Assembly (NCBI GenBank): GCA_000237975.1
Contig: CP003179.1
Coordinates: 1,922,001-1,986,000, forward strand
Length of the DNA stretch: 64,000 nucleotides
Source of the DNA: Sulfobacillus acidophilus DSM 10332
GTDB lineage: Bacteria > Bacillota > Sulfobacillia > Sulfobacillales > Sulfobacillaceae
Direction: 5' to 3'
This document shows positions 1 to 64,000 of the stretch, in pieces (position 1 is the first letter of the stretch; each line of letters opens with the position of its first letter). Position numbers and translations under genes: made by a program. The notes under the pieces are model-generated. The model was not told the origin of the DNA. It did no database searches and saw only the letters and a list, made by a program, of their open reading frames with translations.

Positions 1-445
1 CGCCAACGGATGGGATTGGTATCGTCAGCGATTTTCCGCCGGCTGGGTTCCCTATACCCCCGCCGAAGCCGACCAATTGGCTCATCTTATTGCAGAAGAG
101 CGCGCCTATGTGGCTCGTCATGTGAAAGACGCCGAATGGCGGGCGTTGGCCGACGGACTTCGATTAGCGGGGGTGGTCCTGGATAGTGAGGGTCCCGTCA
201 ACCAAGTCTCCCACCAACTGATTGAACGGGGCGCCGACCTCGTTCTGACCATTAAACCCGACGGCCGCATTTCCGCCCGCAGCTCGTCGCGGGTCGACGC
301 GGCGAAAGTCATGGAGGCAAACTTTCAAGGAGGCGGCCATGCGCGGGCCGCCGGAGGCCGATTGCCCGCCGGCGAACCGTCTCCGACCGCCTTACAAGAG
401 GCGCTCGACACCATCGCCGCCTATCTCAAGTCCGCACCTGAATGA
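1..445 (+). CDS. DHH-family phosphoesterase (NrnA/RecJ-like), C-terminal part only
   Basis: The reading frame is open from base 2, so the gene starts before the window; 147 codons are visible. The C-terminal DHHA1 domain is recognisable from its glycine-rich motif GGGHARAAGG (bases about 325-360). In this superfamily that motif binds the substrate of small-RNA or nucleotide phosphoesterases such as NrnA (oligoribonuclease/pAp phosphatase). The DHH catalytic half lies outside the window, so the exact substrate cannot be assigned. The stop at 445 overlaps by 20 bp the stop of the convergent quinone reductase gene. The family call is firm; the subfamily is not. Confidence 0.75.
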   Translation, partial: ANGWDWYRQRFSAGWVPYTPAEADQLAHLIAEERAYVARHVKDAEWRALADGLRLAGVVLDSEGPVNQVSHQLIERGADLVLTIKPDGRISARSSSRVDAAKVMEANFQGGGHARAAGGRLPAGEPSPTALQEALDTIAAYLKSAPE

Positions 446-1415
446 TCAACTTGCCGATGTTACGGTTGGCCTCCATTTTCTCGTGGGCCGATCCCACCTC
501 ATCCCGGGAAAACACCTGGTCAATCACGGGCTTCAAGCGGCCGTCGGCCAGCCAAGGGCCCATCCGTTGGCCAAATCGTTGGACCAAGGTCATTTTTTGT
601 TCCGGTGGGCGCGACCGGAGCGCCGTTCCGCGCACCGTCAACCGGCGACTTAAAAGCCATCCCAAATTGATGGCCGCCGTTGGCCCGCTGAGCGTGCCGA
701 TGATGACCAAAATGCCTTCGGGCGCCAAGGCTTTCAGGTTGTCCTCAAGATAATCTTGCCCGACAAAATCGAGAACCGCGTCCACCCCTCGTCCGCCGCT
801 CCACTCCTGCACCCGTTCGAGAAACTTCTCTTGCCGGTAATTTACCACTTTTTCCGCACCAAACGCGCGGGCGGCCTCCAGCTTTCGCTCCGACCCGGCG
901 GTGGCCCACCCGGTGATCCCGCTTGCCCGCGCGATTTGTAAAGCCGCCGAGCCCACACCGGACGCTCCGGCGTGAACCAGCACGGTGTCCCCGGGCTGAA
1001 GCTCTGCCCGCTCAAATAAGGCGTCGTACGCCGTGAGAAACACTTCCGGAATAGCGGCGGCTTCAACAAACGAGAGGCGGTCGGGAATCGGCAACGCGAG
1101 TCGATAGGGCACAGTAACCCATTCTGCATAGCCTCCGCCGCTTAAAAGCGCCATCACCCGGTCGCCGGGTTGAAACCCCAATACCCGCTCGCCAACCGCC
1201 CGTACCACGCCCGCGCACTCAAGACCGGGAATTTCGTGTGTCGGCCGCGGTTCGGGAGGCGGATAGAGGCCGCGTCGTTGTAACAAATCGGCTCGATTGA
1301 CGCCTGCCGCATAGATTTCCACTAAGAGATCTTCGGGCCCGGGGACCGGGTCCGGCACCGATTGCCACTGGAGCACTTCCGGAGCGCCGTATCGATTGAG
1401 CACAATCGCCTTCAT
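426..1415 (-). CDS. NAD(P)H:quinone oxidoreductase, zinc-independent MDR family (QOR/PIG3-like)
   Basis: This 329-residue protein has the layout of medium-chain dehydrogenases. An N-terminal GroES-like domain (residues about 1-120, with AAGVNRADLLQRRGLYPPP typical of the PIG3/QOR branch) is followed by a Rossmann NADPH-binding domain. The nucleotide-binding signature HAGASGVGS is at residues 148-156. The structural and catalytic zinc cysteines of alcohol dehydrogenases are absent, which points to quinone or enone reduction in the cytoplasm. The start is ATG at 1415 behind an AGGAGG site. It is a single gene, divergent from the MFS gene at 1508. Confidence 0.85.
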   Translation of the reverse strand: MKAIVLNRYGAPEVLQWQSVPDPVPGPEDLLVEIYAAGVNRADLLQRRGLYPPPEPRPTHEIPGLECAGVVRAVGERVLGFQPGDRVMALLSGGGYAEWVTVPYRLALPIPDRLSFVEAAAIPEVFLTAYDALFERAELQPGDTVLVHAGASGVGSAALQIARASGITGWATAGSERKLEAARAFGAEKVVNYRQEKFLERVQEWSGGRGVDAVLDFVGQDYLEDNLKALAPEGILVIIGTLSGPTAAINLGWLLSRRLTVRGTALRSRPPEQKMTLVQRFGQRMGPWLADGRLKPVIDQVFSRDEVGSAHEKMEANRNIGKLIIQVRT

Positions 1416-1507
1416 ACTGGTCCTCCTACCGGGTTTGTTGTGCCATCTATGCTAACAAATCCGGCGAGGCGGCACCAGTGAAGAGCGACCTGGTACACTG
1501 AAGAACG

Positions 1508-2725
1508 GTGATGCGCGTGTCCAAACAAAATGCCGGGTCATCGAACGCTTTTTCCCGTCAACTGTGGATTATGACGGTCGTGACCGGCACCGTTGTGGCG
1601 AATATTTATTATAATCAGCCTCTGTTAAATGTCATGGCCGCCAGCTTTCACGTTCCACGGGCGGCCACCGGCTTGGTGGCAACGGTAACCCAGTTAGGGT
1701 ACGCGTCGGGACTCTTCTTTTTTGTCCCCTGGGGGGACTATGTGAATCGTCGGCACTTGATTCTCTGGCTTTTGGGATTGTCGGCGGCGGCCTTGGCGGT
1801 CGCCGGACTGGCTCCCCGGTTAGCTTGGCTGAACGTGGCCAGCTATGCCATAGGCCTCACATCCGTGGTGCCCCAAATTCTGGTCCCGTGGGCGGCCGAC
1901 CTGGCACCGGCGGGTCAACGAGGGCGCGTGGTGGGACTCGTCATGTCCGGTTTATTAATGGGCGTGCTATTGGCCCGCACCGTCAGCGGGCTCTTGGCCG
2001 CGGTCATCGGCTGGCGCGGCGTGTTTTTCGTGGCGGGTTGTTTCATGTTGGCCCTCAGCGGGGCGGTTCGTCGCGGGTTACCCCAAACGCCTCCCACCGT
2101 TCCCCTTCCCGCCTACCGCGATCTCCTGACATCCCTGGTGACACTCGTGCGCGAGCAGCCGGAACTTGGCCGTATCGCGTTGACCGGCGGAACCATTTTT
2201 GGAGCCTTTTCGGCTTTTTGGACCACTCTCACGTTTCGATTGGGGTTGCCCCCCTACAATTTTCCGGTTCATGTTATCGGACTTTTTGGTTTAGCCGGGG
2301 TTGCGGGAGCCGTTGTTGCCCCGATTGCCGGGCGTCTCGCCGACCGTTACGATCCCCGTTGGACGGTATGGGTTTCCCTTGGCGGCCAATCCCTTTTATT
2401 CGGGTCCCTGGTGATGCTCAACAGCCGGCTGTGGGCGATTCTAACGGCCGTCGTGTTATTGGATTTACTCACCAACGCGGCCCAGATTTCGAATCAGGCG
2501 CGGATGTATGCGCTGTACCCCGAAGCGCGCTCTCGAGCTAATACGGTCTACATGGTGGTGTATTTTTTGGGCGGAGCGGCCGGCTCCGGGCTGGCCACGT
2601 TGGGCTGGCGGCATTTCGGCTATGTCGGCGTGAGTCTCTCGGCCTTGACGTTGATTGCCGTCGGGGCTATCACCCACCTCGTCAGTTTTCTTCGCTTTCG
2701 GCCGTATGCTAAAATACCCCGGTAA
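1508..2725 (+). CDS. MFS transporter (YnfM/arabinose-efflux type)
   Basis: This is a 405-residue integral membrane protein with about 12 hydrophobic segments. The N-terminal sequence YYNQPLLNVMAASF and a following LGYASGLFFFVPWGD segment are typical of the YnfM-like branch of the major facilitator superfamily, proton-driven exporters of sugars or drugs. The substrate cannot be read from sequence. The start is GTG at 1508 or ATG at 1511. An extended -10 (TGG then TACACT, 1491-1499) lies so close that the message may have almost no leader, and no clear ribosome binding site is seen. Confidence 0.8.
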   Translation: MMRVSKQNAGSSNAFSRQLWIMTVVTGTVVANIYYNQPLLNVMAASFHVPRAATGLVATVTQLGYASGLFFFVPWGDYVNRRHLILWLLGLSAAALAVAGLAPRLAWLNVASYAIGLTSVVPQILVPWAADLAPAGQRGRVVGLVMSGLLMGVLLARTVSGLLAAVIGWRGVFFVAGCFMLALSGAVRRGLPQTPPTVPLPAYRDLLTSLVTLVREQPELGRIALTGGTIFGAFSAFWTTLTFRLGLPPYNFPVHVIGLFGLAGVAGAVVAPIAGRLADRYDPRWTVWVSLGGQSLLFGSLVMLNSRLWAILTAVVLLDLLTNAAQISNQARMYALYPEARSRANTVYMVVYFLGGAAGSGLATLGWRHFGYVGVSLSALTLIAVGAITHLVSFLRFRPYAKIPR

Positions 2726-2756
2726 CCGAAATCTCAAGGTAAAGGATGAGTGGCGC

Positions 2757-3473
2757 ATGGGACGTCGACGATGGCATGCTCTGACGATCTGGGGCGGCGG
2801 GATCGCCATATTGGCCGGTCTAGCCGGATGCGGAGTGCAATTGACGCATACGGCCACCGCGTCGACTTCGGCCAAGATCCATACCACCCGGATGCGGATC
2901 CTGCGATGGAATAGCCCGCCCCCGATGACAATCAATCCACGGTTGGACTATCTGGCTACGGTCAAAACCTCGGCCGGCTCCTTTACCATTCAATTGTTTT
3001 CCCGTTCGGATCCCGTCGCGGCGAATAACTTCGTCTTTTTGGCCCGGCATCAATTTTTTAACGGCGACCAATTTTTCCGGGTCCTGAAATCCTTCGTCAT
3101 TCAAACCGGCGATCCGTTGAATAACGGAACCGGCGGACCCGGGTACACCTGGAAAGCCGAGCTTCCGCCGCCGGTACCGTATCAACCGGGCATTGTCGCG
3201 ATGGCGATCAATCCGTCAAACGTCAATTCCAACGGCAGTCAATTTTTTATTTGCACGGGTCCGGAAAGTGAAGCGCTTAACCAAACCCCGGAATACACGG
3301 AAGTGGGCCGAGTGGTCAGCGGGTGGAACACGATCGAGGCGATTGCCGCGGGACCGGTGAAAGTTAATCCCTTGACCGGAGAAGACAGCGCGCCCCTCCA
3401 TCCCCAAAAGATTCTGTCGGTCACCATTCAAACGCTGCCGGCGGGTGCCACCGGCACCACCAACTCCGGATGA
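2757..3473 (+). CDS. Cyclophilin-type peptidyl-prolyl isomerase, lipoprotein
   Basis: The start chosen is ATG 2757, ten bases after AAAGGA. This gives a 238-residue protein with a lipoprotein signal: basic MGRRRW, a hydrophobic stretch, then the lipobox LAGC. The mature part begins with a Thr/Ser-rich linker. The cyclophilin fold then follows, recognised by NNFVFLARHQFFNGDQFFRV, IQTGDPLNNGTGGPGYTW, NSNGSQFFIC and the closing VVSGWNTIEAI segment. It probably assists folding of exported proteins on the outer face of the membrane. Its 3' end overlaps the convergent SRAP gene by 46 bp. The family is certain; extracellular location is inferred from the lipobox. Confidence 0.9.
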   Translation: MGRRRWHALTIWGGGIAILAGLAGCGVQLTHTATASTSAKIHTTRMRILRWNSPPPMTINPRLDYLATVKTSAGSFTIQLFSRSDPVAANNFVFLARHQFFNGDQFFRVLKSFVIQTGDPLNNGTGGPGYTWKAELPPPVPYQPGIVAMAINPSNVNSNGSQFFICTGPESEALNQTPEYTEVGRVVSGWNTIEAIAAGPVKVNPLTGEDSAPLHPQKILSVTIQTLPAGATGTTNSG

Positions 3474-4081
3474 TCAATCCGCGCGTGATTGACCTGTCGC
3501 GACACCGGATAGACTTCGGCAGGGGCTTGAAAAGAAGCCACCCGGGTCAGCCAGGTTTGCCATTCGCCGGGCGACTTGTCGGCACTTAACCACTCCGCCG
3601 CTTGGTGCGGGGACACACCCAAGGGGACTCGCGGATGGATCGTCTGCCAAGGCTCCGGCGCCTCGGCGGTCAAAATGACAAAGGCCGCCTCACCGCTGGT
3701 TCGCTCAAGGTCATAGAGACCTAAAAACAGCCACACGTCGTCGGTCGGCCGAAAGTAATACGGATCGCGAGAGGCCTGATGCCATTCGTAATAGCCGTTG
3801 GCCGGAATCACGGTGTGGCGCTTGGCTAACAGCGGGCGAAAACGCGGGCGTTCAGCCACCGTTTCCGACCGCGCGTTAATCAGCAAACCGGAACGAGGTC
3901 CCGAAAGCCCCCACCGCATCATCCCGCCTACCCGCTCCCCGTCGGGATAGGCAATGACGGCCAAAACCATGCTGCCCGGTGCCACATTATATCGTGCCGA
4001 AAGCTCGCTCACGCGGCTCGAAAACGGAAATACCCGCCGATACGTGTCAATGGGCGTATATTGCGTCATCCGGCCACACAT
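3428..4081 (-). CDS. SOS response-associated peptidase (SRAP/HMCES/YedK family)
   Basis: Starting at ATG 4081 places a cysteine as residue 2 (MCGRMTQ), the universal SRAP nucleophile exposed by removal of Met. A longer start at 4105 would bury it. The family's other conserved residues are in place: Asn69 in NARSET, Glu99 in NGYYEWH and His149 in IHPRVP. SRAP proteins form a DNA-protein crosslink with abasic sites in single-stranded DNA and shield them from cleavage. The length of 217 residues is normal. A purine-rich GAGGGGG precedes the start. The gene stands alone, convergent with the cyclophilin. Confidence 0.92.
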   Translation of the reverse strand: MCGRMTQYTPIDTYRRVFPFSSRVSELSARYNVAPGSMVLAVIAYPDGERVGGMMRWGLSGPRSGLLINARSETVAERPRFRPLLAKRHTVIPANGYYEWHQASRDPYYFRPTDDVWLFLGLYDLERTSGEAAFVILTAEAPEPWQTIHPRVPLGVSPHQAAEWLSADKSPGEWQTWLTRVASFQAPAEVYPVSRQVNHARIDHPELVVPVAPAGSV

Positions 4082-4315
4082 TCTCCGTCCCCCTCTCTTA
4101 ATCAAAAGCGTATCATAGCCCGGCCCGATTCGCCTACGCGAGTGATTCGGATGGTGCTCCGGAAAGACGCCGACTTGCCTCGACAGCAGAAATCGCGCAT
4201 CATATCGGGAGGAGATGCAGCGGGCATACTAACTAAAAGGACCGGGAGATATTTCCGTAGATAGCCGGAGGGCAGAACCGTTAGGATGTCCGTACGGGGG
4301 TAACAGGCTTTGTAC

Positions 4316-4354
4316 CGCCTAGGCGCCGGGACCTTAACCCGTTACCCGTTAAGG
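4316..4354 (+). promoter_or_regulatory. Palindrome and Shine-Dalgarno-masking hairpin in the leader of the LCP-like gene
   Basis: CGCCTAGGCG (4316-4325) is a perfect 10-bp palindrome. Just after it, CCTTAAC (4332-4338) can pair with GTTAAGG (4348-4354), closing a 9-base loop. The right arm supplies the first part of the AAGGAGGG ribosome binding site of the gene at 4363, so folding would hide it. This could be translational control. It matches no riboswitch class I know. Confidence 0.4.
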
Positions 4355-4362
4355 AGGGTTTT

Positions 4363-5103
4363 ATGCAAGTGACCAATGAAGCGCCACAGTATGCCGGAGG
4401 TTTTCGGCCCTGGCAGCTGGCGCTCTTATTGTTGTTGGCGGTTCTCGGTGCATTGGCGATTGGCATTTCGTTAAAAGTTCATCCAGAAATTCAATCGCAC
4501 GTTGACGTCTTGAATCCCCGTCAACCTATGAATGTGCTGGTCGGCATTCAAGGATCACCCGAGCGTCCGGTGTTTATCGGCCTGGTGGCGGTGGTCCAGC
4601 CGACAACCCGGACCCTAACGGTCGTGCCGGTTTCCGGAAGTATCCCGGTGGTCGCCGATCACCAAACCGAACCGTTATATGAAGCGGTATCGGGGTTGCC
4701 GGCCAAAGCCGCAACCCGTCTCGTGTCGCAGGCGACCCAAATTCCCATCGACCACTATTTCTACATCACTCCGAAAGATCTCATGCTGGTGCTTGATGCC
4801 CTCTACTATCATTCCCCCGGCTGGCCCAAAACCGAAACTCCGGTGGTGATGTTGAATATTTTAGGTTATCCTAGCGGTCGGGTCGCCCCCCGGCAACAAG
4901 TCGCCTTTATTGACCATTTGGTGTCGCAATTGCCGACGATTAGTCCCATCGCGGCCGGCTCCCTGTTGCAAATTCCGAAGTCATCCGTTACCAATTTGAC
5001 GAGCTATCAGTTGTTTTTGCTGGCTAATTATGTCCGCGGGGATCAGTTGGTGCCGGGAAATCCCCAAGCCTATCATCATCCCGTCAGGAGGACCCATGGC
5101 TAA
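4363..5103 (+). CDS. Membrane-anchored LCP-like protein lacking recognisable catalytic residues
   Basis: This 246-residue protein has one N-terminal transmembrane segment (residues about 18-38) and an outside domain. The domain follows the order of LytR-CpsA-Psr proteins: a strand MNVLVGIQG, then LVAVVQPTTRTLTVVPVSGSIPV, an IPIDHYFYI segment, and near the end TNLTSYQLFLLANY. LCP enzymes attach anionic polymers to peptidoglycan using conserved Arg and Asp residues. Here the usual PRDT-type motif is replaced by VSGSIPV and the distal arginines are not evident, so catalytic activity is doubtful. The stop overlaps the mannosyltransferase start by 8 bp, suggesting a joint envelope role. Ribosome binding site AAGGAGGG. 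Confidence 0.55.
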   Translation: MQVTNEAPQYAGGFRPWQLALLLLLAVLGALAIGISLKVHPEIQSHVDVLNPRQPMNVLVGIQGSPERPVFIGLVAVVQPTTRTLTVVPVSGSIPVVADHQTEPLYEAVSGLPAKAATRLVSQATQIPIDHYFYITPKDLMLVLDALYYHSPGWPKTETPVVMLNILGYPSGRVAPRQQVAFIDHLVSQLPTISPIAAGSLLQIPKSSVTNLTSYQLFLLANYVRGDQLVPGNPQAYHHPVRRTHG

Positions 5104-6343
5104 GGACTGGCAAACCGAATCGCACACTTCACTCGTGAACACCGACCGGGAGACGCCGGCGGTTCCTCGGCGCCCTCGCCTGGAACGCCACTGGCCCCTA
5201 TTGGCGGCGGTGGGATGGGTATTTGTTTTATCCCGGCTGTTTTTTGTGGAAGTGGCCAGTCTTGGGTATATCTACTTGCCCCACGCCTGGATTGAAGCCC
5301 CGGAAGGCACCCTACCGCCCGCCGGGGGGCTTCTGTACCATGTGTTGGTTGGCCTCTGGGCCCATTGGGACGGATTATGGTACCTGTCGATTGCCACCTA
5401 CGGCTATCAAAATCGTCCCACCGCCACCGCCTTCTTTCCGCTGTATCCCTTGGCGATCAAGCTGACCGGGGGATCCGTACTGAGCGGGATTTTTGTGTCG
5501 TTATTGGCCTTCTTGGTCGCTTTATATTTTTTGGCCCGATTAGCCGAGCTGGAATGGGGCCCGCGTACCGCCTGGTACGCTCTTTTAGCTTTGGCCTTTT
5601 TTCCGACCGCCTTTTATGCCAATGCCGTATATTCCGAGTCGCTCTTTCTCATGCTGGCCAGCGCCTCCCTCTATTTCTTGCGGACTCGGCGCTATTGGAT
5701 TGCCGGACCCTTGGGGGCGTTAGCCACGCTCGTCACCATGTACGGCATTTTGCTCGTCTTGCCCTTTTTCTGGGTTATCGGTCGGCAAGAAAGCTGGCGG
5801 TTCAAGAAACTCCTCCATGTGCTGTGGATGCCGCTCGGTTTATCTGTTTACATGGCGTACCTGGTGCCTCTTTTTGGAGACCCCTTAATCTTCGAAAAAG
5901 CCCAGTCCAATTGGGGACGTCACTTCGAATGGTTCCCGGTCACGATTTGGCAAGGTTTGGTGGCGGCGTGGCATTCCTGGCCCGATGCCGTGAACTTCGC
6001 CGTGTTGTTTCAACGGGGAGCCCCGTCGACGGTGCCCAGTAATCTCTATAACGTGCTGTTTACGCTCTTTGCCTTAGCCGTGTTGGTGTTCAGCATCAAA
6101 CGCCTGCCGTTTTATCTCTGGCTCTATGCGGCCGCCGCTCTTTTCATGCCGCTTTCCTATCCGGCGGAAGGAAACCCGCTCATGTCGATGCCGCGTTTAG
6201 TTTTGGAAGCGTTCCCCCTCTTTTTGGGGCTCGGCAATATAATGGCCCGAACCCCTTGGGTTCGAGCCGTCTATTTTGTCGTTGCAATTCCTCTGGGCGT
6301 CTTATTGGTCACGTTATTTGCCACGGCCCATTGGGTGGCCTAA
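5096..6343 (+). CDS. PIG-V/Gpi18-type mannosyltransferase-like integral membrane glycosyltransferase
   Basis: Start ATG 5096 follows TCAGGAGGACCC. The 415-residue product is highly hydrophobic, with about ten membrane spans. Its luminal-loop signature WAHWDGLWYLSIATYGY followed by AFFPLYPLAIK is the hallmark of the PIG-V family (COG5542). These GT-C enzymes use a polyprenyl-phosphate sugar donor; the Asp of WDG is the likely catalytic base. Bacterial members glycosylate envelope lipids or proteins. The gene overlaps the LCP-like gene upstream by 8 bp. The sugar and acceptor are unknown. Confidence 0.75.
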   Translation: MAKDWQTESHTSLVNTDRETPAVPRRPRLERHWPLLAAVGWVFVLSRLFFVEVASLGYIYLPHAWIEAPEGTLPPAGGLLYHVLVGLWAHWDGLWYLSIATYGYQNRPTATAFFPLYPLAIKLTGGSVLSGIFVSLLAFLVALYFLARLAELEWGPRTAWYALLALAFFPTAFYANAVYSESLFLMLASASLYFLRTRRYWIAGPLGALATLVTMYGILLVLPFFWVIGRQESWRFKKLLHVLWMPLGLSVYMAYLVPLFGDPLIFEKAQSNWGRHFEWFPVTIWQGLVAAWHSWPDAVNFAVLFQRGAPSTVPSNLYNVLFTLFALAVLVFSIKRLPFYLWLYAAAALFMPLSYPAEGNPLMSMPRLVLEAFPLFLGLGNIMARTPWVRAVYFVVAIPLGVLLVTLFATAHWVA

Positions 6344-6352
6344 CGCCGTCCC

Positions 6353-6670
6353 TTAATGGCCGCCGCAACCGCAACCGCCTTGCGGTGCGTTGGGGTTGGA
6401 GATAAAGAACCCCTCGGAGAGCTCCGACTTTTTGTAATCGATGATGCCCCCGTCCAAGTGCGGCTGGCTGTCCGGATCGACCAACAGGGCCAATCCCCGC
6501 GCCTCTACGACCGCATCGTCGGGGGAGCGTTCCTCTTCCCAGTGCATCCGGTAACCAATACTTCCGCATCCACAGGTCTGCGCCGCGGCAATCCGCACAT
6601 AGTCCGCTCGCTTGTTTTCCGCCAGTCGGGACAAGGCTTCTTCCGCTTCCGGGGTAATTACCAAATTCAT
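6353..6670 (-). CDS. HesB/IscA-like iron-sulfur-type small protein
   Basis: The product has 105 residues and begins MNLVITPEAEEAL, as HesB/IscA proteins do. It has cysteines in QTCGCGSIGYRMHW, a DGGIIDYKKSELSEGFFISNP segment and the C-terminal GGCGCGGH. A-type scaffold proteins carry Fe-S clusters with C-x-C-G tails like this one. The extra CGC early in the protein is less usual and resembles the HesB-like branch of Firmicutes. An ATG at 6697 would add nine residues (MEAEAIAVA); the start at 6670 matches the family better, although its GGAGGCG site is about 13 bases away. It lies 28 bp downstream of the TauE gene and is probably co-transcribed. Confidence 0.7.
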   Translation of the reverse strand: MNLVITPEAEEALSRLAENKRADYVRIAAAQTCGCGSIGYRMHWEEERSPDDAVVEARGLALLVDPDSQPHLDGGIIDYKKSELSEGFFISNPNAPQGGCGCGGH

Positions 6671-6698
6671 CGCCACCGCTATCGCCTCCGCCTCCATG

Positions 6699-7499
6699 TT
6701 ATAAGACGGACGGACCTCTGTAAAGGCGGGGATCCTGGGTAATTACTAATACCACTGCCGCTGTCATCATAATGACCGCCCATACCACATCCAACCAGCG
6801 CCGGCGGGGTAGCCAGACACTTTGAAAACGGCGGATCCAGAGTCCCCCCAAAAGACCGCCGATGCCGTACGCCAGCACGCCATGCCAATCAATCGCGCGA
6901 TGTAAGCCATAATACACCGCGTTAAAAAGTGCCAGACCGGCGATCAACAAAAGTGCCACGCCCATCCCACCGGCCTCCGGAATGCCGGAAATCCAAAGGG
7001 CGGGGACGGTTAAAAAGCTGGTGCCGACACCCCCGAATCCCCCTAAGAACCCGAGAACCAATCCGGCCCCTTCGGCCGGAATCCGGCAAAGCCGCGGGTG
7101 GCGCGTATACCACGCGATCCACCACGACCGCAAAAACGCCGCCCATATGCCGTTAACCAGAAAAAAGCCCGCCATGATCAGCGCCGACAAAACCGGTGTC
7201 ATCACCTGTCGGTGAATCCAGTGGCCAATTGCCAGGCCGGCCAACGCCGGTCCCCCAAGACGATACAAGGCCGGCCAGGGAATTTGTCGCCGACGAACGG
7301 CATCCACCGCAGCCACCAAAACGGTCAGCGTGACGGCCAGTGCCGCCGACGCCAAGCGCTCATGCATGCGGGCCGTGCGCACCACTTCCAAAAAAACCGG
7401 CCCGGCGACCGCCGTTCCCCCGGCACCGGAAAGCCCTAACATCATGCCGCTAAGCCACCCGCCCCCCATTTCGGCCGCGGTACGCCATATCCCATGCAT
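6699..7499 (-). CDS. TauE/SafE-family anion permease
   Basis: This 266-residue protein has about eight membrane segments and the duplicated half-repeat of TauE/SafE permeases: LSGAGGTAVAGPVFLEV near the N terminus and GGFGGVGTSFLTVPAL in the second half. Family members move sulfite, sulfoacetate or other sulfur and organic anions across the cell membrane. A role in sulfur handling would suit an acidophile, but the substrate is not encoded in any motif. A GGAGG lies 11 bases before ATG 7499. The IscA-like gene follows directly. It is divergent from yihY. Confidence 0.8.
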   Translation of the reverse strand: MHGIWRTAAEMGGGWLSGMMLGLSGAGGTAVAGPVFLEVVRTARMHERLASAALAVTLTVLVAAVDAVRRRQIPWPALYRLGGPALAGLAIGHWIHRQVMTPVLSALIMAGFFLVNGIWAAFLRSWWIAWYTRHPRLCRIPAEGAGLVLGFLGGFGGVGTSFLTVPALWISGIPEAGGMGVALLLIAGLALFNAVYYGLHRAIDWHGVLAYGIGGLLGGLWIRRFQSVWLPRRRWLDVVWAVIMMTAAVVLVITQDPRLYRGPSVL

Positions 7500-7591
7500 C
7501 GGTCATTTTGCCTCCGTCGCGGTTTTTCCGCTTATAGCCTCTCCGAAAGTTGCCATGCTATGTCTTAAAAGAGAGAGGAGGCCTCGCACCC

Positions 7592-8449
7592 GTGGGACAC
7601 GTGCTTCGGACGCTCTGGAAACTCGTTCAACGGCGGGATCTCAGCGCGTTTGCCGCAGCCATGGCCTATAACCTCATCTTCGCGGTAGCCCCGCTCCTCT
7701 TTTTGTCGGGCACGCTTTTAGCCTGGCTGCATCTTCCGGGGATTGAAGACTGGTTTCGCGGACCGCTGGGCGTACTCATGTCACCTGCACTCCGTCGGCT
7801 TCTCTTGCAATTGGCGAAGGGTCAGCATCGTCCAACCTTATTATCCTTGGCGGGTTTGGGCGTGCTTTGGGGATTGGCCGGCGCGATGCGGCAATTAATC
7901 GATGCATTAAACCGGGTTGAAGGAATTCATCACCCTCGACGACCCGGATGGCTGGATTATGTGATCGCGGCGGCGGCCGGCCTCATCGCCGGGGGGTTGT
8001 TGACAGTGAGTGAGGCTCTCGTCGTTTTCGGGTCGATGGTGGTCCATCTCATCAGTATCATGACCGAAAGTGCGCCGATTTGGATCTGGGGTGCCCAGAT
8101 CATGCGCTGGGCGCTGGTGATTGTTCTGACCGGGGCCGTCATCGCCGCCATCTACGCCTGGTTGCCCGATCGGCGCCAGCCGCTCCGCTGGGTAAGTCCT
8201 GGCCAATTGACCGCGCTAGTACTTTGGTTGGGAATTTCTTGGGCATTTTCTCTCTATACGAAGGCTCTTTGGCAGGGAGAGGTCCGCGTTTATGGGGGCT
8301 TAGCCGGCGTCATTTTTTTTGTGCTCTATTTATATTGGCTCAGTTGGGCCCTTTTGCTGGGGGCGCAAATTAATCAAGTTATAGCCGCAAAAGATGGGTC
8401 ACCACGGTTATCAAAAGGCCGACCAGCCCGCCGACAATCGCACCGTTGA
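7592..8449 (+). CDS. YihY/BrkB-family membrane protein
   Basis: Start GTG 7592 sits 10 bases after AGGAGG. The earlier TTG at 7550 would read through this site. The 285-residue product has about six transmembrane helices and the family's N-terminal segment RRDLSAFAAAMAYNLIFAVAP, with the later VYGGLAGVIFFVLYLYWLSWALLLGAQIN region split over the last two helices. The family was once called ribonuclease BN by mistake and is now viewed as an envelope or transport protein of unknown mechanism. The 3' end overlaps the convergent DUF445 gene by 71 bp, an unusually long overlap. Confidence 0.85.
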   Translation: MGHVLRTLWKLVQRRDLSAFAAAMAYNLIFAVAPLLFLSGTLLAWLHLPGIEDWFRGPLGVLMSPALRRLLLQLAKGQHRPTLLSLAGLGVLWGLAGAMRQLIDALNRVEGIHHPRRPGWLDYVIAAAAGLIAGGLLTVSEALVVFGSMVVHLISIMTESAPIWIWGAQIMRWALVIVLTGAVIAAIYAWLPDRRQPLRWVSPGQLTALVLWLGISWAFSLYTKALWQGEVRVYGGLAGVIFFVLYLYWLSWALLLGAQINQVIAAKDGSPRLSKGRPARRQSHR

Positions 8450-9599
8450 TGCGAATCCACTGCAGATCGCGGCCCACGTACCATTCCAGCTTGTCGATCC
8501 ATTCCCGTTCATTCATTTGATTCAAATTGTCCCTCACCAGCCGCCCCAGTACCGGATGATATTGCCGAACCAATCGGGCCGCTCCCACCGTTAAGGCGTC
8601 CGACACCTGGTGCAAAGTCTCGGGATGGTCCCGAAGCCAATCCGTCACCGCTTGGCGGACTTTCTCAAGTGTCTCTGCCGCTTTTTCCGGTTCAACCGAT
8701 GCGGTCAATTGCGCACGCAGCCAGACCACAACCTCCTCCCAGGGAATCTGCCCGAGAGCCCCCATTTTAAACGCCTCGACCCGCTCCCGGACTGTCGGGT
8801 TATCCCGTAAAGCCATCATCATGCGGACTAAAAGCAGTTCAAATTGGTCCAGCGCTTTATCCGATTCCAGCCACTCCATTAATCCATGTTTCAAGGAAAG
8901 GCTTAAGTCGCGATAGTCGACCGTCCCTAACGATTCCAAGAGCCCGAGAAAAAATTTCTGGGTGGTGGTCTTGGTATATTGCTCCAGCACTAATTTCAAC
9001 CGACTTTCCATTTCATCGGTAAATTCGACACTGTCGAGCGTCACCCGCACGTGTTGAGCCAAGAACTGAAAGAGATCGCGATCATGCCCGCTCGCGACTA
9101 ACCATCGGATCAGGGTAACCAGCCCGTCGCTAAGCGACAAAGACGCGGCTTGGCGTTCCGTCCAGTTTTTCACCAAGCTCCCCCACTCGGCCGGAGCGAC
9201 GTCGGCCAGCCATTCCCGGCCGTGACGGCCAAGCCAGACGGCCACCGGCCGCGGCCAATCGGCGGCCAGCCCCTGGGTAATCCACCGGTCCCAGGGCAAC
9301 TTGTCCAGTTGACGGGTGACATATTCCAACGATAAGAGCTCGGTTTCGACCAACGTCGCGATGGCGTTGATAATGCGCTCACGGTTGGCCGAAATGATCG
9401 ACGTATGCGGTAGCCACTTCAACCCTAACGGATGCCGGAAAAGAGCGGTCACCGCGTACCAGTCGGCGACCCCGCCGGCCAAGCCGGCCAGGGCCATCCC
9501 CAAAAGGTAGGGGGCCCATCCGCTATGACGAAACGCCAGGGCCACGACCAATAACAACAGCAGGATTCCTAAGGAGATATTGGCCCAGCGCCGTTGCAT
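8379..9599 (-). CDS. DUF445 (YheB-like) membrane protein
   Basis: A protein of 406 residues. It has two N-terminal membrane segments with the DUF445 signature AGGVADWYAVTALFRHPLG and HTSIISANRERI. A long amphipathic helical middle follows (about residues 80-370), then a C-terminal membrane helix with GAIVGGLVGLLI. DUF445 proteins are inner-membrane proteins of unknown biochemical function; the Bacillus YheB protein is spore-associated. GAGGGCGGG precedes ATG 9599. It is monocistronic and convergent with yihY. Confidence 0.85.
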   Translation of the reverse strand: MQRRWANISLGILLLLLVVALAFRHSGWAPYLLGMALAGLAGGVADWYAVTALFRHPLGLKWLPHTSIISANRERIINAIATLVETELLSLEYVTRQLDKLPWDRWITQGLAADWPRPVAVWLGRHGREWLADVAPAEWGSLVKNWTERQAASLSLSDGLVTLIRWLVASGHDRDLFQFLAQHVRVTLDSVEFTDEMESRLKLVLEQYTKTTTQKFFLGLLESLGTVDYRDLSLSLKHGLMEWLESDKALDQFELLLVRMMMALRDNPTVRERVEAFKMGALGQIPWEEVVVWLRAQLTASVEPEKAAETLEKVRQAVTDWLRDHPETLHQVSDALTVGAARLVRQYHPVLGRLVRDNLNQMNEREWIDKLEWYVGRDLQWIRINGAIVGGLVGLLITVVTHLLRL

Positions 9600-9638
9600 C
9601 GACCCGCCCTCTTTCTTATGCCCGTATCTTTGAGTATC

Positions 9639-10889
9639 TTACCGAGGACTTGGCACTTCTGCAAACGCAGGCGATACGCGCGCATGGAGACGACGCCAAA
9701 TAAGTTGGCCCGTCCAAGCCACGTACCCCTGAGCCATAGACGCCAACAGCACAAAAATGACCAGCGTCATCGGATGGGGCCATTTCTGGTAGAGGACCAT
9801 CAAAAGACCCATACTGGCCAGTCGGCCACTATTCAACGCCAGTTCGCGCGACAGCATGTAACCCACTCGATGGCGCGTAACATCGGGGTCTTGGTCCATG
9901 ACGTCGAGAGGGATCGCTTCGTTGGGAACGGTAAACCAGGGCATGCTAAAGGACATCACAACGCCGTAAAGAAAAACCGCCCACGCCCCCGCACGAAGTC
10001 CGAAGAGCGCCAAGGCCCCGAGTGACATGCCGACCACCCCGATCCATAAAGACCGCTCCCGTTTTTCCGGGGTGACCCAGCGGGCGACCGCCAGGGAACC
10101 CACCATGCGCATCACGGCGCTGACACTCGAATAGACCCCGACGAGCCAGGCGCTCCGAGTCGCCAGATAGACCAGAAAAACCCCGGCCAATCCCGTCATC
10201 GCTTCCCGAGTGCCCCGCACGGCCAACGTCTTTAACGCGTCGCGCCAAAGAGGGAAACGGCGCGCCAATTGAAAACTGACGCGAAGCGGCATATCGCCCA
10301 AAGGCGGACCGGGGGGTACCGCCAGACTAATACCGAAAGTTATGCCATATAACACCACGGCAGCCGAAAACACGAGCAAATAGCCTTCAAAATGCGGTAA
10401 AAAGCCGATAATCAAGCCGCCCGCGAGCGGCCCCAAGACGCCGGCCACACTGCTCACCGCCGAATTGATACCATAAAACCGAATCCGTTGAGCCGGATCG
10501 ACGGTATCAAACGTCATCAAGTTGGCCCCAAACCAAAAGAAGCCCTGCGCCACGCCCTGTAAAATCCCCAACCCCACCAGATGCCGATTGGCCGTCGGCC
10601 CTAAAAACCAGAGCACCCCATAAAACCCGGCGGTCAAAAAAAGCCCCAGGCGATACGGACGGATAGGGGCATGGCGGGCAAACACGGCCGCCACCAGATA
10701 AAAAACGCCGTTTAAGGTCAAAAAATAAATCCCGTTGAATAGTGCGAGTGCTCTCAGTTGGTGGGACACGACAAAAATAAACAAGTTGACGAAGACACTG
10801 GCAATCGCCCCAGCGGTCGTCGCCCCCGCCATGGTCGCCAATAGCCAACGCGTGCCCCGGTCCAGGAATCGGCCGGATGGTGCGGACAT
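9639..10889 (-). CDS. MFS transporter, YxlH/YwbF-like exporter
   Basis: Start ATG 10889 follows a GGGGGGAG site; a start at 10916 would add nine residues without a site. The 416-residue product has 12 predicted spans. The central linker (residues about 185-215) and the segments YGINSAVSSVAGVLGPLAGG and KTLAVRGTREAMTG resemble Firmicute drug exporters. No substrate motif is visible. It is divergent from the pyrophosphatase gene. Confidence 0.75.
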   Translation of the reverse strand: MSAPSGRFLDRGTRWLLATMAGATTAGAIASVFVNLFIFVVSHQLRALALFNGIYFLTLNGVFYLVAAVFARHAPIRPYRLGLFLTAGFYGVLWFLGPTANRHLVGLGILQGVAQGFFWFGANLMTFDTVDPAQRIRFYGINSAVSSVAGVLGPLAGGLIIGFLPHFEGYLLVFSAAVVLYGITFGISLAVPPGPPLGDMPLRVSFQLARRFPLWRDALKTLAVRGTREAMTGLAGVFLVYLATRSAWLVGVYSSVSAVMRMVGSLAVARWVTPEKRERSLWIGVVGMSLGALALFGLRAGAWAVFLYGVVMSFSMPWFTVPNEAIPLDVMDQDPDVTRHRVGYMLSRELALNSGRLASMGLLMVLYQKWPHPMTLVIFVLLASMAQGYVAWTGQLIWRRLHARVSPAFAEVPSPR

Positions 10890-10932
10890 GGTCCTGCTCC
10901 CCCCCTTCCTGTTCATGATAACAAACCGCCGA

Positions 10933-10961
10933 TTGATTTTTCCTGGCGGCTAGACGACAAT
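10933..10961 (+). promoter_or_regulatory. Predicted sigma-A promoter of ppa
   Basis: TTGATT (10933-10938) and GACAAT (10956-10961) are separated by 17 bases, about 75 bases upstream of the pyrophosphatase start. The -35 arm lies inside a small CCGCC/GGCGG inverted repeat (10927-10950). The match is moderate. Confidence 0.4.
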
Positions 10962-11036
10962 GAGACGGAAAATCCCTGGGCCCCGACCCATGCTCCGGGG
11001 AGCTCACGAGTTTAGGACAATAGGAGGCAACAGGTT

Positions 11037-11513
11037 ATGATCGTTGATGTGGTGATTGAAATCCCCCGCGGCAGTCAAAACAAATACGAAGTGGATCACG
11101 AAACCGGCCGCATCCGGCTTGATCGGGTGCTCTTTTCCCCCATGCACTATCCGGCCGAATACGGACTGATCGAAAATACCCTGAGTGAGGACGGAGACCC
11201 TTTAGACGCGTTGGTTCTGACCAGCTTTCCGACCTTTCCGGGGTGTATCGTACGGGCGCGAATTGTCGGCCTGTTAGAAATGTCCGATGACAAAGGGGTG
11301 GACAACAAACTCTTAGGAGTTGCCGCCGACGATCCCCGCTTTGACGGCATTCAATCGCTGGATGACGTCAATCCCCACATCCTCAAAGAAATTCCCCACT
11401 TTTTCCAAACCTATAAGCAACTGGAGAACAAAGAGGTCGAGATTCGCGGCTGGAAGGGTACCGAGGAAGCCCTGAAAGTGTTGGAAGCGTCTCGCCAGCG
11501 GTATCAAGGCTAA
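11037..11513 (+). CDS. ppa: Inorganic pyrophosphatase, family I
   Basis: The 158-residue cytoplasmic enzyme hydrolyses pyrophosphate to two phosphates, pulling biosynthetic reactions forward. Family I motifs are clear: IEIPRGSQNKYEVD near the N terminus, a Tyr-containing HYPAEYGLIENTL segment, and the metal-binding signature EDGDPLDALVL with its three aspartates. The later DDKGVDNKLLGV motif is also intact. AGGAGG precedes ATG 11037. A hairpin at 11520-11551 ends the unit. Confidence 0.96.
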   Translation: MIVDVVIEIPRGSQNKYEVDHETGRIRLDRVLFSPMHYPAEYGLIENTLSEDGDPLDALVLTSFPTFPGCIVRARIVGLLEMSDDKGVDNKLLGVAADDPRFDGIQSLDDVNPHILKEIPHFFQTYKQLENKEVEIRGWKGTEEALKVLEASRQRYQG

Positions 11514-11519
11514 CCTAAG

Positions 11520-11551
11520 GCGGGAGGTCGGCTACGGGTCCGGCCTCCCGC
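11520..11551. terminator. Hairpin between convergent ppa and FUSC genes
   Basis: GCGGGAGGTCGG (11520-11531) pairs with CCGGCCTCCCGC (11540-11551) over 12 positions with one G-T pair, closing an 8-base loop. It starts six bases after the ppa stop and ends just before the FUSC stop at 11553. There is no T-run, so it may act as a bidirectional pause/terminator or only as an mRNA end. Confidence 0.55.
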
Positions 11552-11552
11552 G

Positions 11553-12776
11553 CTATCGTGCCACGACCAACGGAACCAAATAGCGGGCACTGACCCGCAA
11601 ATCTTGGCTCATTTTCTCCAAGTCGACCAATACGGCCGCCATGTCTAAGAATTTCCGACCATGGCCCGGCAACAAGAGGGTGCCGGCCTGCCGGACCAAG
11701 TCGTCCCGCAAGCGATCCGCTTGGTCAAGCCACGCTTCCAATTGGGCGGCGGCGTCGGTATGCCCCCGGGTGACCACTTGGGCATAACTATCCAACGCGT
11801 CCGCCATCACCGCCAGGGCTTGCGCCAGCCCGGCAGCCAGGGTCTTAGGCAACATCGCCCCCGGTTGGGTCACGTCGCGGTCCAACGTGACAAACAAGGT
11901 CCGCGCAATGCCGCGGACTTGGCTGACGGCATGGTCCAACACGACCACCGCCTTGGCCAGTCGATCCAGCCGTTGCCGACGCCCCCGGGCCCAAGGGTTC
12001 CAACGCAGGCTGGTTTCTGCCCGTTTAATGGCCGTGCGGGCCTGACCGAGCGCCCGATCAATCTGACGGGCCCGAGCCAAGTGGCGATTCGCTTCGTCGG
12101 GATCGAGCCCGCCGGCTAAATCCTCTTGAATCCCGCGCATCACATCGCGGACGGCTTGGGACAACAGCGCGACGGCTTGATTCGCCTCCGGGGTAAAGTC
12201 CGGCGGCCAGGCCAACGCCGCAACCGCCATCGCCACTACCGCCCCCAAAATCGTATCCATCACCCGTTGCCACGCATAACCCTGCACGTGATTTCCCACC
12301 GCCAGCACCAGTAAAGCGCTGATAGCCACCTGCGGCACGCCTTGAGGACCGAGGCGAAGCCGCGTGGCCACCGCCAAGGCGACAAACACCAAGACGGTTA
12401 AGGACCCGGTGTTTAATCCCACCCGATGGGCAAACACCATGGCCAATAAAATGCCGCCGACCACACCGACAATGCGTTGAATCCCCCGGGACAAGGATTC
12501 CTGGACGGTCGCCTGAAGGGACAAAATGGCCGCCAACGGTGCAAAATAGGGACGCGGAGTCCGTAAAAGCCAAGCGGCCAGGCCCCAAGCCAGTCCGGCG
12601 GCAATCGCCGTTTTCACCACCTGCAGGCTAAGCCCCCAGTTTTCCAGACGGTCCCAGGGTAATTTAGACCATTGTAACCGCATACGGGTAATGTGCCGAA
12701 GGGCACCGCACTTTATCCGGGTTGCCCGAACCCGTCCGGTCTCCCACGATTCGGATGACCAGGAGGCTTCCCCCAT
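11553..12776 (-). CDS. FUSC/aromatic-acid-exporter (ArAE) family membrane protein
   Basis: This protein of about 407 residues opens with an amphipathic segment. Six membrane helices follow, with the FUSC-type motif LRTPRPYFAPLAAILSLQATV, then a soluble helical domain (residues about 215-400) as in YqfA/ArAE exporters. Such proteins are thought to export aromatic or weak acids, a useful trait at low external pH. The ATG at 12776 has a GAAGGGGTGG site. An ATG at 12683 matches the usual family N terminus but has no site, so the start is uncertain. Confidence 0.7.
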   Translation of the reverse strand: MGEASWSSESWETGRVRATRIKCGALRHITRMRLQWSKLPWDRLENWGLSLQVVKTAIAAGLAWGLAAWLLRTPRPYFAPLAAILSLQATVQESLSRGIQRIVGVVGGILLAMVFAHRVGLNTGSLTVLVFVALAVATRLRLGPQGVPQVAISALLVLAVGNHVQGYAWQRVMDTILGAVVAMAVAALAWPPDFTPEANQAVALLSQAVRDVMRGIQEDLAGGLDPDEANRHLARARQIDRALGQARTAIKRAETSLRWNPWARGRRQRLDRLAKAVVVLDHAVSQVRGIARTLFVTLDRDVTQPGAMLPKTLAAGLAQALAVMADALDSYAQVVTRGHTDAAAQLEAWLDQADRLRDDLVRQAGTLLLPGHGRKFLDMAAVLVDLEKMSQDLRVSARYLVPLVVAR

Positions 12777-12826
12777 AGCCACCCCTTCGGTCACGCCGGG
12801 CGCACGGCGCGAGGGCCCCTACGCTA

Positions 12827-14191
12827 TCACGTCAACGATAAAGCCCCGGGGGGCGTCTCATGGACCCATCCGGTCGCCGCCTCATAAATCGCGGCGATCT
12901 CCAATAAGGCGCGTTCTTGTCCATAAGCCGCCACTAACTGGAGACTCACCGGGCGCCCATCGGAGGTCCAGCCGGCGGGTACCGCGATGGCCGGCAATCC
13001 CAGTAAGTTAAACGGGTTGGTCAAGCGGGTGACCACCGCCCGCACGTCTTCTCGACCGCGCCGGGTCGTCAGATGGGTTTCGGTCAAGGGCGGCGGCGCG
13101 ACCGGTACCGTGGCCAACACGATCACGTCGTAGGCGGACCACCAGTTGGCGTACCAGGCTTTCACCCAGTTTTGGTAGCGTTTGGCTTGGACATATTCGA
13201 CGGCCGACCAGTCGCCTCCGGCGGCTAACCGGTCCCGGACATCCGGTTGATACCGTTCGGGCGCTTCCAGCCATTTAGGCCAATGATAGGTGAGCGCTTC
13301 GACACTCAGGATGATGCTTTGAGCCGTCCGGATCTCCTCGACATGTGGCAAAGGACCCCGTTCGACGACGGCCCCGGTTGCATCGGCCAGCCGTTGCACG
13401 GTTTGGCGCAGAACGTGCGCGACGTCCTCTTCGTCGGGGTCAACCGACGGCCCTTCCGGCCAATAGATCCGAACGGGCGTCCGAATAGGTTCCGAAGCCG
13501 TCGCCGGACCCGCCAAGACATCCCATAAGAGGGCTACATCCTCGACGGTGCGGGCCAGTGGTCCCACGTGATCTAAACTCCAGGCCAAGGGAATCACCCC
13601 GTCGGTGGACACCCGGCCCATCGACGGCTTGAGTCCCACCACATGACAAAAGGCGGCCGGGATCCGAATGGAGCCCCCGGTATCCGTCCCCACCGCACCG
13701 GCCATTAACCCGCTCGCCACGGCCACCGCCGATCCCCCGCTCGAACCGCCGGCCATCCACTGAGAATTCCAGGGGTTACGCACCGGTCCAAATGCCGAAC
13801 TGGTACTGGTCGGACCATACGCATATTCATGCAGGTTTAATTTCCCTAAGTCGACATGGGCGCCGGCTTGCCGGAGCTGTCGCGTGACCTGGGCATCTTC
13901 CGTCGCCGGGGTGGCCGAATGCCAGAGGGAACCGGCGGTGGTCACCTGTCCTTGCCGATCAATCAAATCTTTGAGCCCAACCAGTACCCCGTCGAGCGGT
14001 CCTCGCGGATTTCCCTGTCGGTAACGCGCTTCGGCGGCTCGGGCTTCACTGAGGGCCCGTTCCTCGTCCCACGACACCATGAGTCCGGTTCGCTGTTGCC
14101 ACGCGGGTAGTGCCGCCAATACCGTGCGGGTCCATTCGACGGGACTTAGATCACCTTGCCGAAAGCGCGTGGTCAATTCACGGATGGTCAT
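12827..14191 (-). CDS. Amidase-signature family hydrolase
   Basis: A 454-residue enzyme with the complete Ser-Ser-Lys machinery of the amidase signature family. The Lys lies in GVLVGLKDLID (residue about 94). The glycine-serine core is MAGGSSGGSAVAVASG, and the nucleophile region is GTDTGGSIRIPAAFCHVVG. The C-terminal LTNPFNLLGLPAIAVPAG is also typical. It could be a free-standing amidase or a GatA-like protein. No gatB or gatC neighbour is seen, so a catabolic amidase acting on small amides is more likely. Start ATG 14191 follows GGAGGTGG and lies inside the Nudix gene (14-bp overlap), so the two are translated together. Confidence 0.88.
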   Translation of the reverse strand: MTIRELTTRFRQGDLSPVEWTRTVLAALPAWQQRTGLMVSWDEERALSEARAAEARYRQGNPRGPLDGVLVGLKDLIDRQGQVTTAGSLWHSATPATEDAQVTRQLRQAGAHVDLGKLNLHEYAYGPTSTSSAFGPVRNPWNSQWMAGGSSGGSAVAVASGLMAGAVGTDTGGSIRIPAAFCHVVGLKPSMGRVSTDGVIPLAWSLDHVGPLARTVEDVALLWDVLAGPATASEPIRTPVRIYWPEGPSVDPDEEDVAHVLRQTVQRLADATGAVVERGPLPHVEEIRTAQSIILSVEALTYHWPKWLEAPERYQPDVRDRLAAGGDWSAVEYVQAKRYQNWVKAWYANWWSAYDVIVLATVPVAPPPLTETHLTTRRGREDVRAVVTRLTNPFNLLGLPAIAVPAGWTSDGRPVSLQLVAAYGQERALLEIAAIYEAATGWVHETPPGALSLT

Positions 14192-14660
14192 GTGCGGCCA
14201 CCTCCAAACCCACGGAAATCGGCACCTGGAGTCTTCTTAGGCGATCCACCCGTTCGGATGTCCAGCGGAGGTGACCTTGACGCCAATACGCTTCGAGGGC
14301 CGCTTGATACGGTTCGGCTAGAGAATCATAAATCTCTGCTTCCGGAAGCCAAGCCAGCTCCGTATGTTCCTCGCTGACCGCCGGCGAATCATCGTCGGCC
14401 GACGCGGAAACCACGGCGTAGGTCACAAAAAGGAGTGGCCGTTGAGGCACGATTTCCGCGACCCGCACATCTAAGAGCCGCTCGACTTGAATCGAAAGAC
14501 CGGTTTCTTCCCGGAACTCTCGGATTAACGTTTCTTCTAACGATTCTCCGGCCTCATGCCGGCCCCCCGGCAATTCCCAATCCCCGGCGGGATTTTTCCC
14601 GAACAAGATCTTCCCCCGTCGGGCCAAAATACCTTTTACCGTGACGGTCAAAACGTCCAC
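14178..14660 (-). CDS. Nudix hydrolase
   Basis: GTG 14660, after GGGGGCGATAG, gives 160 residues. A TTG at 14735 would run into the CPBP gene. The Nudix box is complete: GGRHEAGESLEETLIREF continues into REETGL, fitting G-x5-E-x7-REUxEExGU. These enzymes hydrolyse nucleoside diphosphates linked to another group. The neighbouring ELPGG and the short length suggest a sanitising or MutT-like enzyme, but the substrate is unknown. Its 3' end overlaps the amidase start. Confidence 0.85.
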   Translation of the reverse strand: MDVLTVTVKGILARRGKILFGKNPAGDWELPGGRHEAGESLEETLIREFREETGLSIQVERLLDVRVAEIVPQRPLLFVTYAVVSASADDDSPAVSEEHTELAWLPEAEIYDSLAEPYQAALEAYWRQGHLRWTSERVDRLRRLQVPISVGLEVAAHDHP

Positions 14661-14703
14661 CCTATCGCCCCCATCCAGTACCGTATCACAGTCTTTTCGG
14701 GGG

Positions 14704-15483
14704 TTAAAGCCGTAACCGGGCACGGTGCCAGTCAAACCATAACGAAAAAAGCAGGCCGAAAACCAGCAGCGCTAAAATCACCCCAGGCCACAAGAGCTGA
14801 TTTGCCCCGACCGGCCAAGCTTTTTGCAAGACCGCCAAGACGTCCAACAGCACATGGGCCAATATCGGAGCCAACATGTCCCCGGTAACGAAAAGATAGA
14901 TGGTCCAAGGCCAGACCGTCAGCCCAATTACCAGCATGGTCCATCCACCCCAACTGGGCACGTGCCATAACCCGAACAGCAGGGCGGCCACCAGCGCCAC
15001 CAGCAATCGTTCGCCGCTTCCGCGCGGCCGGACCCACTGCCACACGGCGATTAACCCGCCCAACAGCACCAGATTTTCGACCGGCAGAACTAAGGGAAAT
15101 TGCCATAAAAGCTGGCGGGCCGCCGTAGGGGTCAATCGCGACAACCCGTCGGCCTGGGGATTAAATCCCAGCATATGGGTGGCGGCCGACCCCATCGCCA
15201 AACTGGCGGCCACCAGCAAGAGCGTTTGCCCCCAGGTGGCCGAAGTGAGTCGGGTGTTCCGCCAGAGCCATCCCCCTAAGGGCCAGGTGATCACCAAAAA
15301 GATGAGGCCTCCGTAACCATAACCGGCCCAGGCCGTGTGGGCCAGTCGGCCCAGTCCTACGACCGCGGTCGCCGCCAACAAGGTACCGAGAGCCATACGC
15401 CACGCAGGCACAACCTGGTTCACTTGCCAAAAAAGCGGAGCCGGCTGCGACAGAATGCCGAGCCGGCTGATTTTATCCGCCAT
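14704..15483 (-). CDS. CPBP-family intramembrane protease-like protein (Abi), degenerate first motif
   Basis: The 259-residue protein has seven or eight hydrophobic segments. The second and third CPBP motifs are recognisable as FGLWHVPSWGG and APILAHVLLD, which supply the metal-binding histidines. The first motif, normally EExxxR, appears only as LPVENLVLL, with one Glu and no Arg. Activity is therefore uncertain; many CPBP proteins cleave membrane peptides or protect against bacteriocins. GGAGGAG precedes ATG 15483. It is the first gene of a run CPBP-Nudix-amidase. Confidence 0.65.
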   Translation of the reverse strand: MADKISRLGILSQPAPLFWQVNQVVPAWRMALGTLLAATAVVGLGRLAHTAWAGYGYGGLIFLVITWPLGGWLWRNTRLTSATWGQTLLLVAASLAMGSAATHMLGFNPQADGLSRLTPTAARQLLWQFPLVLPVENLVLLGGLIAVWQWVRPRGSGERLLVALVAALLFGLWHVPSWGGWTMLVIGLTVWPWTIYLFVTGDMLAPILAHVLLDVLAVLQKAWPVGANQLLWPGVILALLVFGLLFSLWFDWHRARLRL

Positions 15484-15537
15484 CGCCCATCACTCCTCCA
15501 TTGATACATAAGCCAATGGACGAGGAGAAATGTCGGA

Positions 15538-16491
15538 TTAGGCTAAAATGCTTTCAATGCGAGCCAACGTGTCCGCGTCGAGAGTGATATCGATGGCTTT
15601 CACGTTTTCGAGAATTTGCTCCGGTCGCGACGCCCCGATTAAGGCACTGGAAATCGCGGGCTGCCGCAATACCCAGGCGAGTGCCAGCTGACTTAACGTA
15701 ATGCCGAGATCGCGGGCGACCGCGCTCAGTTGTTCGACTTTCGATAAAATCTCGTCGGTTAAAAAGCGAGCCACAAAGTGCTTAACCCCTTCGGTGGCCG
15801 CGCGCGACCCGGGCGGCGGCGCTTCGCCCCGTCGGTACTTCCCGGTCAGCACCCCTTGGGCCAACGGGGAAAAGACCACGACCCCCATCCCTGCTTGTTC
15901 ACATTGCGGCAAAACCGCCGCCTCTATGTAACGGTTGAACATGTTGTAAACCGGTTGACTCGCCCGGAGCGGACGAAAGCCGCGCGCCGCCTGCACAGCC
16001 AAGGCCTCGCTAATCTGCTGGGGAGCCCATTCGCTAATCCCGGTGTATAACACTTTGCCTTGCCGGACGAGATCATCGAGAGCCCATAGGGTTTCTTCCA
16101 CATCCGTTTCCGGATCCGCCCGATGACAATAGAAAATATCCACGTAATCGGTACCGAGCGCTTTGAGGCTTTGGTCAATCTGTTCAAATAAGTGCTTGCG
16201 AGACAATCCGCGTTGATTCGGCTTATCGCCGACCGGCCAAAACGCCTTCGTTGTCAGGACATATTCGTCCCGTTTAAACGGCGCCAGCGCTTCTTTGAGG
16301 AACGCTTCGGCGGCATGCGGCTGATGTCCATAGACGTTGGCACAGTCAAAATGGTTGATACCGACCTCGAAGGCCTGCCGCACACACTGGATACCATTCT
16401 CCCGCTCGGTGACCGTGCCGTAGGTCAACCACGAGCCGAGCGCGATTTCCGAGACCTGAATCCCGGCTTTGCCTAATCGGCGATATTTCAT
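15538..16491 (-). CDS. Aldo/keto reductase (Kvbeta/YdbC-like AKR)
   Basis: ATG 16491 follows GGAGGGGG; the earlier start at 16515 adds eight residues. The 317-residue TIM-barrel enzyme carries the AKR tetrad: Asp and Tyr in HFDCANVYG, Lys in VLTTKAFW and His in FYCHRAD. The NADPH-phosphate site near the C terminus reads SALIGASRPEQILEN. The sequence KYRRLGKAGIQVSEIALGSW is typical of the voltage-gated potassium channel beta-subunit-like AKRs. It reduces aldehydes or ketones in the cytoplasm. It stands alone between CPBP and the methyltransferase. Confidence 0.88.
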   Translation of the reverse strand: MKYRRLGKAGIQVSEIALGSWLTYGTVTERENGIQCVRQAFEVGINHFDCANVYGHQPHAAEAFLKEALAPFKRDEYVLTTKAFWPVGDKPNQRGLSRKHLFEQIDQSLKALGTDYVDIFYCHRADPETDVEETLWALDDLVRQGKVLYTGISEWAPQQISEALAVQAARGFRPLRASQPVYNMFNRYIEAAVLPQCEQAGMGVVVFSPLAQGVLTGKYRRGEAPPPGSRAATEGVKHFVARFLTDEILSKVEQLSAVARDLGITLSQLALAWVLRQPAISSALIGASRPEQILENVKAIDITLDADTLARIESILA

Positions 16492-16557
16492 ATGTATGTC
16501 CCCCTCCACCCTCAAACGTGAACCGGCTTCATCCTACCAGATCCGATTGGGGAAGAG

Positions 16558-17022
16558 CTATACCCAGCGTCGCGTGCGGGCGCAATAGCGTTCATATTCG
16601 TTTCCGAACTTTTGGCGCAAAAACACCTCTTCGGGTCGCACCACTCCCCATTGGAGAATCGCCCAAAACGGTACGGCCAGGATCGCAATCCAGAGCCAGC
16701 CGGTCAGAAAGCCGATTCCCGGAAGACTGAAGATCAGGGCCACATAAATCGGATTTCGGCTATACCGGTATGGCCCGAACGTCACGATAGCGCGTGGGGT
16801 CTTCAAGGGATCGACCGGGGTCTTCGCTTGCCGTAACGACCAGAGCGCCCACACCGACAAGAAAAAGGCCACCGCCACCAAGACCAGGCCGATCCCCTGC
16901 CAGCCAATCCCCGTCACCCGCCAAGGGATAAGCCATTGCAACAAGGCGCCGACGCCCACCGCTAGCAACCAGAGAATCGGCGGCGGCATGATAATCGCCG
17001 GGTGATCAGCCGGGACCATCAT
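16558..17022 (-). CDS. Isoprenylcysteine carboxyl methyltransferase (ICMT)/PEMT-like membrane protein
   Basis: A protein of 154 residues with four or five membrane segments. Its C-terminal half carries the ICMT/phospholipid-methyltransferase signature TFGPYRYSRNPIYVALIF and then RPEEVFLRQKFGNEYERYC, which bind S-adenosylmethionine. Bacterial members methylate lipids or act on unknown small molecules. The start overlaps the prfC stop by 4 bp (ATGA), so it is the second gene of a prfC operon, an arrangement with no obvious functional logic. Confidence 0.75.
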   Translation of the reverse strand: MMVPADHPAIIMPPPILWLLAVGVGALLQWLIPWRVTGIGWQGIGLVLVAVAFFLSVWALWSLRQAKTPVDPLKTPRAIVTFGPYRYSRNPIYVALIFSLPGIGFLTGWLWIAILAVPFWAILQWGVVRPEEVFLRQKFGNEYERYCARTRRWV

Positions 17023-18596
17023 CCGACATCCAGCGCCGCCGATAGAGGCGCGCTATCGGTCACTTTTAGACCGGGGTGACGCTCGAGCACCCGCTCCAAA
17101 TGTCGTTCATCTTCCAACAAAAGGACCGGCCGACCCAGATCGTCTCGCACCAATTTGACCCGATCAAAGCGACCAAATTCCCAACGCGACGGTTCGGCCA
17201 AAACCCAGCGCGCAATCCGATAGGGGAGCGACCGGAGCCGCACGTCCACGCCGTATTCATGGTGCATGCGATATTGAAAGACCTCAAATTGCAGAGGCCC
17301 CACCACCCCTAAATAGACTTGCGGGCCCTGATCGTCCGGACGGAAACGCTGTAGGACACCTTCTTGCACCAGTTGATCCAATCCCCGTTGATATTGCTTG
17401 TGCTTCAGCGTATATTGCAGTTCCACTTCCGCAAAGTGTTCCGGGCTAAACCGCGGAAATCCGATGAATTCCCAACGCGGTTCGGTGGTGACGGTATCGC
17501 CGATATGAAAAATGCCCGGATCGTGAACCCCAATGATATCGCCCGGGTAGGCCCGGTCGACAATATTCCGGTCTTGCGCCAGGAATTGCTGGGGGGCGGA
17601 TAGCCGTAAACGGCGCCCGCTTTGGCGATGGAAAACCTCCAGGTTCCGGTCGAAAACCCCTGAACAGACGCGGATAAACGCCACCCGATCCCGGTGGTTC
17701 GGGTTCATATTGGCTTGGATCTTGAAAACAAAACCGGAAAAGTTCTCGGCGGTAGGATCCACCCAGCCTTGCTCCACCGGCCGCGGCCGAGGACCGGGCG
17801 CTAACCGTAAAAATCCGCGCAAAAACGTTTCGACCCCAAAATTGGCCATGGCGCTGCCAAAATAGACCGCGGTCAGTTCCCCTCGCTGAAAGGCGGCTTC
17901 ATCCCACGATTCGCCGGCTTCGGTCAACAACAGCAAATCTTCTTCCAAGGCGGCCGATTCATCCTCGGTCAATCCCGCCTCGTCTAAGGGAAGGCGGCGA
18001 AACTGACGCGCTTCGCGATCAAATAACTCAAACACGCCTTCGGTCCGGTCATAAAGGCCCCGAAAAATCGCCCCCATGCCAACAGGCCAATTCATCGGGT
18101 ACGTCCGCATGCCTAACTTTTGTTCAATATCTTCGAGGATTTCCCAGGGGGATCGCGCTTCACGATCCAATTTATTGACAAACGTTACGACCGGCATCGC
18201 CCGGCGATGACAGACCTGATAAAGTTTCAACGTCTGCTCTTCCACCCCCTTGGCGCCGTCCAGCACCATGACGACGCTGTCGGCCGCCATTAACGTCCGA
18301 TACGTATCTTCGCTGAAGTCTTGGTGACCCGGCGTATCCAAGAGATTGACCCGAAACCCGTCATATTGAAATTGCAAGACCGTGGATGTGACGGAAATTC
18401 CCCGTTCTTGTTCGATGGCCATCCAGTCGGAACGGGCATGCTGTTGAGCCCGGCGAGCTTTCACGGCTCCCGCTTCGCGAATGGCGCCGCCAAACAGGAG
18501 CAGTTTTTCTGTGAGCGTGGTTTTGCCGGCATCGGGGTGGGAAATAATCGCAAAGGTTCTCCCATTCAAGAGCTCGGCTGGTTCTGCCGTCATCAT
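17019..18596 (-). CDS. prfC: Peptide chain release factor 3 (RF3 GTPase)
   Basis: The 525-residue GTPase recycles RF1/RF2 from terminating ribosomes. All G motifs are present: SHPDAGKTTLTEKLL (G1), SVTSTVLQF (G2), LLDTPGHQDFSEDTYR (G3) and FVNKLDREARSP (G4). The following SPWEILEDIEQKLGM and the RF3 C-terminal domain with PLQFEVFQYRMHHEYGV separate it from EF-G. ATG 18596 (MMTAEP) lies eight bases after GAGGAG. An extended -10 (TGG-TATAAT, minus strand 18642-18650) lies about 45 bases upstream of the start. Confidence 0.95.
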   Translation of the reverse strand: MMTAEPAELLNGRTFAIISHPDAGKTTLTEKLLLFGGAIREAGAVKARRAQQHARSDWMAIEQERGISVTSTVLQFQYDGFRVNLLDTPGHQDFSEDTYRTLMAADSVVMVLDGAKGVEEQTLKLYQVCHRRAMPVVTFVNKLDREARSPWEILEDIEQKLGMRTYPMNWPVGMGAIFRGLYDRTEGVFELFDREARQFRRLPLDEAGLTEDESAALEEDLLLLTEAGESWDEAAFQRGELTAVYFGSAMANFGVETFLRGFLRLAPGPRPRPVEQGWVDPTAENFSGFVFKIQANMNPNHRDRVAFIRVCSGVFDRNLEVFHRQSGRRLRLSAPQQFLAQDRNIVDRAYPGDIIGVHDPGIFHIGDTVTTEPRWEFIGFPRFSPEHFAEVELQYTLKHKQYQRGLDQLVQEGVLQRFRPDDQGPQVYLGVVGPLQFEVFQYRMHHEYGVDVRLRSLPYRIARWVLAEPSRWEFGRFDRVKLVRDDLGRPVLLLEDERHLERVLERHPGLKVTDSAPLSAALDVG

Positions 18597-18641
18597 CGGT
18601 CGACTCCTCTTCGGCTATACACTCGTATTCACTGGTATTTC

Positions 18642-18650
18642 ATTATACCA
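18642..18650 (-). promoter_or_regulatory. Predicted extended -10 promoter for prfC
   Basis: On the minus strand TATAAT (18647-18642) is preceded by TGG, an extended -10. A recognisable -35 is missing. Transcription would begin near 18635 and leave a leader of about 40 bases before prfC. Confidence 0.45.
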
Positions 18651-18744
18651 TCCTTGCGGTTCGGCAAATTCTCCTGTTCGGGCCGACAATCTGCGGTACA
18701 ATAACAACCGGCAGGTGACTGAATAACAGCGAGGTGAGTGAACA

Positions 18745-21456
18745 TTGCCGCAATCTGATCCGTTTCATGCGCGAACGACCGCTCATGTGCACGGGCGCTC
18801 CGTGGTCTACTATCGCTTAGCGGCACTCGACGCGATTGTACCCGGTTCGTTGTCACGCCTTCCCTTCTCCATACGGATATTGTTGGAGGCGTTACTGCGC
18901 CATCTCGACCACTACCAAATCAATCCCGAGGATGTCCAAGCACTGGCGGCGTGGGCCGACCATCCGCAACATGACCGGGAAATTCCGTTTAAACCCGCCC
19001 GCGTCGTGTTACAGGACTTTACCGGAGTACCGGCGGTGGTGGATTTGGCGCTACTCCGCTCAGTGATGAAAGAGCACGGAGGCGATCCCAAAAAGATTAA
19101 CCCGTTGGTCCCCGTTGATTTGGTGATTGACCATTCGGTGCAAGTGGATCGTTTCGGTACCCCCGACGCCCTGATTTACAACATGGACCGCGAATTTGAG
19201 CGCAATCAAGAGCGCTATCGCTTCCTGAAATGGGCTCAGTCCTCTTTTAACAATTTCCGTGTGGTTCCCCCCGCGACCGGAATCGTCCACCAAGTGAACC
19301 TCGAGTACCTGGCCCAAGTCGTGCATGCCCGTCCCACCGAAGAGGGACTGACCGCCCTCTATCCCGATACCGTTGTCGGTACCGACTCCCATACGACGAT
19401 GATTAACGGTTTAGGCGTGCTGGGCTGGGGTGTGGGCGGGATTGAGGCCGAAGCGACTATGTTGGGCCAACCGCTGTACTTTTTGACGCCGAAAGTCGTA
19501 GGATTCAAGCTCACCGGACAACTACCGGCGGGCGCCACCGCCACCGATCTCGCCTTAACGGTAACCCAGCGCCTCCGTCAACATGGGGTGGTGGGTAAAT
19601 TTGTCGAGTTTTTTGGGCCTGGACTTCGGCACATGAGCCTGGCGGACCGGGCGACCGTCGCCAACATGGCCCCCGAATACGGTGCCACCATGGGCTTTTT
19701 CCCCGTGGACGAGGAAACTCTCCGGTATCTCCGGGAAACCGGACGGGATGCCGAACATGTGGCATTGGTCGAATGGTACCTGAAGGAACAAGGATTGTTC
19801 CGAACCGAAGACACCCCGGACCCCGTTTATAGTGAGGTTCTGGAGTTAGATCTGGGGTCGATCGAACCCAGTCTGGCCGGGCCGAAACGCCCACAAGACC
19901 GGGTCGCCTTAAGTCAAATGAAGGCCCGCTTTGAAGAAGCGCTCACCCAGCCGGTCAAGGAACGCGGATTCGGTCTCGACCCGGCCGATCGGGAGCGGTC
20001 GGCTACCGTGACCTATGCCGACGGGACAAAAGAAACCTTGCACCACGGCAGCGTCGTCATCGCGGCCATCACCAGTTGTACGAACACCTCCAATCCCTCC
20101 GTCATGCTGGGAGCCGGTATCTTGGCCAAAAAAGCGGCCGAGCGGGGATTAAAGCCGCCTCGTTATGTGAAAACCAGTTTAGCCCCCGGTTCGCGTGTGG
20201 TGCACGCCTACTTGGAAGAAGCCGGCCTACTGCCTTATTTAGAGCAATTGGGCTTCAATATTGTGGGATACGGGTGCACCACCTGTATCGGAAACAGCGG
20301 GCCCCTACCGGACGAAGTGTCGGAAGCCATTCAATCCGGCGATTTGACCGTATCCGCGGTCTTGAGCGGAAACCGGAACTTTGAGGGACGCATCCATGCG
20401 TTAGTCAAAGCCAATTATCTCGCCTCTCCCCCGCTGGTTGTCGCCTATGCGTTGGCCGGCAGGGTGGACATTGACTGGGAACGGGATCCCGTCGGGACCG
20501 ACGCCCACGGCCAACCGGTCTATTTACGGGATATTTGGCCGACCCCGGACGAACTCCGGCAGGTCATGGAAAGCGCCATTCGGCCGGAACTTTTCCGTGA
20601 GCAATATCAAAAAGTCTTTGACGCGAATCCTCGATGGAACGCGTTGGAAGCGCCAACCGGGGACCTCTATGCGTGGGATCCGGCATCGACGTATATTCAA
20701 GAGCCGCCCTATTTCGACGGGTGGACACCGGACCGAAAATCCGTGCGTCCGATTGAAAACGCGCGGGTCTTGGCGCTATTGGGCGACTCGGTGACCACCG
20801 ACCATATTTCTCCGGCCGGCAACATTGCCGTCAACAGTCCGGCAGGGCGGTATCTCAAAGACCACGGCGTGGATCCCAAGGACTTTAACAGCTACGGCGC
20901 CCGACGCGGCAACCACGAAGTCATGGTGCGGGGAACGTTTGCTAACATTCGTATTCGGAACTTGATGTTGCCGGGCACCGAAGGCGGTTTGTCGGTCCAT
21001 TATCCCGATGGGCAAACCGGCACCATTTATGACGTATCGGTCCAATACCAAGCGGAACATACGCCTCTCGTCGTGCTGGCCGGCAAGGAATACGGCACCG
21101 GCTCGTCACGAGATTGGGCCGCGAAAGGTCCCTATTTATTAGGCGTCAAAGCGGTCATCGCGGAAAGCTATGAGCGTATTCACCGCAGTAATCTGGTGGG
21201 CATGGGAATTTTGCCGCTTGAATTTATGCCGGGTCAAAACGCCCAAACTCTCGGATTGACGGGTGACGAGACCTATACCATTCAGGTGACCGAGTCCCTT
21301 GACGCCGGCCAGACGATTGCGGTAACGGCCACCCGGCCCAACGGGGAGACGGTGCGGTTTGACACCAAAGCGCGGCTGGATACCGCGGTTGACGTCGACT
21401 ACTACCGTAACGGCGGGATTTTACAAACGGTTCTAGGTCATATTCTCAAGGATTAA
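18745..21456 (+). CDS. acnA: Aconitate hydratase (AcnA type)
   Basis: The 903-residue [4Fe-4S] enzyme interconverts citrate and isocitrate in the TCA cycle. Cluster ligands are the Cys in [15 protein letters not shown] and the pair in [14 protein letters not shown]. Substrate-binding segments include [22 protein letters not shown] and the swivel-domain [13 protein letters not shown]. The length is normal for AcnA. The start is TTG 18745 (MPQSDPF after initiation) behind GAGGTGAG; no in-frame ATG is better placed. A TACAAT at 18697-18702 may be its -10. The stop overlaps by 11 bp the convergent DMT gene. Confidence 0.96.
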
Positions 21457-22468
21457 CCGACGAATCCTCCCCATCGCCCCGGTTCCCCACGGGCCGGGGC
21501 GATGGCGTCTTTTGCGCCCATTGGCTGACGATAACGCCGGCGACAATCAGCACGCCCCCGATCACAAGCGACGGGTCGACCGCTTCGTGTAAGAATAATG
21601 CGGCCAATATCGTGCCGCTCAACGGTTGAAAGAAAAAAAACACCCCGCCGGTCGCCGGATCGACTTGCCGAAGGCCGTAACTCCATAACCAAAACGCCAG
21701 CGCGGTCGATAAAACGCCAACGTAAAGGACGCCAAGCCAAAAAGCCTGGGACTGCCACACGCCGGCCGACACCGTCGGCAGGCTAACCCAAGCGGCAGGC
21801 GTAATCAGGACCCACGCGATTCCGATGGCATAAGCCGTGACCCGGGTGGTGGAAATCGTCGGCGGCATATAGCCAACCCATACCGACATTAACGCCCAGG
21901 TGAGCGCGGCCGCCACCAAAATGCCGGAGCCCCAGGTAATGCGTGCGGCACCCTGCCAGGGGACCACCAGCAAAACGCCAAGGGTCGCCAACCCCACCGC
22001 CGTGATTTTGGCCGCCGTCATTCCTTCATGATAAAGAAGCCGGGCAAACAACACCATAAAGGCCGGGGTCGCCGCGGTAATCACCGATCCCAACGTGGCC
22101 GTCGAAAGGGCGGTACCCCAGAACTGGGCGCCAATGGACAGCACGTAACCCATGACCCCCACCCTTAAAGCCCACTTCAGCGTGTCCCGATCGAACTGGA
22201 GCTGACGGCGAGCAATCAAGCCCCCGAGCATGACCACCGATGCGATGCCATATCGCAACCACATTAAGAGCACCGGCGAAACCGCCGTCAAAAGTTCTTT
22301 GCTGACCACATACATGCCGCCCCAAATCGTGGCCGCCGCGGCCAACGCGATCATCCCGCCCAGACGCTGAATAATGCTCCCCCCTGTCCGTCCCGCCGGA
22401 TCATATCCTTTCACGCTATCATCGCAAAAAGATGACGCCGGAACTAGCCCCCTGGACACGCACTCCAC
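21446..22468 (-). CDS. EamA/DMT-family metabolite exporter
   Basis: Up to 340 residues with ten membrane helices in two EamA repeats. The first starts [22 protein letters not shown]; the second contains [15 protein letters not shown] and [19 protein letters not shown], a strong DMT signature. Likely cargo are amino acids or related metabolites. The start is unclear: GTG 22468 and GTG 22414 lack ribosome binding sites, and ATG 22354 lies at the first helix. The first 18-38 residues should be treated as provisional. It is divergent from the sensor kinase gene. Confidence 0.8.
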
Positions 22469-22549
22469 TTTTTGACAAGAGAGAAGAACCTATGATTTAC
22501 TAAATGCAATGATATAGTATCCGATGGATGACTTTTAGGAGGAAGCCTC

Positions 22550-24145
22550 ATGGTGCGGGAAGGTGCTCCGATTCGCGTCTTCACCATTGATGACTATGAC
22601 CCGATCCGTCAACATGTGGCCAAATTGGTCTCCGAACAACCGGACATGGTCTGGGTCGGCGAAGCAGCCTCCGTGGCTGATGCGCAGGTAAAACTGCTGG
22701 CCACCGACGCCGACGTGATTTTAGTGGATGCCCGGTTGCCGGACGGCTCCGGAATCGGCTTAACCGAGTGGATTCATCAACGCTGGCCGGAACGGGCCAT
22801 TTTGATTTTAACCGGATCCATCGACGAAGAGGTCGTCTACCAAGGTGTTATTAAAGGAGCCAACGGCTTCTTGTTTAAGCAGGCCCGGGGACGGGAAATC
22901 TTGGCCGCCATTCGCCAATTAGCGACCGGGCATGTGGTATTTGACCCGCAATTGGCGCCTCGGCTGTTAACCCGGCTGCGAACCTTGGCCGCGTCGGAAG
23001 AGGCGTACCGAGGGCGGGACAGCTATCGCCAACGCATATCCCAAATCTATCACGGCTTAGCCGACCTGGCGACGTTATCGGCGATCGACGACATGTTTCA
23101 GAAATTGGTGGAGCTGGCGCGGGGGGTAACCGACGCCCGGTATGCCGCCTTCGCCGTGCTGAATCCGGATGAAAGTATTGCGCAATTCATTACGGCCGGA
23201 TTAGATCGGGAAGCCGCCCGCCACTTGGGTTCATTACCGCGCGGCCGGGGCCTTTTGGGGGAAGTGATTCGGACCCGTCGGCCTTTAAGGGTCGACGACA
23301 TTCGGTCCCATCACGCGTCGGCCGGATGGCCGGCCGGTCATCCGAGCATGACAAGTTTTCTTGGCGTGCCGTTGATCTTTCAAAATCAAGTCGTCGGCCA
23401 TCTTTATGTGACAGACAAATATGATCCGCCTTTTACGGAAGAAGACGAAGAGTTACTGGGCTTTTTGGCCAGTTTAGCGGCGGTGCTCATCCACAATGCT
23501 CGGTTAAGCCGCGATGTGGAACACTTGGCCATTGTCGAAGAACGCCAACGCATCGGTATGAACCTGCATGACGGGACGTTGCAGGCCATTTACGCCGTCT
23601 TGTTGGGTCTCGATACGGTGTTGGAGGAACTGCCCGAGGGGATGGAGCCCATTGCCGATACGATTAATCAGTTGGCCGAGCGACTGAAGGAAACGACCGA
23701 AGACATCCGCCGCTATATTCTGGACTTGAAGTCGGATCAATTGCCTTTTCCGCAAGCCGTGGATCGTTTGCTGCGTCAATTGCATTTAGACACCATCGCC
23801 CACGTTCACACCGCCGATACCTCCTATAGCGAGCTTCCCGGGGAAACGCTCGAACACCTTTTGCGGATTTTACAAGAATCCCTCAGCAATATCGCCCGCC
23901 ATGCCCAAGCCACTCGTGTCGATATCACGTGGCGTCGGATTGGGCAAGATTTTCAGCTCGTCATAGAAGATGACGGGATCGGTTTTGATCCGGATATCCC
24001 TTCCCCGCCGGGCCATCATGGCCGCCAGCATCTTTTAGAACGGGCCGAACGCATTCGAGGCCAACTGTTGATACACAGTCGGCCGCATGAAGGCACTTGC
24101 ATAGAACTCATCGCGCCCTTTTCCCGTAGTTTGTCACGGTCCTGA
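22550..24145 (+). CDS. Receiver-GAF-histidine kinase hybrid (NarX/DegS-type transmitter)
   Basis: Three modules are fused in 531 residues. An N-terminal receiver (about 8-125) has acidic pair Asp14/15, phospho-acceptor Asp60 in ILVDARLPDGSG and Lys in GFLFKQARG. A GAF domain (about 170-315) contains LNPDESIAQFITAGLD and FLGVPLIFQNQVVGHLYVT. A HisKA_3 transmitter has His340 in ERQRIGMNLHDGTLQAIY. The HATPase part has LQESLSNIARHAQ and EDDGIGFDPD. There are no membrane segments and no DNA-binding domain. Typical hybrids place the receiver last; here it comes first, so the kinase may be controlled by phosphorylation from another kinase as well as by a GAF ligand. No cognate regulator gene is nearby. 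Ribosome binding site AGGAGG. Confidence 0.88.
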   Translation: MVREGAPIRVFTIDDYDPIRQHVAKLVSEQPDMVWVGEAASVADAQVKLLATDADVILVDARLPDGSGIGLTEWIHQRWPERAILILTGSIDEEVVYQGVIKGANGFLFKQARGREILAAIRQLATGHVVFDPQLAPRLLTRLRTLAASEEAYRGRDSYRQRISQIYHGLADLATLSAIDDMFQKLVELARGVTDARYAAFAVLNPDESIAQFITAGLDREAARHLGSLPRGRGLLGEVIRTRRPLRVDDIRSHHASAGWPAGHPSMTSFLGVPLIFQNQVVGHLYVTDKYDPPFTEEDEELLGFLASLAAVLIHNARLSRDVEHLAIVEERQRIGMNLHDGTLQAIYAVLLGLDTVLEELPEGMEPIADTINQLAERLKETTEDIRRYILDLKSDQLPFPQAVDRLLRQLHLDTIAHVHTADTSYSELPGETLEHLLRILQESLSNIARHAQATRVDITWRRIGQDFQLVIEDDGIGFDPDIPSPPGHHGRQHLLERAERIRGQLLIHSRPHEGTCIELIAPFSRSLSRS

Positions 24146-24618
24146 AGCCTACGGCGAGACAATGAATCCAAAAACCGTTTTTTCGAAACGTGAATACCCT
24201 CCCCCTAACATAGCGGGTGGTCCCGTTTGAGGCTTGAGGGCTTTGATGGATAAGCGCCTATTTCTTTCGATACCGAAGCGCGATTCGCCGGGTGCTTGAC
24301 GGTCTCAAAAATCGCGTAGAATAACTCATGAATCGTAGGTGAACAAAAGCTTGGGGCATGGGGTGCCCGAGGGCTTTTATCGTCCGACACGGTCATCGGC
24401 GACGCGGTCTTTGAGCGCATCGGCCATCATCGACCGGAAAATATAACTCCTTGCCGCCTACGGTACAACAGAATGGTAATCCCCCAGGGGCACCTGGTGG
24501 CCGTGGTCGGATACCGGATAGGTTACACGAAAAACATCTGTCGTCTAGGCCTCCAAGCTCCATCAGCCGACTCGCGTCATTGAGGTTAGACAGCCCTAAT
24601 CGAGTCAAGGAGAAAGCC
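24146..24618. other. 473-bp gene-free stretch between the sensor kinase and an MFS gene
   Basis: Only short open frames without recognisable domains are present. The stretch holds a terminator-like hairpin (24345-24378). A possible weak promoter (TTGACG 24296-24301 with TAGAAT 24317-24322, spacing 15) precedes that hairpin. The last bases form the AAGGAG site of the MFS gene. It may be decayed sequence, but I could not match it to any transposase or other gene. Confidence 0.4.
24345..24378. terminator. Terminator-like hairpin
   Basis: AAAAGC (24345-24350) faces GCTTTT (24373-24378), and inside them GGGCA faces TGCCC. The outer arms give an A-run and a T-run, so it could stop transcription in either direction. 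It lies 200 bases after the sensor kinase stop. Confidence 0.45.
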
Positions 24619-25797
24619 ATGAATAATTTCTTTCTCTTCATCGGCAGCGAATTTACCTCATCCGTAGGGAATGGTGTTTACCGGGTGGCCTTGAACTGGG
24701 CATTGGTTACGCGGTATGATTCGGCTCGCGTTCTGGCCCTTGTCCAGTTTCTCAGTCTTCTATTTGGCGCCGTCGTTCAATGGCGATCCGGCAATCTCAT
24801 TGACCGCTATCACGGAAAACGCGTGTTGGTGACCATTGATTTCGTGTTGGGTCTCGTTGCCGCCGGATTGTCCTGGCTGGCTTTAAATCGGCCCGACGAA
24901 TATCCGCCGTTACTGTCACTATTCTTCATCATGACCCTGGGGGCTATTGGAGCCGCGGTTGAACCCGCGTTTTTTTCCATGATGACCACGGTGCGACAAC
25001 GCCCGGCCAACACGACGGCTAATTCATGGATGTTGGGGAGTTATGCGGTCAGTGGCATTCTAGGACCGGTTTTTGGGGGAATTCTTATCCAGGCATCCGG
25101 GGTATGGATGGGATTCGCCGTTGACGCACTCAGTTTTTTCATCGGTGCCGCCCTCATGACACGAGTCGCGGTAGACGTGGGTAGCGAACGCCACGAGAAA
25201 AACCTCTACACCGGGCAAAACCCCTGGCTCTGGACGTGGAGAGCGGTGGTTGTTCGCCGAATTTTTACGTTTGAGGCATTTGCCAACCTGGCCGTCGCGA
25301 CGTTTATGATCGGCTTGCCCCTTATTGTCTCCCATATTCCCAACGCGGGAGCTTTAGGACTCGGGTTTTTCTACGGATCTTTTTACCTGGGAGTCTTTAC
25401 CGCAACCGTGATAGTGCCTCGATGGGCACAAAAGATTCCTCAAGCGGCTGTCGCTTATTCCAGTCCCTTTGCTATAGTTCTAGGAATGTTCCTAGCCTTA
25501 TACGGCCATCATGTCGGCCTGGCGGTGACCGGTGTCTTCTTAACCGGATTCGGATTACCGTGGATAGATGTTTTGACCCGTGGGGCGGTCCTGGAATCGG
25601 TGCCCCAGCACCTTTTGGGCCGCATCACGGCGGTTGGAAGCGTCGTGAGCACAGTGTCTAAACTTATTGCTCTGGCGATGATAGCCGCTTGGGGCGCATT
25701 AGACCCGATTTGGGTGATGCTGGCTAGCGCATGGTTGGCATTTTCGGCATATTTGTTGACAACGAGTAGAACCTCTCATGGGTCTGTTTCATTTTGA
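24619..25797 (+). CDS. MFS transporter (EntS/MFS_3-like)
   Basis: ATG 24619 follows AAGGAG; an open frame runs further upstream but lacks a site. The 392-residue protein has 12 spans. MNNFFLFIGSEFTSSVGNGVYRVAL, the loop RSGNLIDRYHGKRVL and the central EPAFFSMMTTVRQRPANTTANSWM region are typical of the MFS_3/enterobactin-exporter-like group, many of which export antibiotics or siderophores. It is isolated from other genes, next to a broken toxin-antitoxin locus, and looks like part of an accessory patch. Substrate unknown. Confidence 0.75.
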   Translation: MNNFFLFIGSEFTSSVGNGVYRVALNWALVTRYDSARVLALVQFLSLLFGAVVQWRSGNLIDRYHGKRVLVTIDFVLGLVAAGLSWLALNRPDEYPPLLSLFFIMTLGAIGAAVEPAFFSMMTTVRQRPANTTANSWMLGSYAVSGILGPVFGGILIQASGVWMGFAVDALSFFIGAALMTRVAVDVGSERHEKNLYTGQNPWLWTWRAVVVRRIFTFEAFANLAVATFMIGLPLIVSHIPNAGALGLGFFYGSFYLGVFTATVIVPRWAQKIPQAAVAYSSPFAIVLGMFLALYGHHVGLAVTGVFLTGFGLPWIDVLTRGAVLESVPQHLLGRITAVGSVVSTVSKLIALAMIAAWGALDPIWVMLASAWLAFSAYLLTTSRTSHGSVSF

Positions 25798-25899
25798 GCC
25801 GCCAAACCCGGTTACTCTGACCGCTCGCATTAATCGTCATTGATCCTTTCCCGTCATCACATTTCTGGTTGGCCAAGGCAACCATGACCCCGTTCAAAA

Positions 25900-26134
25900 A
25901 GTCGTACGGCTAGTGGTTGTCGGCCACCTTTTAGTTCGAACACCCGCGGATTCCTGGTTATACCGAGATACCCTTGCGGCATCAGACATTAAGAGCCTCT
26001 AGCCAAAGACCACGATAGACTCGAACGCGGGGCCAATCCATTAATCTTCAACTGCCGCGCTCTGATTGGCAATAGGTAATACGCGGGGAATTCATGAGGT
26101 ACCATAAGTCGATAGGGGTATCCAGTAACAACAT
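25900..26134 (-). pseudogene. Decayed PIN-domain (VapC-like) toxin
   Basis: Directly after the antitoxin, ATG 26134 (GAGG 10 bases upstream) opens MLLLDTPIDLWYLMNSPRI, close to the PIN-toxin opening MLLLDTHIWLWYL. The frame meets TGA at 26048-26050 after only 28 residues. Weak echoes of the family continue in other frames (ARQL; an SLW-like stretch near 26000; GVRTKRW near 25930), as expected after frameshifts. The conserved His/Trp after LLLDT are changed to Pro/Asp. I read this as a dead toxin; the far boundary is approximate. Confidence 0.55.
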
Positions 26135-26160
26135 CAGTCGCTGACCTCTTCACAACTCGA

Positions 26161-26376
26161 CTACACTTCGTCAGACAATGGCGCATCAAAATCATCGGAT
26201 ATTTGGATCTTTCCACGTAATACGCCGGGTGTGCGAATTGGACGGGAAAGCGTTACGGGGACCAGTCGTGCTATGGGTTTGCCGGACTTGGCAATTGTAC
26301 CTTCCTCGCCACGACTCACCTCATCAAGAAGCCGCGAAAGATGGGTTTGGGCCTCATAGATGTTTACGCATTTCAT
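26161..26376 (-). CDS. Phd/YefM-family antitoxin
   Basis: The 71-residue protein starts MKCVNIYEAQTHLSRLLDEV and continues RGEEGTIAKSGKPIARLVPV, the standard Phd/YefM DNA-binding fold. It ends in FDAPLSDEV, the toxin-wrapping tail seen in antitoxins paired with PIN toxins. AAGGGG lies just before ATG 26376. The inverted repeat GTCAT-TCGG-ATGAC (26411-26424), 35-48 bases upstream, is a candidate autoregulatory operator. The toxin that should follow is broken, so this antitoxin is an orphan here. Confidence 0.8.
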   Translation of the reverse strand: MKCVNIYEAQTHLSRLLDEVSRGEEGTIAKSGKPIARLVPVTLSRPIRTPGVLRGKIQISDDFDAPLSDEV

Positions 26377-26570
26377 GCGATTTACCCCTTTTTAGGCTTA
26401 GTTTAATTTAGTCATTCGGATGACATCAATGACAAAGGCGCCCCTTCTCTTTAACGGATTTTCCTCTTAGATGCGTCGCGAATTGCGGGATTGTATCATC
26501 GGGCAGTGCGGCGATTGGCCATCTGGGCGGAATCGGTGCCCGGGCCTAACCCTAATAGCCGAAAGTATAG
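26377..26570. other. Non-coding stretch upstream of the orphan antitoxin
   Basis: It contains the candidate operator at 26411-26424 and no open frame with recognisable content. It ends at the nrdJ terminator hairpin. Confidence 0.35.
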
Positions 26571-26598
26571 GGGGAATATGTGAGAGCACATATTCCCC
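26571..26598 (-). terminator. Terminator hairpin of the nrdR-nrdJ operon
   Basis: GGGGAATATGTG (26571-26582) and CACATATTCCCC (26587-26598) form a perfect 12-bp stem with the loop AGAG, 27 bases after the nrdJ stop. The T-run after it is weak on the minus strand (CTATACTTTC), but position and perfect pairing support termination or mRNA 3'-end protection. Confidence 0.7.
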
Positions 26599-26625
26599 AT
26601 GATTGGTTGGCTCAGTTCCCGCGGT

Positions 26626-29148
26626 TTAACACTTGGAATAGCCGCACGACATGCAATGCTGACACCCTTCTTCATACACCAACGTGGGGGCGTCACATTG
26701 TGGGCATAAATCCAGATGGCTGCTCTTTTTCCCCGCAGAAACCGCCGCGGCGGTCGCCGCCAGAATCGGTTGCGATTCCGCAGCCACGGGGGCCCCGTTT
26801 CGTCCTTGCGCCAAGTGACTTTCCAAGAGCTTCCCGATAGCGTCGACCACGCTGAGGACCCGGCCGGCCCCAAACCCCATTTGGTTGGCCCCACCAATGC
26901 CTTGCAGTTGTTCGGCTACCAGTTCTAATTTTCGTCGCGGCGTCAGACTTCCGTTCGACCGCAGATAGAGACTGATAATCCGGCCCAGGGCTTCCATAAA
27001 CGATTGGACTTCGGATCCCGCCCGACCGAGCAACATAAAGACCTCAAAGGGATTGCCGTCGACTTCGTTAATGACCACCCGTGCCGTTCCGGCGGGCGTT
27101 TCTTTTCGATAGGTGCGCCCGTTAATTTGGGCCGGGACCGGATAGACTTCAACGTCCACCCCGGTATCAACCGTCGCCATCGGGGTTGGTGACGACGTCG
27201 TCACCGCACTGTCGGCCGGTTTTTCGGCCAAATGTAAGACTTGCTCTTGTCGGCTTTGATCCCGGTAAATGGTGACCCCTTTACAGCCGAGATCATAAGC
27301 CAATTCATAGAGCTTACGGGTATCCTCCACGGTATAGGTACTAGGCGCGTTAGCCGTTTTGGAAATGCTGGAGTCGGTCCACCGCTGAATGGCGGCTTGT
27401 ACCTGGACATGTTCTTCCGGCGTCAGGTCCATCGCCCCGACAAAATAATCCGGCAAGGCCTCCCCGGGGTGGGCCTCCATCCATTCTTGCGCCACAGGCA
27501 CATATTGCTCGTCAAACCCCAGTCGGGATTGCCGGAAATAGGTCAACGCATAAAACGGTTCGATGCCGGTACTGGTCCCCACCATCGTACCGACCGTCCC
27601 GGTTGGCGCCTGGGTCAAAATCGTCACATTACGGGTCCCATGTTTCCGGATTTGTTCTCGCACCCGCTCCGGCATGCGCATCATAAATCCGCTTTGAAGG
27701 TATTTCTCGGCATCAAAGGCCGGAAACGCCCCCTTTTCTTTCGCCAATTCCACATCATATAAATAGGCTTCCGTCGCGATAAACTCATATAGCTTATCGA
27801 TAAACCGAATCGACTCGGGGCTCCCGTACCGAAGGCCAAGACGGATTAAAAGCTCCCCCAGGCCCATGGTCCCGAGGCCAATACGCCGCTCATTCATCTG
27901 ATTGGTGCGATTTTGCTCGAAGAAATAGGGTGTGGCATCCACGATATCGTCCAAAAAGCGCACGCCCATGCGCACCGTCTTTTTGAGTCCGTCCCAATCC
28001 ACATCGTTGCGGTCACGGTCGTAAAAAGCCGCCAGATTCACATGCCCCAAGGTGCAGACGCCCCAAGCCGGCAACGGTTGCTCGGCACAAGGGTTAGTGC
28101 TGATGAGCGGGTTGAAGTACCAGCTATTAGAATCTTTCTCGTGTCGCTCGTCAAATACCACCCCCGGTTCGGCGGCTTCCCAAGCCCCTTTGATAATCTC
28201 TTGCCAAATCTTTCGGGCCTTGACCGTCTCATATACCACCACCGGTTTACCGAGGGCTTTCCAGGTTTCTAAATTGCCGTCCCATAACGTATCGTAATCC
28301 GGATCGGTCGTGTCCGGAAACACCAGGTCCCAATCCCCGTCGTGTTTCACGGCCTCCATGAACGCGTCCGAAATGCGGACGCTAATATTCGCGTTCTCGA
28401 CCATCCCGGGGGTTTTTTTCACCTCGATGAACCGCCAGATATCCGGATGCCAGTCTTCCAATTGCAACATGAGCGCCCCCCGCCGGGAACCGCCTTGTTC
28501 GACCAGCCCTGTCGCGCGGGAATAGAGGTCCATCCAGGATACAGCACCCGACGACCGCCCATTGACGCCGCGCACGGCAGCCCGGGATGGCCGTAGGGAA
28601 GATACGTTAATACCGACTCCCCCGCCCCGACTCATAATTTCAATCATTTGGCCCAACGTCTCGACAATCCCCTGCCGACTGTCTTTGGGCGACGGGATAA
28701 CATAGCAGTTGAAAAAGGTCAGTTGTTGTCCGGTGCCGGCGCCGGCCCAAATCCGTCCGCCCGGGATGAACCGGAGCCCGGCGATTTCGCGGGCAAAACT
28801 GGCTTCCACATCGGGGCGGACTTTAGCCTGTTCCACCGCCGCTACGCCACGGGCAATACGGGCGGCCACATCTTGGATCGTGGTTTCCAGCGGTCGGTCG
28901 CACTCGATCGCCCGCCGCTCGATTACATCGCCTTTTTGCGGTCCGGTAATTAATTCAATCGATAAATATTGGTTAGGCAACAGGGCTTTGACGATACCAA
29001 TATCTTTTTTAGGCCATTTCGGATGCGGTTCAACCAGAGCAATCACCAAGTCCCCAACCTGAAAATGCCGTTCGGGATCCTTGACGGTATACCGATCTAG
29101 AAATATTTTCCAGCTTAATTCCGAAGAAAAACCGGTTTCAAGTTCCAT
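26626..29148 (-). CDS. nrdJ: Adenosylcobalamin-dependent (class II) ribonucleotide reductase
   Basis: The 840-residue enzyme reduces ribonucleotides to deoxyribonucleotides without needing oxygen. Catalytic features include the Cys in LTFFNCYVIPSP, and the Cys and Glu of the finger-loop segment NPCAEQPLPAWGVCTLGH. The glycine-rich SRGGGVGINVSSLRPS and the APTGTVGTMVGTSTGIEP segment are standard. The C terminus is a cysteine-rich tail (CPQCDAPTLVYEEGCQHCMS and then YSKC) that re-reduces the active site and binds zinc. A small beta-rich insert near residues 25-80 (FQVGDLVIALVEP) replaces the ATP cone. It is the second gene of nrdR-nrdJ, 19 bases after nrdR. It needs vitamin B12, but no B12 genes are in the window. 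Confidence 0.96.
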   Translation of the reverse strand: MELETGFSSELSWKIFLDRYTVKDPERHFQVGDLVIALVEPHPKWPKKDIGIVKALLPNQYLSIELITGPQKGDVIERRAIECDRPLETTIQDVAARIARGVAAVEQAKVRPDVEASFAREIAGLRFIPGGRIWAGAGTGQQLTFFNCYVIPSPKDSRQGIVETLGQMIEIMSRGGGVGINVSSLRPSRAAVRGVNGRSSGAVSWMDLYSRATGLVEQGGSRRGALMLQLEDWHPDIWRFIEVKKTPGMVENANISVRISDAFMEAVKHDGDWDLVFPDTTDPDYDTLWDGNLETWKALGKPVVVYETVKARKIWQEIIKGAWEAAEPGVVFDERHEKDSNSWYFNPLISTNPCAEQPLPAWGVCTLGHVNLAAFYDRDRNDVDWDGLKKTVRMGVRFLDDIVDATPYFFEQNRTNQMNERRIGLGTMGLGELLIRLGLRYGSPESIRFIDKLYEFIATEAYLYDVELAKEKGAFPAFDAEKYLQSGFMMRMPERVREQIRKHGTRNVTILTQAPTGTVGTMVGTSTGIEPFYALTYFRQSRLGFDEQYVPVAQEWMEAHPGEALPDYFVGAMDLTPEEHVQVQAAIQRWTDSSISKTANAPSTYTVEDTRKLYELAYDLGCKGVTIYRDQSRQEQVLHLAEKPADSAVTTSSPTPMATVDTGVDVEVYPVPAQINGRTYRKETPAGTARVVINEVDGNPFEVFMLLGRAGSEVQSFMEALGRIISLYLRSNGSLTPRRKLELVAEQLQGIGGANQMGFGAGRVLSVVDAIGKLLESHLAQGRNGAPVAAESQPILAATAAAVSAGKKSSHLDLCPQCDAPTLVYEEGCQHCMSCGYSKC

Positions 29149-29167
29149 CCTGAAAATCGTCCTCTCT

Positions 29168-29641
29168 CTATTGAGGTTCCGGCGAGGAATGCGCCTGAAT
29201 CAGGCGCTCAAGTTCTTGCCGGAATCCTTCCACATCCGTAAATTGGCGATACACCGAGGCGAACCGAACATAAGCCACCTCGTCCAGTTGCCGCAATCGG
29301 CTCATCACCGCCTCGCCAATCACGCGCGTCGGCACTTCCTCAAGGCCTTGATCGCGAATCGTTCGTTCCACCGCATTGGTTGCCGCCTCTAATTCCGCCA
29401 ACGCAATGGGGCGTTTTTCGCAGGCGGTCAGAAGCCCCCGAAGAATTTTTTGCCGGTCAAATCCTTCGCGCCGTCCGTCTTTTTTGACGACCCACAAGGG
29501 AGCTTCCTCTACCCGTTCATACGAGGTAAATCGTTTATGACACTGAAGACATTCTCGGCGGCGACGGATGGCTTGTCCATCTTCCGCCGGGCGTGAATCC
29601 AAGACTTTGCTGTCATGAAAGTGACAGTGGGGACAACGCAT
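29168..29641 (-). CDS. nrdR: Transcriptional repressor NrdR
   Basis: The 157-residue regulator has an N-terminal zinc ribbon ([18 protein letters not shown], then [17 protein letters not shown]) and an ATP-cone domain starting [17 protein letters not shown]. NrdR senses the ATP/dATP balance and represses ribonucleotide reductase genes. Here it leads the operon with nrdJ. Two NrdR-box-like sites lie in front of it, so it should control itself and nrdJ. ATG 29641; its AAAGGGG site overlaps the nearer box. Confidence 0.95.
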
Positions 29642-29648
29642 CTCGTCA

Positions 29649-29664
29649 CCCCTTTATGTAGTGT
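29649..29664 (-). promoter_or_regulatory. NrdR box, start-site proximal
   Basis: On the minus strand the site reads ACACTACATAAAGGGG and matches the known NrdR consensus ACACwATATATwGTGT at 12 of 16 positions. It lies at the expected transcription start of nrdR and overlaps its ribosome binding site. Confidence 0.7.
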
Positions 29665-29671
29665 CATCACG

Positions 29672-29677
29672 ATTATA
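29672..29677 (-). promoter_or_regulatory. -10 element of the nrdR-nrdJ promoter
   Basis: A perfect TATAAT on the minus strand, 31-36 bases before the nrdR start codon. The -35 (TTCGAT, 17 bases further upstream) is weak. The element lies exactly between the two NrdR boxes. Confidence 0.6.
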
Positions 29678-29679
29678 CC

Positions 29680-29695
29680 GCCTACTATATCTTGA
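29680..29695 (-). promoter_or_regulatory. NrdR box, distal
   Basis: The minus-strand site TCAAGATATAGTAGGC keeps the ATAT core. Read on the plus strand it matches the consensus at about 9 of 16 positions. Its centre is 31 bp from the centre of the proximal box, the three-turn spacing usual for NrdR box pairs. It covers the -35/-10 spacer. Confidence 0.6.
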
Positions 29696-29719
29696 TCGAA
29701 ACCTTTAAGGAGGATTATC

Positions 29720-29836
29720 TTGCGGACCCCCAACCATAGGAAAACCCGCGAGCCATGCCTTGTTCGGGCCAGCCCCACGGGTTTCTCATCCCAAAAAAAT
29801 TTTCCTCAGGACGACCGGTTTAAAATACTATAGCCC
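29720..29836 (+). CDS. Possible 38-residue small protein with a strong ribosome binding site
   Basis: TTG 29720 lies six bases after a perfect AAGGAGG (29707-29713). The frame runs to TAG 29834-29836, giving a basic N-terminal half (RTPNHRKTREPCLVRAS) and a polar C terminus. I recognise no family. It overlaps the end of the minus-strand gene at 29806, and no plus-strand promoter is obvious. It could be chance. Confidence 0.25.
29742..29784 (-). terminator. Weak hairpin after the GT39 operon
   Basis: AAACCCG (29742-29748) pairs with CGGGTTT (29778-29784) across a long loop. On the minus strand it follows the last gene of the operon and runs into GGGTTTTCC. It is a tentative terminator. Confidence 0.35.
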
Positions 29837-29994
29837 CATAGGCCAAACCCGACCATCAATAAAAGCCCCAAAACCCAACTGCCGAATCCGACAAGCGACC
29901 CGACGACCAATAACGCACCCGCCGCTTCCCCCCATTTGACCCAGCGAAGTTGGGGTCGCTGCCGTTCCAGATTGGCCCATTTGCGCGGTAACAT
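29806..29994 (-). CDS. Small hypothetical membrane protein
   Basis: The 62-residue protein starts at ATG 29994 behind GGGAGG. It has a basic N terminus (MLPRKWANLERQRPQLRW) followed by two short hydrophobic helices separated by GFGSW. No family is recognised. It begins 25 bases after the end of the PMT-propeller glycosyltransferase gene and is the last gene of that operon. Confidence 0.6.
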   Translation of the reverse strand: MLPRKWANLERQRPQLRWVKWGEAAGALLVVGSLVGFGSWVLGLLLMVGFGLWGYSILNRSS

Positions 29995-30019
29995 GGCTTT
30001 CGCCTCCCTACGGCTTATC

Positions 30020-32665
30020 TTACCCGTTCCGGGGACTAACGGGAATGACCCACAAACGGCCGCCCAGTGTCCCTTCAATGAGCGTATGACCGACCAATAC
30101 GGGACTCTCCGGGCCCACCGGACCGAGCGCCGGCGACTGACCGATTAGATGCCCATTGGCGGCATTAATATACGCGATGCGGCCATTCATTTGAGTCACC
30201 CAGATTAAGCCGGGAGCGAGACCTAAGGGATTGGCCGTCACCCCGGACGGCAACCGCGTCCGCCAAAGAACCCGACCGGTCTTGGCGTTGACCGCGACCA
30301 CGCTGTGGGACGTCGGACTGCCTTCATACACGGTATGGCCCATCACCAGGGGTATCCCCTCTTCCTCCTGATCCAAGGGCAAATGACCCGCCCCCAACGG
30401 CACTTGCCAGAGGAGACGACCGGTTGCTTGATTCAATCCAAAAAGCGCGTTACTTAAGATGCCGCCTTGGCCGTTATCACTGATGGCAGGGACTCCTGCA
30501 ACAAAAAGGGATCCCCCCGCCGCGGCCAGACTGGAATCCGAGAGACCGCTGGCAACCGGGAGGGAGGTAGCCCAGGCGACTTGATGCGTCATCGTGTCGA
30601 CGGCGACCACTTTGGACCAGGTCGCCGGATAGGCATGCAGATACCGGTTAATCGCTACGTAAACGTCGGGCCCGCTCGCCACCAAACTGGACATCGAGTC
30701 AAAGCCCCCGAGCGTCAAACGCCATAAGAGCCGTCCGGTACGCGCATTGACGGCGATAAAGTGACCGCCGCCGGTCACGTCATAGAGGGTATCCCCTTGC
30801 CACACCGGGGTCGCCATAGTTTCGCCCACGGTGGGATAAAACCACACCTCGTGGCCCGTATCGGCTTGGAATGCCATCAACCCGTTAATCCCGGTTCCGC
30901 GCACCCACCCTTGCGTCGTGTTATAGGCGCGAAACGCGTTATTGCCGAGGCCGATGACCACTAACCCGTCTTTGACCAAGGGATTGGTCATCACCATATT
31001 CGGCACGACCACGACCCACACCACTTGGCCGGTCTGCCAATTAATGGCCCAGAGTTGATTACCGTTCGTCCCCACGTACAGCATGGATCCCGATACGGTT
31101 ACAGGATCCACAATCGGTCCGCCCAAATCGAGTCGATAGCCCCCGGCCGGTGCCAGACTCGTCCTATAGACCGGGTTATGCGTGGGGGTCCCTTCAAAAA
31201 CCGTCCACGGCGTCGGCACCCCCGGCCAAACCCGGGGGGTCCAAGATCCCGGCACTTCCCAAGCGGCCACCGGTTTCCGGGGTGGATGATAGGTCAAGGG
31301 GTAGGACGTGGTGGGAATCACCCGGGTGGCCCGCACGCGGGGATTCCAACTGGCCGGCCAATAGATACGGTGGTACCAGGGTCTCGGTAATGCCATACCC
31401 ACCCATAACGGCAAAAGGTAGAAAAGACTGAGGACGGTGATGCCGCCCCCCAGCACGGCCATGCGTCGAGGCCAGCGACCGGCGGCCCAGAGTGCCGCCA
31501 GCCCGGCCGCTACCGCCAGATCGAGCCCCACCCCGGCGGTCGTGAAATAATAAACAAACTTGGAACGGGGGGTTAAGAGCCAGGTGCCGTAAAAGGCCAG
31601 CATCCAAATCCCCAAAAATTGCCAAGCCTTTCGAGATGAGGTTAGGCGGCCGCGGGTTAATCCCCCCACGATGGCTAACAGTCCGAACCATACCACCACC
31701 GGATCCGGCAATGCCCATAGCCGAACGCTTTGATTGGCCGCCAACGAGAGAATGAGGGCGGTGGGACGCGGTAGCCCCAGCCAGGACCAGGCGTTAGAAG
31801 TCCAGGGATGAAAAAATTTCAGCGTCCACATGTCTTTTAACATGAGCCACTGCAATCGCCCAAAAGCCAAGACGATATTTCGGGGCAGCCAGGATTGTTC
31901 AAACCCGTGGGGCCAGGCGTAAAAATAACTCACAAAATAGGTCGCCAAAGGAACCACGGTAAGGGCGGGTGCCCACTGCCAAAATGCTCGGCGAGTCTTT
32001 CGCCAATGCAGGAACATCCACCCCCAGGCCAACACCAACGCCTGTCCGCCAATCCATTCCGCGGCTAAAGCCAAACCCAATACCCATCCGGTCAGAAGCC
32101 ACCTCCCGATCGACGAGTGGCCGGTTTCCCGGAGGGTTTGACTGTTTCGCCAGAAAAGCCAGATACCGCCGAGGACCAACGGCACGGCCGTACTATCCGG
32201 CAAGGCCACCCGTGCCATGGGAATCAGTAACCCGTCGAACGCGGCCAAAAGACCCGCCATGAGACTCACGGCCCGCGACGAGAATAAATCCCGGGCCAGC
32301 CCCGCTACCACTAACGGCACCATCGTCCCCAATAGAGCCCCCGGCAGGCGCCACACCCAGGGGTGATTGCCTAATAGCCAGATGGCGGCCGCTATCAGCT
32401 CTTTGGCCAACGGCGGGTGGGATAACAGATTGGGGTCGATTCCGGGCACGGCATGCTTAATCAATACCGGACTCGGACGGCTCAATAACGTGTCGGCCGC
32501 CGGTACGTAGTAATATTCGTCATAAATGAGGCCGGGATACCGCCCGAGGCCCCAAAACCGCAATACGCCGGCCAGGACCAGGATAAACCCTAAGGCGAGG
32601 CGATATTGAACCCGTGGCATGGGGCGCCGGATGGGACCCGTGTCGGCCAGAACCCGCTCGGCCAT
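30020..32665 (-). CDS. PMT/GT39-type glycosyltransferase fused to a PQQ-like beta-propeller
   Basis: ATG 32665 lies six bases after AAGGAGA; a start at 32689 adds eight residues. The protein has 881 residues. The N-terminal half (about 20-440) is a multi-span GT-C enzyme with the protein O-mannosyltransferase acidic pair in GLIYDEYYYVPAADTL, then LSHPPLAKELIAAAIWLLG and ARVALPDSTAVPLVLGGIW. The C-terminal half (about 500-880) consists of PQQ/WD-like repeats such as FQADTGHEVWFYP, VNARTGRLLWRLT, LNQATGRLLWQVP and VNAKTGRVLWRTR, forming an outside propeller. Stand-alone PMT proteins lack this domain. It could bind the acceptor protein or a glycan. Operon partners are yajQ and a CoA-binding protein. 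Confidence 0.8.
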   Translation of the reverse strand: MAERVLADTGPIRRPMPRVQYRLALGFILVLAGVLRFWGLGRYPGLIYDEYYYVPAADTLLSRPSPVLIKHAVPGIDPNLLSHPPLAKELIAAAIWLLGNHPWVWRLPGALLGTMVPLVVAGLARDLFSSRAVSLMAGLLAAFDGLLIPMARVALPDSTAVPLVLGGIWLFWRNSQTLRETGHSSIGRWLLTGWVLGLALAAEWIGGQALVLAWGWMFLHWRKTRRAFWQWAPALTVVPLATYFVSYFYAWPHGFEQSWLPRNIVLAFGRLQWLMLKDMWTLKFFHPWTSNAWSWLGLPRPTALILSLAANQSVRLWALPDPVVVWFGLLAIVGGLTRGRLTSSRKAWQFLGIWMLAFYGTWLLTPRSKFVYYFTTAGVGLDLAVAAGLAALWAAGRWPRRMAVLGGGITVLSLFYLLPLWVGMALPRPWYHRIYWPASWNPRVRATRVIPTTSYPLTYHPPRKPVAAWEVPGSWTPRVWPGVPTPWTVFEGTPTHNPVYRTSLAPAGGYRLDLGGPIVDPVTVSGSMLYVGTNGNQLWAINWQTGQVVWVVVVPNMVMTNPLVKDGLVVIGLGNNAFRAYNTTQGWVRGTGINGLMAFQADTGHEVWFYPTVGETMATPVWQGDTLYDVTGGGHFIAVNARTGRLLWRLTLGGFDSMSSLVASGPDVYVAINRYLHAYPATWSKVVAVDTMTHQVAWATSLPVASGLSDSSLAAAGGSLFVAGVPAISDNGQGGILSNALFGLNQATGRLLWQVPLGAGHLPLDQEEEGIPLVMGHTVYEGSPTSHSVVAVNAKTGRVLWRTRLPSGVTANPLGLAPGLIWVTQMNGRIAYINAANGHLIGQSPALGPVGPESPVLVGHTLIEGTLGGRLWVIPVSPRNG

Positions 32666-32700
32666 GACTGTCTCCTTATCCCGCGTCACATTCTCCGAAA

Positions 32701-33198
32701 CTACCGGAAATTCGTAAACACCAATTCGATGCCGAAATCCTGTGCCTTAAGGGCCTGAATTACCCGTTGCAAATCATCCCGGCTTTTCCCGCTCACTCGG
32801 ATGGCATCCCCCTGAATTTGGGTATCCACTTTCACCCCGAGATCCCGAATCGCCTTTTGAATTTTTTTCGCATCCGCGGTGGCAATTCCCGCTTTGAGCT
32901 TGATGGTGCGACGGGCCCGATCCATTCCGTGGGGCTCCACCTCGCCATAGTCTAAAAATCGGAGCGAGACATTCCGTCGCGCCATTTTTTCGCCCACCAC
33001 GGTGCTCAACGCGTCCATGATCATTCCGGATGGCGCATCGAGGTGAATTTCATGCGCTTTGTCGTCATAATCGACCGTAATCGAGTGCCCTCGAAAATCA
33101 TATCGGTTAGCCGTTTCCCGCCGAACCTGATCAATCGCGTTCAAGACTTCGGCCCAATCGGGCTCCGAGACGATATCAAAGGAATTGTCTTTGGCCAC
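32701..33198 (-). CDS. YajQ-family nucleotide-binding protein
   Basis: The 165-residue protein begins AKDNSFDIVSEPDWAEVLNA and continues with RYDFRGHSITVDYDD and GVKVDTQIQGDAIRVSGK. These segments define the YajQ (DUF520) family. Members bind RNA or cyclic di-GMP; at least one acts as a c-di-GMP effector in Xanthomonas. The length is normal. It starts two bases after the CoA-binding gene ends and is followed 35 bases later by the glycosyltransferase, so the three are co-expressed. Confidence 0.93.
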   Translation of the reverse strand: MAKDNSFDIVSEPDWAEVLNAIDQVRRETANRYDFRGHSITVDYDDKAHEIHLDAPSGMIMDALSTVVGEKMARRNVSLRFLDYGEVEPHGMDRARRTIKLKAGIATADAKKIQKAIRDLGVKVDTQIQGDAIRVSGKSRDDLQRVIQALKAQDFGIELVFTNFR

Positions 33199-33200
33199 GC

Positions 33201-33617
33201 CTATGCCTGTCCTCCTTCACGCTGCCAGCGTTCATGCTCAATTTTGAGGCAGCGGTTTTGTACCACTTGGAGCCCGGCCGTTTCGGCAATGCTGGCGGCT
33301 ACGTCATTTTCAATGCCCAGTTGAAGCCATAAGACCTTGGCCTGGGCCCGCACCGCCGATTCCGCCACCGGCGGGGTGTCTTCCGACTTGCGAAAGACGT
33401 CGACAATATCAATCGGTCCCGGAATGTCTTCCACCCGCCGATAGACCGGCTCTCCCAAAATCTCGTCCGCAGTCGGGTGCACCGGAAAAATGCGATACCC
33501 CTGTGCCTTGAGATATTCCGCGACCCGATAGCTGGGCCGATCGTTCTTGGGGGACAAGCCGACAACCGCGATAGTCCGGCTGGTTTTCAGTATCTCGTCG
33601 ATCTCGGAATTGGTCAT
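33201..33617 (-). CDS. CoA-binding domain protein (YccU-like)
   Basis: ATG 33617 with GAGGTG six bases upstream gives 138 residues. The Rossmann-type CoA-binding domain is shown by SRTIAVVGLSPKNDRPSYRV, FPVHPTADEILGEPVYR and VLWLQLGIENDVAASIAET. Similar single-domain proteins are widespread; their role is unclear and may be to bind CoA or acyl-CoA. It is the first gene of the CoA-binding/yajQ/glycosyltransferase operon. Confidence 0.88.
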   Translation of the reverse strand: MTNSEIDEILKTSRTIAVVGLSPKNDRPSYRVAEYLKAQGYRIFPVHPTADEILGEPVYRRVEDIPGPIDIVDVFRKSEDTPPVAESAVRAQAKVLWLQLGIENDVAASIAETAGLQVVQNRCLKIEHERWQREGGQA

Positions 33618-33743
33618 CTGGTTCACCTCGTCATCAAGTGTTCCTCCCCAGTATAACGGAAATTAGAACGCCCGCAGTTTAGGTCACAGAAGAGGTATAA
33701 TAAGGCAGAGTCATAAGGTTAACCGGCAAATGAGGTGTTGTCG

Positions 33744-34349
33744 ATGCAACAAAAGCCCCCCATCCCTTTTCGGCCACGAAAACGGTCCCCTAACCGGTCG
33801 TCGCGGCGATCGGGGTCGCCGAAGTCTGTTCGCCGGCCCAGTGAAACCGAAGACGTGGTGGAATATTGGACCCGCTTTATCCGGCAGCCGATTCCAAAAC
33901 CGGGGAAGTTTTATTGGACCGAACGGATGCTCTGGGGTAACGCGTTATTGGCCGCTTTGGTGATGGTGGTGGCCACCGCCGTCGTATCCGGTTTTGCCCC
34001 CATGTTGCTCCTGACCCGATTCATCAACACGTTCTTTCTCTTTTTCTTGTTCTATTACGCCTACCCGTGGATCGCGGCCTGGGTCCTGCAAAAGTTCCAC
34101 GTGCTGCGGGCCTCGGTCGACGATCTGAAAACCGGCATCATTATGGGCTCCGGTTGGTTGGTAATCGCCACCTGGGGGCAACTGATTCCTTTGCCGTTTG
34201 CGGCCGATGTGTTCTGGCTTTTATGGGCCGTTATCCTGGCCATTCTTTTGAAGCGTATCGCGCGAACCACCTGGACGACGGCAGGCCTGGCGACCGGAGC
34301 CGGCTGGTTGTCCGTCATGATCATTAATCTGATCCTCTCGACGCTTTAG
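33744..34349 (+). CDS. Hypothetical membrane protein (Yip1-like layout)
   Basis: The 201-residue protein starts at ATG 33744, with GAGGTG six bases upstream. It has a basic, Ser/Arg/Pro-rich cytoplasmic N terminus (about 1-50), then the segment VEYWTRFIRQPIPKPGKFYW and five membrane helices. The short loop before the first helix and the overall layout recall Yip1-domain proteins, but no firm motif is seen. A perfect TATAAT (33696-33701) may be the -10 of its promoter. It is convergent with the debranching enzyme gene (26-bp overlap). Confidence 0.6.
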   Translation: MQQKPPIPFRPRKRSPNRSSRRSGSPKSVRRPSETEDVVEYWTRFIRQPIPKPGKFYWTERMLWGNALLAALVMVVATAVVSGFAPMLLLTRFINTFFLFFLFYYAYPWIAAWVLQKFHVLRASVDDLKTGIIMGSGWLVIATWGQLIPLPFAADVFWLLWAVILAILLKRIARTTWTTAGLATGAGWLSVMIINLILSTL

Positions 34350-36297
34350 GGGCGGTTGCCGCACCATGGTCGACGGCCAGGCGAATGGCCTCCGCAACCG
34401 ACCACGCCTGAAACGGGCACCCGCGTCCACGATGGGTGGTCGGGTCCATCACCTCGGACATGCTGCCGACACCCGCTTCGTCCAAATGGGTGAGAATGAT
34501 CGGCCAGAGAGTTTTTGCCCGTAAGTGAGCCTGCTCCGGGTCCACCGCACGCCAGGCGTCAATATACGCACCTAACCAAAAAGGCCAAATGGCACCTTGA
34601 TGGTACGCCTGATCCCGCATCTCGGGCGGGCCGGTAAATCGCGATCGAAAGGCCGGATCCCCCGGTGAAAGCGAGTAAAGGCCGATAGGCGTGACCAACC
34701 GGCTTTCGACCGTCCGCATGATTCGGTCGGCCATTGCCCCCCCGACCAAGGGTCGAGGTAACGCGAGAGCCAAAAGCTGGTTGGGGCGAATCGCCGGATC
34801 ACGCGAACCGTCGAGCCGAATGACGTCGGCCAATCCCGCGCCGTCGGGATGCCGAAAACGTTCACCGAATGCCTGCGCTAAAAGGTTGGCGACCGAAGAC
34901 CACCGAGAGGATAGCCCCAATTGCCGCGCCATGATGTCATGCGCGGTCAGCGCATTAATCCATAATGCGTTAATCTCTACCGGATAGCCGGATCGCGGCG
35001 TCACGACCCAATCGCCGATTCGGGCATCCATCCAGGTCAGCGCCCGATTCGGATCCGCTAACCGCAGCCACCCCGCCCCATCGGCTCCGATGCCGTAGCG
35101 GGTGCCCTCCGCCAGGCGACCCAGCGCCTCGTCCACCGCCGGCAAAAGGCTTTGCCAAAACGTTTGGCGGCGACTCGCGGTCATCCGTCGGCCCCAATCC
35201 CAAATCCGTATAATCCACCAGAGAACGGTGTCCACGCTTGACCAGTCGGGAACTTCCCCATCATCCAAAAACCGATTAGGTAATAACCCGTCGGTCAAGA
35301 GGTCCGCCCAGCTTCGAATGACGGATTCTCCCCATCTTAGCCCCTCCGGTTGCGACCGGGCCAACCCCGGCAACGCGATAAACGTATCGCGCCCCCAATC
35401 GGTAAACCACGGATAGCCGGCAATGACCGTCGACTGGCCGGATGTGGTCGTAACCCGAAAACTGTCGGCGGCCAATGCCAAACCGGCTGGAAGGTTGACC
35501 TCCTTAGCATACTGTACCAAGGCGGAGCGGCGGCGCTGTTCGGCCTCCCATTCGCGATCTCCGTCGGGCTCCGGATCATTGGCCCAGGCCCAGCCGCGGA
35601 CGCGGCCAACTCCCGCCGGGAGCGGGATGACCCAACCGCCGGCCGACCACAGATCTTCGCTGGCGGCAAGTCCCCGTTCGGCTTCCGCGCGATAATAAAA
35701 GTGATAGTAAGGCAGCGGCCGGGGGTGGAAATCCGTTCCCGGAATGCGCATGGACAAGCGGATATGGGGCCACGTTGCCCGAAACCCGTCGTTTCCCCAT
35801 TCCCAGGTCGGCAAGACGGACCCTAACCGGTGATGATCGCGGCCCGAAACCAACGGCGTGATTCGAACCGTCACCGGATACGATGCCTGCCACTCCCAGG
35901 CGGCGATCACACTGGCCGTTTGAAAAGGCATGACCAAGCGGTACCGGAGCCAAAGCCCCCGGCACTGATATTCCCAGACCGGTTGTCCGTTTTCCAGCCA
36001 AAACCGCCAAAGAACCCCCTCGCCGCCGGGGGAGAGGACGCCAGGGGCCCACTCCTGCATCCACAACGGACATTCCCCGTACCCGTCGTCGACAGTGGTC
36101 AATAACCCCGCCAACAAACGCACCCGTTGACGCGGGGGACGCTGGGCAACCGTCAGCAAGCTATGGTAGCCGCGGGTCAGGCCCCCCGCCACGGTCCCCA
36201 TCGCATACCCGCCGAGCCCGTTGGTCAATAGCCATTCCCGCTCGAGTCCCGAGTCGCCGGTAATCGTGTCATGGCCCCACGGCCCGCCGGTTATCAT
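34324..36297 (-). CDS. Glycogen debranching enzyme, amylo-alpha-1,6-glucosidase (GDE C-terminal type)
   Basis: The 657-residue protein has the archaeal-type GDE N-terminal domain (REWLLTNGLGGYAMGTVAG, then TRGYHSLL). Its catalytic (alpha/alpha)6 barrel has GYPWFTDWGRDTFIALPGL and the later YHQGAIWPFWLGAYIDAW. It should remove alpha-1,6 branch points from glycogen-like polymers. Its start overlaps the GH15 stop by 4 bp (ATGA), making it the last gene of the five-gene glucan operon. The C terminus ends with CPFQAWSVAEAIRL, typical of the family. Confidence 0.9.
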   Translation of the reverse strand: MITGGPWGHDTITGDSGLEREWLLTNGLGGYAMGTVAGGLTRGYHSLLTVAQRPPRQRVRLLAGLLTTVDDGYGECPLWMQEWAPGVLSPGGEGVLWRFWLENGQPVWEYQCRGLWLRYRLVMPFQTASVIAAWEWQASYPVTVRITPLVSGRDHHRLGSVLPTWEWGNDGFRATWPHIRLSMRIPGTDFHPRPLPYYHFYYRAEAERGLAASEDLWSAGGWVIPLPAGVGRVRGWAWANDPEPDGDREWEAEQRRRSALVQYAKEVNLPAGLALAADSFRVTTTSGQSTVIAGYPWFTDWGRDTFIALPGLARSQPEGLRWGESVIRSWADLLTDGLLPNRFLDDGEVPDWSSVDTVLWWIIRIWDWGRRMTASRRQTFWQSLLPAVDEALGRLAEGTRYGIGADGAGWLRLADPNRALTWMDARIGDWVVTPRSGYPVEINALWINALTAHDIMARQLGLSSRWSSVANLLAQAFGERFRHPDGAGLADVIRLDGSRDPAIRPNQLLALALPRPLVGGAMADRIMRTVESRLVTPIGLYSLSPGDPAFRSRFTGPPEMRDQAYHQGAIWPFWLGAYIDAWRAVDPEQAHLRAKTLWPIILTHLDEAGVGSMSEVMDPTTHRGRGCPFQAWSVAEAIRLAVDHGAATAPKASRGSD

Positions 36298-38324
36298 CGG
36301 GTTTCCGCGGCGGACGACGGCGGAAATCCGCGGAGAAACGGCGACCTCGCACGCTGGGCATTTAAATAGCTGAGGGTAGTCCAGACATATTCCGCATGAC
36401 TCCAGGTCAAAGGGGCGACGGAGACCGGATGGCCGGTGTCCGGATGCAGTTGCTCGGCCAACACCCCGCTAGGTAAGCCATACTGGCGCGCCCAACGTAA
36501 AAGCGCCAAAGCCCCGTCCAGGTCCCCGGTGCGTACCAGATATTCCCCATACCACAGCGTACAGACAAACCACGGATTGCCCACCGCTTCCGGACGGGGA
36601 TCGACCCGTTGATAGGGGTCTTGCTGGTATCGCGCCAGCCCGCCGACCGGCCCCGGCACCCACAGGTGTTGGTAGACCCCGGCGGCCGTATTTTTCATCG
36701 CCTCCTCGTGGCTCTCCACCAACCCCCAGCGCCAGAGCAACAAGAGACTGGCGTCCCAGGTGGTGTCGAACATCCAGGTCCCATCGGGCTCTTGCCGTAA
36801 CGATCGCAACCAACGGGTGTGCTCTGGCTCAAGAAAATATTGACGGAACGCTTGTTGCACGCTTTGGGCGGCCTGCCAAAAGTGATCCCCTAAACGGACT
36901 TCCCCAAATGCCTGGGCAAATTTGTGGGCGGCCATTAATCCTCCGTAGACGGTCGAAACGGTAAACGCGTGAATGCCATGCCGTTCTTCCCATAAATCCC
37001 AGGAGGGCAGCGGCAACCCGCTCTCACTATCTCGGTAGTCGGCCAAAAATTGCCCGGCATTCACAATGAGCGGACGAAACCAGGGTTTGATGGTTTCGAC
37101 CTGGCGGTGGCGTTTGAAGAATTCCCATAGGCTAATCAGAACCAGGCCGGTTTCGTCTTCTTGAATCGGCAATTCCACTTGGCCTTGTCGATACCAGGGA
37201 TGCCAAGACGACGAGAGGGTGCGGTCCGGATTGTACTTGTGAAGAAAGTATCCCTCGGGCTCAATCACTTCCCGACAAAAATCAAAAAAGCGTTGGGCAA
37301 TGTCTTCGTAGCCGGCCCGGTCGAAGGCCATGGCCACAAAGGCCCCGTCGCGCGGCCACATATACGAATAGGTATCCCGTGCGTAATGCATGACATCCGA
37401 ATCATTGGCGGCAATAATTGCGCCGCGGTTATCGATGTGGGTCCGCATAATCAACAATGATTGAATATACAAATCTGCCAAGGGGGACTCTAACGCCGTT
37501 AAAGGACATTCCTCTCGCGTCTTATCCGGTACCCAGGCGGCGTCCGGATCGCCCCATAACTTCCAATACGCGCGCGTTCGATCCAAAATCGCCTCGACCC
37601 CGCGAAAACGCACCCATCCGTCTAACCGCCGCACCTCTTCAAGACTCTTGCCGGCGCACAACCAAACATGATAGATCGCCTCTTGGCCGGGTTCGATCTC
37701 GGCAGAAAGCCCGATCGCCGAATCGACGGACCCTTGGGCAATGGGATTGCCTCCTAATTGGCCGTCCTCCGCATCCCGCCAGGTCCCTTCGGCTTGGGCG
37801 GTTTCTTTATTCCCGGTGGAATAGCTCGACACTCCGGCGTCTCGAGATCCGGGGATTTGGCCGTTAACCGTAAAATACCGCTCCCGTTTGTAATGGACCA
37901 CACCTCCGGTGACCGGGTCATAAAACGCCGTATCGCCGACGTCCAGCCCGTAAATATGAAAATCTTGCGTGAAAAACAGGGTAACGGTCTCGACAACGGG
38001 CGCTTCATGCCGAATGACCAGGCGGCGGACAAGCACGTTCTGTACCATGTCGACAGCATCCTGGGCCTGAATCTCAAGCCGCCAAACCGGATGCCGCAAC
38101 GTCACGCGGGTCATGAGCGTGCGTGGCTCATACATGAGCGTGCAAATCCAGGGGGCGTCGTGCACCCAGCTGAACTGATGGCCAAAACCGACCCCTAAAC
38201 GGAAATAATGACCGGCGGTATGGTTTTCTTGCCCGACCAACGGGAAAAACACGTCACGCAAATGGTACCGGCTATCGAAGGTGATTAATAAATTCCCATT
38301 ACCTAGCGGCAAATCGCGCGGCAT
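36294..38324 (-). CDS. Glycoside hydrolase family 15 (glucoamylase-like)
   Basis: ATG 38324 follows AAAGGGGG; the frame is open for 72 more codons upstream but without a site. The 676-residue protein has an N-terminal beta-sandwich (FDSRYHLRDVFFPLVGQEN) and a GH15 barrel with YSYMWPRDGAFVAMAFDRAGY, PSWDLWEERHGIHAFTVS and a C-terminal LTWSHAEYVWT. It has no signal peptide, so it is intracellular. It probably releases glucose from alpha-glucan chains or acts on trehalose, as some bacterial GH15 members do. The GH57 gene precedes it and the debranching enzyme follows. Confidence 0.88.
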   Translation of the reverse strand: MPRDLPLGNGNLLITFDSRYHLRDVFFPLVGQENHTAGHYFRLGVGFGHQFSWVHDAPWICTLMYEPRTLMTRVTLRHPVWRLEIQAQDAVDMVQNVLVRRLVIRHEAPVVETVTLFFTQDFHIYGLDVGDTAFYDPVTGGVVHYKRERYFTVNGQIPGSRDAGVSSYSTGNKETAQAEGTWRDAEDGQLGGNPIAQGSVDSAIGLSAEIEPGQEAIYHVWLCAGKSLEEVRRLDGWVRFRGVEAILDRTRAYWKLWGDPDAAWVPDKTREECPLTALESPLADLYIQSLLIMRTHIDNRGAIIAANDSDVMHYARDTYSYMWPRDGAFVAMAFDRAGYEDIAQRFFDFCREVIEPEGYFLHKYNPDRTLSSSWHPWYRQGQVELPIQEDETGLVLISLWEFFKRHRQVETIKPWFRPLIVNAGQFLADYRDSESGLPLPSWDLWEERHGIHAFTVSTVYGGLMAAHKFAQAFGEVRLGDHFWQAAQSVQQAFRQYFLEPEHTRWLRSLRQEPDGTWMFDTTWDASLLLLWRWGLVESHEEAMKNTAAGVYQHLWVPGPVGGLARYQQDPYQRVDPRPEAVGNPWFVCTLWYGEYLVRTGDLDGALALLRWARQYGLPSGVLAEQLHPDTGHPVSVAPLTWSHAEYVWTTLSYLNAQRARSPFLRGFPPSSAAETR

Positions 38325-38356
38325 AGCGCCCCCTTTCCGGCTATCGCCCAACCCCC

Positions 38357-39601
38357 TTACCGGTCGCCTACGACCGAACCCAGAGAAACCCTTTCTTGCA
38401 GGCGATCCGCCACTTTGGCGACGTAATGGTGATAAACTTGGGCCATTTGGGTCACGATTCCGTCGGCCCCCAACGGCCACCATTCCTTCGGAGTAAAATA
38501 GGCCGAGACCTCGGCCTCCGGTCCGGTTCGGCCGTACCACTGGATTAAATGGAGGTGGTCGGATTGTAAAAGCCAGAGAGCCAAATCGATGAGTTCCGTC
38601 TCCCCGCTCACCACCGCCAGATGATAGGCGTGGTGCATCAAGCGAAAAATTCGTTGTTGCACCGGATTACCCAAGAAAAAGCTCACATCCCCCACGCCGG
38701 CCCAGGTACTGCTTTCAACCGGGAGATTCAGCCCTTCGGTCGGCTCGAACAGATCGAGCGCTTCGGAGGGCGTATGCGTGGCCACCCCGGCTTGGGTCAA
38801 TTCACGCGGCAAATGATCCAAGAATTCGAAGATGCCGCTCTCCACCCGGTGATGTTCCCCAAAGGTTTCAAAGTCCCAGCCCAGGACCACCACCCTCCCC
38901 GGTGTATTTTTAATCCACCCGGCATAGGTGGAGGCCATTAAAGGATAGGCATCCCAATGGCGGTCGGTGAATCGATAGCCAACATCGTCAGAGAGCGGTA
39001 CGTGGCGCGCCAATAAGCGCAGGGAACCCCCGCCGGCAAAAACGTCGGACGCCGGGCGCCCCTTTAACACGTGCGGTCGACCGTCGACGAAAGCGGCCCG
39101 AAAGCCGAGTTTATCAAGAGCCCAGTATATTTCCTGATTCATCATCATTTCCGTCGTATCGGTGACCTGCAACGATTGCCCGAATCGCCGTTTCACGTGT
39201 TGACTCATCCACGTCATACGACGTTGAAAACGTTTAATGTCAAGATAGGGTAAAAACGAATGATAGGGCTCCACCCCGACCAACTCCACGCCCGCTTCGT
39301 CCACAAGCATGGCTAAGAGATCCAGCACGTCGGGAGCCCATCGCTCCAATTGCCAAATCAACGACCAGGAAATACCGATGCCGAGACGCAATCCCTCGTG
39401 TAGGACTAAATCCCGGAGCCGGGTCAGAGTTGGCCGATACGAGGTGCGCGCGACTTTTTGCACATAATATGCGTTCATATCATCATCAAACAACCGTTCC
39501 GCCATTTCCCGGGCGCTCGTCGCTTCGGTGAGCGATACGGCCGGCAAACGAAGCCGACGCGGTTGATGCATGACAAGATAGATTACCACATTGCGGGCCA
39601 T
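38357..39601 (-). CDS. Glycoside hydrolase family 57 protein
   Basis: The 414-residue protein starts MARNVVIYLVMHQPRRLRLP, with the GH57 HQPxR opening. It also shows LVGVEPYHSFLPY, the TTEMMMNQEIYWALDKLG segment, and the catalytic-acid region VLGWDFETFGEHH with its Asp. GH57 includes amylases, 4-alpha-glucanotransferases and branching enzymes. The protein is shorter than most branching enzymes, so an amylase is more likely. It is cytoplasmic and third in the glucan operon. Confidence 0.88.
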   Translation of the reverse strand: MARNVVIYLVMHQPRRLRLPAVSLTEATSAREMAERLFDDDMNAYYVQKVARTSYRPTLTRLRDLVLHEGLRLGIGISWSLIWQLERWAPDVLDLLAMLVDEAGVELVGVEPYHSFLPYLDIKRFQRRMTWMSQHVKRRFGQSLQVTDTTEMMMNQEIYWALDKLGFRAAFVDGRPHVLKGRPASDVFAGGGSLRLLARHVPLSDDVGYRFTDRHWDAYPLMASTYAGWIKNTPGRVVVLGWDFETFGEHHRVESGIFEFLDHLPRELTQAGVATHTPSEALDLFEPTEGLNLPVESSTWAGVGDVSFFLGNPVQQRIFRLMHHAYHLAVVSGETELIDLALWLLQSDHLHLIQWYGRTGPEAEVSAYFTPKEWWPLGADGIVTQMAQVYHHYVAKVADRLQERVSLGSVVGDR

Positions 39602-39643
39602 GAAGGCTCCTCCTCTATCATTGCAAACTGGGGGCGTATGCCG

Positions 39644-40921
39644 TTACGCCTGCCCGCTCAATCGATCCGCCACCCCAATTTGAAACGTCAACTGATTTAA
39701 TACATGATCCCATTGGTAGCTTCGGGCCGTCTGTTGCGCTTCGGCACGCCAGTGCTCAACCTCCGTCGGATGGTCTCCGATGTACCGAATCAAGGCCGCT
39801 AATTCGGCGGGATTATCGCGTTGCAGGACCAGGCTGTTGACAAACGGCTGGGCATAATCCTCCCCGGTGGCACCGGTAATCGCCACCCCGCCGGCGGCCA
39901 TCACTTCTAATCCAACCAAACCAAAGGGTTCAAATCCGCTATTGACCAAGACGGCGTCGGCAGCCCGGTAGAGAACCGGTAAAATCGAGGCCGGAAGAAA
40001 AAAGCGCAAATGCACAATATCGGCTGCCGGTGCCTCGGCGATCGTGTTCAATGCCATGTGATGATCCACCGTCCCCGAAAGCGTGATCTCGGTCACCGAA
40101 AGGCCGAGAGCGCGGGCCCGCCCCATAACTTCCGCCCCGTGAGGCTCCATTCCCCCGCGCATTAATAACCGGGGAGCCAGTCCCTCGGCTTTTAACCGTG
40201 CCATCGCCTCAAGCGCCATGATCCACCGCTTATCCGGATCGAACCGCCCCACCTTAACTAAAAGAGGCGCGCCGCCCACCCGGCGGACTTTTAAAACCTC
40301 GGACGGGTTAACCGGTTCAAAGGCCGAGGCATCGAGGCCGTTCGGAATAACCACCGGATCAATGCCGAAGTTCCAGAAGAGATGCTTCATAAATCGGCTG
40401 ACCGTCGTCAGGGTAGCCACATAGCCGAGGCGAGAAAAATCGACATGATGAAGCCCCATGCGATGATTGGCGTTCCACAGAAAAAGAGCCTTATCCCGAT
40501 AGCCTTGCGCGTGCCAGGTATCCGACAGTTGAATCACGATCGATGCGGTATGCCACTCTTCCGCTAGGACCACCACGCGTTTTTGCTGTTGAAACGCCGG
40601 TTCCGCAATCGTATCGGTCACAAACGGGGTTAAGGATTGTTCCATGTCTCCCCGTTTTTCCCATTCGCCGCTATAGACGCCTTGTCGGTGATAACGACTA
40701 ATCCATTGTCCCCAGCGATAAAGCGTCAACGTCCCGCTTTGTTCGCGGGGCGGCAAGTCGGGATCCCCGAGAAAGAAAAAATGCACCGGAAATCCGCGCG
40801 CGGCCAAGGCACGGGTGAGGCCGGTCACCCGGACACCGAGCCCCCCCGCTTGACTATAGGGATCCGGCCCTTCAAAGCTGATGACGATAAATACCGTATC
40901 CTCGGGAGTCGGGATCCACAT
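39644..40921 (-). CDS. Glycosyltransferase (GT4/GT5-like, glycogen-synthase type)
   Basis: ATG 40921 lies eight bases after the end of the pyrophosphorylase gene, with AAAGGTGTGG upstream. The 425-residue protein has an N-terminal acceptor domain (VFIVISFEGPDPYSQAGGLG, the glycine-rich loop found in glycogen and starch synthases). The C-terminal donor domain has PLLVKVGRFDPDKRWIMALEA and the Glu-containing NSGFEPFGLVGLEVMAAGG. It probably extends an alpha-glucan using the nucleotide sugar made by its neighbour. The donor (ADP- or UDP-glucose) cannot be read from sequence. Confidence 0.85.
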   Translation of the reverse strand: MWIPTPEDTVFIVISFEGPDPYSQAGGLGVRVTGLTRALAARGFPVHFFFLGDPDLPPREQSGTLTLYRWGQWISRYHRQGVYSGEWEKRGDMEQSLTPFVTDTIAEPAFQQQKRVVVLAEEWHTASIVIQLSDTWHAQGYRDKALFLWNANHRMGLHHVDFSRLGYVATLTTVSRFMKHLFWNFGIDPVVIPNGLDASAFEPVNPSEVLKVRRVGGAPLLVKVGRFDPDKRWIMALEAMARLKAEGLAPRLLMRGGMEPHGAEVMGRARALGLSVTEITLSGTVDHHMALNTIAEAPAADIVHLRFFLPASILPVLYRAADAVLVNSGFEPFGLVGLEVMAAGGVAITGATGEDYAQPFVNSLVLQRDNPAELAALIRYIGDHPTEVEHWRAEAQQTARSYQWDHVLNQLTFQIGVADRLSGQA

Positions 40922-40928
40922 GAACGAT

Positions 40929-42086
40929 TTACCACACCTTTGCCGTCGTCTGAATGGAGGGATAGAGTTCTTCACGATCGTGTTTGTCTTTTATGACATG
41001 ATGGGCATAAACATGCGCACCCGGTTTGACGGACGTCCCCAAATTCAAACGGGTGCCGGGAAATACATGCGCACCATATCCCACCCGCACGCGGCGGCCG
41101 ATCACGACGTCCTCGTCAATCACGCTGTACCCGGCTAATTCCACATCTTCAGCCACTACGGCACCTTTGACCTGACTGTGGGCCCCCACCACCGCACCAC
41201 GGGCAAAAATGGCCCGTTCGACCCGAGCCCACGGCATGACCCGAACCCCTTCCCCAATCACGGCATAAGGACCGATATGCGCCGTGGGATCGACCACCGC
41301 ACTGGGCGCGATATAAGTCGGCCCGGACACCCGAACCGCCGGGTTCCATTCTTTCCTGCCCATATCCCAAAACCGCATCTTACCCGATAAGACCGCTTCA
41401 TGGGCCTGTCGGTATTGTTCGACCGTCCCCACATCGCTCCAATAACCGTCACCCACGACCCCGATTAGGTGCTTGCCCCGGGCAATCCACCTGGGCAACC
41501 ATTCATGGCCAAAGTCCGCCGTCACTCCGATCGGAATCTCCTCCAGCAGCCGCCGGGTAAATACGTAGATCCCGGTGTTGACTAACGCATCGGCGACGAC
41601 TCGGGTCGGCTTTTCAATAAATTGCCGAATCCGATTCCGGTGATCGAGGGCCACCATACCATAGGGTCTGGGATCGGGCACGCGCGCCAATAACACGGCG
41701 CCGTCCGCTCTCGAGGCGACGGCTTGTCGGTAAAACGCTCCCAAATCAACGTCGGTCATTCCGTCGCCGCTCACCACTAACACGGGTTCGGCCGACGGGA
41801 GACCGCTTAAAGCCAGCCGTACCGCCCCGGCCGTACCCAACGGGTTCTCCTCCCGACTATATCGCACACCGAGATGCCATCGGCGACCATCCTCGACAAA
41901 CGCCATAATTGCATCCGCCTGATATCCCAATGCCAACACCGCTTCGGTACATCCGGCCTGAGCCAACCGCGTGAGGATATGATCCAAAATGGGGCGATCC
42001 ATGAAGGGAACCAAGGGTTTCGGACATTCGGCGGTTAATGGCATAAGGCGTTGACCACGGCCACCGGCCAAAATAATTGCATTCAT
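40929..42086 (-). CDS. NDP-sugar pyrophosphorylase (sugar-1-phosphate nucleotidyltransferase)
   Basis: ATG 42086 (MNAIILAGG) sits eight bases after GGGAG; earlier ATGs at 42092 and 42134 are less well placed. The 385-residue protein has an N-terminal nucleotidyltransferase domain with ILAGGRGQRLMPLTAECPKP, PLVPFMDRPILDH and VSGDGMTDVDLG. A C-terminal left-handed beta-helix has hexapeptide repeats such as VIGEGVRVMPWARV. This layout fits mannose-1-P guanylyltransferase or glucose-1-P nucleotidyltransferases. Being first in the glucan operon, it likely supplies the donor sugar. Confidence 0.87.
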   Translation of the reverse strand: MNAIILAGGRGQRLMPLTAECPKPLVPFMDRPILDHILTRLAQAGCTEAVLALGYQADAIMAFVEDGRRWHLGVRYSREENPLGTAGAVRLALSGLPSAEPVLVVSGDGMTDVDLGAFYRQAVASRADGAVLLARVPDPRPYGMVALDHRNRIRQFIEKPTRVVADALVNTGIYVFTRRLLEEIPIGVTADFGHEWLPRWIARGKHLIGVVGDGYWSDVGTVEQYRQAHEAVLSGKMRFWDMGRKEWNPAVRVSGPTYIAPSAVVDPTAHIGPYAVIGEGVRVMPWARVERAIFARGAVVGAHSQVKGAVVAEDVELAGYSVIDEDVVIGRRVRVGYGAHVFPGTRLNLGTSVKPGAHVYAHHVIKDKHDREELYPSIQTTAKVW

Positions 42087-42224
42087 CGACATCGCTCCCT
42101 TTTCCGGCCTTCTGGCCATCGCTGATCGTCCCAAGGACAGCCGGTTTGATAACCGTCAGCAAAATCAGAGATATGACAGGAAGCCCGTCTTCATGACGTG
42201 GTGTAACGAGGTTTTATCAGGTTC

Positions 42225-42253
42225 ATTTTATGGTAGGTTTCCGATCTAATCAA
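42225..42253 (-). promoter_or_regulatory. Predicted sigma-A promoter of the glucan operon
   Basis: On the minus strand TTGATT (42253-42248) and TAAAAT (42230-42225) are 17 bases apart within AT-rich DNA. The leader to the pyrophosphorylase ATG would be about 130 bases long. Confidence 0.6.
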
Positions 42254-42424
42254 TACCTTAGTGTTATCTTTGTATAGTCTTTATCATTAAACTTACATCG
42301 TGATATTTGTTTAACCCGTTGGTATGTTAGCTTTTCGCGGGAAATCCCGCAGAGCCTAAGCTAGAAGGCCTCTCCCGCCGGAATTCGCGGAATCCTCTGT
42401 CTTTCCGTGGGGTGATGGTGACAT

Positions 42425-42453
42425 TTCCCAATCGGGCTTTCTCACGCTACACT
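42425..42453 (+). promoter_or_regulatory. Possible promoter of cydAB
   Basis: TTCCCA (42425-42430) and TACACT (42448-42453), spacer 17, lie 44-72 bases before cydA. The match is moderate. If it is used, the upstream inverted repeats at 42328-42363 would not be transcribed with cydA. Confidence 0.35.
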
Positions 42454-42496
42454 AGGAATACCATGGGATTGCCCGACTAAAGGGTAGCTAGGAGGG

Positions 42497-43912
42497 ATGT
42501 CTTTGAGTGCTGTCGGATTAGCGCGTTTACAGTTTGGTGTGACCACCATCTATCATTTTCTTTTCGTCCCGGTCACCATCGGACTGGCTTTTTTGATGGC
42601 GATTTTAGAAACCCGGTATTGGCGACGGCCGACACCCGCTCAACGGCAAACGATCGAGTTTTTTGGTCGGCTCTTTTTAATCAACTTTGCCGTGGGGGTG
42701 GTGACCGGAATCTTGCAAGAGTTTCAATTTGGCATGAACTGGGCCAACTATTCGCGTTTTGTAGGCGACGTATTCGGCGCTCCTTTGGCGGTCGAAGCGT
42801 TAGCCGCGTTTTTTCTGGAGTCGACATTTTTGGGCATTTGGATTTTTGGATGGGATCAAGTCCCCCCGAAAATCCACAATTTATCCATCTGGCTTGTCGC
42901 CATCGGGACGAGTTTGTCGGCTTTTTGGATTTTAACCGCAAATTCCTTTATGCAAGAACCCGTCGGCTATCACCTGGTTCATGGACGAGCCGAAATGGCC
43001 AGTTTTGGTGCGCTCTTAAGTAACCCGCAATTATGGGTGGAGTTTCCCCATACCGAACTCGCCGCCCTAGCCACCGGCGCGTTTGTCATGATGGGGGTCA
43101 GTGCCGTGTTTTTATCCCGCGGACGTTACGTCGAGTGGTTTTTACCCCCGTTCAAGCTAGCATTAGGGGTCGCTTTGGTCGCCAGCGTGCTGGTCGTCAT
43201 CATCGGCCACGATCAAGCCCAGCACCTGATCCAGGCCCAGCCGATGAAAATGGCGGCTTCCGAAGCCTTATGGCAGACGACGGGCCTGCATGCAGCGTGG
43301 TCGATTGTCGCGTTTTTTAACCCGGTCACGCATCACACCTGGTGGGCGCTATCGATTCCCGATTTTCTCACCATATTGGCCTACAACCGGCTCAGTGGCC
43401 GCGTGCTGGGCATCGATACCCTAGAACGCCTGTATGTTCACCGTTATGGCCCTGGTTATTATGTGCCGCCGGTCCTAGCCACGTTTTGGAGCTTTCGCGT
43501 CATGATTTTGATCGGATTTCTGATGGCGGGCCTGGCAGCCCTCGGAGTGTGGCACCTTTACCGGGGTCGCCTCCTCGAACGCCGTCGTTATCTCCGCCTC
43601 ATGGTGTGGGCGACCGGCTTGCCCTCGCTCGGTAATATCATGGGATGGGTGATGACCGAAGTCGGTCGGCAACCATGGATCGTGTTTGGGCTTGAGAAAA
43701 CCGCCCAAGCGGCATCGCCTTTTGTATCGGCGACGGATATCTGGGCTACGCTCCTCGGCTTTGGGCTCTTGTACGGCGTCATCGCTCTCATCGATCTCCG
43801 GTTATGGATTCGCATCATCCGCCAAGGTCCCGAACTCCCCGCCGAACCCCCTTCGCCGGACGCGTCCTATGTTCTCACACCGCCCGGACCGGCCCAATCA
43901 TTCGAACCGTGA
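42497..43912 (+). CDS. cydA: Cytochrome bd-type quinol oxidase subunit I
   Basis: The 471-residue protein has nine membrane spans and the CydA opening ARLQFGVTTIYHFLFVPVTIG, whose His is a heme ligand. WKGWDQ-like IFGWDQVPPKIHNLSIWLVA and NSFMQEPVGYHLVHGRAEM follow, and the C-terminal region has GWVMTEVGRQPWIVFG. The quinol (Q) loop is short, as in the CioA/short-loop group. The enzyme reduces oxygen at low concentration with quinol as donor. ATG 42497 is only 3 bases from GGAGGG; TTG 42503 (six bases) may be the true start. cydB follows 14 bases later. Confidence 0.93.
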   Translation: MSLSAVGLARLQFGVTTIYHFLFVPVTIGLAFLMAILETRYWRRPTPAQRQTIEFFGRLFLINFAVGVVTGILQEFQFGMNWANYSRFVGDVFGAPLAVEALAAFFLESTFLGIWIFGWDQVPPKIHNLSIWLVAIGTSLSAFWILTANSFMQEPVGYHLVHGRAEMASFGALLSNPQLWVEFPHTELAALATGAFVMMGVSAVFLSRGRYVEWFLPPFKLALGVALVASVLVVIIGHDQAQHLIQAQPMKMAASEALWQTTGLHAAWSIVAFFNPVTHHTWWALSIPDFLTILAYNRLSGRVLGIDTLERLYVHRYGPGYYVPPVLATFWSFRVMILIGFLMAGLAALGVWHLYRGRLLERRRYLRLMVWATGLPSLGNIMGWVMTEVGRQPWIVFGLEKTAQAASPFVSATDIWATLLGFGLLYGVIALIDLRLWIRIIRQGPELPAEPPSPDASYVLTPPGPAQSFEP

Positions 43913-43926
43913 GAGGAGGACCCTCG

Positions 43927-44940
43927 TTGTCATTGCCCGTCTTGTGGTATGTGTTGATTGCGGTATTGTTCACCGGCTATTTGGTTCTCGAGGGATTTGA
44001 TTATGGTGTGGGTATTCTTTTGCCGTGGGTCGGCCACAGCGATACGGAACGCCGGGCCGTGTTAGCCACCATCGGTCCCGTCTGGGATGCCAACGAAGTG
44101 TGGCTCATTACAGCCGGCGGGGCCATGTTTGCGGCTTTTCCGCTCTGGTATGCGTCGCTTTTTAGCGCGTTTTATGGGGGATTGGCCCTCTTGTTGGTCT
44201 CGTTAATTGTTCGGGGAGTCGCCCTGGAATTTCGCAGCCAAGACCGCCATCCGACGTGGCGGCGCCGGTGGGACTATCTCATTGCGGGCTCGAGCGCCGT
44301 CCCGCCCTTGGTCTGGGGCTTGGCCATGGGTAACGTGTTACACGGCATCCCCTTAAACGCCCAAGGAAACTTTACCGGATCGCTCGCCACCATCTTGAAT
44401 CCTTATGCCCTCGTCGGAGCGGCCGCGGCGTTAAGTCTCTTGACATTACACGGCGCCCTCTACTTAACCCTCAAAGCCCCCATCCCCGTATCCGATCGGG
44501 CCTACCGGGCCGCCTTTCGGGTGGGGCCGGTAGCGACCGTCTTCTATTTTGCTTTCGTGTTGATGAGTTATTTCGACGCCCATTTCATCCACCGCCTCGG
44601 GGTGGATCCGGGGCCGATTCCGATATTGGCGGGGCTCGGGATGGTCACCGTCCGCTTGCTGTTGCCGCGCCGAAACCACCCTTGGGCCTTTTGGATGGGT
44701 CTACTGACCATCATCTTGTCGACGGCCAGCGTCTTTCTAGCGCTCTATCCCGACCTTATGATTTCGTCCCTAAATCCGGCCTGGAGTCTCACCGTGCCTA
44801 ACGCCGCCGCCAATCCCTATAGCTTAAAGGTGATGACGATCGTCGCCATCACGGTCCTCCCGTTGGTCCTCGCCTATCAAGCCTGGACCTACTGGATTTT
44901 CCGCCGCCGGATTTCCCTCAACGAAACCTTTCACTACTAA
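43927..44940 (+). CDS. cydB: Cytochrome bd-type quinol oxidase subunit II
   Basis: TTG 43927 follows GAGGAGG by eight bases; the frame is open upstream within cydA but without a site. The 337-residue subunit has eight spans and the CydB motifs LVLEGFDYGVGILLPWVG and GPVWDANEVWLITAGGAMFA. It completes the bd oxidase with CydA. No cydX or cydCD genes are nearby, so assembly genes must lie elsewhere. A terminator hairpin follows at 44956-44985. Confidence 0.93.
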   Translation: MSLPVLWYVLIAVLFTGYLVLEGFDYGVGILLPWVGHSDTERRAVLATIGPVWDANEVWLITAGGAMFAAFPLWYASLFSAFYGGLALLLVSLIVRGVALEFRSQDRHPTWRRRWDYLIAGSSAVPPLVWGLAMGNVLHGIPLNAQGNFTGSLATILNPYALVGAAAALSLLTLHGALYLTLKAPIPVSDRAYRAAFRVGPVATVFYFAFVLMSYFDAHFIHRLGVDPGPIPILAGLGMVTVRLLLPRRNHPWAFWMGLLTIILSTASVFLALYPDLMISSLNPAWSLTVPNAAANPYSLKVMTIVAITVLPLVLAYQAWTYWIFRRRISLNETFHY

Positions 44941-44955
44941 TGAGCCACAACCCCG

Positions 44956-44985
44956 CGCGCGTCCCGGGTTATCCCGGAACGCGCG
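44956..44985. terminator. Bidirectional terminator between cydB and the glucanase gene
   Basis: CGCGCGT (44956-44962) pairs with ACGCGCG (44979-44985). After one mismatch the stem continues with five more pairs around the loop TTAT. It lies 15 bases after the cydB stop and just beyond the convergent gene's stop at 44995. Confidence 0.7.
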
Positions 44986-44994
44986 TTATCCAAA

Positions 44995-46536
44995 CTAGGG
45001 CGTTCCTTGCGAAAGAGACAGACCGGCAACGGGTTGAATCGAAAACCGTTCTTCTTGGAGATACGGTTTTATGCGCTCTCCGACAGGATCGACGGCCCAG
45101 TATCGTTGCAGTCCCCCCTGCTCCAACGTGTCATCAATCGCGGCCAAAATCATGCCTTGGTCAAGAACGAGGTAACGGGGCGCCACTTGCCCGGTGGTGG
45201 GATTGACCGCGTCGTAAAATCCATCGGGCCCTAGGACGGCATATCGGGACATGAGACGCTGAATATTCCGAAACGCTTGTTGGGGAATCCACGGCAAGGC
45301 GATAAACGAGGCATAAGGGGCGACCGCCGTTGATGCATAGGCGTTTGCCGGCCCGCCCGATCCGAGCGGATAAGCGCCATAGGCTTCATAGGCCCCGCTT
45401 GTACCCGGGACGCTGGCCGGCGAAAATCCCCAGACCGGATCCTTCAGGCTTTTGGCGTAGAAAATCCCCGCCTCGGCATAATTGATGTTGTTAAGCCCGA
45501 AATTCCGCGTTCCCCATACCCCCTCCGGCACCACCAACGGCGCCATTAAGGCTTCAAAGGCACTGCCGCCCCAACTCGGCACGTACGAGATGCCCTGATA
45601 GACATAATGGCCTTCATACACGGAAAAGTCCTGATGAGAATACGGATCCGAATAGGTTTGCCAATATCCTTGGGGCGTTTGGGTCTGCCACGTAAAATCG
45701 GCCGGCAACGTCCGCCAGGTGCGCCACCAGACATCCCCGGGAACGGTACCGGTGCCTATGCCCATATAGACGGCAATCCGCGGGTCGGTATTTAAATTGC
45801 CGTATTGCCACGAGGTCGGTCCTTGCCCGACCACATAACCACCCGACAACTGGCCCGCCGTAATGTCCGTCGTCTCATCCCCGCCATGATAAAAAACACC
45901 GAAATTCATGGCATTTAAGAGCGCGGTGGCCTGAGGGGCCAAGCGGGGAAAGGCTTCCCGCACGATGACCAACGCCGACGCGTACCACCCGTTATCCACC
46001 GTCGAGATAAATTGTCCGTTTAACGAGGTGACGGGGGACCCGCCGGGTCCCGTGATAGGCTGTCCTGTAGTGGGGGAATACCAGCTCAAAAGAAACCCTT
46101 GCCATTTAGGGAGTTTTTGAATGGCGGCCAATTCACCCTGGGCCCGCCGATAGCCTTCTTCGGGCGAAATCAGATGTAATTCGGTCGCAGCCGTGATAGC
46201 CCAGAGGGACATGGCAATGTCGGTGGGCGACGTATAATTGCCCACCGGCGGTGCTCCGGCAAATCCCAAATTATCATAGGGCAAATCCGTTGTCGGGGCG
46301 GTATCGGCCAAAAAGAACGACCAGGTTTTTTGGGCAATCTGACGCAGTACCACGACTTGGCTACCGGTTAAAGGCTTTTCCGCATACAAATCGGCTAATG
46401 GCGGGGCCTCCCGAAATATCGGCTGGTCGGTTCCGTTATTGGCCGCCCAGGCCGAGGAAGCCGCCATCGGCAAAGCCGCCAAGAGGAGTCCGGCACTCAG
46501 GGCAAAGCCGATACGCTTCGCGCTTGTCATTGTCAT
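44995..46536 (-). CDS. Secreted DUF3131/GH144-like glucanase candidate
   Basis: The 513-residue protein has a Sec signal peptide (MTMTSAKRIGFALSAGLLLA, cleavage near AWA, about residue 31). The mature part fits the (alpha/alpha)6-type DUF3131/glucoamylase-like group: TWSFFLADTAPTTDLPYDN, GNYTSPTDIAMSLWAITAATE and STVDNGWYASALVIVREAF. Relatives cleave beta-glucans such as beta-1,2-glucan, but the exact activity is a guess. It is divergent from lacI and shares its operator design, so it belongs to the same regulon. It would cut a polymer outside the cell for the importer at 50157-55695. ATG 46536 after GAGGG. Confidence 0.65.
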   Translation of the reverse strand: MTMTSAKRIGFALSAGLLLAALPMAASSAWAANNGTDQPIFREAPPLADLYAEKPLTGSQVVVLRQIAQKTWSFFLADTAPTTDLPYDNLGFAGAPPVGNYTSPTDIAMSLWAITAATELHLISPEEGYRRAQGELAAIQKLPKWQGFLLSWYSPTTGQPITGPGGSPVTSLNGQFISTVDNGWYASALVIVREAFPRLAPQATALLNAMNFGVFYHGGDETTDITAGQLSGGYVVGQGPTSWQYGNLNTDPRIAVYMGIGTGTVPGDVWWRTWRTLPADFTWQTQTPQGYWQTYSDPYSHQDFSVYEGHYVYQGISYVPSWGGSAFEALMAPLVVPEGVWGTRNFGLNNINYAEAGIFYAKSLKDPVWGFSPASVPGTSGAYEAYGAYPLGSGGPANAYASTAVAPYASFIALPWIPQQAFRNIQRLMSRYAVLGPDGFYDAVNPTTGQVAPRYLVLDQGMILAAIDDTLEQGGLQRYWAVDPVGERIKPYLQEERFSIQPVAGLSLSQGTP

Positions 46537-46564
46537 CCCTCTTTTCAGATAATTTCTACTGAAT

Positions 46565-46580
46565 ATCGAAACGGTTCGAT
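46565..46580. promoter_or_regulatory. LacI-family operator 1 (glucanase promoter)
   Basis: ATCGAAACGGTTCGAT is a near-perfect palindrome. It overlaps the -10 of the glucanase promoter and its presumed start site, so a bound repressor would block initiation. It shares most positions with operators 2 and 3. Confidence 0.75.
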
Positions 46581-46607
46581 TATCGATCGGGCGCCTATAA
46601 ATGTCAA
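46579..46607 (-). promoter_or_regulatory. Sigma-A promoter of the secreted glucanase gene
   Basis: On the minus strand a perfect TTGACA (46607-46602) is 17 bases from GATAAT (46584-46579). Operator 1 begins at the -10. The leader to ATG 46536 is about 35 bases. Confidence 0.7.
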
Positions 46608-46685
46608 TACATGGGAAATATCCGAATAAAAAGCGAGAATATGCGCCTTGTTTGGTGTTTTAACCGGAATTTTCTAGTTCGTTGA

Positions 46686-46713
46686 TTGACAAAACCTAAA
46701 AACCAGCTACAAT
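46686..46713 (+). promoter_or_regulatory. Sigma-A promoter of the lacI-galactosidase-importer operon
   Basis: A perfect TTGACA (46686-46691) is followed after 16 bases by TACAAT (46708-46713). Transcription would start near 46720, inside operator 2. Confidence 0.7.
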
Positions 46714-46717
46714 TCAA

Positions 46718-46733
46718 ATCAAAACGTTTCGAT
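46718..46733. promoter_or_regulatory. LacI-family operator 2 (own promoter)
   Basis: ATCAAAACGTTTCGAT lies at about -2 to +14 of the predicted transcript, the classic repressor position. It implies that the regulator represses its own operon. Confidence 0.75.
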
Positions 46734-46747
46734 AGGAGGCGTCCCGA

Positions 46748-47782
46748 CTGACTACCATCCGCGATGTCGCACGGGCAGCCAATGTATCCGTCTCAACCGT
46801 TTCCCTCGCTTTACACCACCCCCATCGGGTATCGGAAGAAACCCGTGAACGGGTGCGCCGAGCGGCAGAACAATTACAATATCAACCGAACGGGATTGCC
46901 CGCGACCTGCGCATGCGCCGCACCCACACCATCGCCGTATTTTTACATAATTTAAGCGGTCCCTTTTATTCCGAGTTAATCTCGGGGGTCGAATCGGTCG
47001 CGGAAACGCTCGCCCTGACCGCTATCGTAACGCGGGCATCGGTTACCAAGCAACAAGGATCCCACCGCCTCTTGCGGGAAGGCCGCGTTGACGGGGCCAT
47101 CGTACTCGATCCCCATATCGAATCGGAAGAACTGTGTCGTTATGCCTCGGAAAACTTGCCCGTAGTGGTGCTGGACCGGGCGCTCGGCGGGGTCCTCCAG
47201 TCGGATTACATTACCGCCGTAGCCGCCGATCATTTAGACGGCGGGTACCGGGCCGGTCAACACCTCTTGGCGCAAGGGTTTCGTCGCATGGCGTTTATTG
47301 CCGGCCCGATCGATTCGGAACACAGTCGCTTGCGTCAAATCGGTTTTTTTCGGGCATTAGACGAAGCCGGTATCGATACCGTCAAAGTCCCGGTGGTACA
47401 TGGCGATTTCACCGAATCCGGCGGCTATCGGGCCATGGACAGCTTGTTGGACACCGGTATTCCCTGGGACGGCATATTTGCCGCCAACGACGAAATGGCG
47501 ATTGGGGCTTTGCAATGCCTAACCGACCACGGGCGGCACGTTCCCGAGGACGTCGGGCTGATGGGTTTTGACGACATTCGCTTGGCGCGTTATCTCCATC
47601 CGTCGCTGACTACCGTCCGCCAACCGATGTATGAGTTAGGGGTTGCGGCGATGCGGCAATTAGAAAAAGCCCTGGCCGGTCAAACGCGGATCCCACCCAT
47701 CACTCTCCCCACCACCCTAATCATTCGCGAATCGACCCAACGCGGCACGCAGCAAGGAGGATCCATCCATGCCACAATTTGA
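46748..47782 (+). CDS. LacI-family transcriptional regulator with apparent CTG start
   Basis: An in-frame stop at 46733-46735 and the lack of any ATG, GTG or TTG before 46853 leave CTG 46748 as the only sensible start. It lies eight bases after GGAGG. This gives a 344-residue protein starting (M)TTIRDVARAANVSVSTVSLA, the complete LacI helix-turn-helix, followed by the hinge YQPNGIARDL. The effector domain (about 60-335) is of the periplasmic-binding type, with GVESVAETL, VVVLDRALGG, FAANDEMAIGALQ and VGLMGFDDIRLARYLHPSLT. A start at 46853 would delete the DNA-binding helix. The stop overlaps the galactosidase start by 14 bp. It most likely binds operators 1-3. Confidence 0.88.
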   Translation: MTTIRDVARAANVSVSTVSLALHHPHRVSEETRERVRRAAEQLQYQPNGIARDLRMRRTHTIAVFLHNLSGPFYSELISGVESVAETLALTAIVTRASVTKQQGSHRLLREGRVDGAIVLDPHIESEELCRYASENLPVVVLDRALGGVLQSDYITAVAADHLDGGYRAGQHLLAQGFRRMAFIAGPIDSEHSRLRQIGFFRALDEAGIDTVKVPVVHGDFTESGGYRAMDSLLDTGIPWDGIFAANDEMAIGALQCLTDHGRHVPEDVGLMGFDDIRLARYLHPSLTTVRQPMYELGVAAMRQLEKALAGQTRIPPITLPTTLIIRESTQRGTQQGGSIHATI

Positions 47783-50087
47783 ATTTCATCATCGATCCTT
47801 TTGGCTCGACGGAACGCCTTTCGTGCCATTTGGCGGAGAATTCCACTATTTCCGGGCCGATCCCGCCCATTGGGCGGACCGGCTAAAGGCCATGCGCGAC
47901 CTCCATATCAATTTGCTCAGTACCTATATTCCCTGGATTTGGCACGCACCCCATCCGGACGTGATCGATTTTCGCGGACGAAGCCATCCCCAAAGAAATC
48001 TGATTCGTTTTATTGAACTGGCCCACCAAGCCGGGCTCTTGGTGTTCATTCGCCCGGGCCCTTATGTGATGGCCGAACTAAGACAAGAAGGCATTCCGGC
48101 TTGGGTGTCGGACCGTTATCCCGAAGTGTTGGCCCAGGGTCCAGGTGGGCAACGTCATCCGACCGGCATGGTATCCTACCTTCACCCGACGTTTTTGCAA
48201 TTGGTGAAAAAGTGGTATGAAGCCGTTGCCGATGCCCTTCGCCCCTATTTTGCGGAAAACGGCGGTCCCATTGTCATGACCCAACTGGATAACGAGGTGG
48301 GCATGCTCCATTGGGTCAGTCAATTGCCGGATCAGCGGACCGATATCACCCCCGAATTGCCGTTAGATGTTCAGGCGGCGCCCGGTCACGCCGCCTATTG
48401 GCAAGCGGCGGAGTATTGGTCGGCATATCGGGCCCAGTATCTTCATACGTTACATGACTGGGCCGAAGCGTTCGGATTCCCTCGGCCCTTCGTCGTCAAC
48501 GTCCACGGATTTCGCGACTTCTCAGTATACAGTCGGGGCGTGGACTACCCCGTCGGCTTGGCCCAATTGGAAAAAACCCATCGATTGGCCGATACCGTCT
48601 TGGGGGGGGATTTTTATCCCGGTCACGTCACCTATGATAACTTTCACGATCTCGTTCTGGCCGCCCTTTTCACCAACGCGGTAAATCGGCCGGAGGCACC
48701 GGGTTTTTCACCCGAATTTCAATCGGGGCGGTTTCAGGACCGACCCCATATTGACCCGTCGGACCTGGACTTGGCCGCACGCGCGACCCTGGCGGCCGGA
48801 TTCAACGGGATTAACTGGTATATGCTGGTCGGCGGGCAGAACCCCGAAAATATTGGCCTTTTCGGGTCTCGCCATCTGTGGCAAGCACCTTTACCGGAGA
48901 CCGGCGACAGTCGCCCCTCGGCGGCCGTCGTTGGCCATCTGGGAGCGCTTTTGGCGACGTATCACGCCAGCTTGCCGCTAACGCGGCCCGTCTCCGAGGT
49001 CACCCTGGGGTTTTATCCCCCCTATTACCTCACCGACACCAACCCGGATGCCTATCCCGACACGACCGGGATTGTGACCCAAATCATTCACCAGCGGCAG
49101 CATGAGCAGTTCGACGGCGTCGCCCGCATGCTGGTGGCCGCTAACCTGGTTCTAGACGCCCAAGTGGTCAATCGACCCGATGCACTCAGCGGCGTAGAGG
49201 TTCTCTTTCTGCCCGCCACCCGTTATCTGGACCGCTCGACGCAAGAACGGTTGGTCGATTATGTCCATGAAGGGGGCACGTTGATTTTGGGGCCCGACAT
49301 CCCTGATCGGGACCTGGACGGCCATCCCGTCACGGTGTTACGAGACGGCCTGCAACTCCCCGAACCCGTCGAGGAGGGCCACAGAGGACTCATCTCGGTG
49401 CTGGATTGGCACAGCATTTATGCTCCTCGGTATTGGGCGTTCTCCCCCCAGCAGGAGGCGGAACGGCTCGCGTTTGTGGAAGGACAGCCCGAAAAATGGG
49501 TGGCGTTTCGACGGGTTGCGGGTCGCGGGTCGGTCACCGTTCTCGGGTGCGGGTGCTCGGACAGTTATGACTATTATCATGCCGTGATGCGCGATCTGTT
49601 GGCTCGGTTGGGCATCCCCGGGGCCCTCAGTACAAGCAACACCCGGCTTCACGTCACCTATCGGCAAACCCCATCCAATCAGGCACCTGCCGGGTTTCTC
49701 TTTGTTCAGAATTATCACGACAGCGAGGAAAATGCGGCCATTCGGCTTTATACGCCCCAAAAAACTTACGTATGGGAGGTGATGCTCAATCCGCGGCAAG
49801 GACTCATGTTGCCCTTTGGAGGCATCGAGGTGGTACCCGGACATCTGGCCGTCCAATCCACCACCGCGGAAATGACATTCGACGGAGAGGTCTTAGCCAT
49901 TCATCGCGGACCGACCGCCGGTCACGCACAGCTAACTCGACAACCCGGTGCATCCTGCGACGTCCTTCTGTTGCAGGGATCCGCCACGGTCGCTCATCAT
50001 CCGGATGCTATTGACATTCAATGGTCATCCCAGAGCTGTCCGCGACCGATTTTGTTACTCACTCGGCGAAACGTTTCGATGACTTAA
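47769..50087 (+). CDS. GH35-like beta-galactosidase
   Basis: The 772-residue protein starts with the GH35 pattern: FVPFGGEFHYFRADPAHWAD, then LLSTYIPWIWHAPHPDVIDF and VFIRPGPYVMAELRQEGIPAW. The acid/base Glu sits in VMTQLDNEVGMLHW; the nucleophile probably lies in the GINWYMLVGGQNPENIG region. There is no signal peptide, so it acts on imported sugars. Other beta-glycosidase activities are possible. ATG 47769 follows AAGGAGG. Operator 3 lies within its last codons. Confidence 0.82.
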   Translation: MPQFEFHHRSFWLDGTPFVPFGGEFHYFRADPAHWADRLKAMRDLHINLLSTYIPWIWHAPHPDVIDFRGRSHPQRNLIRFIELAHQAGLLVFIRPGPYVMAELRQEGIPAWVSDRYPEVLAQGPGGQRHPTGMVSYLHPTFLQLVKKWYEAVADALRPYFAENGGPIVMTQLDNEVGMLHWVSQLPDQRTDITPELPLDVQAAPGHAAYWQAAEYWSAYRAQYLHTLHDWAEAFGFPRPFVVNVHGFRDFSVYSRGVDYPVGLAQLEKTHRLADTVLGGDFYPGHVTYDNFHDLVLAALFTNAVNRPEAPGFSPEFQSGRFQDRPHIDPSDLDLAARATLAAGFNGINWYMLVGGQNPENIGLFGSRHLWQAPLPETGDSRPSAAVVGHLGALLATYHASLPLTRPVSEVTLGFYPPYYLTDTNPDAYPDTTGIVTQIIHQRQHEQFDGVARMLVAANLVLDAQVVNRPDALSGVEVLFLPATRYLDRSTQERLVDYVHEGGTLILGPDIPDRDLDGHPVTVLRDGLQLPEPVEEGHRGLISVLDWHSIYAPRYWAFSPQQEAERLAFVEGQPEKWVAFRRVAGRGSVTVLGCGCSDSYDYYHAVMRDLLARLGIPGALSTSNTRLHVTYRQTPSNQAPAGFLFVQNYHDSEENAAIRLYTPQKTYVWEVMLNPRQGLMLPFGGIEVVPGHLAVQSTTAEMTFDGEVLAIHRGPTAGHAQLTRQPGASCDVLLLQGSATVAHHPDAIDIQWSSQSCPRPILLLTRRNVSMT
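50065..50080. promoter_or_regulatory. LacI-family operator 3 (before the importer genes)
   Basis: GGCGAAACGTTTCGAT contains the perfect core CGAAACGTTTCG and matches the ATCGAAACGTTTCGAT consensus at 14 of 16 positions. It overlaps the end of the galactosidase gene, 77-92 bases before the binding-protein start. No clear promoter is seen beside it, so it may act as a roadblock or looping site. Confidence 0.6.
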
Positions 50088-50156
50088 GCATTCGGACGGG
50101 GTATCCAGGCGAGCACCCGACGGATTCGGATTATGGAAATAAGGAGCGTGATCCAG

Positions 50157-51812
50157 ATGAAAATTGTCGGATTATTACGTCGCGGCTGGCTGCCCTCCAC
50201 GGTAGCCCTGGCTTCGGCAGCCGTGTTAGCGGGTTGCGGGCAATCCGGAACCACCACCGCCGCGAGCAATGCCCCCCAACATGCGTTGCAAGTGATTCCC
50301 GGGTTGAACGGCGCGTTTCAGGATAACTTCAACCCCTATTCGGGTAGTGCCTTGAGCGGGACCTTAGGGCTAATTTACCAACCGCTTTTTTACTTTAATC
50401 TTGTCGGCACCCAGGTTTACCCGCTCATCGGCAAATCCTATCAATGGAGCAACAACAACCAAACGTTGACGGTCACCCTACGGCCGAACGTCAAATGGTC
50501 CAACGGCACCCCGCTGACGCCGGCTGACGTCGTTTTCAGCTTTGACATCTTGAAAAAGTTTCCGGCATTAGACACCAACGGTATTTGGACCCACCTCACC
50601 AGCGTTACGGCCGAAGGCAACCAAATCGTCTTCCAATTCAAGCAACCGGACGTTCCGTTTGCCTATTTCATTCTCGGACAGACGTATATTGTCCCCGAAA
50701 AAATCTGGAGCCAGTTTAGCAATCCGGCCACGGTGACCAATCAAAAGCCCGTCGGCAGCGGTCCCTACTTGGCGACCAATTTCACGCCGGAGGTCTACAC
50801 CTATGAAGCCAATCCCCTTTATTGGGGCGGCGAGCCCAAGGTGCATACCCTCAAATATCTGGATTACAGCGGTAACGAAAGTGCCACGTTAGCGTTGGCC
50901 AGCAATAAAATCGACTGGACCGACCTCTTTGTTCCCAATATTAATAAAGTGTTTGTGAGCAAAGATCCCCAGTACAACCATTATTGGTTTTCCACCGGCG
51001 GCACATTATTCTTGTATCCGAACCTGGCGAATCCCCTGTTATCGAATCTGGCAGTGCGTGAAGCGATTAGCGCAGCCATCAACCGACCGCAGTTGACCAA
51101 TGTCGGCGAGTACGGCTATGAACCCCCCGCCACTCCGACCGGATTGGTCTTACCGCCGGAAAAAACCTGGATTGATCCGCAATTGCCGGCTCAGGACACT
51201 CATTTTACCTTCAGTCCGGCTAAAGCGGTCAAGATTCTGGAAAACGCAGGATATAAGCGAAATGCCCAGGGCATCTTTACCGCACCCAACGGGACCCCGC
51301 TGTCCTTTACCATCCAAGTACCCGCCGGCTGGACCGACTGGGACACCGACTGTTCTTTGATGGCGCAAGACTTAAAGCAAGTCGGGATTAACGCGACGGT
51401 GGAACAACTCAGCTTCGGCGCCTATTACTCGGACATTACCACCGGCCATTATCAATTAGCGATGTCCTGGAGCAATATGGGGCCCACTCCCTATTACCTC
51501 TATAAGAGCCTCCTGGCTCCCAAAAACCCCGGCAACTTTGAAGGCTGGTCAAACCCGGTCACGACCGCGGCACTCACCCAGTATCGTACGTCCAGTAATC
51601 CGGCGGTCCAACGGCAAGCCATCTATACTCTGGAGAAAGCCGTGGCCGCCAACTTACCGGCCATCCCGCTGATTTACGGGGCAACCTGGTATGAATATCG
51701 CACCCAATACTTTACGGGCTGGCCCTCCGCCTCCAATCCATACGCCCAACCGGCCCCGTACAATTATCCGGCGGAAGCGATTGTCCTGACCCATCTGACC
51801 CCACGGTCATAA
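50157..51812 (+). CDS. ABC transporter substrate-binding lipoprotein, family 5 (oligosaccharide/peptide type)
   Basis: ATG 50157 lies ten bases after AAGGAG; a frame-open start at 50133 has no site. The 551-residue protein has a lipoprotein signal ending in VLAGC (Cys about residue 24). The SBP_bac_5 fold has VTLRPNVKWSNGTPLTPADV, KPVGSGPYLATNF and VREAISAAINRPQL. Family 5 proteins usually bind peptides, but several import oligosaccharides. The position after a galactosidase under a LacI repressor argues for a sugar ligand. Confidence 0.88.
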   Translation: MKIVGLLRRGWLPSTVALASAAVLAGCGQSGTTTAASNAPQHALQVIPGLNGAFQDNFNPYSGSALSGTLGLIYQPLFYFNLVGTQVYPLIGKSYQWSNNNQTLTVTLRPNVKWSNGTPLTPADVVFSFDILKKFPALDTNGIWTHLTSVTAEGNQIVFQFKQPDVPFAYFILGQTYIVPEKIWSQFSNPATVTNQKPVGSGPYLATNFTPEVYTYEANPLYWGGEPKVHTLKYLDYSGNESATLALASNKIDWTDLFVPNINKVFVSKDPQYNHYWFSTGGTLFLYPNLANPLLSNLAVREAISAAINRPQLTNVGEYGYEPPATPTGLVLPPEKTWIDPQLPAQDTHFTFSPAKAVKILENAGYKRNAQGIFTAPNGTPLSFTIQVPAGWTDWDTDCSLMAQDLKQVGINATVEQLSFGAYYSDITTGHYQLAMSWSNMGPTPYYLYKSLLAPKNPGNFEGWSNPVTTAALTQYRTSSNPAVQRQAIYTLEKAVAANLPAIPLIYGATWYEYRTQYFTGWPSASNPYAQPAPYNYPAEAIVLTHLTPRS

Positions 51813-51831
51813 GATCAAAAGGATGAGTGCG

Positions 51832-52818
51832 ATGTCTTACTTTCTGCGCCGCTTAGGTTTCTTGGTGCTGTCCCTCTGGGCGGCCGCAACGATAAACTTC
51901 ATTTTACCGCGGCTGATGCCCGGTAACCCGGCGATTTTAATGATTGGGCGGTTCAAGGGGCAAATCAGCCCCGCCGCCCTTCATGCCTTGGAACTGCAGT
52001 TTGGTATCACGCATGCGCCGCTTTGGCAGCAATATCTTATCTACTTAAATCAGTTGGTGCATGGCCAATGGGGCTTGTCGCTCACGTATTACCCGGTTCC
52101 GGTGTCTAAAGTGATTGCCCAAAGTCTGCCCTGGACGGTTGGCTTGGTGGGAACGGCTACGGTTCTTAGCGTTGGCCTGGGCGTTACGTTAGGGGTATTC
52201 ACCGCCTGGCGCCGAGGAGGCCGCTGGGATACCATATTGCCCACTCTGGCGACATTTACCGCCGCTTTGCCCTATTTTTGGCTCGCGTTGTTATTGCTGT
52301 ACGGCTTGGGCTACGAATGGCATTGGTTTCCTCTCGCGCATGCCTATTCGACGAATCTGACACCGTCATTCAGTCTGACCTTTATCTTCAATGTGATTCG
52401 CCATGCCCTTTTACCGGCGATAACCATTGTGGTGAGCTCGATTGGCGGATGGTTATTGGGCATGCGCAACAACATGATTCAAACCTTGGGGGAAGATTAC
52501 GTCTTGTTTGGAGAAGCCCGCGGGTTGTCCGAACGGCGCTTAATGATCCACTATGCGGCCCGCAATGCCATCTTGCCGAGCCTGACCGGATTTGCCATGG
52601 CTTTGGGCCTGGTGGTCGGCGGCGCGCTGTTGACCGAAGTGGTATTTTCCTACCCGGGTTTGGGCTATCAGCTGTTGCAAGCGGTGCAAAACGAAGATTA
52701 TCCCTTGATGCAGGGGCTCTTTTTAATGATTGCGTTCGCCGTCCTGGTGGCGAATTTCCTGGTCGAACTGGTTTATGCCAAGCTCGATCCCCGCACCCGA
52801 GGAGGAGTATCCTCATGA
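51832..52818 (+). CDS. ABC transporter permease (DppB-type)
   Basis: ATG 51832 (MSYFLRRLGFLVLSLWAAAT) is preferred over ATG 51823, which abuts the AAAAGG site. The 328-residue permease has six helices, the N-terminal FILPRLMPGNPA and the coupling-helix motif EDYVLFGEARGLSERRLM. It forms the channel together with the next gene, with which it overlaps by 4 bp. Confidence 0.92.
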   Translation: MSYFLRRLGFLVLSLWAAATINFILPRLMPGNPAILMIGRFKGQISPAALHALELQFGITHAPLWQQYLIYLNQLVHGQWGLSLTYYPVPVSKVIAQSLPWTVGLVGTATVLSVGLGVTLGVFTAWRRGGRWDTILPTLATFTAALPYFWLALLLLYGLGYEWHWFPLAHAYSTNLTPSFSLTFIFNVIRHALLPAITIVVSSIGGWLLGMRNNMIQTLGEDYVLFGEARGLSERRLMIHYAARNAILPSLTGFAMALGLVVGGALLTEVVFSYPGLGYQLLQAVQNEDYPLMQGLFLMIAFAVLVANFLVELVYAKLDPRTRGGVSS

Positions 52819-53756
52819 CCGAAAGTCCACGCCGCCGAAGCCAATGGCATGAATGGTGGTCGATATTTCGAAGTGATCGGCGCCCCCTCGTCGGTCTCAT
52901 TCTGTTGGCCGTTTTGGTGGCGGCCAGCCTAGCCGCTCCCTGGCTCACCCCTTATAACCCTTCCGCGACCGTCTTTACCCCTTTTCTACCGCCAAGTGGC
53001 CACCATTGGTTAGGCACGACCGCCAACGGTCAGGACGTCTTCGCCCAATTTGTCTATGGCGGCCGCATTTCCTTGGCGGTCGGGTTCGTGTCCGGTTTCG
53101 TGGCGACCGCCTTGGCGGTTTTGTTAGGCATGCTCCCGGCGTACTGGGGCGGTCGGGTCGACACGATTTTCGCGACGTTTACCAATATTATGCTGGTCAT
53201 CCCAGGACTGCCGCTGTTGATTGTCATCACCGCCTATGTGCATCAAACCGGGCCCTTTACCATCGCCCTGGTCATCGGACTCACGGGATGGCCCTGGGGT
53301 GCTCGCATCTTACGTTCGCAAACCTTGTCCCTGGCTCAACGCGATTTTGTGGTGGCCGCCCGTCTAGCCGGAGAAAACCGCTTAACCATTTTGTTGGCCG
53401 AAATTTTACCCAATATGCTCTCCCTGGTCGCCGCCAACTTCGTGTTTGCTACCATCGCGGCCATTTTGGCCGAAGCCAGTCTCGAATTTTTAGGACTCGG
53501 CAATCCCAATGCGGTGACCTGGGGCACGATGCTCTATTGGGCACAGACCGGGCAAGCCCTCTTAAACGGAGCCTGGTGGTGGTTTGTGCCCCCGGGTCTG
53601 GGCATTGCGCTGGTCGGCTTGAGCCTTTCGTTAATTAACTTCGGCATTGATCAAATCTCGAATCCGCGTTTACGCGTCTCGAACGTCCGACGGCAACGGT
53701 CCGAGCCCGGGAGGCCGGCCCTACCGTCACAACAGAAGGTAGGCGAGCCGCTATGA
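52815..53756 (+). CDS. ABC transporter permease (DppC-type)
   Basis: ATG 52815 overlaps the previous stop (ATGA) and follows GAGGAG. The 313-residue protein has a short cytoplasmic N terminus, then FRSDRRPLVGLILLAVLVAA and five more helices. The coupling loop is QRDFVVAARLAGENRLTILL, followed by EASLEFLGLGNPNAVTWGTM. It partners the DppB-type subunit. A long open frame upstream of the start is readthrough of the dppB region, not coding. Confidence 0.92.
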   Translation: MTESPRRRSQWHEWWSIFRSDRRPLVGLILLAVLVAASLAAPWLTPYNPSATVFTPFLPPSGHHWLGTTANGQDVFAQFVYGGRISLAVGFVSGFVATALAVLLGMLPAYWGGRVDTIFATFTNIMLVIPGLPLLIVITAYVHQTGPFTIALVIGLTGWPWGARILRSQTLSLAQRDFVVAARLAGENRLTILLAEILPNMLSLVAANFVFATIAAILAEASLEFLGLGNPNAVTWGTMLYWAQTGQALLNGAWWWFVPPGLGIALVGLSLSLINFGIDQISNPRLRVSNVRRQRSEPGRPALPSQQKVGEPL

Positions 53757-54748
53757 CATATCCTTTAGAGCTTCAGCAACTCCGTGTGTTCTACCGGACC
53801 CGCGATGGTGAGGTGGCGGCCCTGCGAAACGTGAGCCTCTCGATTAATGCCGGGGAAATTGTGGGCTTAGTGGGCGAATCGGGCAGCGGCAAATCCACGT
53901 TGGGCTTGGCCGTGATGCGTCTTTTGAAGCCGTCCGCCGCTCGTGTCACGGGGTCGGTGCATGTCGGCGGGCAAGATTTATACAGCTTGACGGATGACGC
54001 ATTACGGCTGACGCGCTGGCGCCACATCGCCATGGTTTTTCAAAGTTCCATGAATGCGTTAAATCCGGTTCTCTCGGTGGAGTCCCACTTTCGCGACACG
54101 TTTTTGGCTCACGATCCGACCATGCGAAAGTCGGCGATCCAAACAAAAACCGCCGAATTGTTGGAGTTGGTTCGCCTGAACCCCGCCGTCGCCCACAACT
54201 ATCCGCATGAATTATCCGGGGGAATGCGGCAACGCGTCGTCATCGCCTTGGCGCTGGCCTTAAACCCGAGCGTCTTGATTTTAGACGAGCCGACCACCGC
54301 CTTGGATGTGGTCGTTCAACGGGCCATTTTGGACCAAATCCGCCACATTCAACAACAACGCCGGTTAGCCGTCCTTTTCATCACCCACGATTTCATGCTG
54401 GTGTCGAGTCTAGCCGACCGCATCGCCGTTCTTTATGCCGGCGAACTGATGGAGGTGACCGCCGAGGTGACCGGCGATACCGCCCTCCATCATCCCTATA
54501 CGAAAGGGCTCATGCGCGCGGCTCCACGCTTGCTCGGAACCCGGGTGACGATTGAAAGTATACCGGGGGAACCGCCGGACATGCGGACCTTGCCGCCCGG
54601 CTGTCCTTTTTACGATCGCTGCAGCCAGCGGCTCCCGCGCTGCCAAAAGACGCCTCTTCCCCCGCGAACCGGGGAGACGTTTATCCGTTGCCATCTCGTA
54701 GACGACAGTATCACCGTCCATCATGATATAGGAGGCGACCCGTCGTGA
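53753..54748 (+). CDS. ABC transporter ATP-binding protein (DppD-type)
   Basis: ATG 53753 overlaps the permease stop by 4 bp. The 331-residue ATPase has Walker A GESGSGKST, the signature LSGGMRQRV, Walker B VLILDEPTTALD and switch His in LFITHDF. The C-terminal oligopeptide/dipeptide extension PPGCPFYDRCSQRLPRC has the cysteines that bind an Fe-S cluster in some relatives. It energises the importer. Confidence 0.93.
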   Translation: MTYPLELQQLRVFYRTRDGEVAALRNVSLSINAGEIVGLVGESGSGKSTLGLAVMRLLKPSAARVTGSVHVGGQDLYSLTDDALRLTRWRHIAMVFQSSMNALNPVLSVESHFRDTFLAHDPTMRKSAIQTKTAELLELVRLNPAVAHNYPHELSGGMRQRVVIALALALNPSVLILDEPTTALDVVVQRAILDQIRHIQQQRRLAVLFITHDFMLVSSLADRIAVLYAGELMEVTAEVTGDTALHHPYTKGLMRAAPRLLGTRVTIESIPGEPPDMRTLPPGCPFYDRCSQRLPRCQKTPLPPRTGETFIRCHLVDDSITVHHDIGGDPS

Positions 54749-55695
54749 CGGTTCCGTTAATACGTGCAGAGCATCTATCCGTTCGATATCGCCGGGCCCG
54801 CGGGGGCGACATTCTCGCGTGCCGTGATTTAACCTTAACGGTTCAGGCCGAAGAAACGGTGGCCCTAGTCGGTGAGTCGGGCAGCGGTAAAAGCACTATC
54901 GGAAAAACCTTTGTGCGACTGATAGAACCGAGCGCGGGACACCTGTGGTTTCGCGATCGGGACGTGGCCCATTTGGCGGGTTCGGCCTTAATGGACTATC
55001 ATCGGGCAGCCCAGATGATTTTCCAAGATCCCTTTTCTTCGCTTAATCCTTGGCACACCGTGGCCCACCACATCCGGCGTCCCTTGGCGCGGCTTCAACA
55101 CCTCCGGGGATCGGCCGCCGAAGCCGAGATCGACCGCTTGTTGGAACAAGTCAACCTCACCCCTACCGGTCAGTTTCGCGACAAATACCCTCATGAACTG
55201 TCGGGCGGTCAGCGCCAGAGGGTGGCGATTGCGCGGGCTTTAGCCGCCAATCCCGTATTTATCGCCGCCGACGAACCGATTTCGATGTTGGACGTCTCGC
55301 TCCGGGCCGATGTGCTGCGGCTCTTAGAATCGCTGCAAACCCGGCACGCGTTAAGTTTTCTTTATATTACCCACGACCTGGCGTCGGCTCGATATTTGGC
55401 CCACCGCATTGCGGTCGTTTATGGCGGATCTCTCATCGAGTTGGCGGAAGCCGGCGAATTGGTGGAACACCCCGCTCACCCTTATACGCGCTTATTGCTG
55501 GCGGCCAGCCCCGGTTCGCCGATGACCGGCGCCTTGCCGGAAACCGAACAATCAGCTCCCGACTTGTCCCCCATGCGGTCAGGATGCCCGTTTGCCCCCC
55601 GGTGCCCCCATGTGATGGACCGCTGCCGGGAAGTCATGCCCGACTGGACACCGGCCGCCCCCGAACATGATGTGGCGTGTCATCTGCATGCCTAA
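54745..55695 (+). CDS. ABC transporter ATP-binding protein (DppF-type)
   Basis: GTG 54745 overlaps the previous stop (GTGA). The 316-residue ATPase has Walker A GESGSGKST, LSGGQRQRVAIARAL and Walker B FIAADEPISMLD. Its C terminus has the oligopeptide-type cysteine segment SGCPFAPRCPHVMDRC. It completes the five-gene importer, the last member of the lacI operon. A hairpin follows at 55727-55750. Confidence 0.93.
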   Translation: MTVPLIRAEHLSVRYRRARGGDILACRDLTLTVQAEETVALVGESGSGKSTIGKTFVRLIEPSAGHLWFRDRDVAHLAGSALMDYHRAAQMIFQDPFSSLNPWHTVAHHIRRPLARLQHLRGSAAEAEIDRLLEQVNLTPTGQFRDKYPHELSGGQRQRVAIARALAANPVFIAADEPISMLDVSLRADVLRLLESLQTRHALSFLYITHDLASARYLAHRIAVVYGGSLIELAEAGELVEHPAHPYTRLLLAASPGSPMTGALPETEQSAPDLSPMRSGCPFAPRCPHVMDRCREVMPDWTPAAPEHDVACHLHA

Positions 55696-55726
55696 AAAGA
55701 CTCCTGGGCCGGTCATCGATTGAGTA

Positions 55727-55750
55727 GGGGCGGGTGAACAACCCGCGCCC
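55727..55750. terminator. Hairpin after the importer operon
   Basis: GGGGCGGGT (55727-55735) pairs with ACCCGCGCCC (55741-55750) with one bulge and a GAACA loop, 32 bases after the last importer gene. It has no T-run. Confidence 0.4.
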
Positions 55751-55871
55751 TCTCCGGTTCCCCGATGACCGTCCAAACCCGAAAGTGCCACCGCAAGCCG
55801 TTCAGCCTCTTCATCGGCATCGGTTCTGTCACCTGTCCTCGCGGGGGACCCGTCGGTCTTTTCGTACCTTG

Positions 55872-57071
55872 TCATGGGCGTCCGTCTTTCGGGAGCCCCA
55901 ATACCCGTTCGGCGATGACGTTCTTTTGAATCTCCGAAGTGCCGGCAAAAATGGTTTCGGCACGAGACCACAAAAACGCGCGATGCAAATCACCCCCGGC
56001 CAAACTGTCCAAGCCTCCCGCGAAAGGCATGGCGCCCCCCAGTACGTCCATGGCCAGTTCCCCCAGGCGCTTATGCATTTCGCTGTAATAGAGCTTGAGC
56101 ATCGACGCTTCGGGTCCCAAACGGCTTTTCGTTTGTAGCTGCGTAATCACCTGATAGCCATGAAACCGTAAAATCTCAATCTCACTCCAGAGTTCCATAA
56201 AACGCTGCCGGTAATGGGCGTCGTCGGCGATGGGGCCGTTTTCCCCTCGCGATTGGCGAGCCGCATCGAGTAATGTGTCAAATTCCCGCCGATAGTGCGC
56301 ATGCCGGCCGACAATGGTCGTACCGCGTTCAAAGGACAAGATGGTGTTGGCGATCCGCCAGCCGTCGTTAACCGCCCCCACGACATTCTCCCGGGCGGTG
56401 CGGGCCTCGTTAAACGTGACACTATTGAAGTGGGCCTCACCCGTCAGTTGGACCAGCGGTTCCACCGTTACCCCGACCTGGTGCATCGGCACTAACAAAA
56501 AGGTGATGCCGCGGTGTTTAGGTGCCGAGGCGTCGGTACGGGCCAACACAAAGCACCAGTCCGCCAAATGAGCATAGGAGGTCCAAATTTTCTGGCCGGT
56601 GATAACCCACTCGTCGCCGTCCAATACCGCCCGGGTGGTTAGAGAGGCTAAATCGGAGCCGGCATTGGGTTCGGAATAGCCCTGGCACCAGATCTCGTCC
56701 CCGGCCAAAAGGGGGGGGATAAATCGTCGTTTCTGATCCTCGGTGCCTTCGACCAAGAGCGTCGGCCCCAAAAGCCCTTTGCCTAGGCCGTTGACGCCGG
56801 CCGGAGCATTGGCGCGGGCGCATTCTTCCGAGAAAATCACCTCCTCCACCCAGGTCAGTCCTTGCCCGCCATATTCTTTGGGCCACGACAAGCCCGCCAA
56901 TCCATGCGCATAGACCGTCCGCTCCCAGCAAAGCCCTACTTCGGCCTGTTCTTGGGGATTCCGCGGGTAGGGATGTTTAGACGTTCCCCACCCCTCCGGC
57001 AATACCTCCGTCAGAAAAGACCGCACGCGCTCCCGAAATGCCTCGTGTTCGGCGCTAAAGCGAATATCCAT
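55872..57071 (-). CDS. Acyl-CoA dehydrogenase, catalytic-type subunit
   Basis: ATG 57071 (MDIRFSAEHEAFRERV) lies nine bases after GGAGG; ATG 57077 is too close to it. The 399-residue flavoprotein has the ACAD motifs LAGLSWPKEYGGQG, IWCQGYSEPNAGSDLASL, WVITGQKIWTSYAH and the C-terminal FAD/acyl motif TIFAGTSEIQKNVIAERVLG. It introduces the 2,3 double bond in acyl-CoA. The gene overlaps by 17 bp the other dehydrogenase gene. This pair resembles the heteromeric FadE/ChsE enzymes of actinobacterial steroid side-chain degradation. Confidence 0.88.
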   Translation of the reverse strand: MDIRFSAEHEAFRERVRSFLTEVLPEGWGTSKHPYPRNPQEQAEVGLCWERTVYAHGLAGLSWPKEYGGQGLTWVEEVIFSEECARANAPAGVNGLGKGLLGPTLLVEGTEDQKRRFIPPLLAGDEIWCQGYSEPNAGSDLASLTTRAVLDGDEWVITGQKIWTSYAHLADWCFVLARTDASAPKHRGITFLLVPMHQVGVTVEPLVQLTGEAHFNSVTFNEARTARENVVGAVNDGWRIANTILSFERGTTIVGRHAHYRREFDTLLDAARQSRGENGPIADDAHYRQRFMELWSEIEILRFHGYQVITQLQTKSRLGPEASMLKLYYSEMHKRLGELAMDVLGGAMPFAGGLDSLAGGDLHRAFLWSRAETIFAGTSEIQKNVIAERVLGLPKDGRP

Positions 57072-58203
57072 GCCCATCCCCCTCCTCGAACCGTCCGTCA
57101 ATGATCCGCCGGGCCATCTGCTCACGCAAGTCGGTCGACCGGCCCAATTGGGAAGCCAGCCGCCAGGCACGCTTGAAATAGAGGTGGACATCGCTATCCC
57201 AGGTAAAGGCGATGCCTCCGTGCAGCTGAATGGCATCACCGGTGACCCGCCGAGCCATGTCCCCGGCGTATGCCTTGGCCAGCTTGGCATAGAGCGGCCC
57301 GTCGGAATCCCCTTCGCTCACCGTCCATGCGGCATAACGATTCGCCACCCGGGCGCTTTCCAATAACAGATAGTCGTCGGCGGCGGCATGTTTGACCGCC
57401 TGAAACCGACCGACCGGTCCCCCAAACTGTTCGCGGACTTTGACATACTCCAGCGTAAGGCGAAACACTTCTTCCGCCACCCCCAGCGCCTCTTGGGCCA
57501 GCGCCGCCAGCGCGATGGTACGGGCGCGCTGCCAAGCCTCGGCGCCGGGCCGGACGACATCCGCCTCGTCCAACGCGTAACCGTCCAGGCTGAGCGCGGC
57601 CATCGGATAGGAGCCGTCCAGACTCTGAAGCGGTTCAATCGCCAAACCGGGCCGGCCGGGCTCCAACAGGGCCAGAAACACCCCGCCGATCTCGGTCGAG
57701 TAGGCCGGCGTCAGCACGAGGCCGGCCACTTCGGCAAAAGGCACGAAGGTGCGTCGTCCGAATAGCCGGATACGTCCTTGCCGTTTCACGGATTGCACCC
57801 CGCCGGTCTCAAACCCGCCTTGACCGTCACCCCAGGCGATGGTGGGAATAGTCTTTCCGGCCGCGATCGCGGGAAGCCACCGTTCTCGCACCTGGTTGTC
57901 CCCCCAGGATTCTAAAATGGCGGTGACCACATAACTTTCCGCCAAAGGAAACGGTAACAAGGCTTGCCCGGCGGCCTCAAACACGAGGGCATAATCCAAG
58001 AGCGTCAAATGGCTGCCGCCATACGCTTCCGAAAGGTTACCTCCCAGAATCCCCTGGTCGGCTAACTTACCGACTAGCCGTCGGGCCACCCCCGCCCCCT
58101 CTCGATAGGCATCGCGACATAGACCGGGTCCTGCCTCCCGGCGCATCAAACCCAGTGCGCTGTCGTACACCATGAACTGCTCGTCCGAATAACTAAAGTC
58201 CAT
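57055..58203 (-). CDS. Acyl-CoA dehydrogenase family protein, probable partner subunit
   Basis: ATG 58203 follows GGAGGGGG. The 382-residue protein has the ACAD fold, with LADQGILGGNLSEAYGGSHL, EAAGQALLPFPLAESYV, YVKVREQFGGPVGRFQAVKH and QLHGGIAFTWDSDVHLYFKRA. It lacks the TSEIQ-type C-terminal motif present in its neighbour, and the middle strand motifs are divergent. In alpha2beta2 dehydrogenases each subunit supplies part of the site; this could be the non-catalytic or substrate-binding half. That is inference from the pairing. Confidence 0.82.
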   Translation of the reverse strand: MDFSYSDEQFMVYDSALGLMRREAGPGLCRDAYREGAGVARRLVGKLADQGILGGNLSEAYGGSHLTLLDYALVFEAAGQALLPFPLAESYVVTAILESWGDNQVRERWLPAIAAGKTIPTIAWGDGQGGFETGGVQSVKRQGRIRLFGRRTFVPFAEVAGLVLTPAYSTEIGGVFLALLEPGRPGLAIEPLQSLDGSYPMAALSLDGYALDEADVVRPGAEAWQRARTIALAALAQEALGVAEEVFRLTLEYVKVREQFGGPVGRFQAVKHAAADDYLLLESARVANRYAAWTVSEGDSDGPLYAKLAKAYAGDMARRVTGDAIQLHGGIAFTWDSDVHLYFKRAWRLASQLGRSTDLREQMARRIIDGRFEEGDGHGYSL

Positions 58204-58228
58204 CCTCTTCCCCCTCCTTGGCGGGTAC

Positions 58229-59449
58229 TTAAAGCGTTTCGACAAAGTCCCGCATCAATCGGCCCACCACTTGGGGCTGTTCCTCTTGCACCCAGTGCGC
58301 CGCCTCGGCCACGACGCGGGTTCCTACATCGGGTCGAACGCGGCGGCAGGCCGCCTCCCAATCGGCGACCCGGGGCTGGCAATATGGATCATAAGCGCCC
58401 CAAATCATGAGAAGCGGATGCCTGACCCGGCTTAGAGTCACCAGCGGGGACGTGCGGTTCGCCCCGGCATCGCGCATCCGGCGTGGTCCCAGACGGGTTT
58501 GCCAAATATTGTGATAGGTGGTATAAACCGCTTGGCGCGATACGGCTTCGGGTCGTCGGAAGTGAATCGCCTTCAAATTGGCTTCTACCACGGCTAGACG
58601 ATCATCGAAAAGCGGATTGGGCGGAAAGCGCCGCTCTTCCACGGGCCAATGACGGGACGGCTCGCCGGTCCGCCCGGCAAGAGAAACCAATATTCCGGCC
58701 CGAGCCACAGGTGGTTGACGCTCCATCAACGCCAGCGCCAGGTAGGCGCCAAACGAGTAGCCGCCTAATATGGCTCCGTCGCCCGCCACCCCCCGCACCG
58801 CATCGGCCAAAATGTCCAAGTAGCGTCCGTAGTCGAAATTCCCGGGCCAATCGTCCGACTCGCCATAACCCGGCAGGTCCAGCAGCCAGACATCCAAGTT
58901 CCCCAGGTGCGGCATCACGCTCCGCCAATGGGTCCAACTTCCATAAACCCCATGCAGCAGTACCAGCCGTGGCCCCTCTCCGGGGCGATGAACGGCGTGC
59001 AGAGTGATATCACCCACTTGGAGACGATGGTGCGTCAGACCTTCCACCCGCCAGCCGCGCACGACCTCCACCATCGCCGCTTTGAGGCTTAAGGCCGGCA
59101 CGGCCGTTATACGGGCAGTCCGCACGGCCGCCAACGCATCCTCCAAATCGGCGCCTTGATAAACCAGCGCCAACGCGGCCACCGCCGCCGTGCGGGAGTT
59201 CCCGGCTTGGCAATAGACCCCCACGGTCGCGCCTGCCCGGGCCCATTGGGCCACCCGGCGCGCCGCCTGACCGAGCATAGCATGCTGGCCGGGCATCTCG
59301 TCTTGCAACGGAAAGTGATCGACCGGAATCGCGTAGCCGGGGGGAAACGCTTCCGCCCGCAAGTCCACCAGCCGGGTAGCGCCGTGGCGAATCATGTTAG
59401 ACGCCTCGGCGGCGTCTCCCATCCAAATGTTGGGGGTTAACCGATTCAT
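58229..59449 (-). CDS. Fusion of a tyrosine-phosphatase-like domain and an alpha/beta-hydrolase
   Basis: The 406-residue protein joins two enzymes. Residues about 1-130 form a dual-specificity/tyrosine-phosphatase-like domain: RLTPNIWMGDAAEASNMI, VDLRAEAFPPGY and the P-loop VYCQAGNSRTAAVAAL, which keeps the Cx5R core but has Tyr instead of the usual His before Cys. Residues about 145-405 are an alpha/beta-hydrolase with the oxyanion region VLLHGVYGSWTHW, nucleophile Ser in GGYSFGAYLAL and His in AEAAHWVQEEQPQ. The start overlaps the MaoC stop by 4 bp (ATGA). In this operon it may hydrolyse an acyl-CoA or ester intermediate. Confidence 0.8.
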   Translation of the reverse strand: MNRLTPNIWMGDAAEASNMIRHGATRLVDLRAEAFPPGYAIPVDHFPLQDEMPGQHAMLGQAARRVAQWARAGATVGVYCQAGNSRTAAVAALALVYQGADLEDALAAVRTARITAVPALSLKAAMVEVVRGWRVEGLTHHRLQVGDITLHAVHRPGEGPRLVLLHGVYGSWTHWRSVMPHLGNLDVWLLDLPGYGESDDWPGNFDYGRYLDILADAVRGVAGDGAILGGYSFGAYLALALMERQPPVARAGILVSLAGRTGEPSRHWPVEERRFPPNPLFDDRLAVVEANLKAIHFRRPEAVSRQAVYTTYHNIWQTRLGPRRMRDAGANRTSPLVTLSRVRHPLLMIWGAYDPYCQPRVADWEAACRRVRPDVGTRVVAEAAHWVQEEQPQVVGRLMRDFVETL

Positions 59450-59865
59450 CGTTCACCCTTGGTTACCGGTTTTTGGGACAAGGGGGTTAGCACCGCCTCC
59501 CCGCTTACCGCAACCCGGCCGTCGTCGTGCCGAAGGACAAGGTCCAGCACCACCCGTCCGTCGCCATCCACCGAAATCACCCGAGCCGTGGCCGTCAGTG
59601 GCTCCTGAGGCCGAACCATGGTCCGGAAGCGTACGCCATACCGCTCGATCCGCGATCCCGGCGGCGCCGCTTGACCCATAAGCCGCGCTAACACGCCCAT
59701 GCTCAGCATGCCGTGCGCAATAACCCCGGGAAGGCCAAACCCGCGAGCGCGATCCTCGTCATAGTGAATAGGGTTGAAATCGCCGGACGCTCCCGCGTAC
59801 CGCACAATCTGTTCCCGGCTCAATTGCATGGTTCCGAGGCTAACCGTGTCTCCCGCCTGCCACAT
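59446..59865 (-). CDS. MaoC-like dehydratase, catalytic subunit
   Basis: The 139-residue hot-dog-fold protein contains the R-hydratase signature GASGDFNPIHYDEDRARGFG, with its Asp/His pair, and LPGVIAHGMLSMGVLARL. It should hydrate enoyl-CoA. ATG 59865 directly follows the stop of the neighbouring MaoC-N gene, with GGAGG 11 bases upstream. It likely forms a heteromer with that neighbour, as in ChsH1/ChsH2 or HadBC. Confidence 0.88.
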   Translation of the reverse strand: MWQAGDTVSLGTMQLSREQIVRYAGASGDFNPIHYDEDRARGFGLPGVIAHGMLSMGVLARLMGQAAPPGSRIERYGVRFRTMVRPQEPLTATARVISVDGDGRVVLDLVLRHDDGRVAVSGEAVLTPLSQKPVTKGER

Positions 59866-60309
59866 TTACGCCACCCCCTCCGGTATTATCAGGACCGACC
59901 GCGAGTGAAACGCCGTGTCGCCATCCTCATGCACGCCCTCCGCCATAATGGTCACCAACGTCATCGTTCCCCGTCCCCCTTGAACCTGACGAACGTCGGA
60001 CACCCATCCCGTCACGGTAATGCGATCCCCGGCACAAGCAACTTTTCCGTAGATAAATTCCTGCTCGCCATGAATTACCCCGGCCCGCGGCAATTGAAGA
60101 CCCGGAATAGGATTTCGGCCAAGTGTCACGTAAAACGTCGGCGGTACCGGTACGCTCCGATATCCGGCACTTTGGGCCGCCTGCTCATCAAAGTAGATGG
60201 GGTCGGTCTCTCCCAGGGCTTCCGCGAACCGGCGAATCGCGCCCTTTTCAATCTCATGCACGGCCGGCACGCTTTTTTCGCCAACCCGGCCCGGATCGTA
60301 ATCCCACAT
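59866..60309 (-). CDS. MaoC N-terminal-like (FAS1-type) dehydratase subunit
   Basis: ATG 60309 follows GGGGAGG; the frame upstream lies within the SDR gene. The 147-residue protein has a single hot-dog domain with EIEKGAIRRFAEALGETDPI, VPPTFYVTL and HGEQEFIYGKVACAGDRITV. This N-terminal-type domain normally lacks the catalytic Asp/His pair and binds the substrate tail, working with the adjacent catalytic MaoC. The two genes are separated by no bases. Confidence 0.85.
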   Translation of the reverse strand: MWDYDPGRVGEKSVPAVHEIEKGAIRRFAEALGETDPIYFDEQAAQSAGYRSVPVPPTFYVTLGRNPIPGLQLPRAGVIHGEQEFIYGKVACAGDRITVTGWVSDVRQVQGGRGTMTLVTIMAEGVHEDGDTAFHSRSVLIIPEGVA

Positions 60310-60313
60310 GGTT

Positions 60314-61075
60314 TTACCTCCCCGATCCGCCTGCCGGATGGACATCGGGACCGCCGTCCAAATAGATGACCGTTCCGTTCACATACCCGGCCCGGACAAT
60401 CCACAATATGGCCTCCGCGACATCCTCGGGGGTACCCAGACGTCCGACCGAACGGGTTCGGGCCGCCTCGGCAATGCGTGCGCCGTCGTTCTGATACAAC
60501 ACTTGGCGGGCGGCCTCGGTGAGAACCGGTCCGGGAGCGATGCAGTTGACTCGTACCGCCGGCCCCCATTCCGCCGCCAAGGTCCGCGTCATATTCACCA
60601 AGCCTGCCTTGCTGGCGCCATAGGCAACCATGTTGGGCGCCATATCCCGCCCGGCCGTGGAGCCGATGTTGATAATCGAGCCGCCCTTTTTTTCCAATAG
60701 CGGCAAGAATGTGCGGGACACCACAAACGGCCCGACCAAATTAATGGCCACCACCTGCGAGAACCCATTGGGTGACAACCGGCGGGCCGGAGCCGCAAAT
60801 GATCCGCCGGCGTTATTGACCAACACGTCGAGGTGGTCGAAATGTTCTTCGACTAACGCCGCGGCGTGCTCAATCTGATCGGCCCGGCGCACATCCGCCG
60901 GTAAGACCAAAGCCTCGGCCAACTCGGGCCAGCGGTCCCGGACTTGGGCCAGCTTCTCCCGGTTCCGCGCCAAAAGGGCCAGCCGATACCCGGCCCGCGC
61001 CAAATGCACGGCCACGATTTCACCAATGCCCTGCGACGCTCCGGTCACCAGCGCGGTTTTCTGTGTAGGCAGCAT
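60314..61075 (-). CDS. Short-chain dehydrogenase/reductase (SDR)
   Basis: The 253-residue Rossmann enzyme has the cofactor motif ALVTGASQGIGEIVAVHLAR, LDVLVNNAGGSF, the catalytic Ser in INIGSTAGRD and YGASKAGLVNMTRTLAAEWG (Tyr-x3-Lys). It probably oxidises the hydroxyacyl-CoA formed by the dehydratase in this operon. ATG 61075 follows AAGGAG. The C-terminal GTVIYLDGGPDVHP is standard. It ends four bases before the MaoC-N start. Confidence 0.88.
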   Translation of the reverse strand: MLPTQKTALVTGASQGIGEIVAVHLARAGYRLALLARNREKLAQVRDRWPELAEALVLPADVRRADQIEHAAALVEEHFDHLDVLVNNAGGSFAAPARRLSPNGFSQVVAINLVGPFVVSRTFLPLLEKKGGSIINIGSTAGRDMAPNMVAYGASKAGLVNMTRTLAAEWGPAVRVNCIAPGPVLTEAARQVLYQNDGARIAEAARTRSVGRLGTPEDVAEAILWIVRAGYVNGTVIYLDGGPDVHPAGGSGR

Positions 61076-61143
61076 GAGTTCTCCTTTCTATCGACTGGAC
61101 GGTCGGCTACCGACCGATCTTCTCGGTGCCTCGACCACTTCAC

Positions 61144-62493
61144 CTAGGAAACGCTTTGCCGTCCGATACCGGATGGCCGATCCGGACGGTGAAACCATGG
61201 ACCGCGGCCAAAAAATAGCAACACCCCATACACCACCACCCCAACCCAGCAAACGTCCAACCAGGCCGCCCAACCGGCGCCCGTTACCACCAGAAACGTA
61301 ATGGCGCCCGCAAACCCGGCCAACACATACTGCACAAACGACCACAACGCCCAGCCGGTTCCCTGCAGAGCCGGATGAATGTCCTCAAGGTTTTCCGAGT
61401 AAAGCGCCATCCAGGGACCAAACCCGATGCCCAGCAGAACACCCTGAAGCGAGGTGTAAAGAATCATGGTGGAAGGGGGCACCGGGTGGCCGATAAGCCG
61501 GACCCAGAAGAACATGAAGACAACCACCCCGATGACGCCGATAAACGAAAAGAGCTTTCGGAGTTGTAGCCAATCGGAGACCAGACCCACCACGATAAGC
61601 GACCCGAGATTCGCCAACCAGAAGTAGCTGGCAATCGAAGCCGCCTCGGCGGCCGGGTATTTAAAGACCGTGGACAGGTACAACGGTCCAAACGCCGTGG
61701 TAAAGTAGTAAACCAACAAAAACAGCACAATCCCGACCGCCAAGGCCCAAATGCGACCGGAACGGTAGACCAGGCGCGGGTCAGCCACCGTCTCTTTCAC
61801 TTCGCGGGCTCGTAGCGCCGCCGTTTGCGCCTCCGTATGGTTATGGACGATTTGTGCGCGCAGGCCCGGACTTAAATCGCGGATCAAAAAAGCGACCGCG
61901 ATACTGATGATGAAGCAAACGCTACCCATAATCACGAACTGAGATTGCCAGGCGTCGTGAAACAGAGGGAGCGTCGCACCGGCCACGCCGGCGGCCAGGA
62001 AGTTCGCGCCCACCGGGCCGAAAGTCCAGAGCCCAAACCCCAGAGCCCGTCCCACACGGGGGGTAAAGTCCCGCACCAGCCCTGTGGTGGCCGGCAGCAC
62101 AAGCCCGAGAATAACCGCCATAATAAGGCGCACCATGATAAAATCCAACGTGTTATGCACCAAAACCATCGAAAAGACCGCGATCGACGTGACAAAGGTG
62201 CCCAGCGCGACAAAGAAGGTACGCCCATATCGGTCAAAGCGCGCTCCTACCAGTAACGACACAATCCCCGAAACCATCGTGGTGAGCCCGACGATAAGGC
62301 CGTAACCCAATAACGTCAGTTTCAGGTAAGGCAGCAGCACCGGCGCCACCGGCGCCAGCTCGCCCTCATAGTTGGCCACGATGTTGGCAATGATGACCAT
62401 CACCAAGAGTCCGACTTGAATCCATCCCCGCGGGTAGATATCGATGTCGCGCCGTGAAAACCAGCGTGCCATGCGCGGAGCTTCAACAGCCAT
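61144..62493 (-). CDS. MFS transporter (organic-acid/metabolite type)
   Basis: The 449-residue protein has 12 spans. The inter-helix loop GARFDRYGRTFFVALGTFV matches the MFS signature, and the PRGWIQVGLLVMVIIANIVA start and a long central loop (about 205-235) suggest a metabolite carrier. Placed between the acyl-CoA ligase and SDR genes, it may import the carboxylic acid broken down by this operon. ATG 62493 after GGGAGGG. Confidence 0.78.
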   Translation of the reverse strand: MAVEAPRMARWFSRRDIDIYPRGWIQVGLLVMVIIANIVANYEGELAPVAPVLLPYLKLTLLGYGLIVGLTTMVSGIVSLLVGARFDRYGRTFFVALGTFVTSIAVFSMVLVHNTLDFIMVRLIMAVILGLVLPATTGLVRDFTPRVGRALGFGLWTFGPVGANFLAAGVAGATLPLFHDAWQSQFVIMGSVCFIISIAVAFLIRDLSPGLRAQIVHNHTEAQTAALRAREVKETVADPRLVYRSGRIWALAVGIVLFLLVYYFTTAFGPLYLSTVFKYPAAEAASIASYFWLANLGSLIVVGLVSDWLQLRKLFSFIGVIGVVVFMFFWVRLIGHPVPPSTMILYTSLQGVLLGIGFGPWMALYSENLEDIHPALQGTGWALWSFVQYVLAGFAGAITFLVVTGAGWAAWLDVCWVGVVVYGVLLFFGRGPWFHRPDRPSGIGRQSVS

Positions 62494-62628
62494 TGGATTC
62501 CCTCCCGTTTCAATGCATGGCCTCCTCGTTGTGCCGCCTGAAGGGAAAAGACCGGAGGCGTCGTCGCGTTATAATCGGGCACCCGTGCCGTGTGGGAGGA
62601 CCGCGTCCTGACCAACCCCGATCGGCCG

Positions 62629-64000
62629 TCATGGGGACGCCCACTCCTTCAGCGTTCTTTTCAAAACCTTGCCGACCGCGTTTCTCGGCAACGCCTCGAC
62701 GACCTTAAGGGCTTTGGGCACTTTGTAATGAGCCAATATCTGCCCGACGTAACTTAACACCTCATTTTCGTCGATTACCGTGCCGGGTTTAGCGGTCACA
62801 AATGCCACCGCCTCTTCGCCGAGCCGTTCCGAAGGCACGCCGACAACAGCCGCCTCGGCCACGGACGGGTGCTGCACTAACACGTCCTCCACGTCCCGGG
62901 GGTAGATGTTAAATCCGCCCCGAATGATGACGTCCTTTTTGCGGTCGACAATCGTTAAATAGCCGTCCTCGTCCATGCGCGCCATGTCGCCGGTATGAAG
63001 CCAACCGTCGCCATCCAATGCTTCCCGGGACGCCTCCGGTCGCCGGAAGTAGCCTGGACTGACGTTGTCCCCCCGCACCCACAGTTCCCCGACCTCGCCG
63101 GACGGTAAGTCCCGGCCGTCCATATCCACGATGCGCGCCTCGACCCCGGCGACGAGAACTCCCACCGTGCCCGGTTTAATCGGCATATCGCGCCGATGGC
63201 CGCTCACCACCGGCGCCGCCTCCGACAGTCCGTAGCCCTCGAGGACATCCGCATGAAATTTGGCCTGAAAGGCTTCTATGAGCGGAACCGGGCAGGGCGC
63301 CGATCCGGATGAAACCGTCTCCAAGCTGGACAGATCGTAACGGTTCGCCTCAGGGCTGTTGACCATCGCATAGAGCATCGCCGGTACGGCGGAAAATCCC
63401 CGCACCCGGTGGCGTTGAATCGCTTCGAAGACTTCCACGACGTCAAATTTCCGAAATATGACGATGGACCCGCCTAGCATGGCCGTCACCGTAGTCACCG
63501 TAAATCCGAAAATATGTGCCAGCGGCAGCACGCCGAGCGTCACCCCACGATCTCGGTCCGGACTGCTGGCGATGACCTGCTGTGCATTGGCATAGAGGTT
63601 TTTGTGGGTCAACATGACGCCTTTGGGAGAGCCGGTGGTACCGGAGGTATAAAGAATGACGGCCAAATCCTCTTCCCCCGGGTCGGGTCGTACCGCTTGA
63701 GGGACCTCCACGTTATCCCAAAGGCACGACACCCGATCCGACGGGTCCGCCGACCAAATCCGGGGGGCAACGCCGGCGTCTTGGACCGCCCCAAGCACTT
63801 TGTCGAGCGAACTCCGGTCGGTGAATATCCCGACAGGCTCGGCGTCTTGCAGAATATGCGCGATTTCCGGGCGCCCCAAAAGATACATAACCGGCACGAC
63901 CACCGCACCGGCCATCATCGCCCCTTGATAGACGAAGAAAACTTCGGCCCGATTGGGCATGGAAACCAGGATGCGATCGCCCGGTTGAACTCCTGTGGCT
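62629..64000 (-). CDS. Acyl-CoA synthetase (AMP-forming), 5' end beyond the window
   Basis: The frame is open to the window end, so the N terminus is missing; 456 residues are visible. The adenylate-forming motifs are intact: YTSGTTGSPKGVMLTHKN (phosphate loop), VLEGYGLSEAAPVVSGH, WLHTGDMARMDEDGYLTIVD and the hinge DRKKDVIIRGGFNIYPRDVE. The catalytic Lys lies in PRNAVGKVLKRTLK. It activates a carboxylic acid to its CoA thioester, the entry step for the cluster on its 3' side. Chain length or aromatic preference cannot be told. Confidence 0.92.
   Translation of the reverse strand, partial: ATGVQPGDRILVSMPNRAEVFFVYQGAMMAGAVVVPVMYLLGRPEIAHILQDAEPVGIFTDRSSLDKVLGAVQDAGVAPRIWSADPSDRVSCLWDNVEVPQAVRPDPGEEDLAVILYTSGTTGSPKGVMLTHKNLYANAQQVIASSPDRDRGVTLGVLPLAHIFGFTVTTVTAMLGGSIVIFRKFDVVEVFEAIQRHRVRGFSAVPAMLYAMVNSPEANRYDLSSLETVSSGSAPCPVPLIEAFQAKFHADVLEGYGLSEAAPVVSGHRRDMPIKPGTVGVLVAGVEARIVDMDGRDLPSGEVGELWVRGDNVSPGYFRRPEASREALDGDGWLHTGDMARMDEDGYLTIVDRKKDVIIRGGFNIYPRDVEDVLVQHPSVAEAAVVGVPSERLGEEAVAFVTAKPGTVIDENEVLSYVGQILAHYKVPKALKVVEALPRNAVGKVLKRTLKEWASP

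Follow-up and report, generated by a model that had tools for sequence, protein, structure and literature searches.

The known architecture nearest to that of the protein described here is found in mammalian soluble epoxide hydrolase (sEH, EPHX2): in both, an N-terminal phosphatase precedes a C-terminal alpha/beta-hydrolase. The phosphatase of sEH has the HAD fold, and the nucleophile of its C-terminal domain is an Asp. The N-terminal domain of sEH is a lipid-phosphate phosphatase and the C-terminal one an epoxide hydrolase, each active alone (PMC11676941). Among the Cys-based dual-specificity phosphatases (DSPs), human DUSP28 has a Tyr before the catalytic Cys, and changing this Tyr to His made the activity fall, not rise (PMC5679558). 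The activity of DUSP28 is very low, its P-loop contains the bulky residues Asn105 and Arg107, and it carries no hydrolase domain. The C-C hydrolases CarC, BphD and HsaD, together with related serine esterases, have the alpha/beta-hydrolase fold with a Ser-Asp-His triad and lack an N-terminal phosphatase. Operons of the PimC/PimD, IpdE2 and HadA/HadB types contain paired acyl-CoA dehydrogenases (ACADs) and paired MaoC-type hydratases, and we know of no phosphatase-hydrolase fusion in them.

The window, which is the whole stretch of DNA analysed here (64 kb, C1:1922001-1986000, from a two-contig genome totalling 3,557,831 bases, of which the first contig has 3,472,898), has the same paired dehydrogenases and hydratases, and next to them a single gene for a DSP fused to an alpha/beta-hydrolase (Table 1). 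The start of this gene and the stop of the MaoC gene share the bases ATGA (59446-59449), a 4-bp overlap from which the first-pass annotation had assigned the gene to the pathway; all the fusion loci found lie in acyl-CoA operons. On the downstream side, the small ACAD subunit most likely begins at an ATG (MDFSYSDEQF) near 58203, about 25 bp past the fusion stop, while the large subunit is 70-87% identical across the related loci. The fusion belongs to an acyl-CoA catabolic operon, in which neighbours of the fusion gene match the PimC/PimD, IpdE2 and HadA/HadB models, in every case below the NCBIfam curated cutoffs. A reading of the locus as a defence system was rejected, PADLOC giving no match.

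Table 1. Features of the fusion gene and its neighbours in the window
Feature	Coordinates	Strand	Remarks
Large acyl-CoA dehydrogenase subunit (PimC-like)	55872..57071	minus	Likely start MDIRFSAEHEAF; listed ORF opens at 57290
Small acyl-CoA dehydrogenase subunit (PimD/IpdE2-like)	57055..58203	minus	Next gene downstream of the fusion
DSP + alpha/beta-hydrolase fusion gene	59449 to 58229	minus	ATG start, 406 aa, no internal stops
Alpha/beta-hydrolase domain	58229..59041	minus	Fusion protein residues about 137-406
DSP domain	59048..59449	minus	Fusion protein residues 1-134
MaoC-like hydratase (HadB type)	59446..59865	minus	Pfam PF01575; conserved next to the fusion at every related fusion locus
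FAS1-DH/HadA-like hydratase subunit	59866..60345	minus	Pfam PF13452; conserved neighbour
Short-chain dehydrogenase/reductase (SDR)	60314..61075	minus	Pfam adh_short_C2
MFS transporter	61144..62493	minus	Pfam MFS_1
AMP-forming acyl-CoA ligase	62629..64000	minus	Runs past the window end; full gene 521 aa, L042:8630-10195

The likeness to sEH extends to the setting, in that the substrates of sEH are lipid-related and the fusion lies in an acyl-CoA operon. In both domain types, however, the window protein falls outside the sEH family: its phosphatase is a Cys-based DSP and not a HAD enzyme, and its putative nucleophile is Ser232 (GGYSFG, invariant) and not Asp. The resemblance is one of convergent architecture, and the fusion protein is a new combination of known domains. 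The first-pass annotation knew of no described enzyme with this domain order in beta-oxidation; this holds in the literature searched, but outside beta-oxidation sEH also places a phosphatase, of HAD type, before an alpha/beta-hydrolase. For a DSP/alpha/beta-hydrolase fusion we found no description in the literature searched, the coverage of which was partial.

A search of 154 genomes of the class returned six further full-length fusions, 40-71% identical, which are spread over five more genomes belonging to the order. Identity is 71-72% in genome G408, 47-48% in G409, 46-47% and 41-42% for the two copies in G386, 45-46% in G385 and 40-42% in G403. The six other genomes that carry the fusion or a solo DSP are all multi-contig assemblies. 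Since full-length fusions recur in five other genomes, the intact 406-aa frame is no product of a frame error joining two genes, one of the two conditions that the first-pass annotation had named as refuting its reading. A chance origin was likewise rejected, given that the whole architecture is conserved in seven proteins and that both domains are under purifying selection in two close pairs (dN/dS about 0.08-0.17, approximate values because dS exceeds 1 in most comparisons). Among 299 genomes sampled evenly across the phylum there was no other fusion. In a search of genome contigs, the only fusion among the matches listed (80 relatives) was on L050, the same contig as that of the G385 fusion, the remaining relatives listed being single hydrolases without Cx5R upstream; a single-sequence search of genome contigs gave no match, and in the plasmid collection there was no place covering 80% of the query. 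Four tandem alpha/beta-hydrolase genes, distant relatives of the window hydrolase domain, were seen in an alphaproteobacterial MAG (L061:8001-11376).

Every fusion locus has HadA- and MaoC-like genes, and all but that of G403 have both ACAD subunits; some loci also carry genes for an acyl-CoA ligase, SDR, crotonase or thiolase. Further along the G408 operon (L043:10804-14249) lie genes for an ADP-forming acyl-CoA ligase and for a thiolase of PRK08142 type, a family that other loci have and for which the window's genome (G000) gave no match. At a threshold of E below 1e-60, the ACAD small subunit was found in six of the 154 class genomes (G000, G408, G409, G380, G385 and G386), and all six have an intact DSP domain, although these co-occurrences are not independent events because the genomes are related.

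The P-loop of the window protein, VYCQAGNSRTAA, contains C80 and R86, with Tyr79 replacing His, and reads C80-QAGNS-R86-T87, that is, Cx5R followed by Ser/Thr. Across the six members of alignment A3 the loop is invariant except at residue 84, and C80, R86, D50 and S85 are all invariant; D50 lies upstream of the loop and, judging from its position, would be the general acid. The full protein just missed the Pfam DSPc cutoff (E 7.9e-8, 32.6 bits against 33.5), whereas the isolated domain passed it (35.7 bits); the solo homologue scored 56.4 bits. In a PDB profile search the best matches were a mouse DUSP (DUSP28-type structure, E 2.4e-12) and human DUSP28 (E 2.9e-10). An AF2 model of the isolated domain (pLDDT 89.7; the AF2 models in this work were built on 6-7 sequences) had DUSP28 as its top match in the VIA structural comparison (Z 17.7, rmsd 2.5, 133 residues aligned) and resembled many DUSPs at Z 15-17.7. 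Folding of the N-terminal half as something other than a phosphatase was rejected on the strength of this model and the profile matches, which together establish the domain as a predicted cysteine phosphatase of DSP type whose active-site residues are intact. The structure prediction that had been proposed as a check thus bore out the tyrosine-phosphatase-like domain with Tyr in place of His. That replacement is neither special nor unique, being shared with DUSP28, and Tyr79 argues neither for nor against activity because DUSP28 has the same residue and became less active when it was changed to His. At the positions of Asn105 and Arg107 of DUSP28 the window protein has Ala82 and Asn84. At residue 84 the window protein and that of G408 have Asn, the relatives Leu or Val, so activity may differ among them.

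That protein DUSPs are the closest solved structures fits the possibility that the DSP acts on Ser/Thr/Tyr of an enzyme or regulator and so tunes flux, as do the loss of the domain's cysteine in some lineages, which suits a regulatory role, and a solo form within an ACAD operon (both below). This narrower form of the explanation that we prefer is tentative, clearly the less probable case: neither a cognate kinase gene nor a phosphosite was identified in the operon, and the fold does not separate protein from small-molecule substrates.

The C-terminal half contains the motifs LLHGVYGS, GGYSFG (S232), GAYDPYCQP (D354) and AAHWVQ (H385) and matches Pfam Abhydrolase_6 with E 9.8e-21. The triad S232/D354/H385 is complete, as had been claimed, and invariant across the seven fusion proteins. 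With the AF2 model of this domain, CarC scored highest in VIA (Z 29.3), and CarC, BphD, HsaD and DxnB2 dominated the top at Z 27-29; identity to such C-C hydrolases and the related serine esterases is 16-21%. Alignment and model together establish a predicted serine alpha/beta-hydrolase with an intact triad. These leading matches, and the resemblance of the ACAD subunits to PimC/PimD and IpdE2, raise the possibility that the hydrolase is a meta-cleavage-product C-C hydrolase of aromatic or steroid-like ring breakdown. We consider this quite unlikely, since esterases and dehalogenases follow closely (Z 25-27) and no extradiol-dioxygenase-sized gene of the glyoxalase family, the family searched, stands beside the fusion loci.

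Two of the fusion proteins lack the catalytic cysteine. Where the others have Y-C-Q-A-G-x-S-R-T, P0006 (the second copy of G386, G386b) reads VGVFSETSGPSRG and P0007 (G403) reads VGICGHGQKDAAE; both fall outside the Cx5R pattern and both keep the hydrolase triad. G386 carries its two copies (L045:9492-10766 and L047:3456-4712) in different acyl-CoA operons, with the phosphatase intact in one and cysteine-less in the other. On the hydrolase tree G386b and G403 do not group, and a tree constrained to unite them is worse by 22.4 log units (AU p 0.0055); the cysteine was therefore probably lost twice, assuming that the ancestor had it. Between intact members, DSP identity (48-87%) equals or exceeds hydrolase identity (42-79%), whereas when one protein of the pair is cysteine-less the DSP domains drop to 26-35% and the hydrolase domains stay at 41-49%. 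Constraint on the DSP thus tracks the catalytic cysteine, and where the phosphatase is kept it would matter through catalysis. A ligand-binding or structural domain, whose pocket would hold a phosphate (for example that of CoA) and position the hydrolase substrate with no turnover, would explain why the DSP region persists in the cysteine-less members and why D29-L30-R31 is invariant. It is nevertheless an unlikely reading: the strong constraint on C80, R86, D50 and S85 in six members speaks against it, as does the drop in constraint once the cysteine is gone. The other suggestion of the first-pass annotation, a domain that senses a phosphorylated ligand, may apply, chiefly to the two cysteine-less proteins.

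The DSP of G380 (50-65% identical) is encoded on its own, in a solo gene of 146 aa. This gene begins some 40 bp beyond an ACAD gene of 70% identity, and a further ACAD gene lies no more than about 80 bp past it; between it and these flanking ACAD genes no hydrolase remnant was found. On the unrooted DSP tree it groups with the domains of G385 and G386a (support 85/87), and, judging by this grouping, the hydrolase may have been lost in G380. At L137:2116-5687 of G380, the ACAD small subunit has as near neighbours an LLM-class monooxygenase, an HsaB-like flavin reductase and a single long ORF in which an alpha/beta-hydrolase is joined to a LipP1-like lipase.

With two cysteine losses under an invariant triad, and a DSP standing alone in G380, the two activities look separable, an argument drawn from few lineages: the phosphatase appears dispensable for the hydrolase and seems able to serve without a fused one. 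The same observations argue against the suggestion of the first-pass annotation that phosphate and ester could be removed in one step. Coupled catalysis, with both domains acting in sequence on one substrate that bears both a phosphate group and an ester or thioester bond, could account for a single polypeptide whose domain order is conserved in seven proteins, yet we regard it as very improbable, given the two orthologues that lost C80 and kept the triad, and the persistence of the solo DSP.

We favour, as reasonably probable, the reading that this operon for acyl-CoA catabolism encodes a two-domain enzyme in which a pathway hydrolase is joined to an accessory, separable phosphatase. The hydrolase would perform the constant step, cleaving an ester, a thioester or a ring/C-C bond of an intermediate, with S232 attacking, D354 and H385 assisting and acyl-enzyme chemistry at S232. 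The phosphatase would strip phosphate from a small molecule, a lipid or a pathway protein through a phosphocysteine intermediate at C80, where R86 would bind the phosphate and D50 would act as the acid. Fusion would keep both activities in one transcript and one place, and a common substrate would not be needed. A bolder reading makes the protein a bacterial counterpart of sEH of separate origin, the founder of a new bifunctional family in which a Cys phosphatase clears lipid- or CoA-derived phosphate beside the pathway hydrolase; this we hold to be doubtful, though possible.

A signalling-type phosphatase under selection in an acyl-CoA operon suggests a phosphorylated intermediate or phospho-control of the pathway, of which we found no description for such operons in the literature searched. 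The predicted natural series of an active-type fusion, a dead-phosphatase fusion and a solo phosphatase makes this question directly testable.
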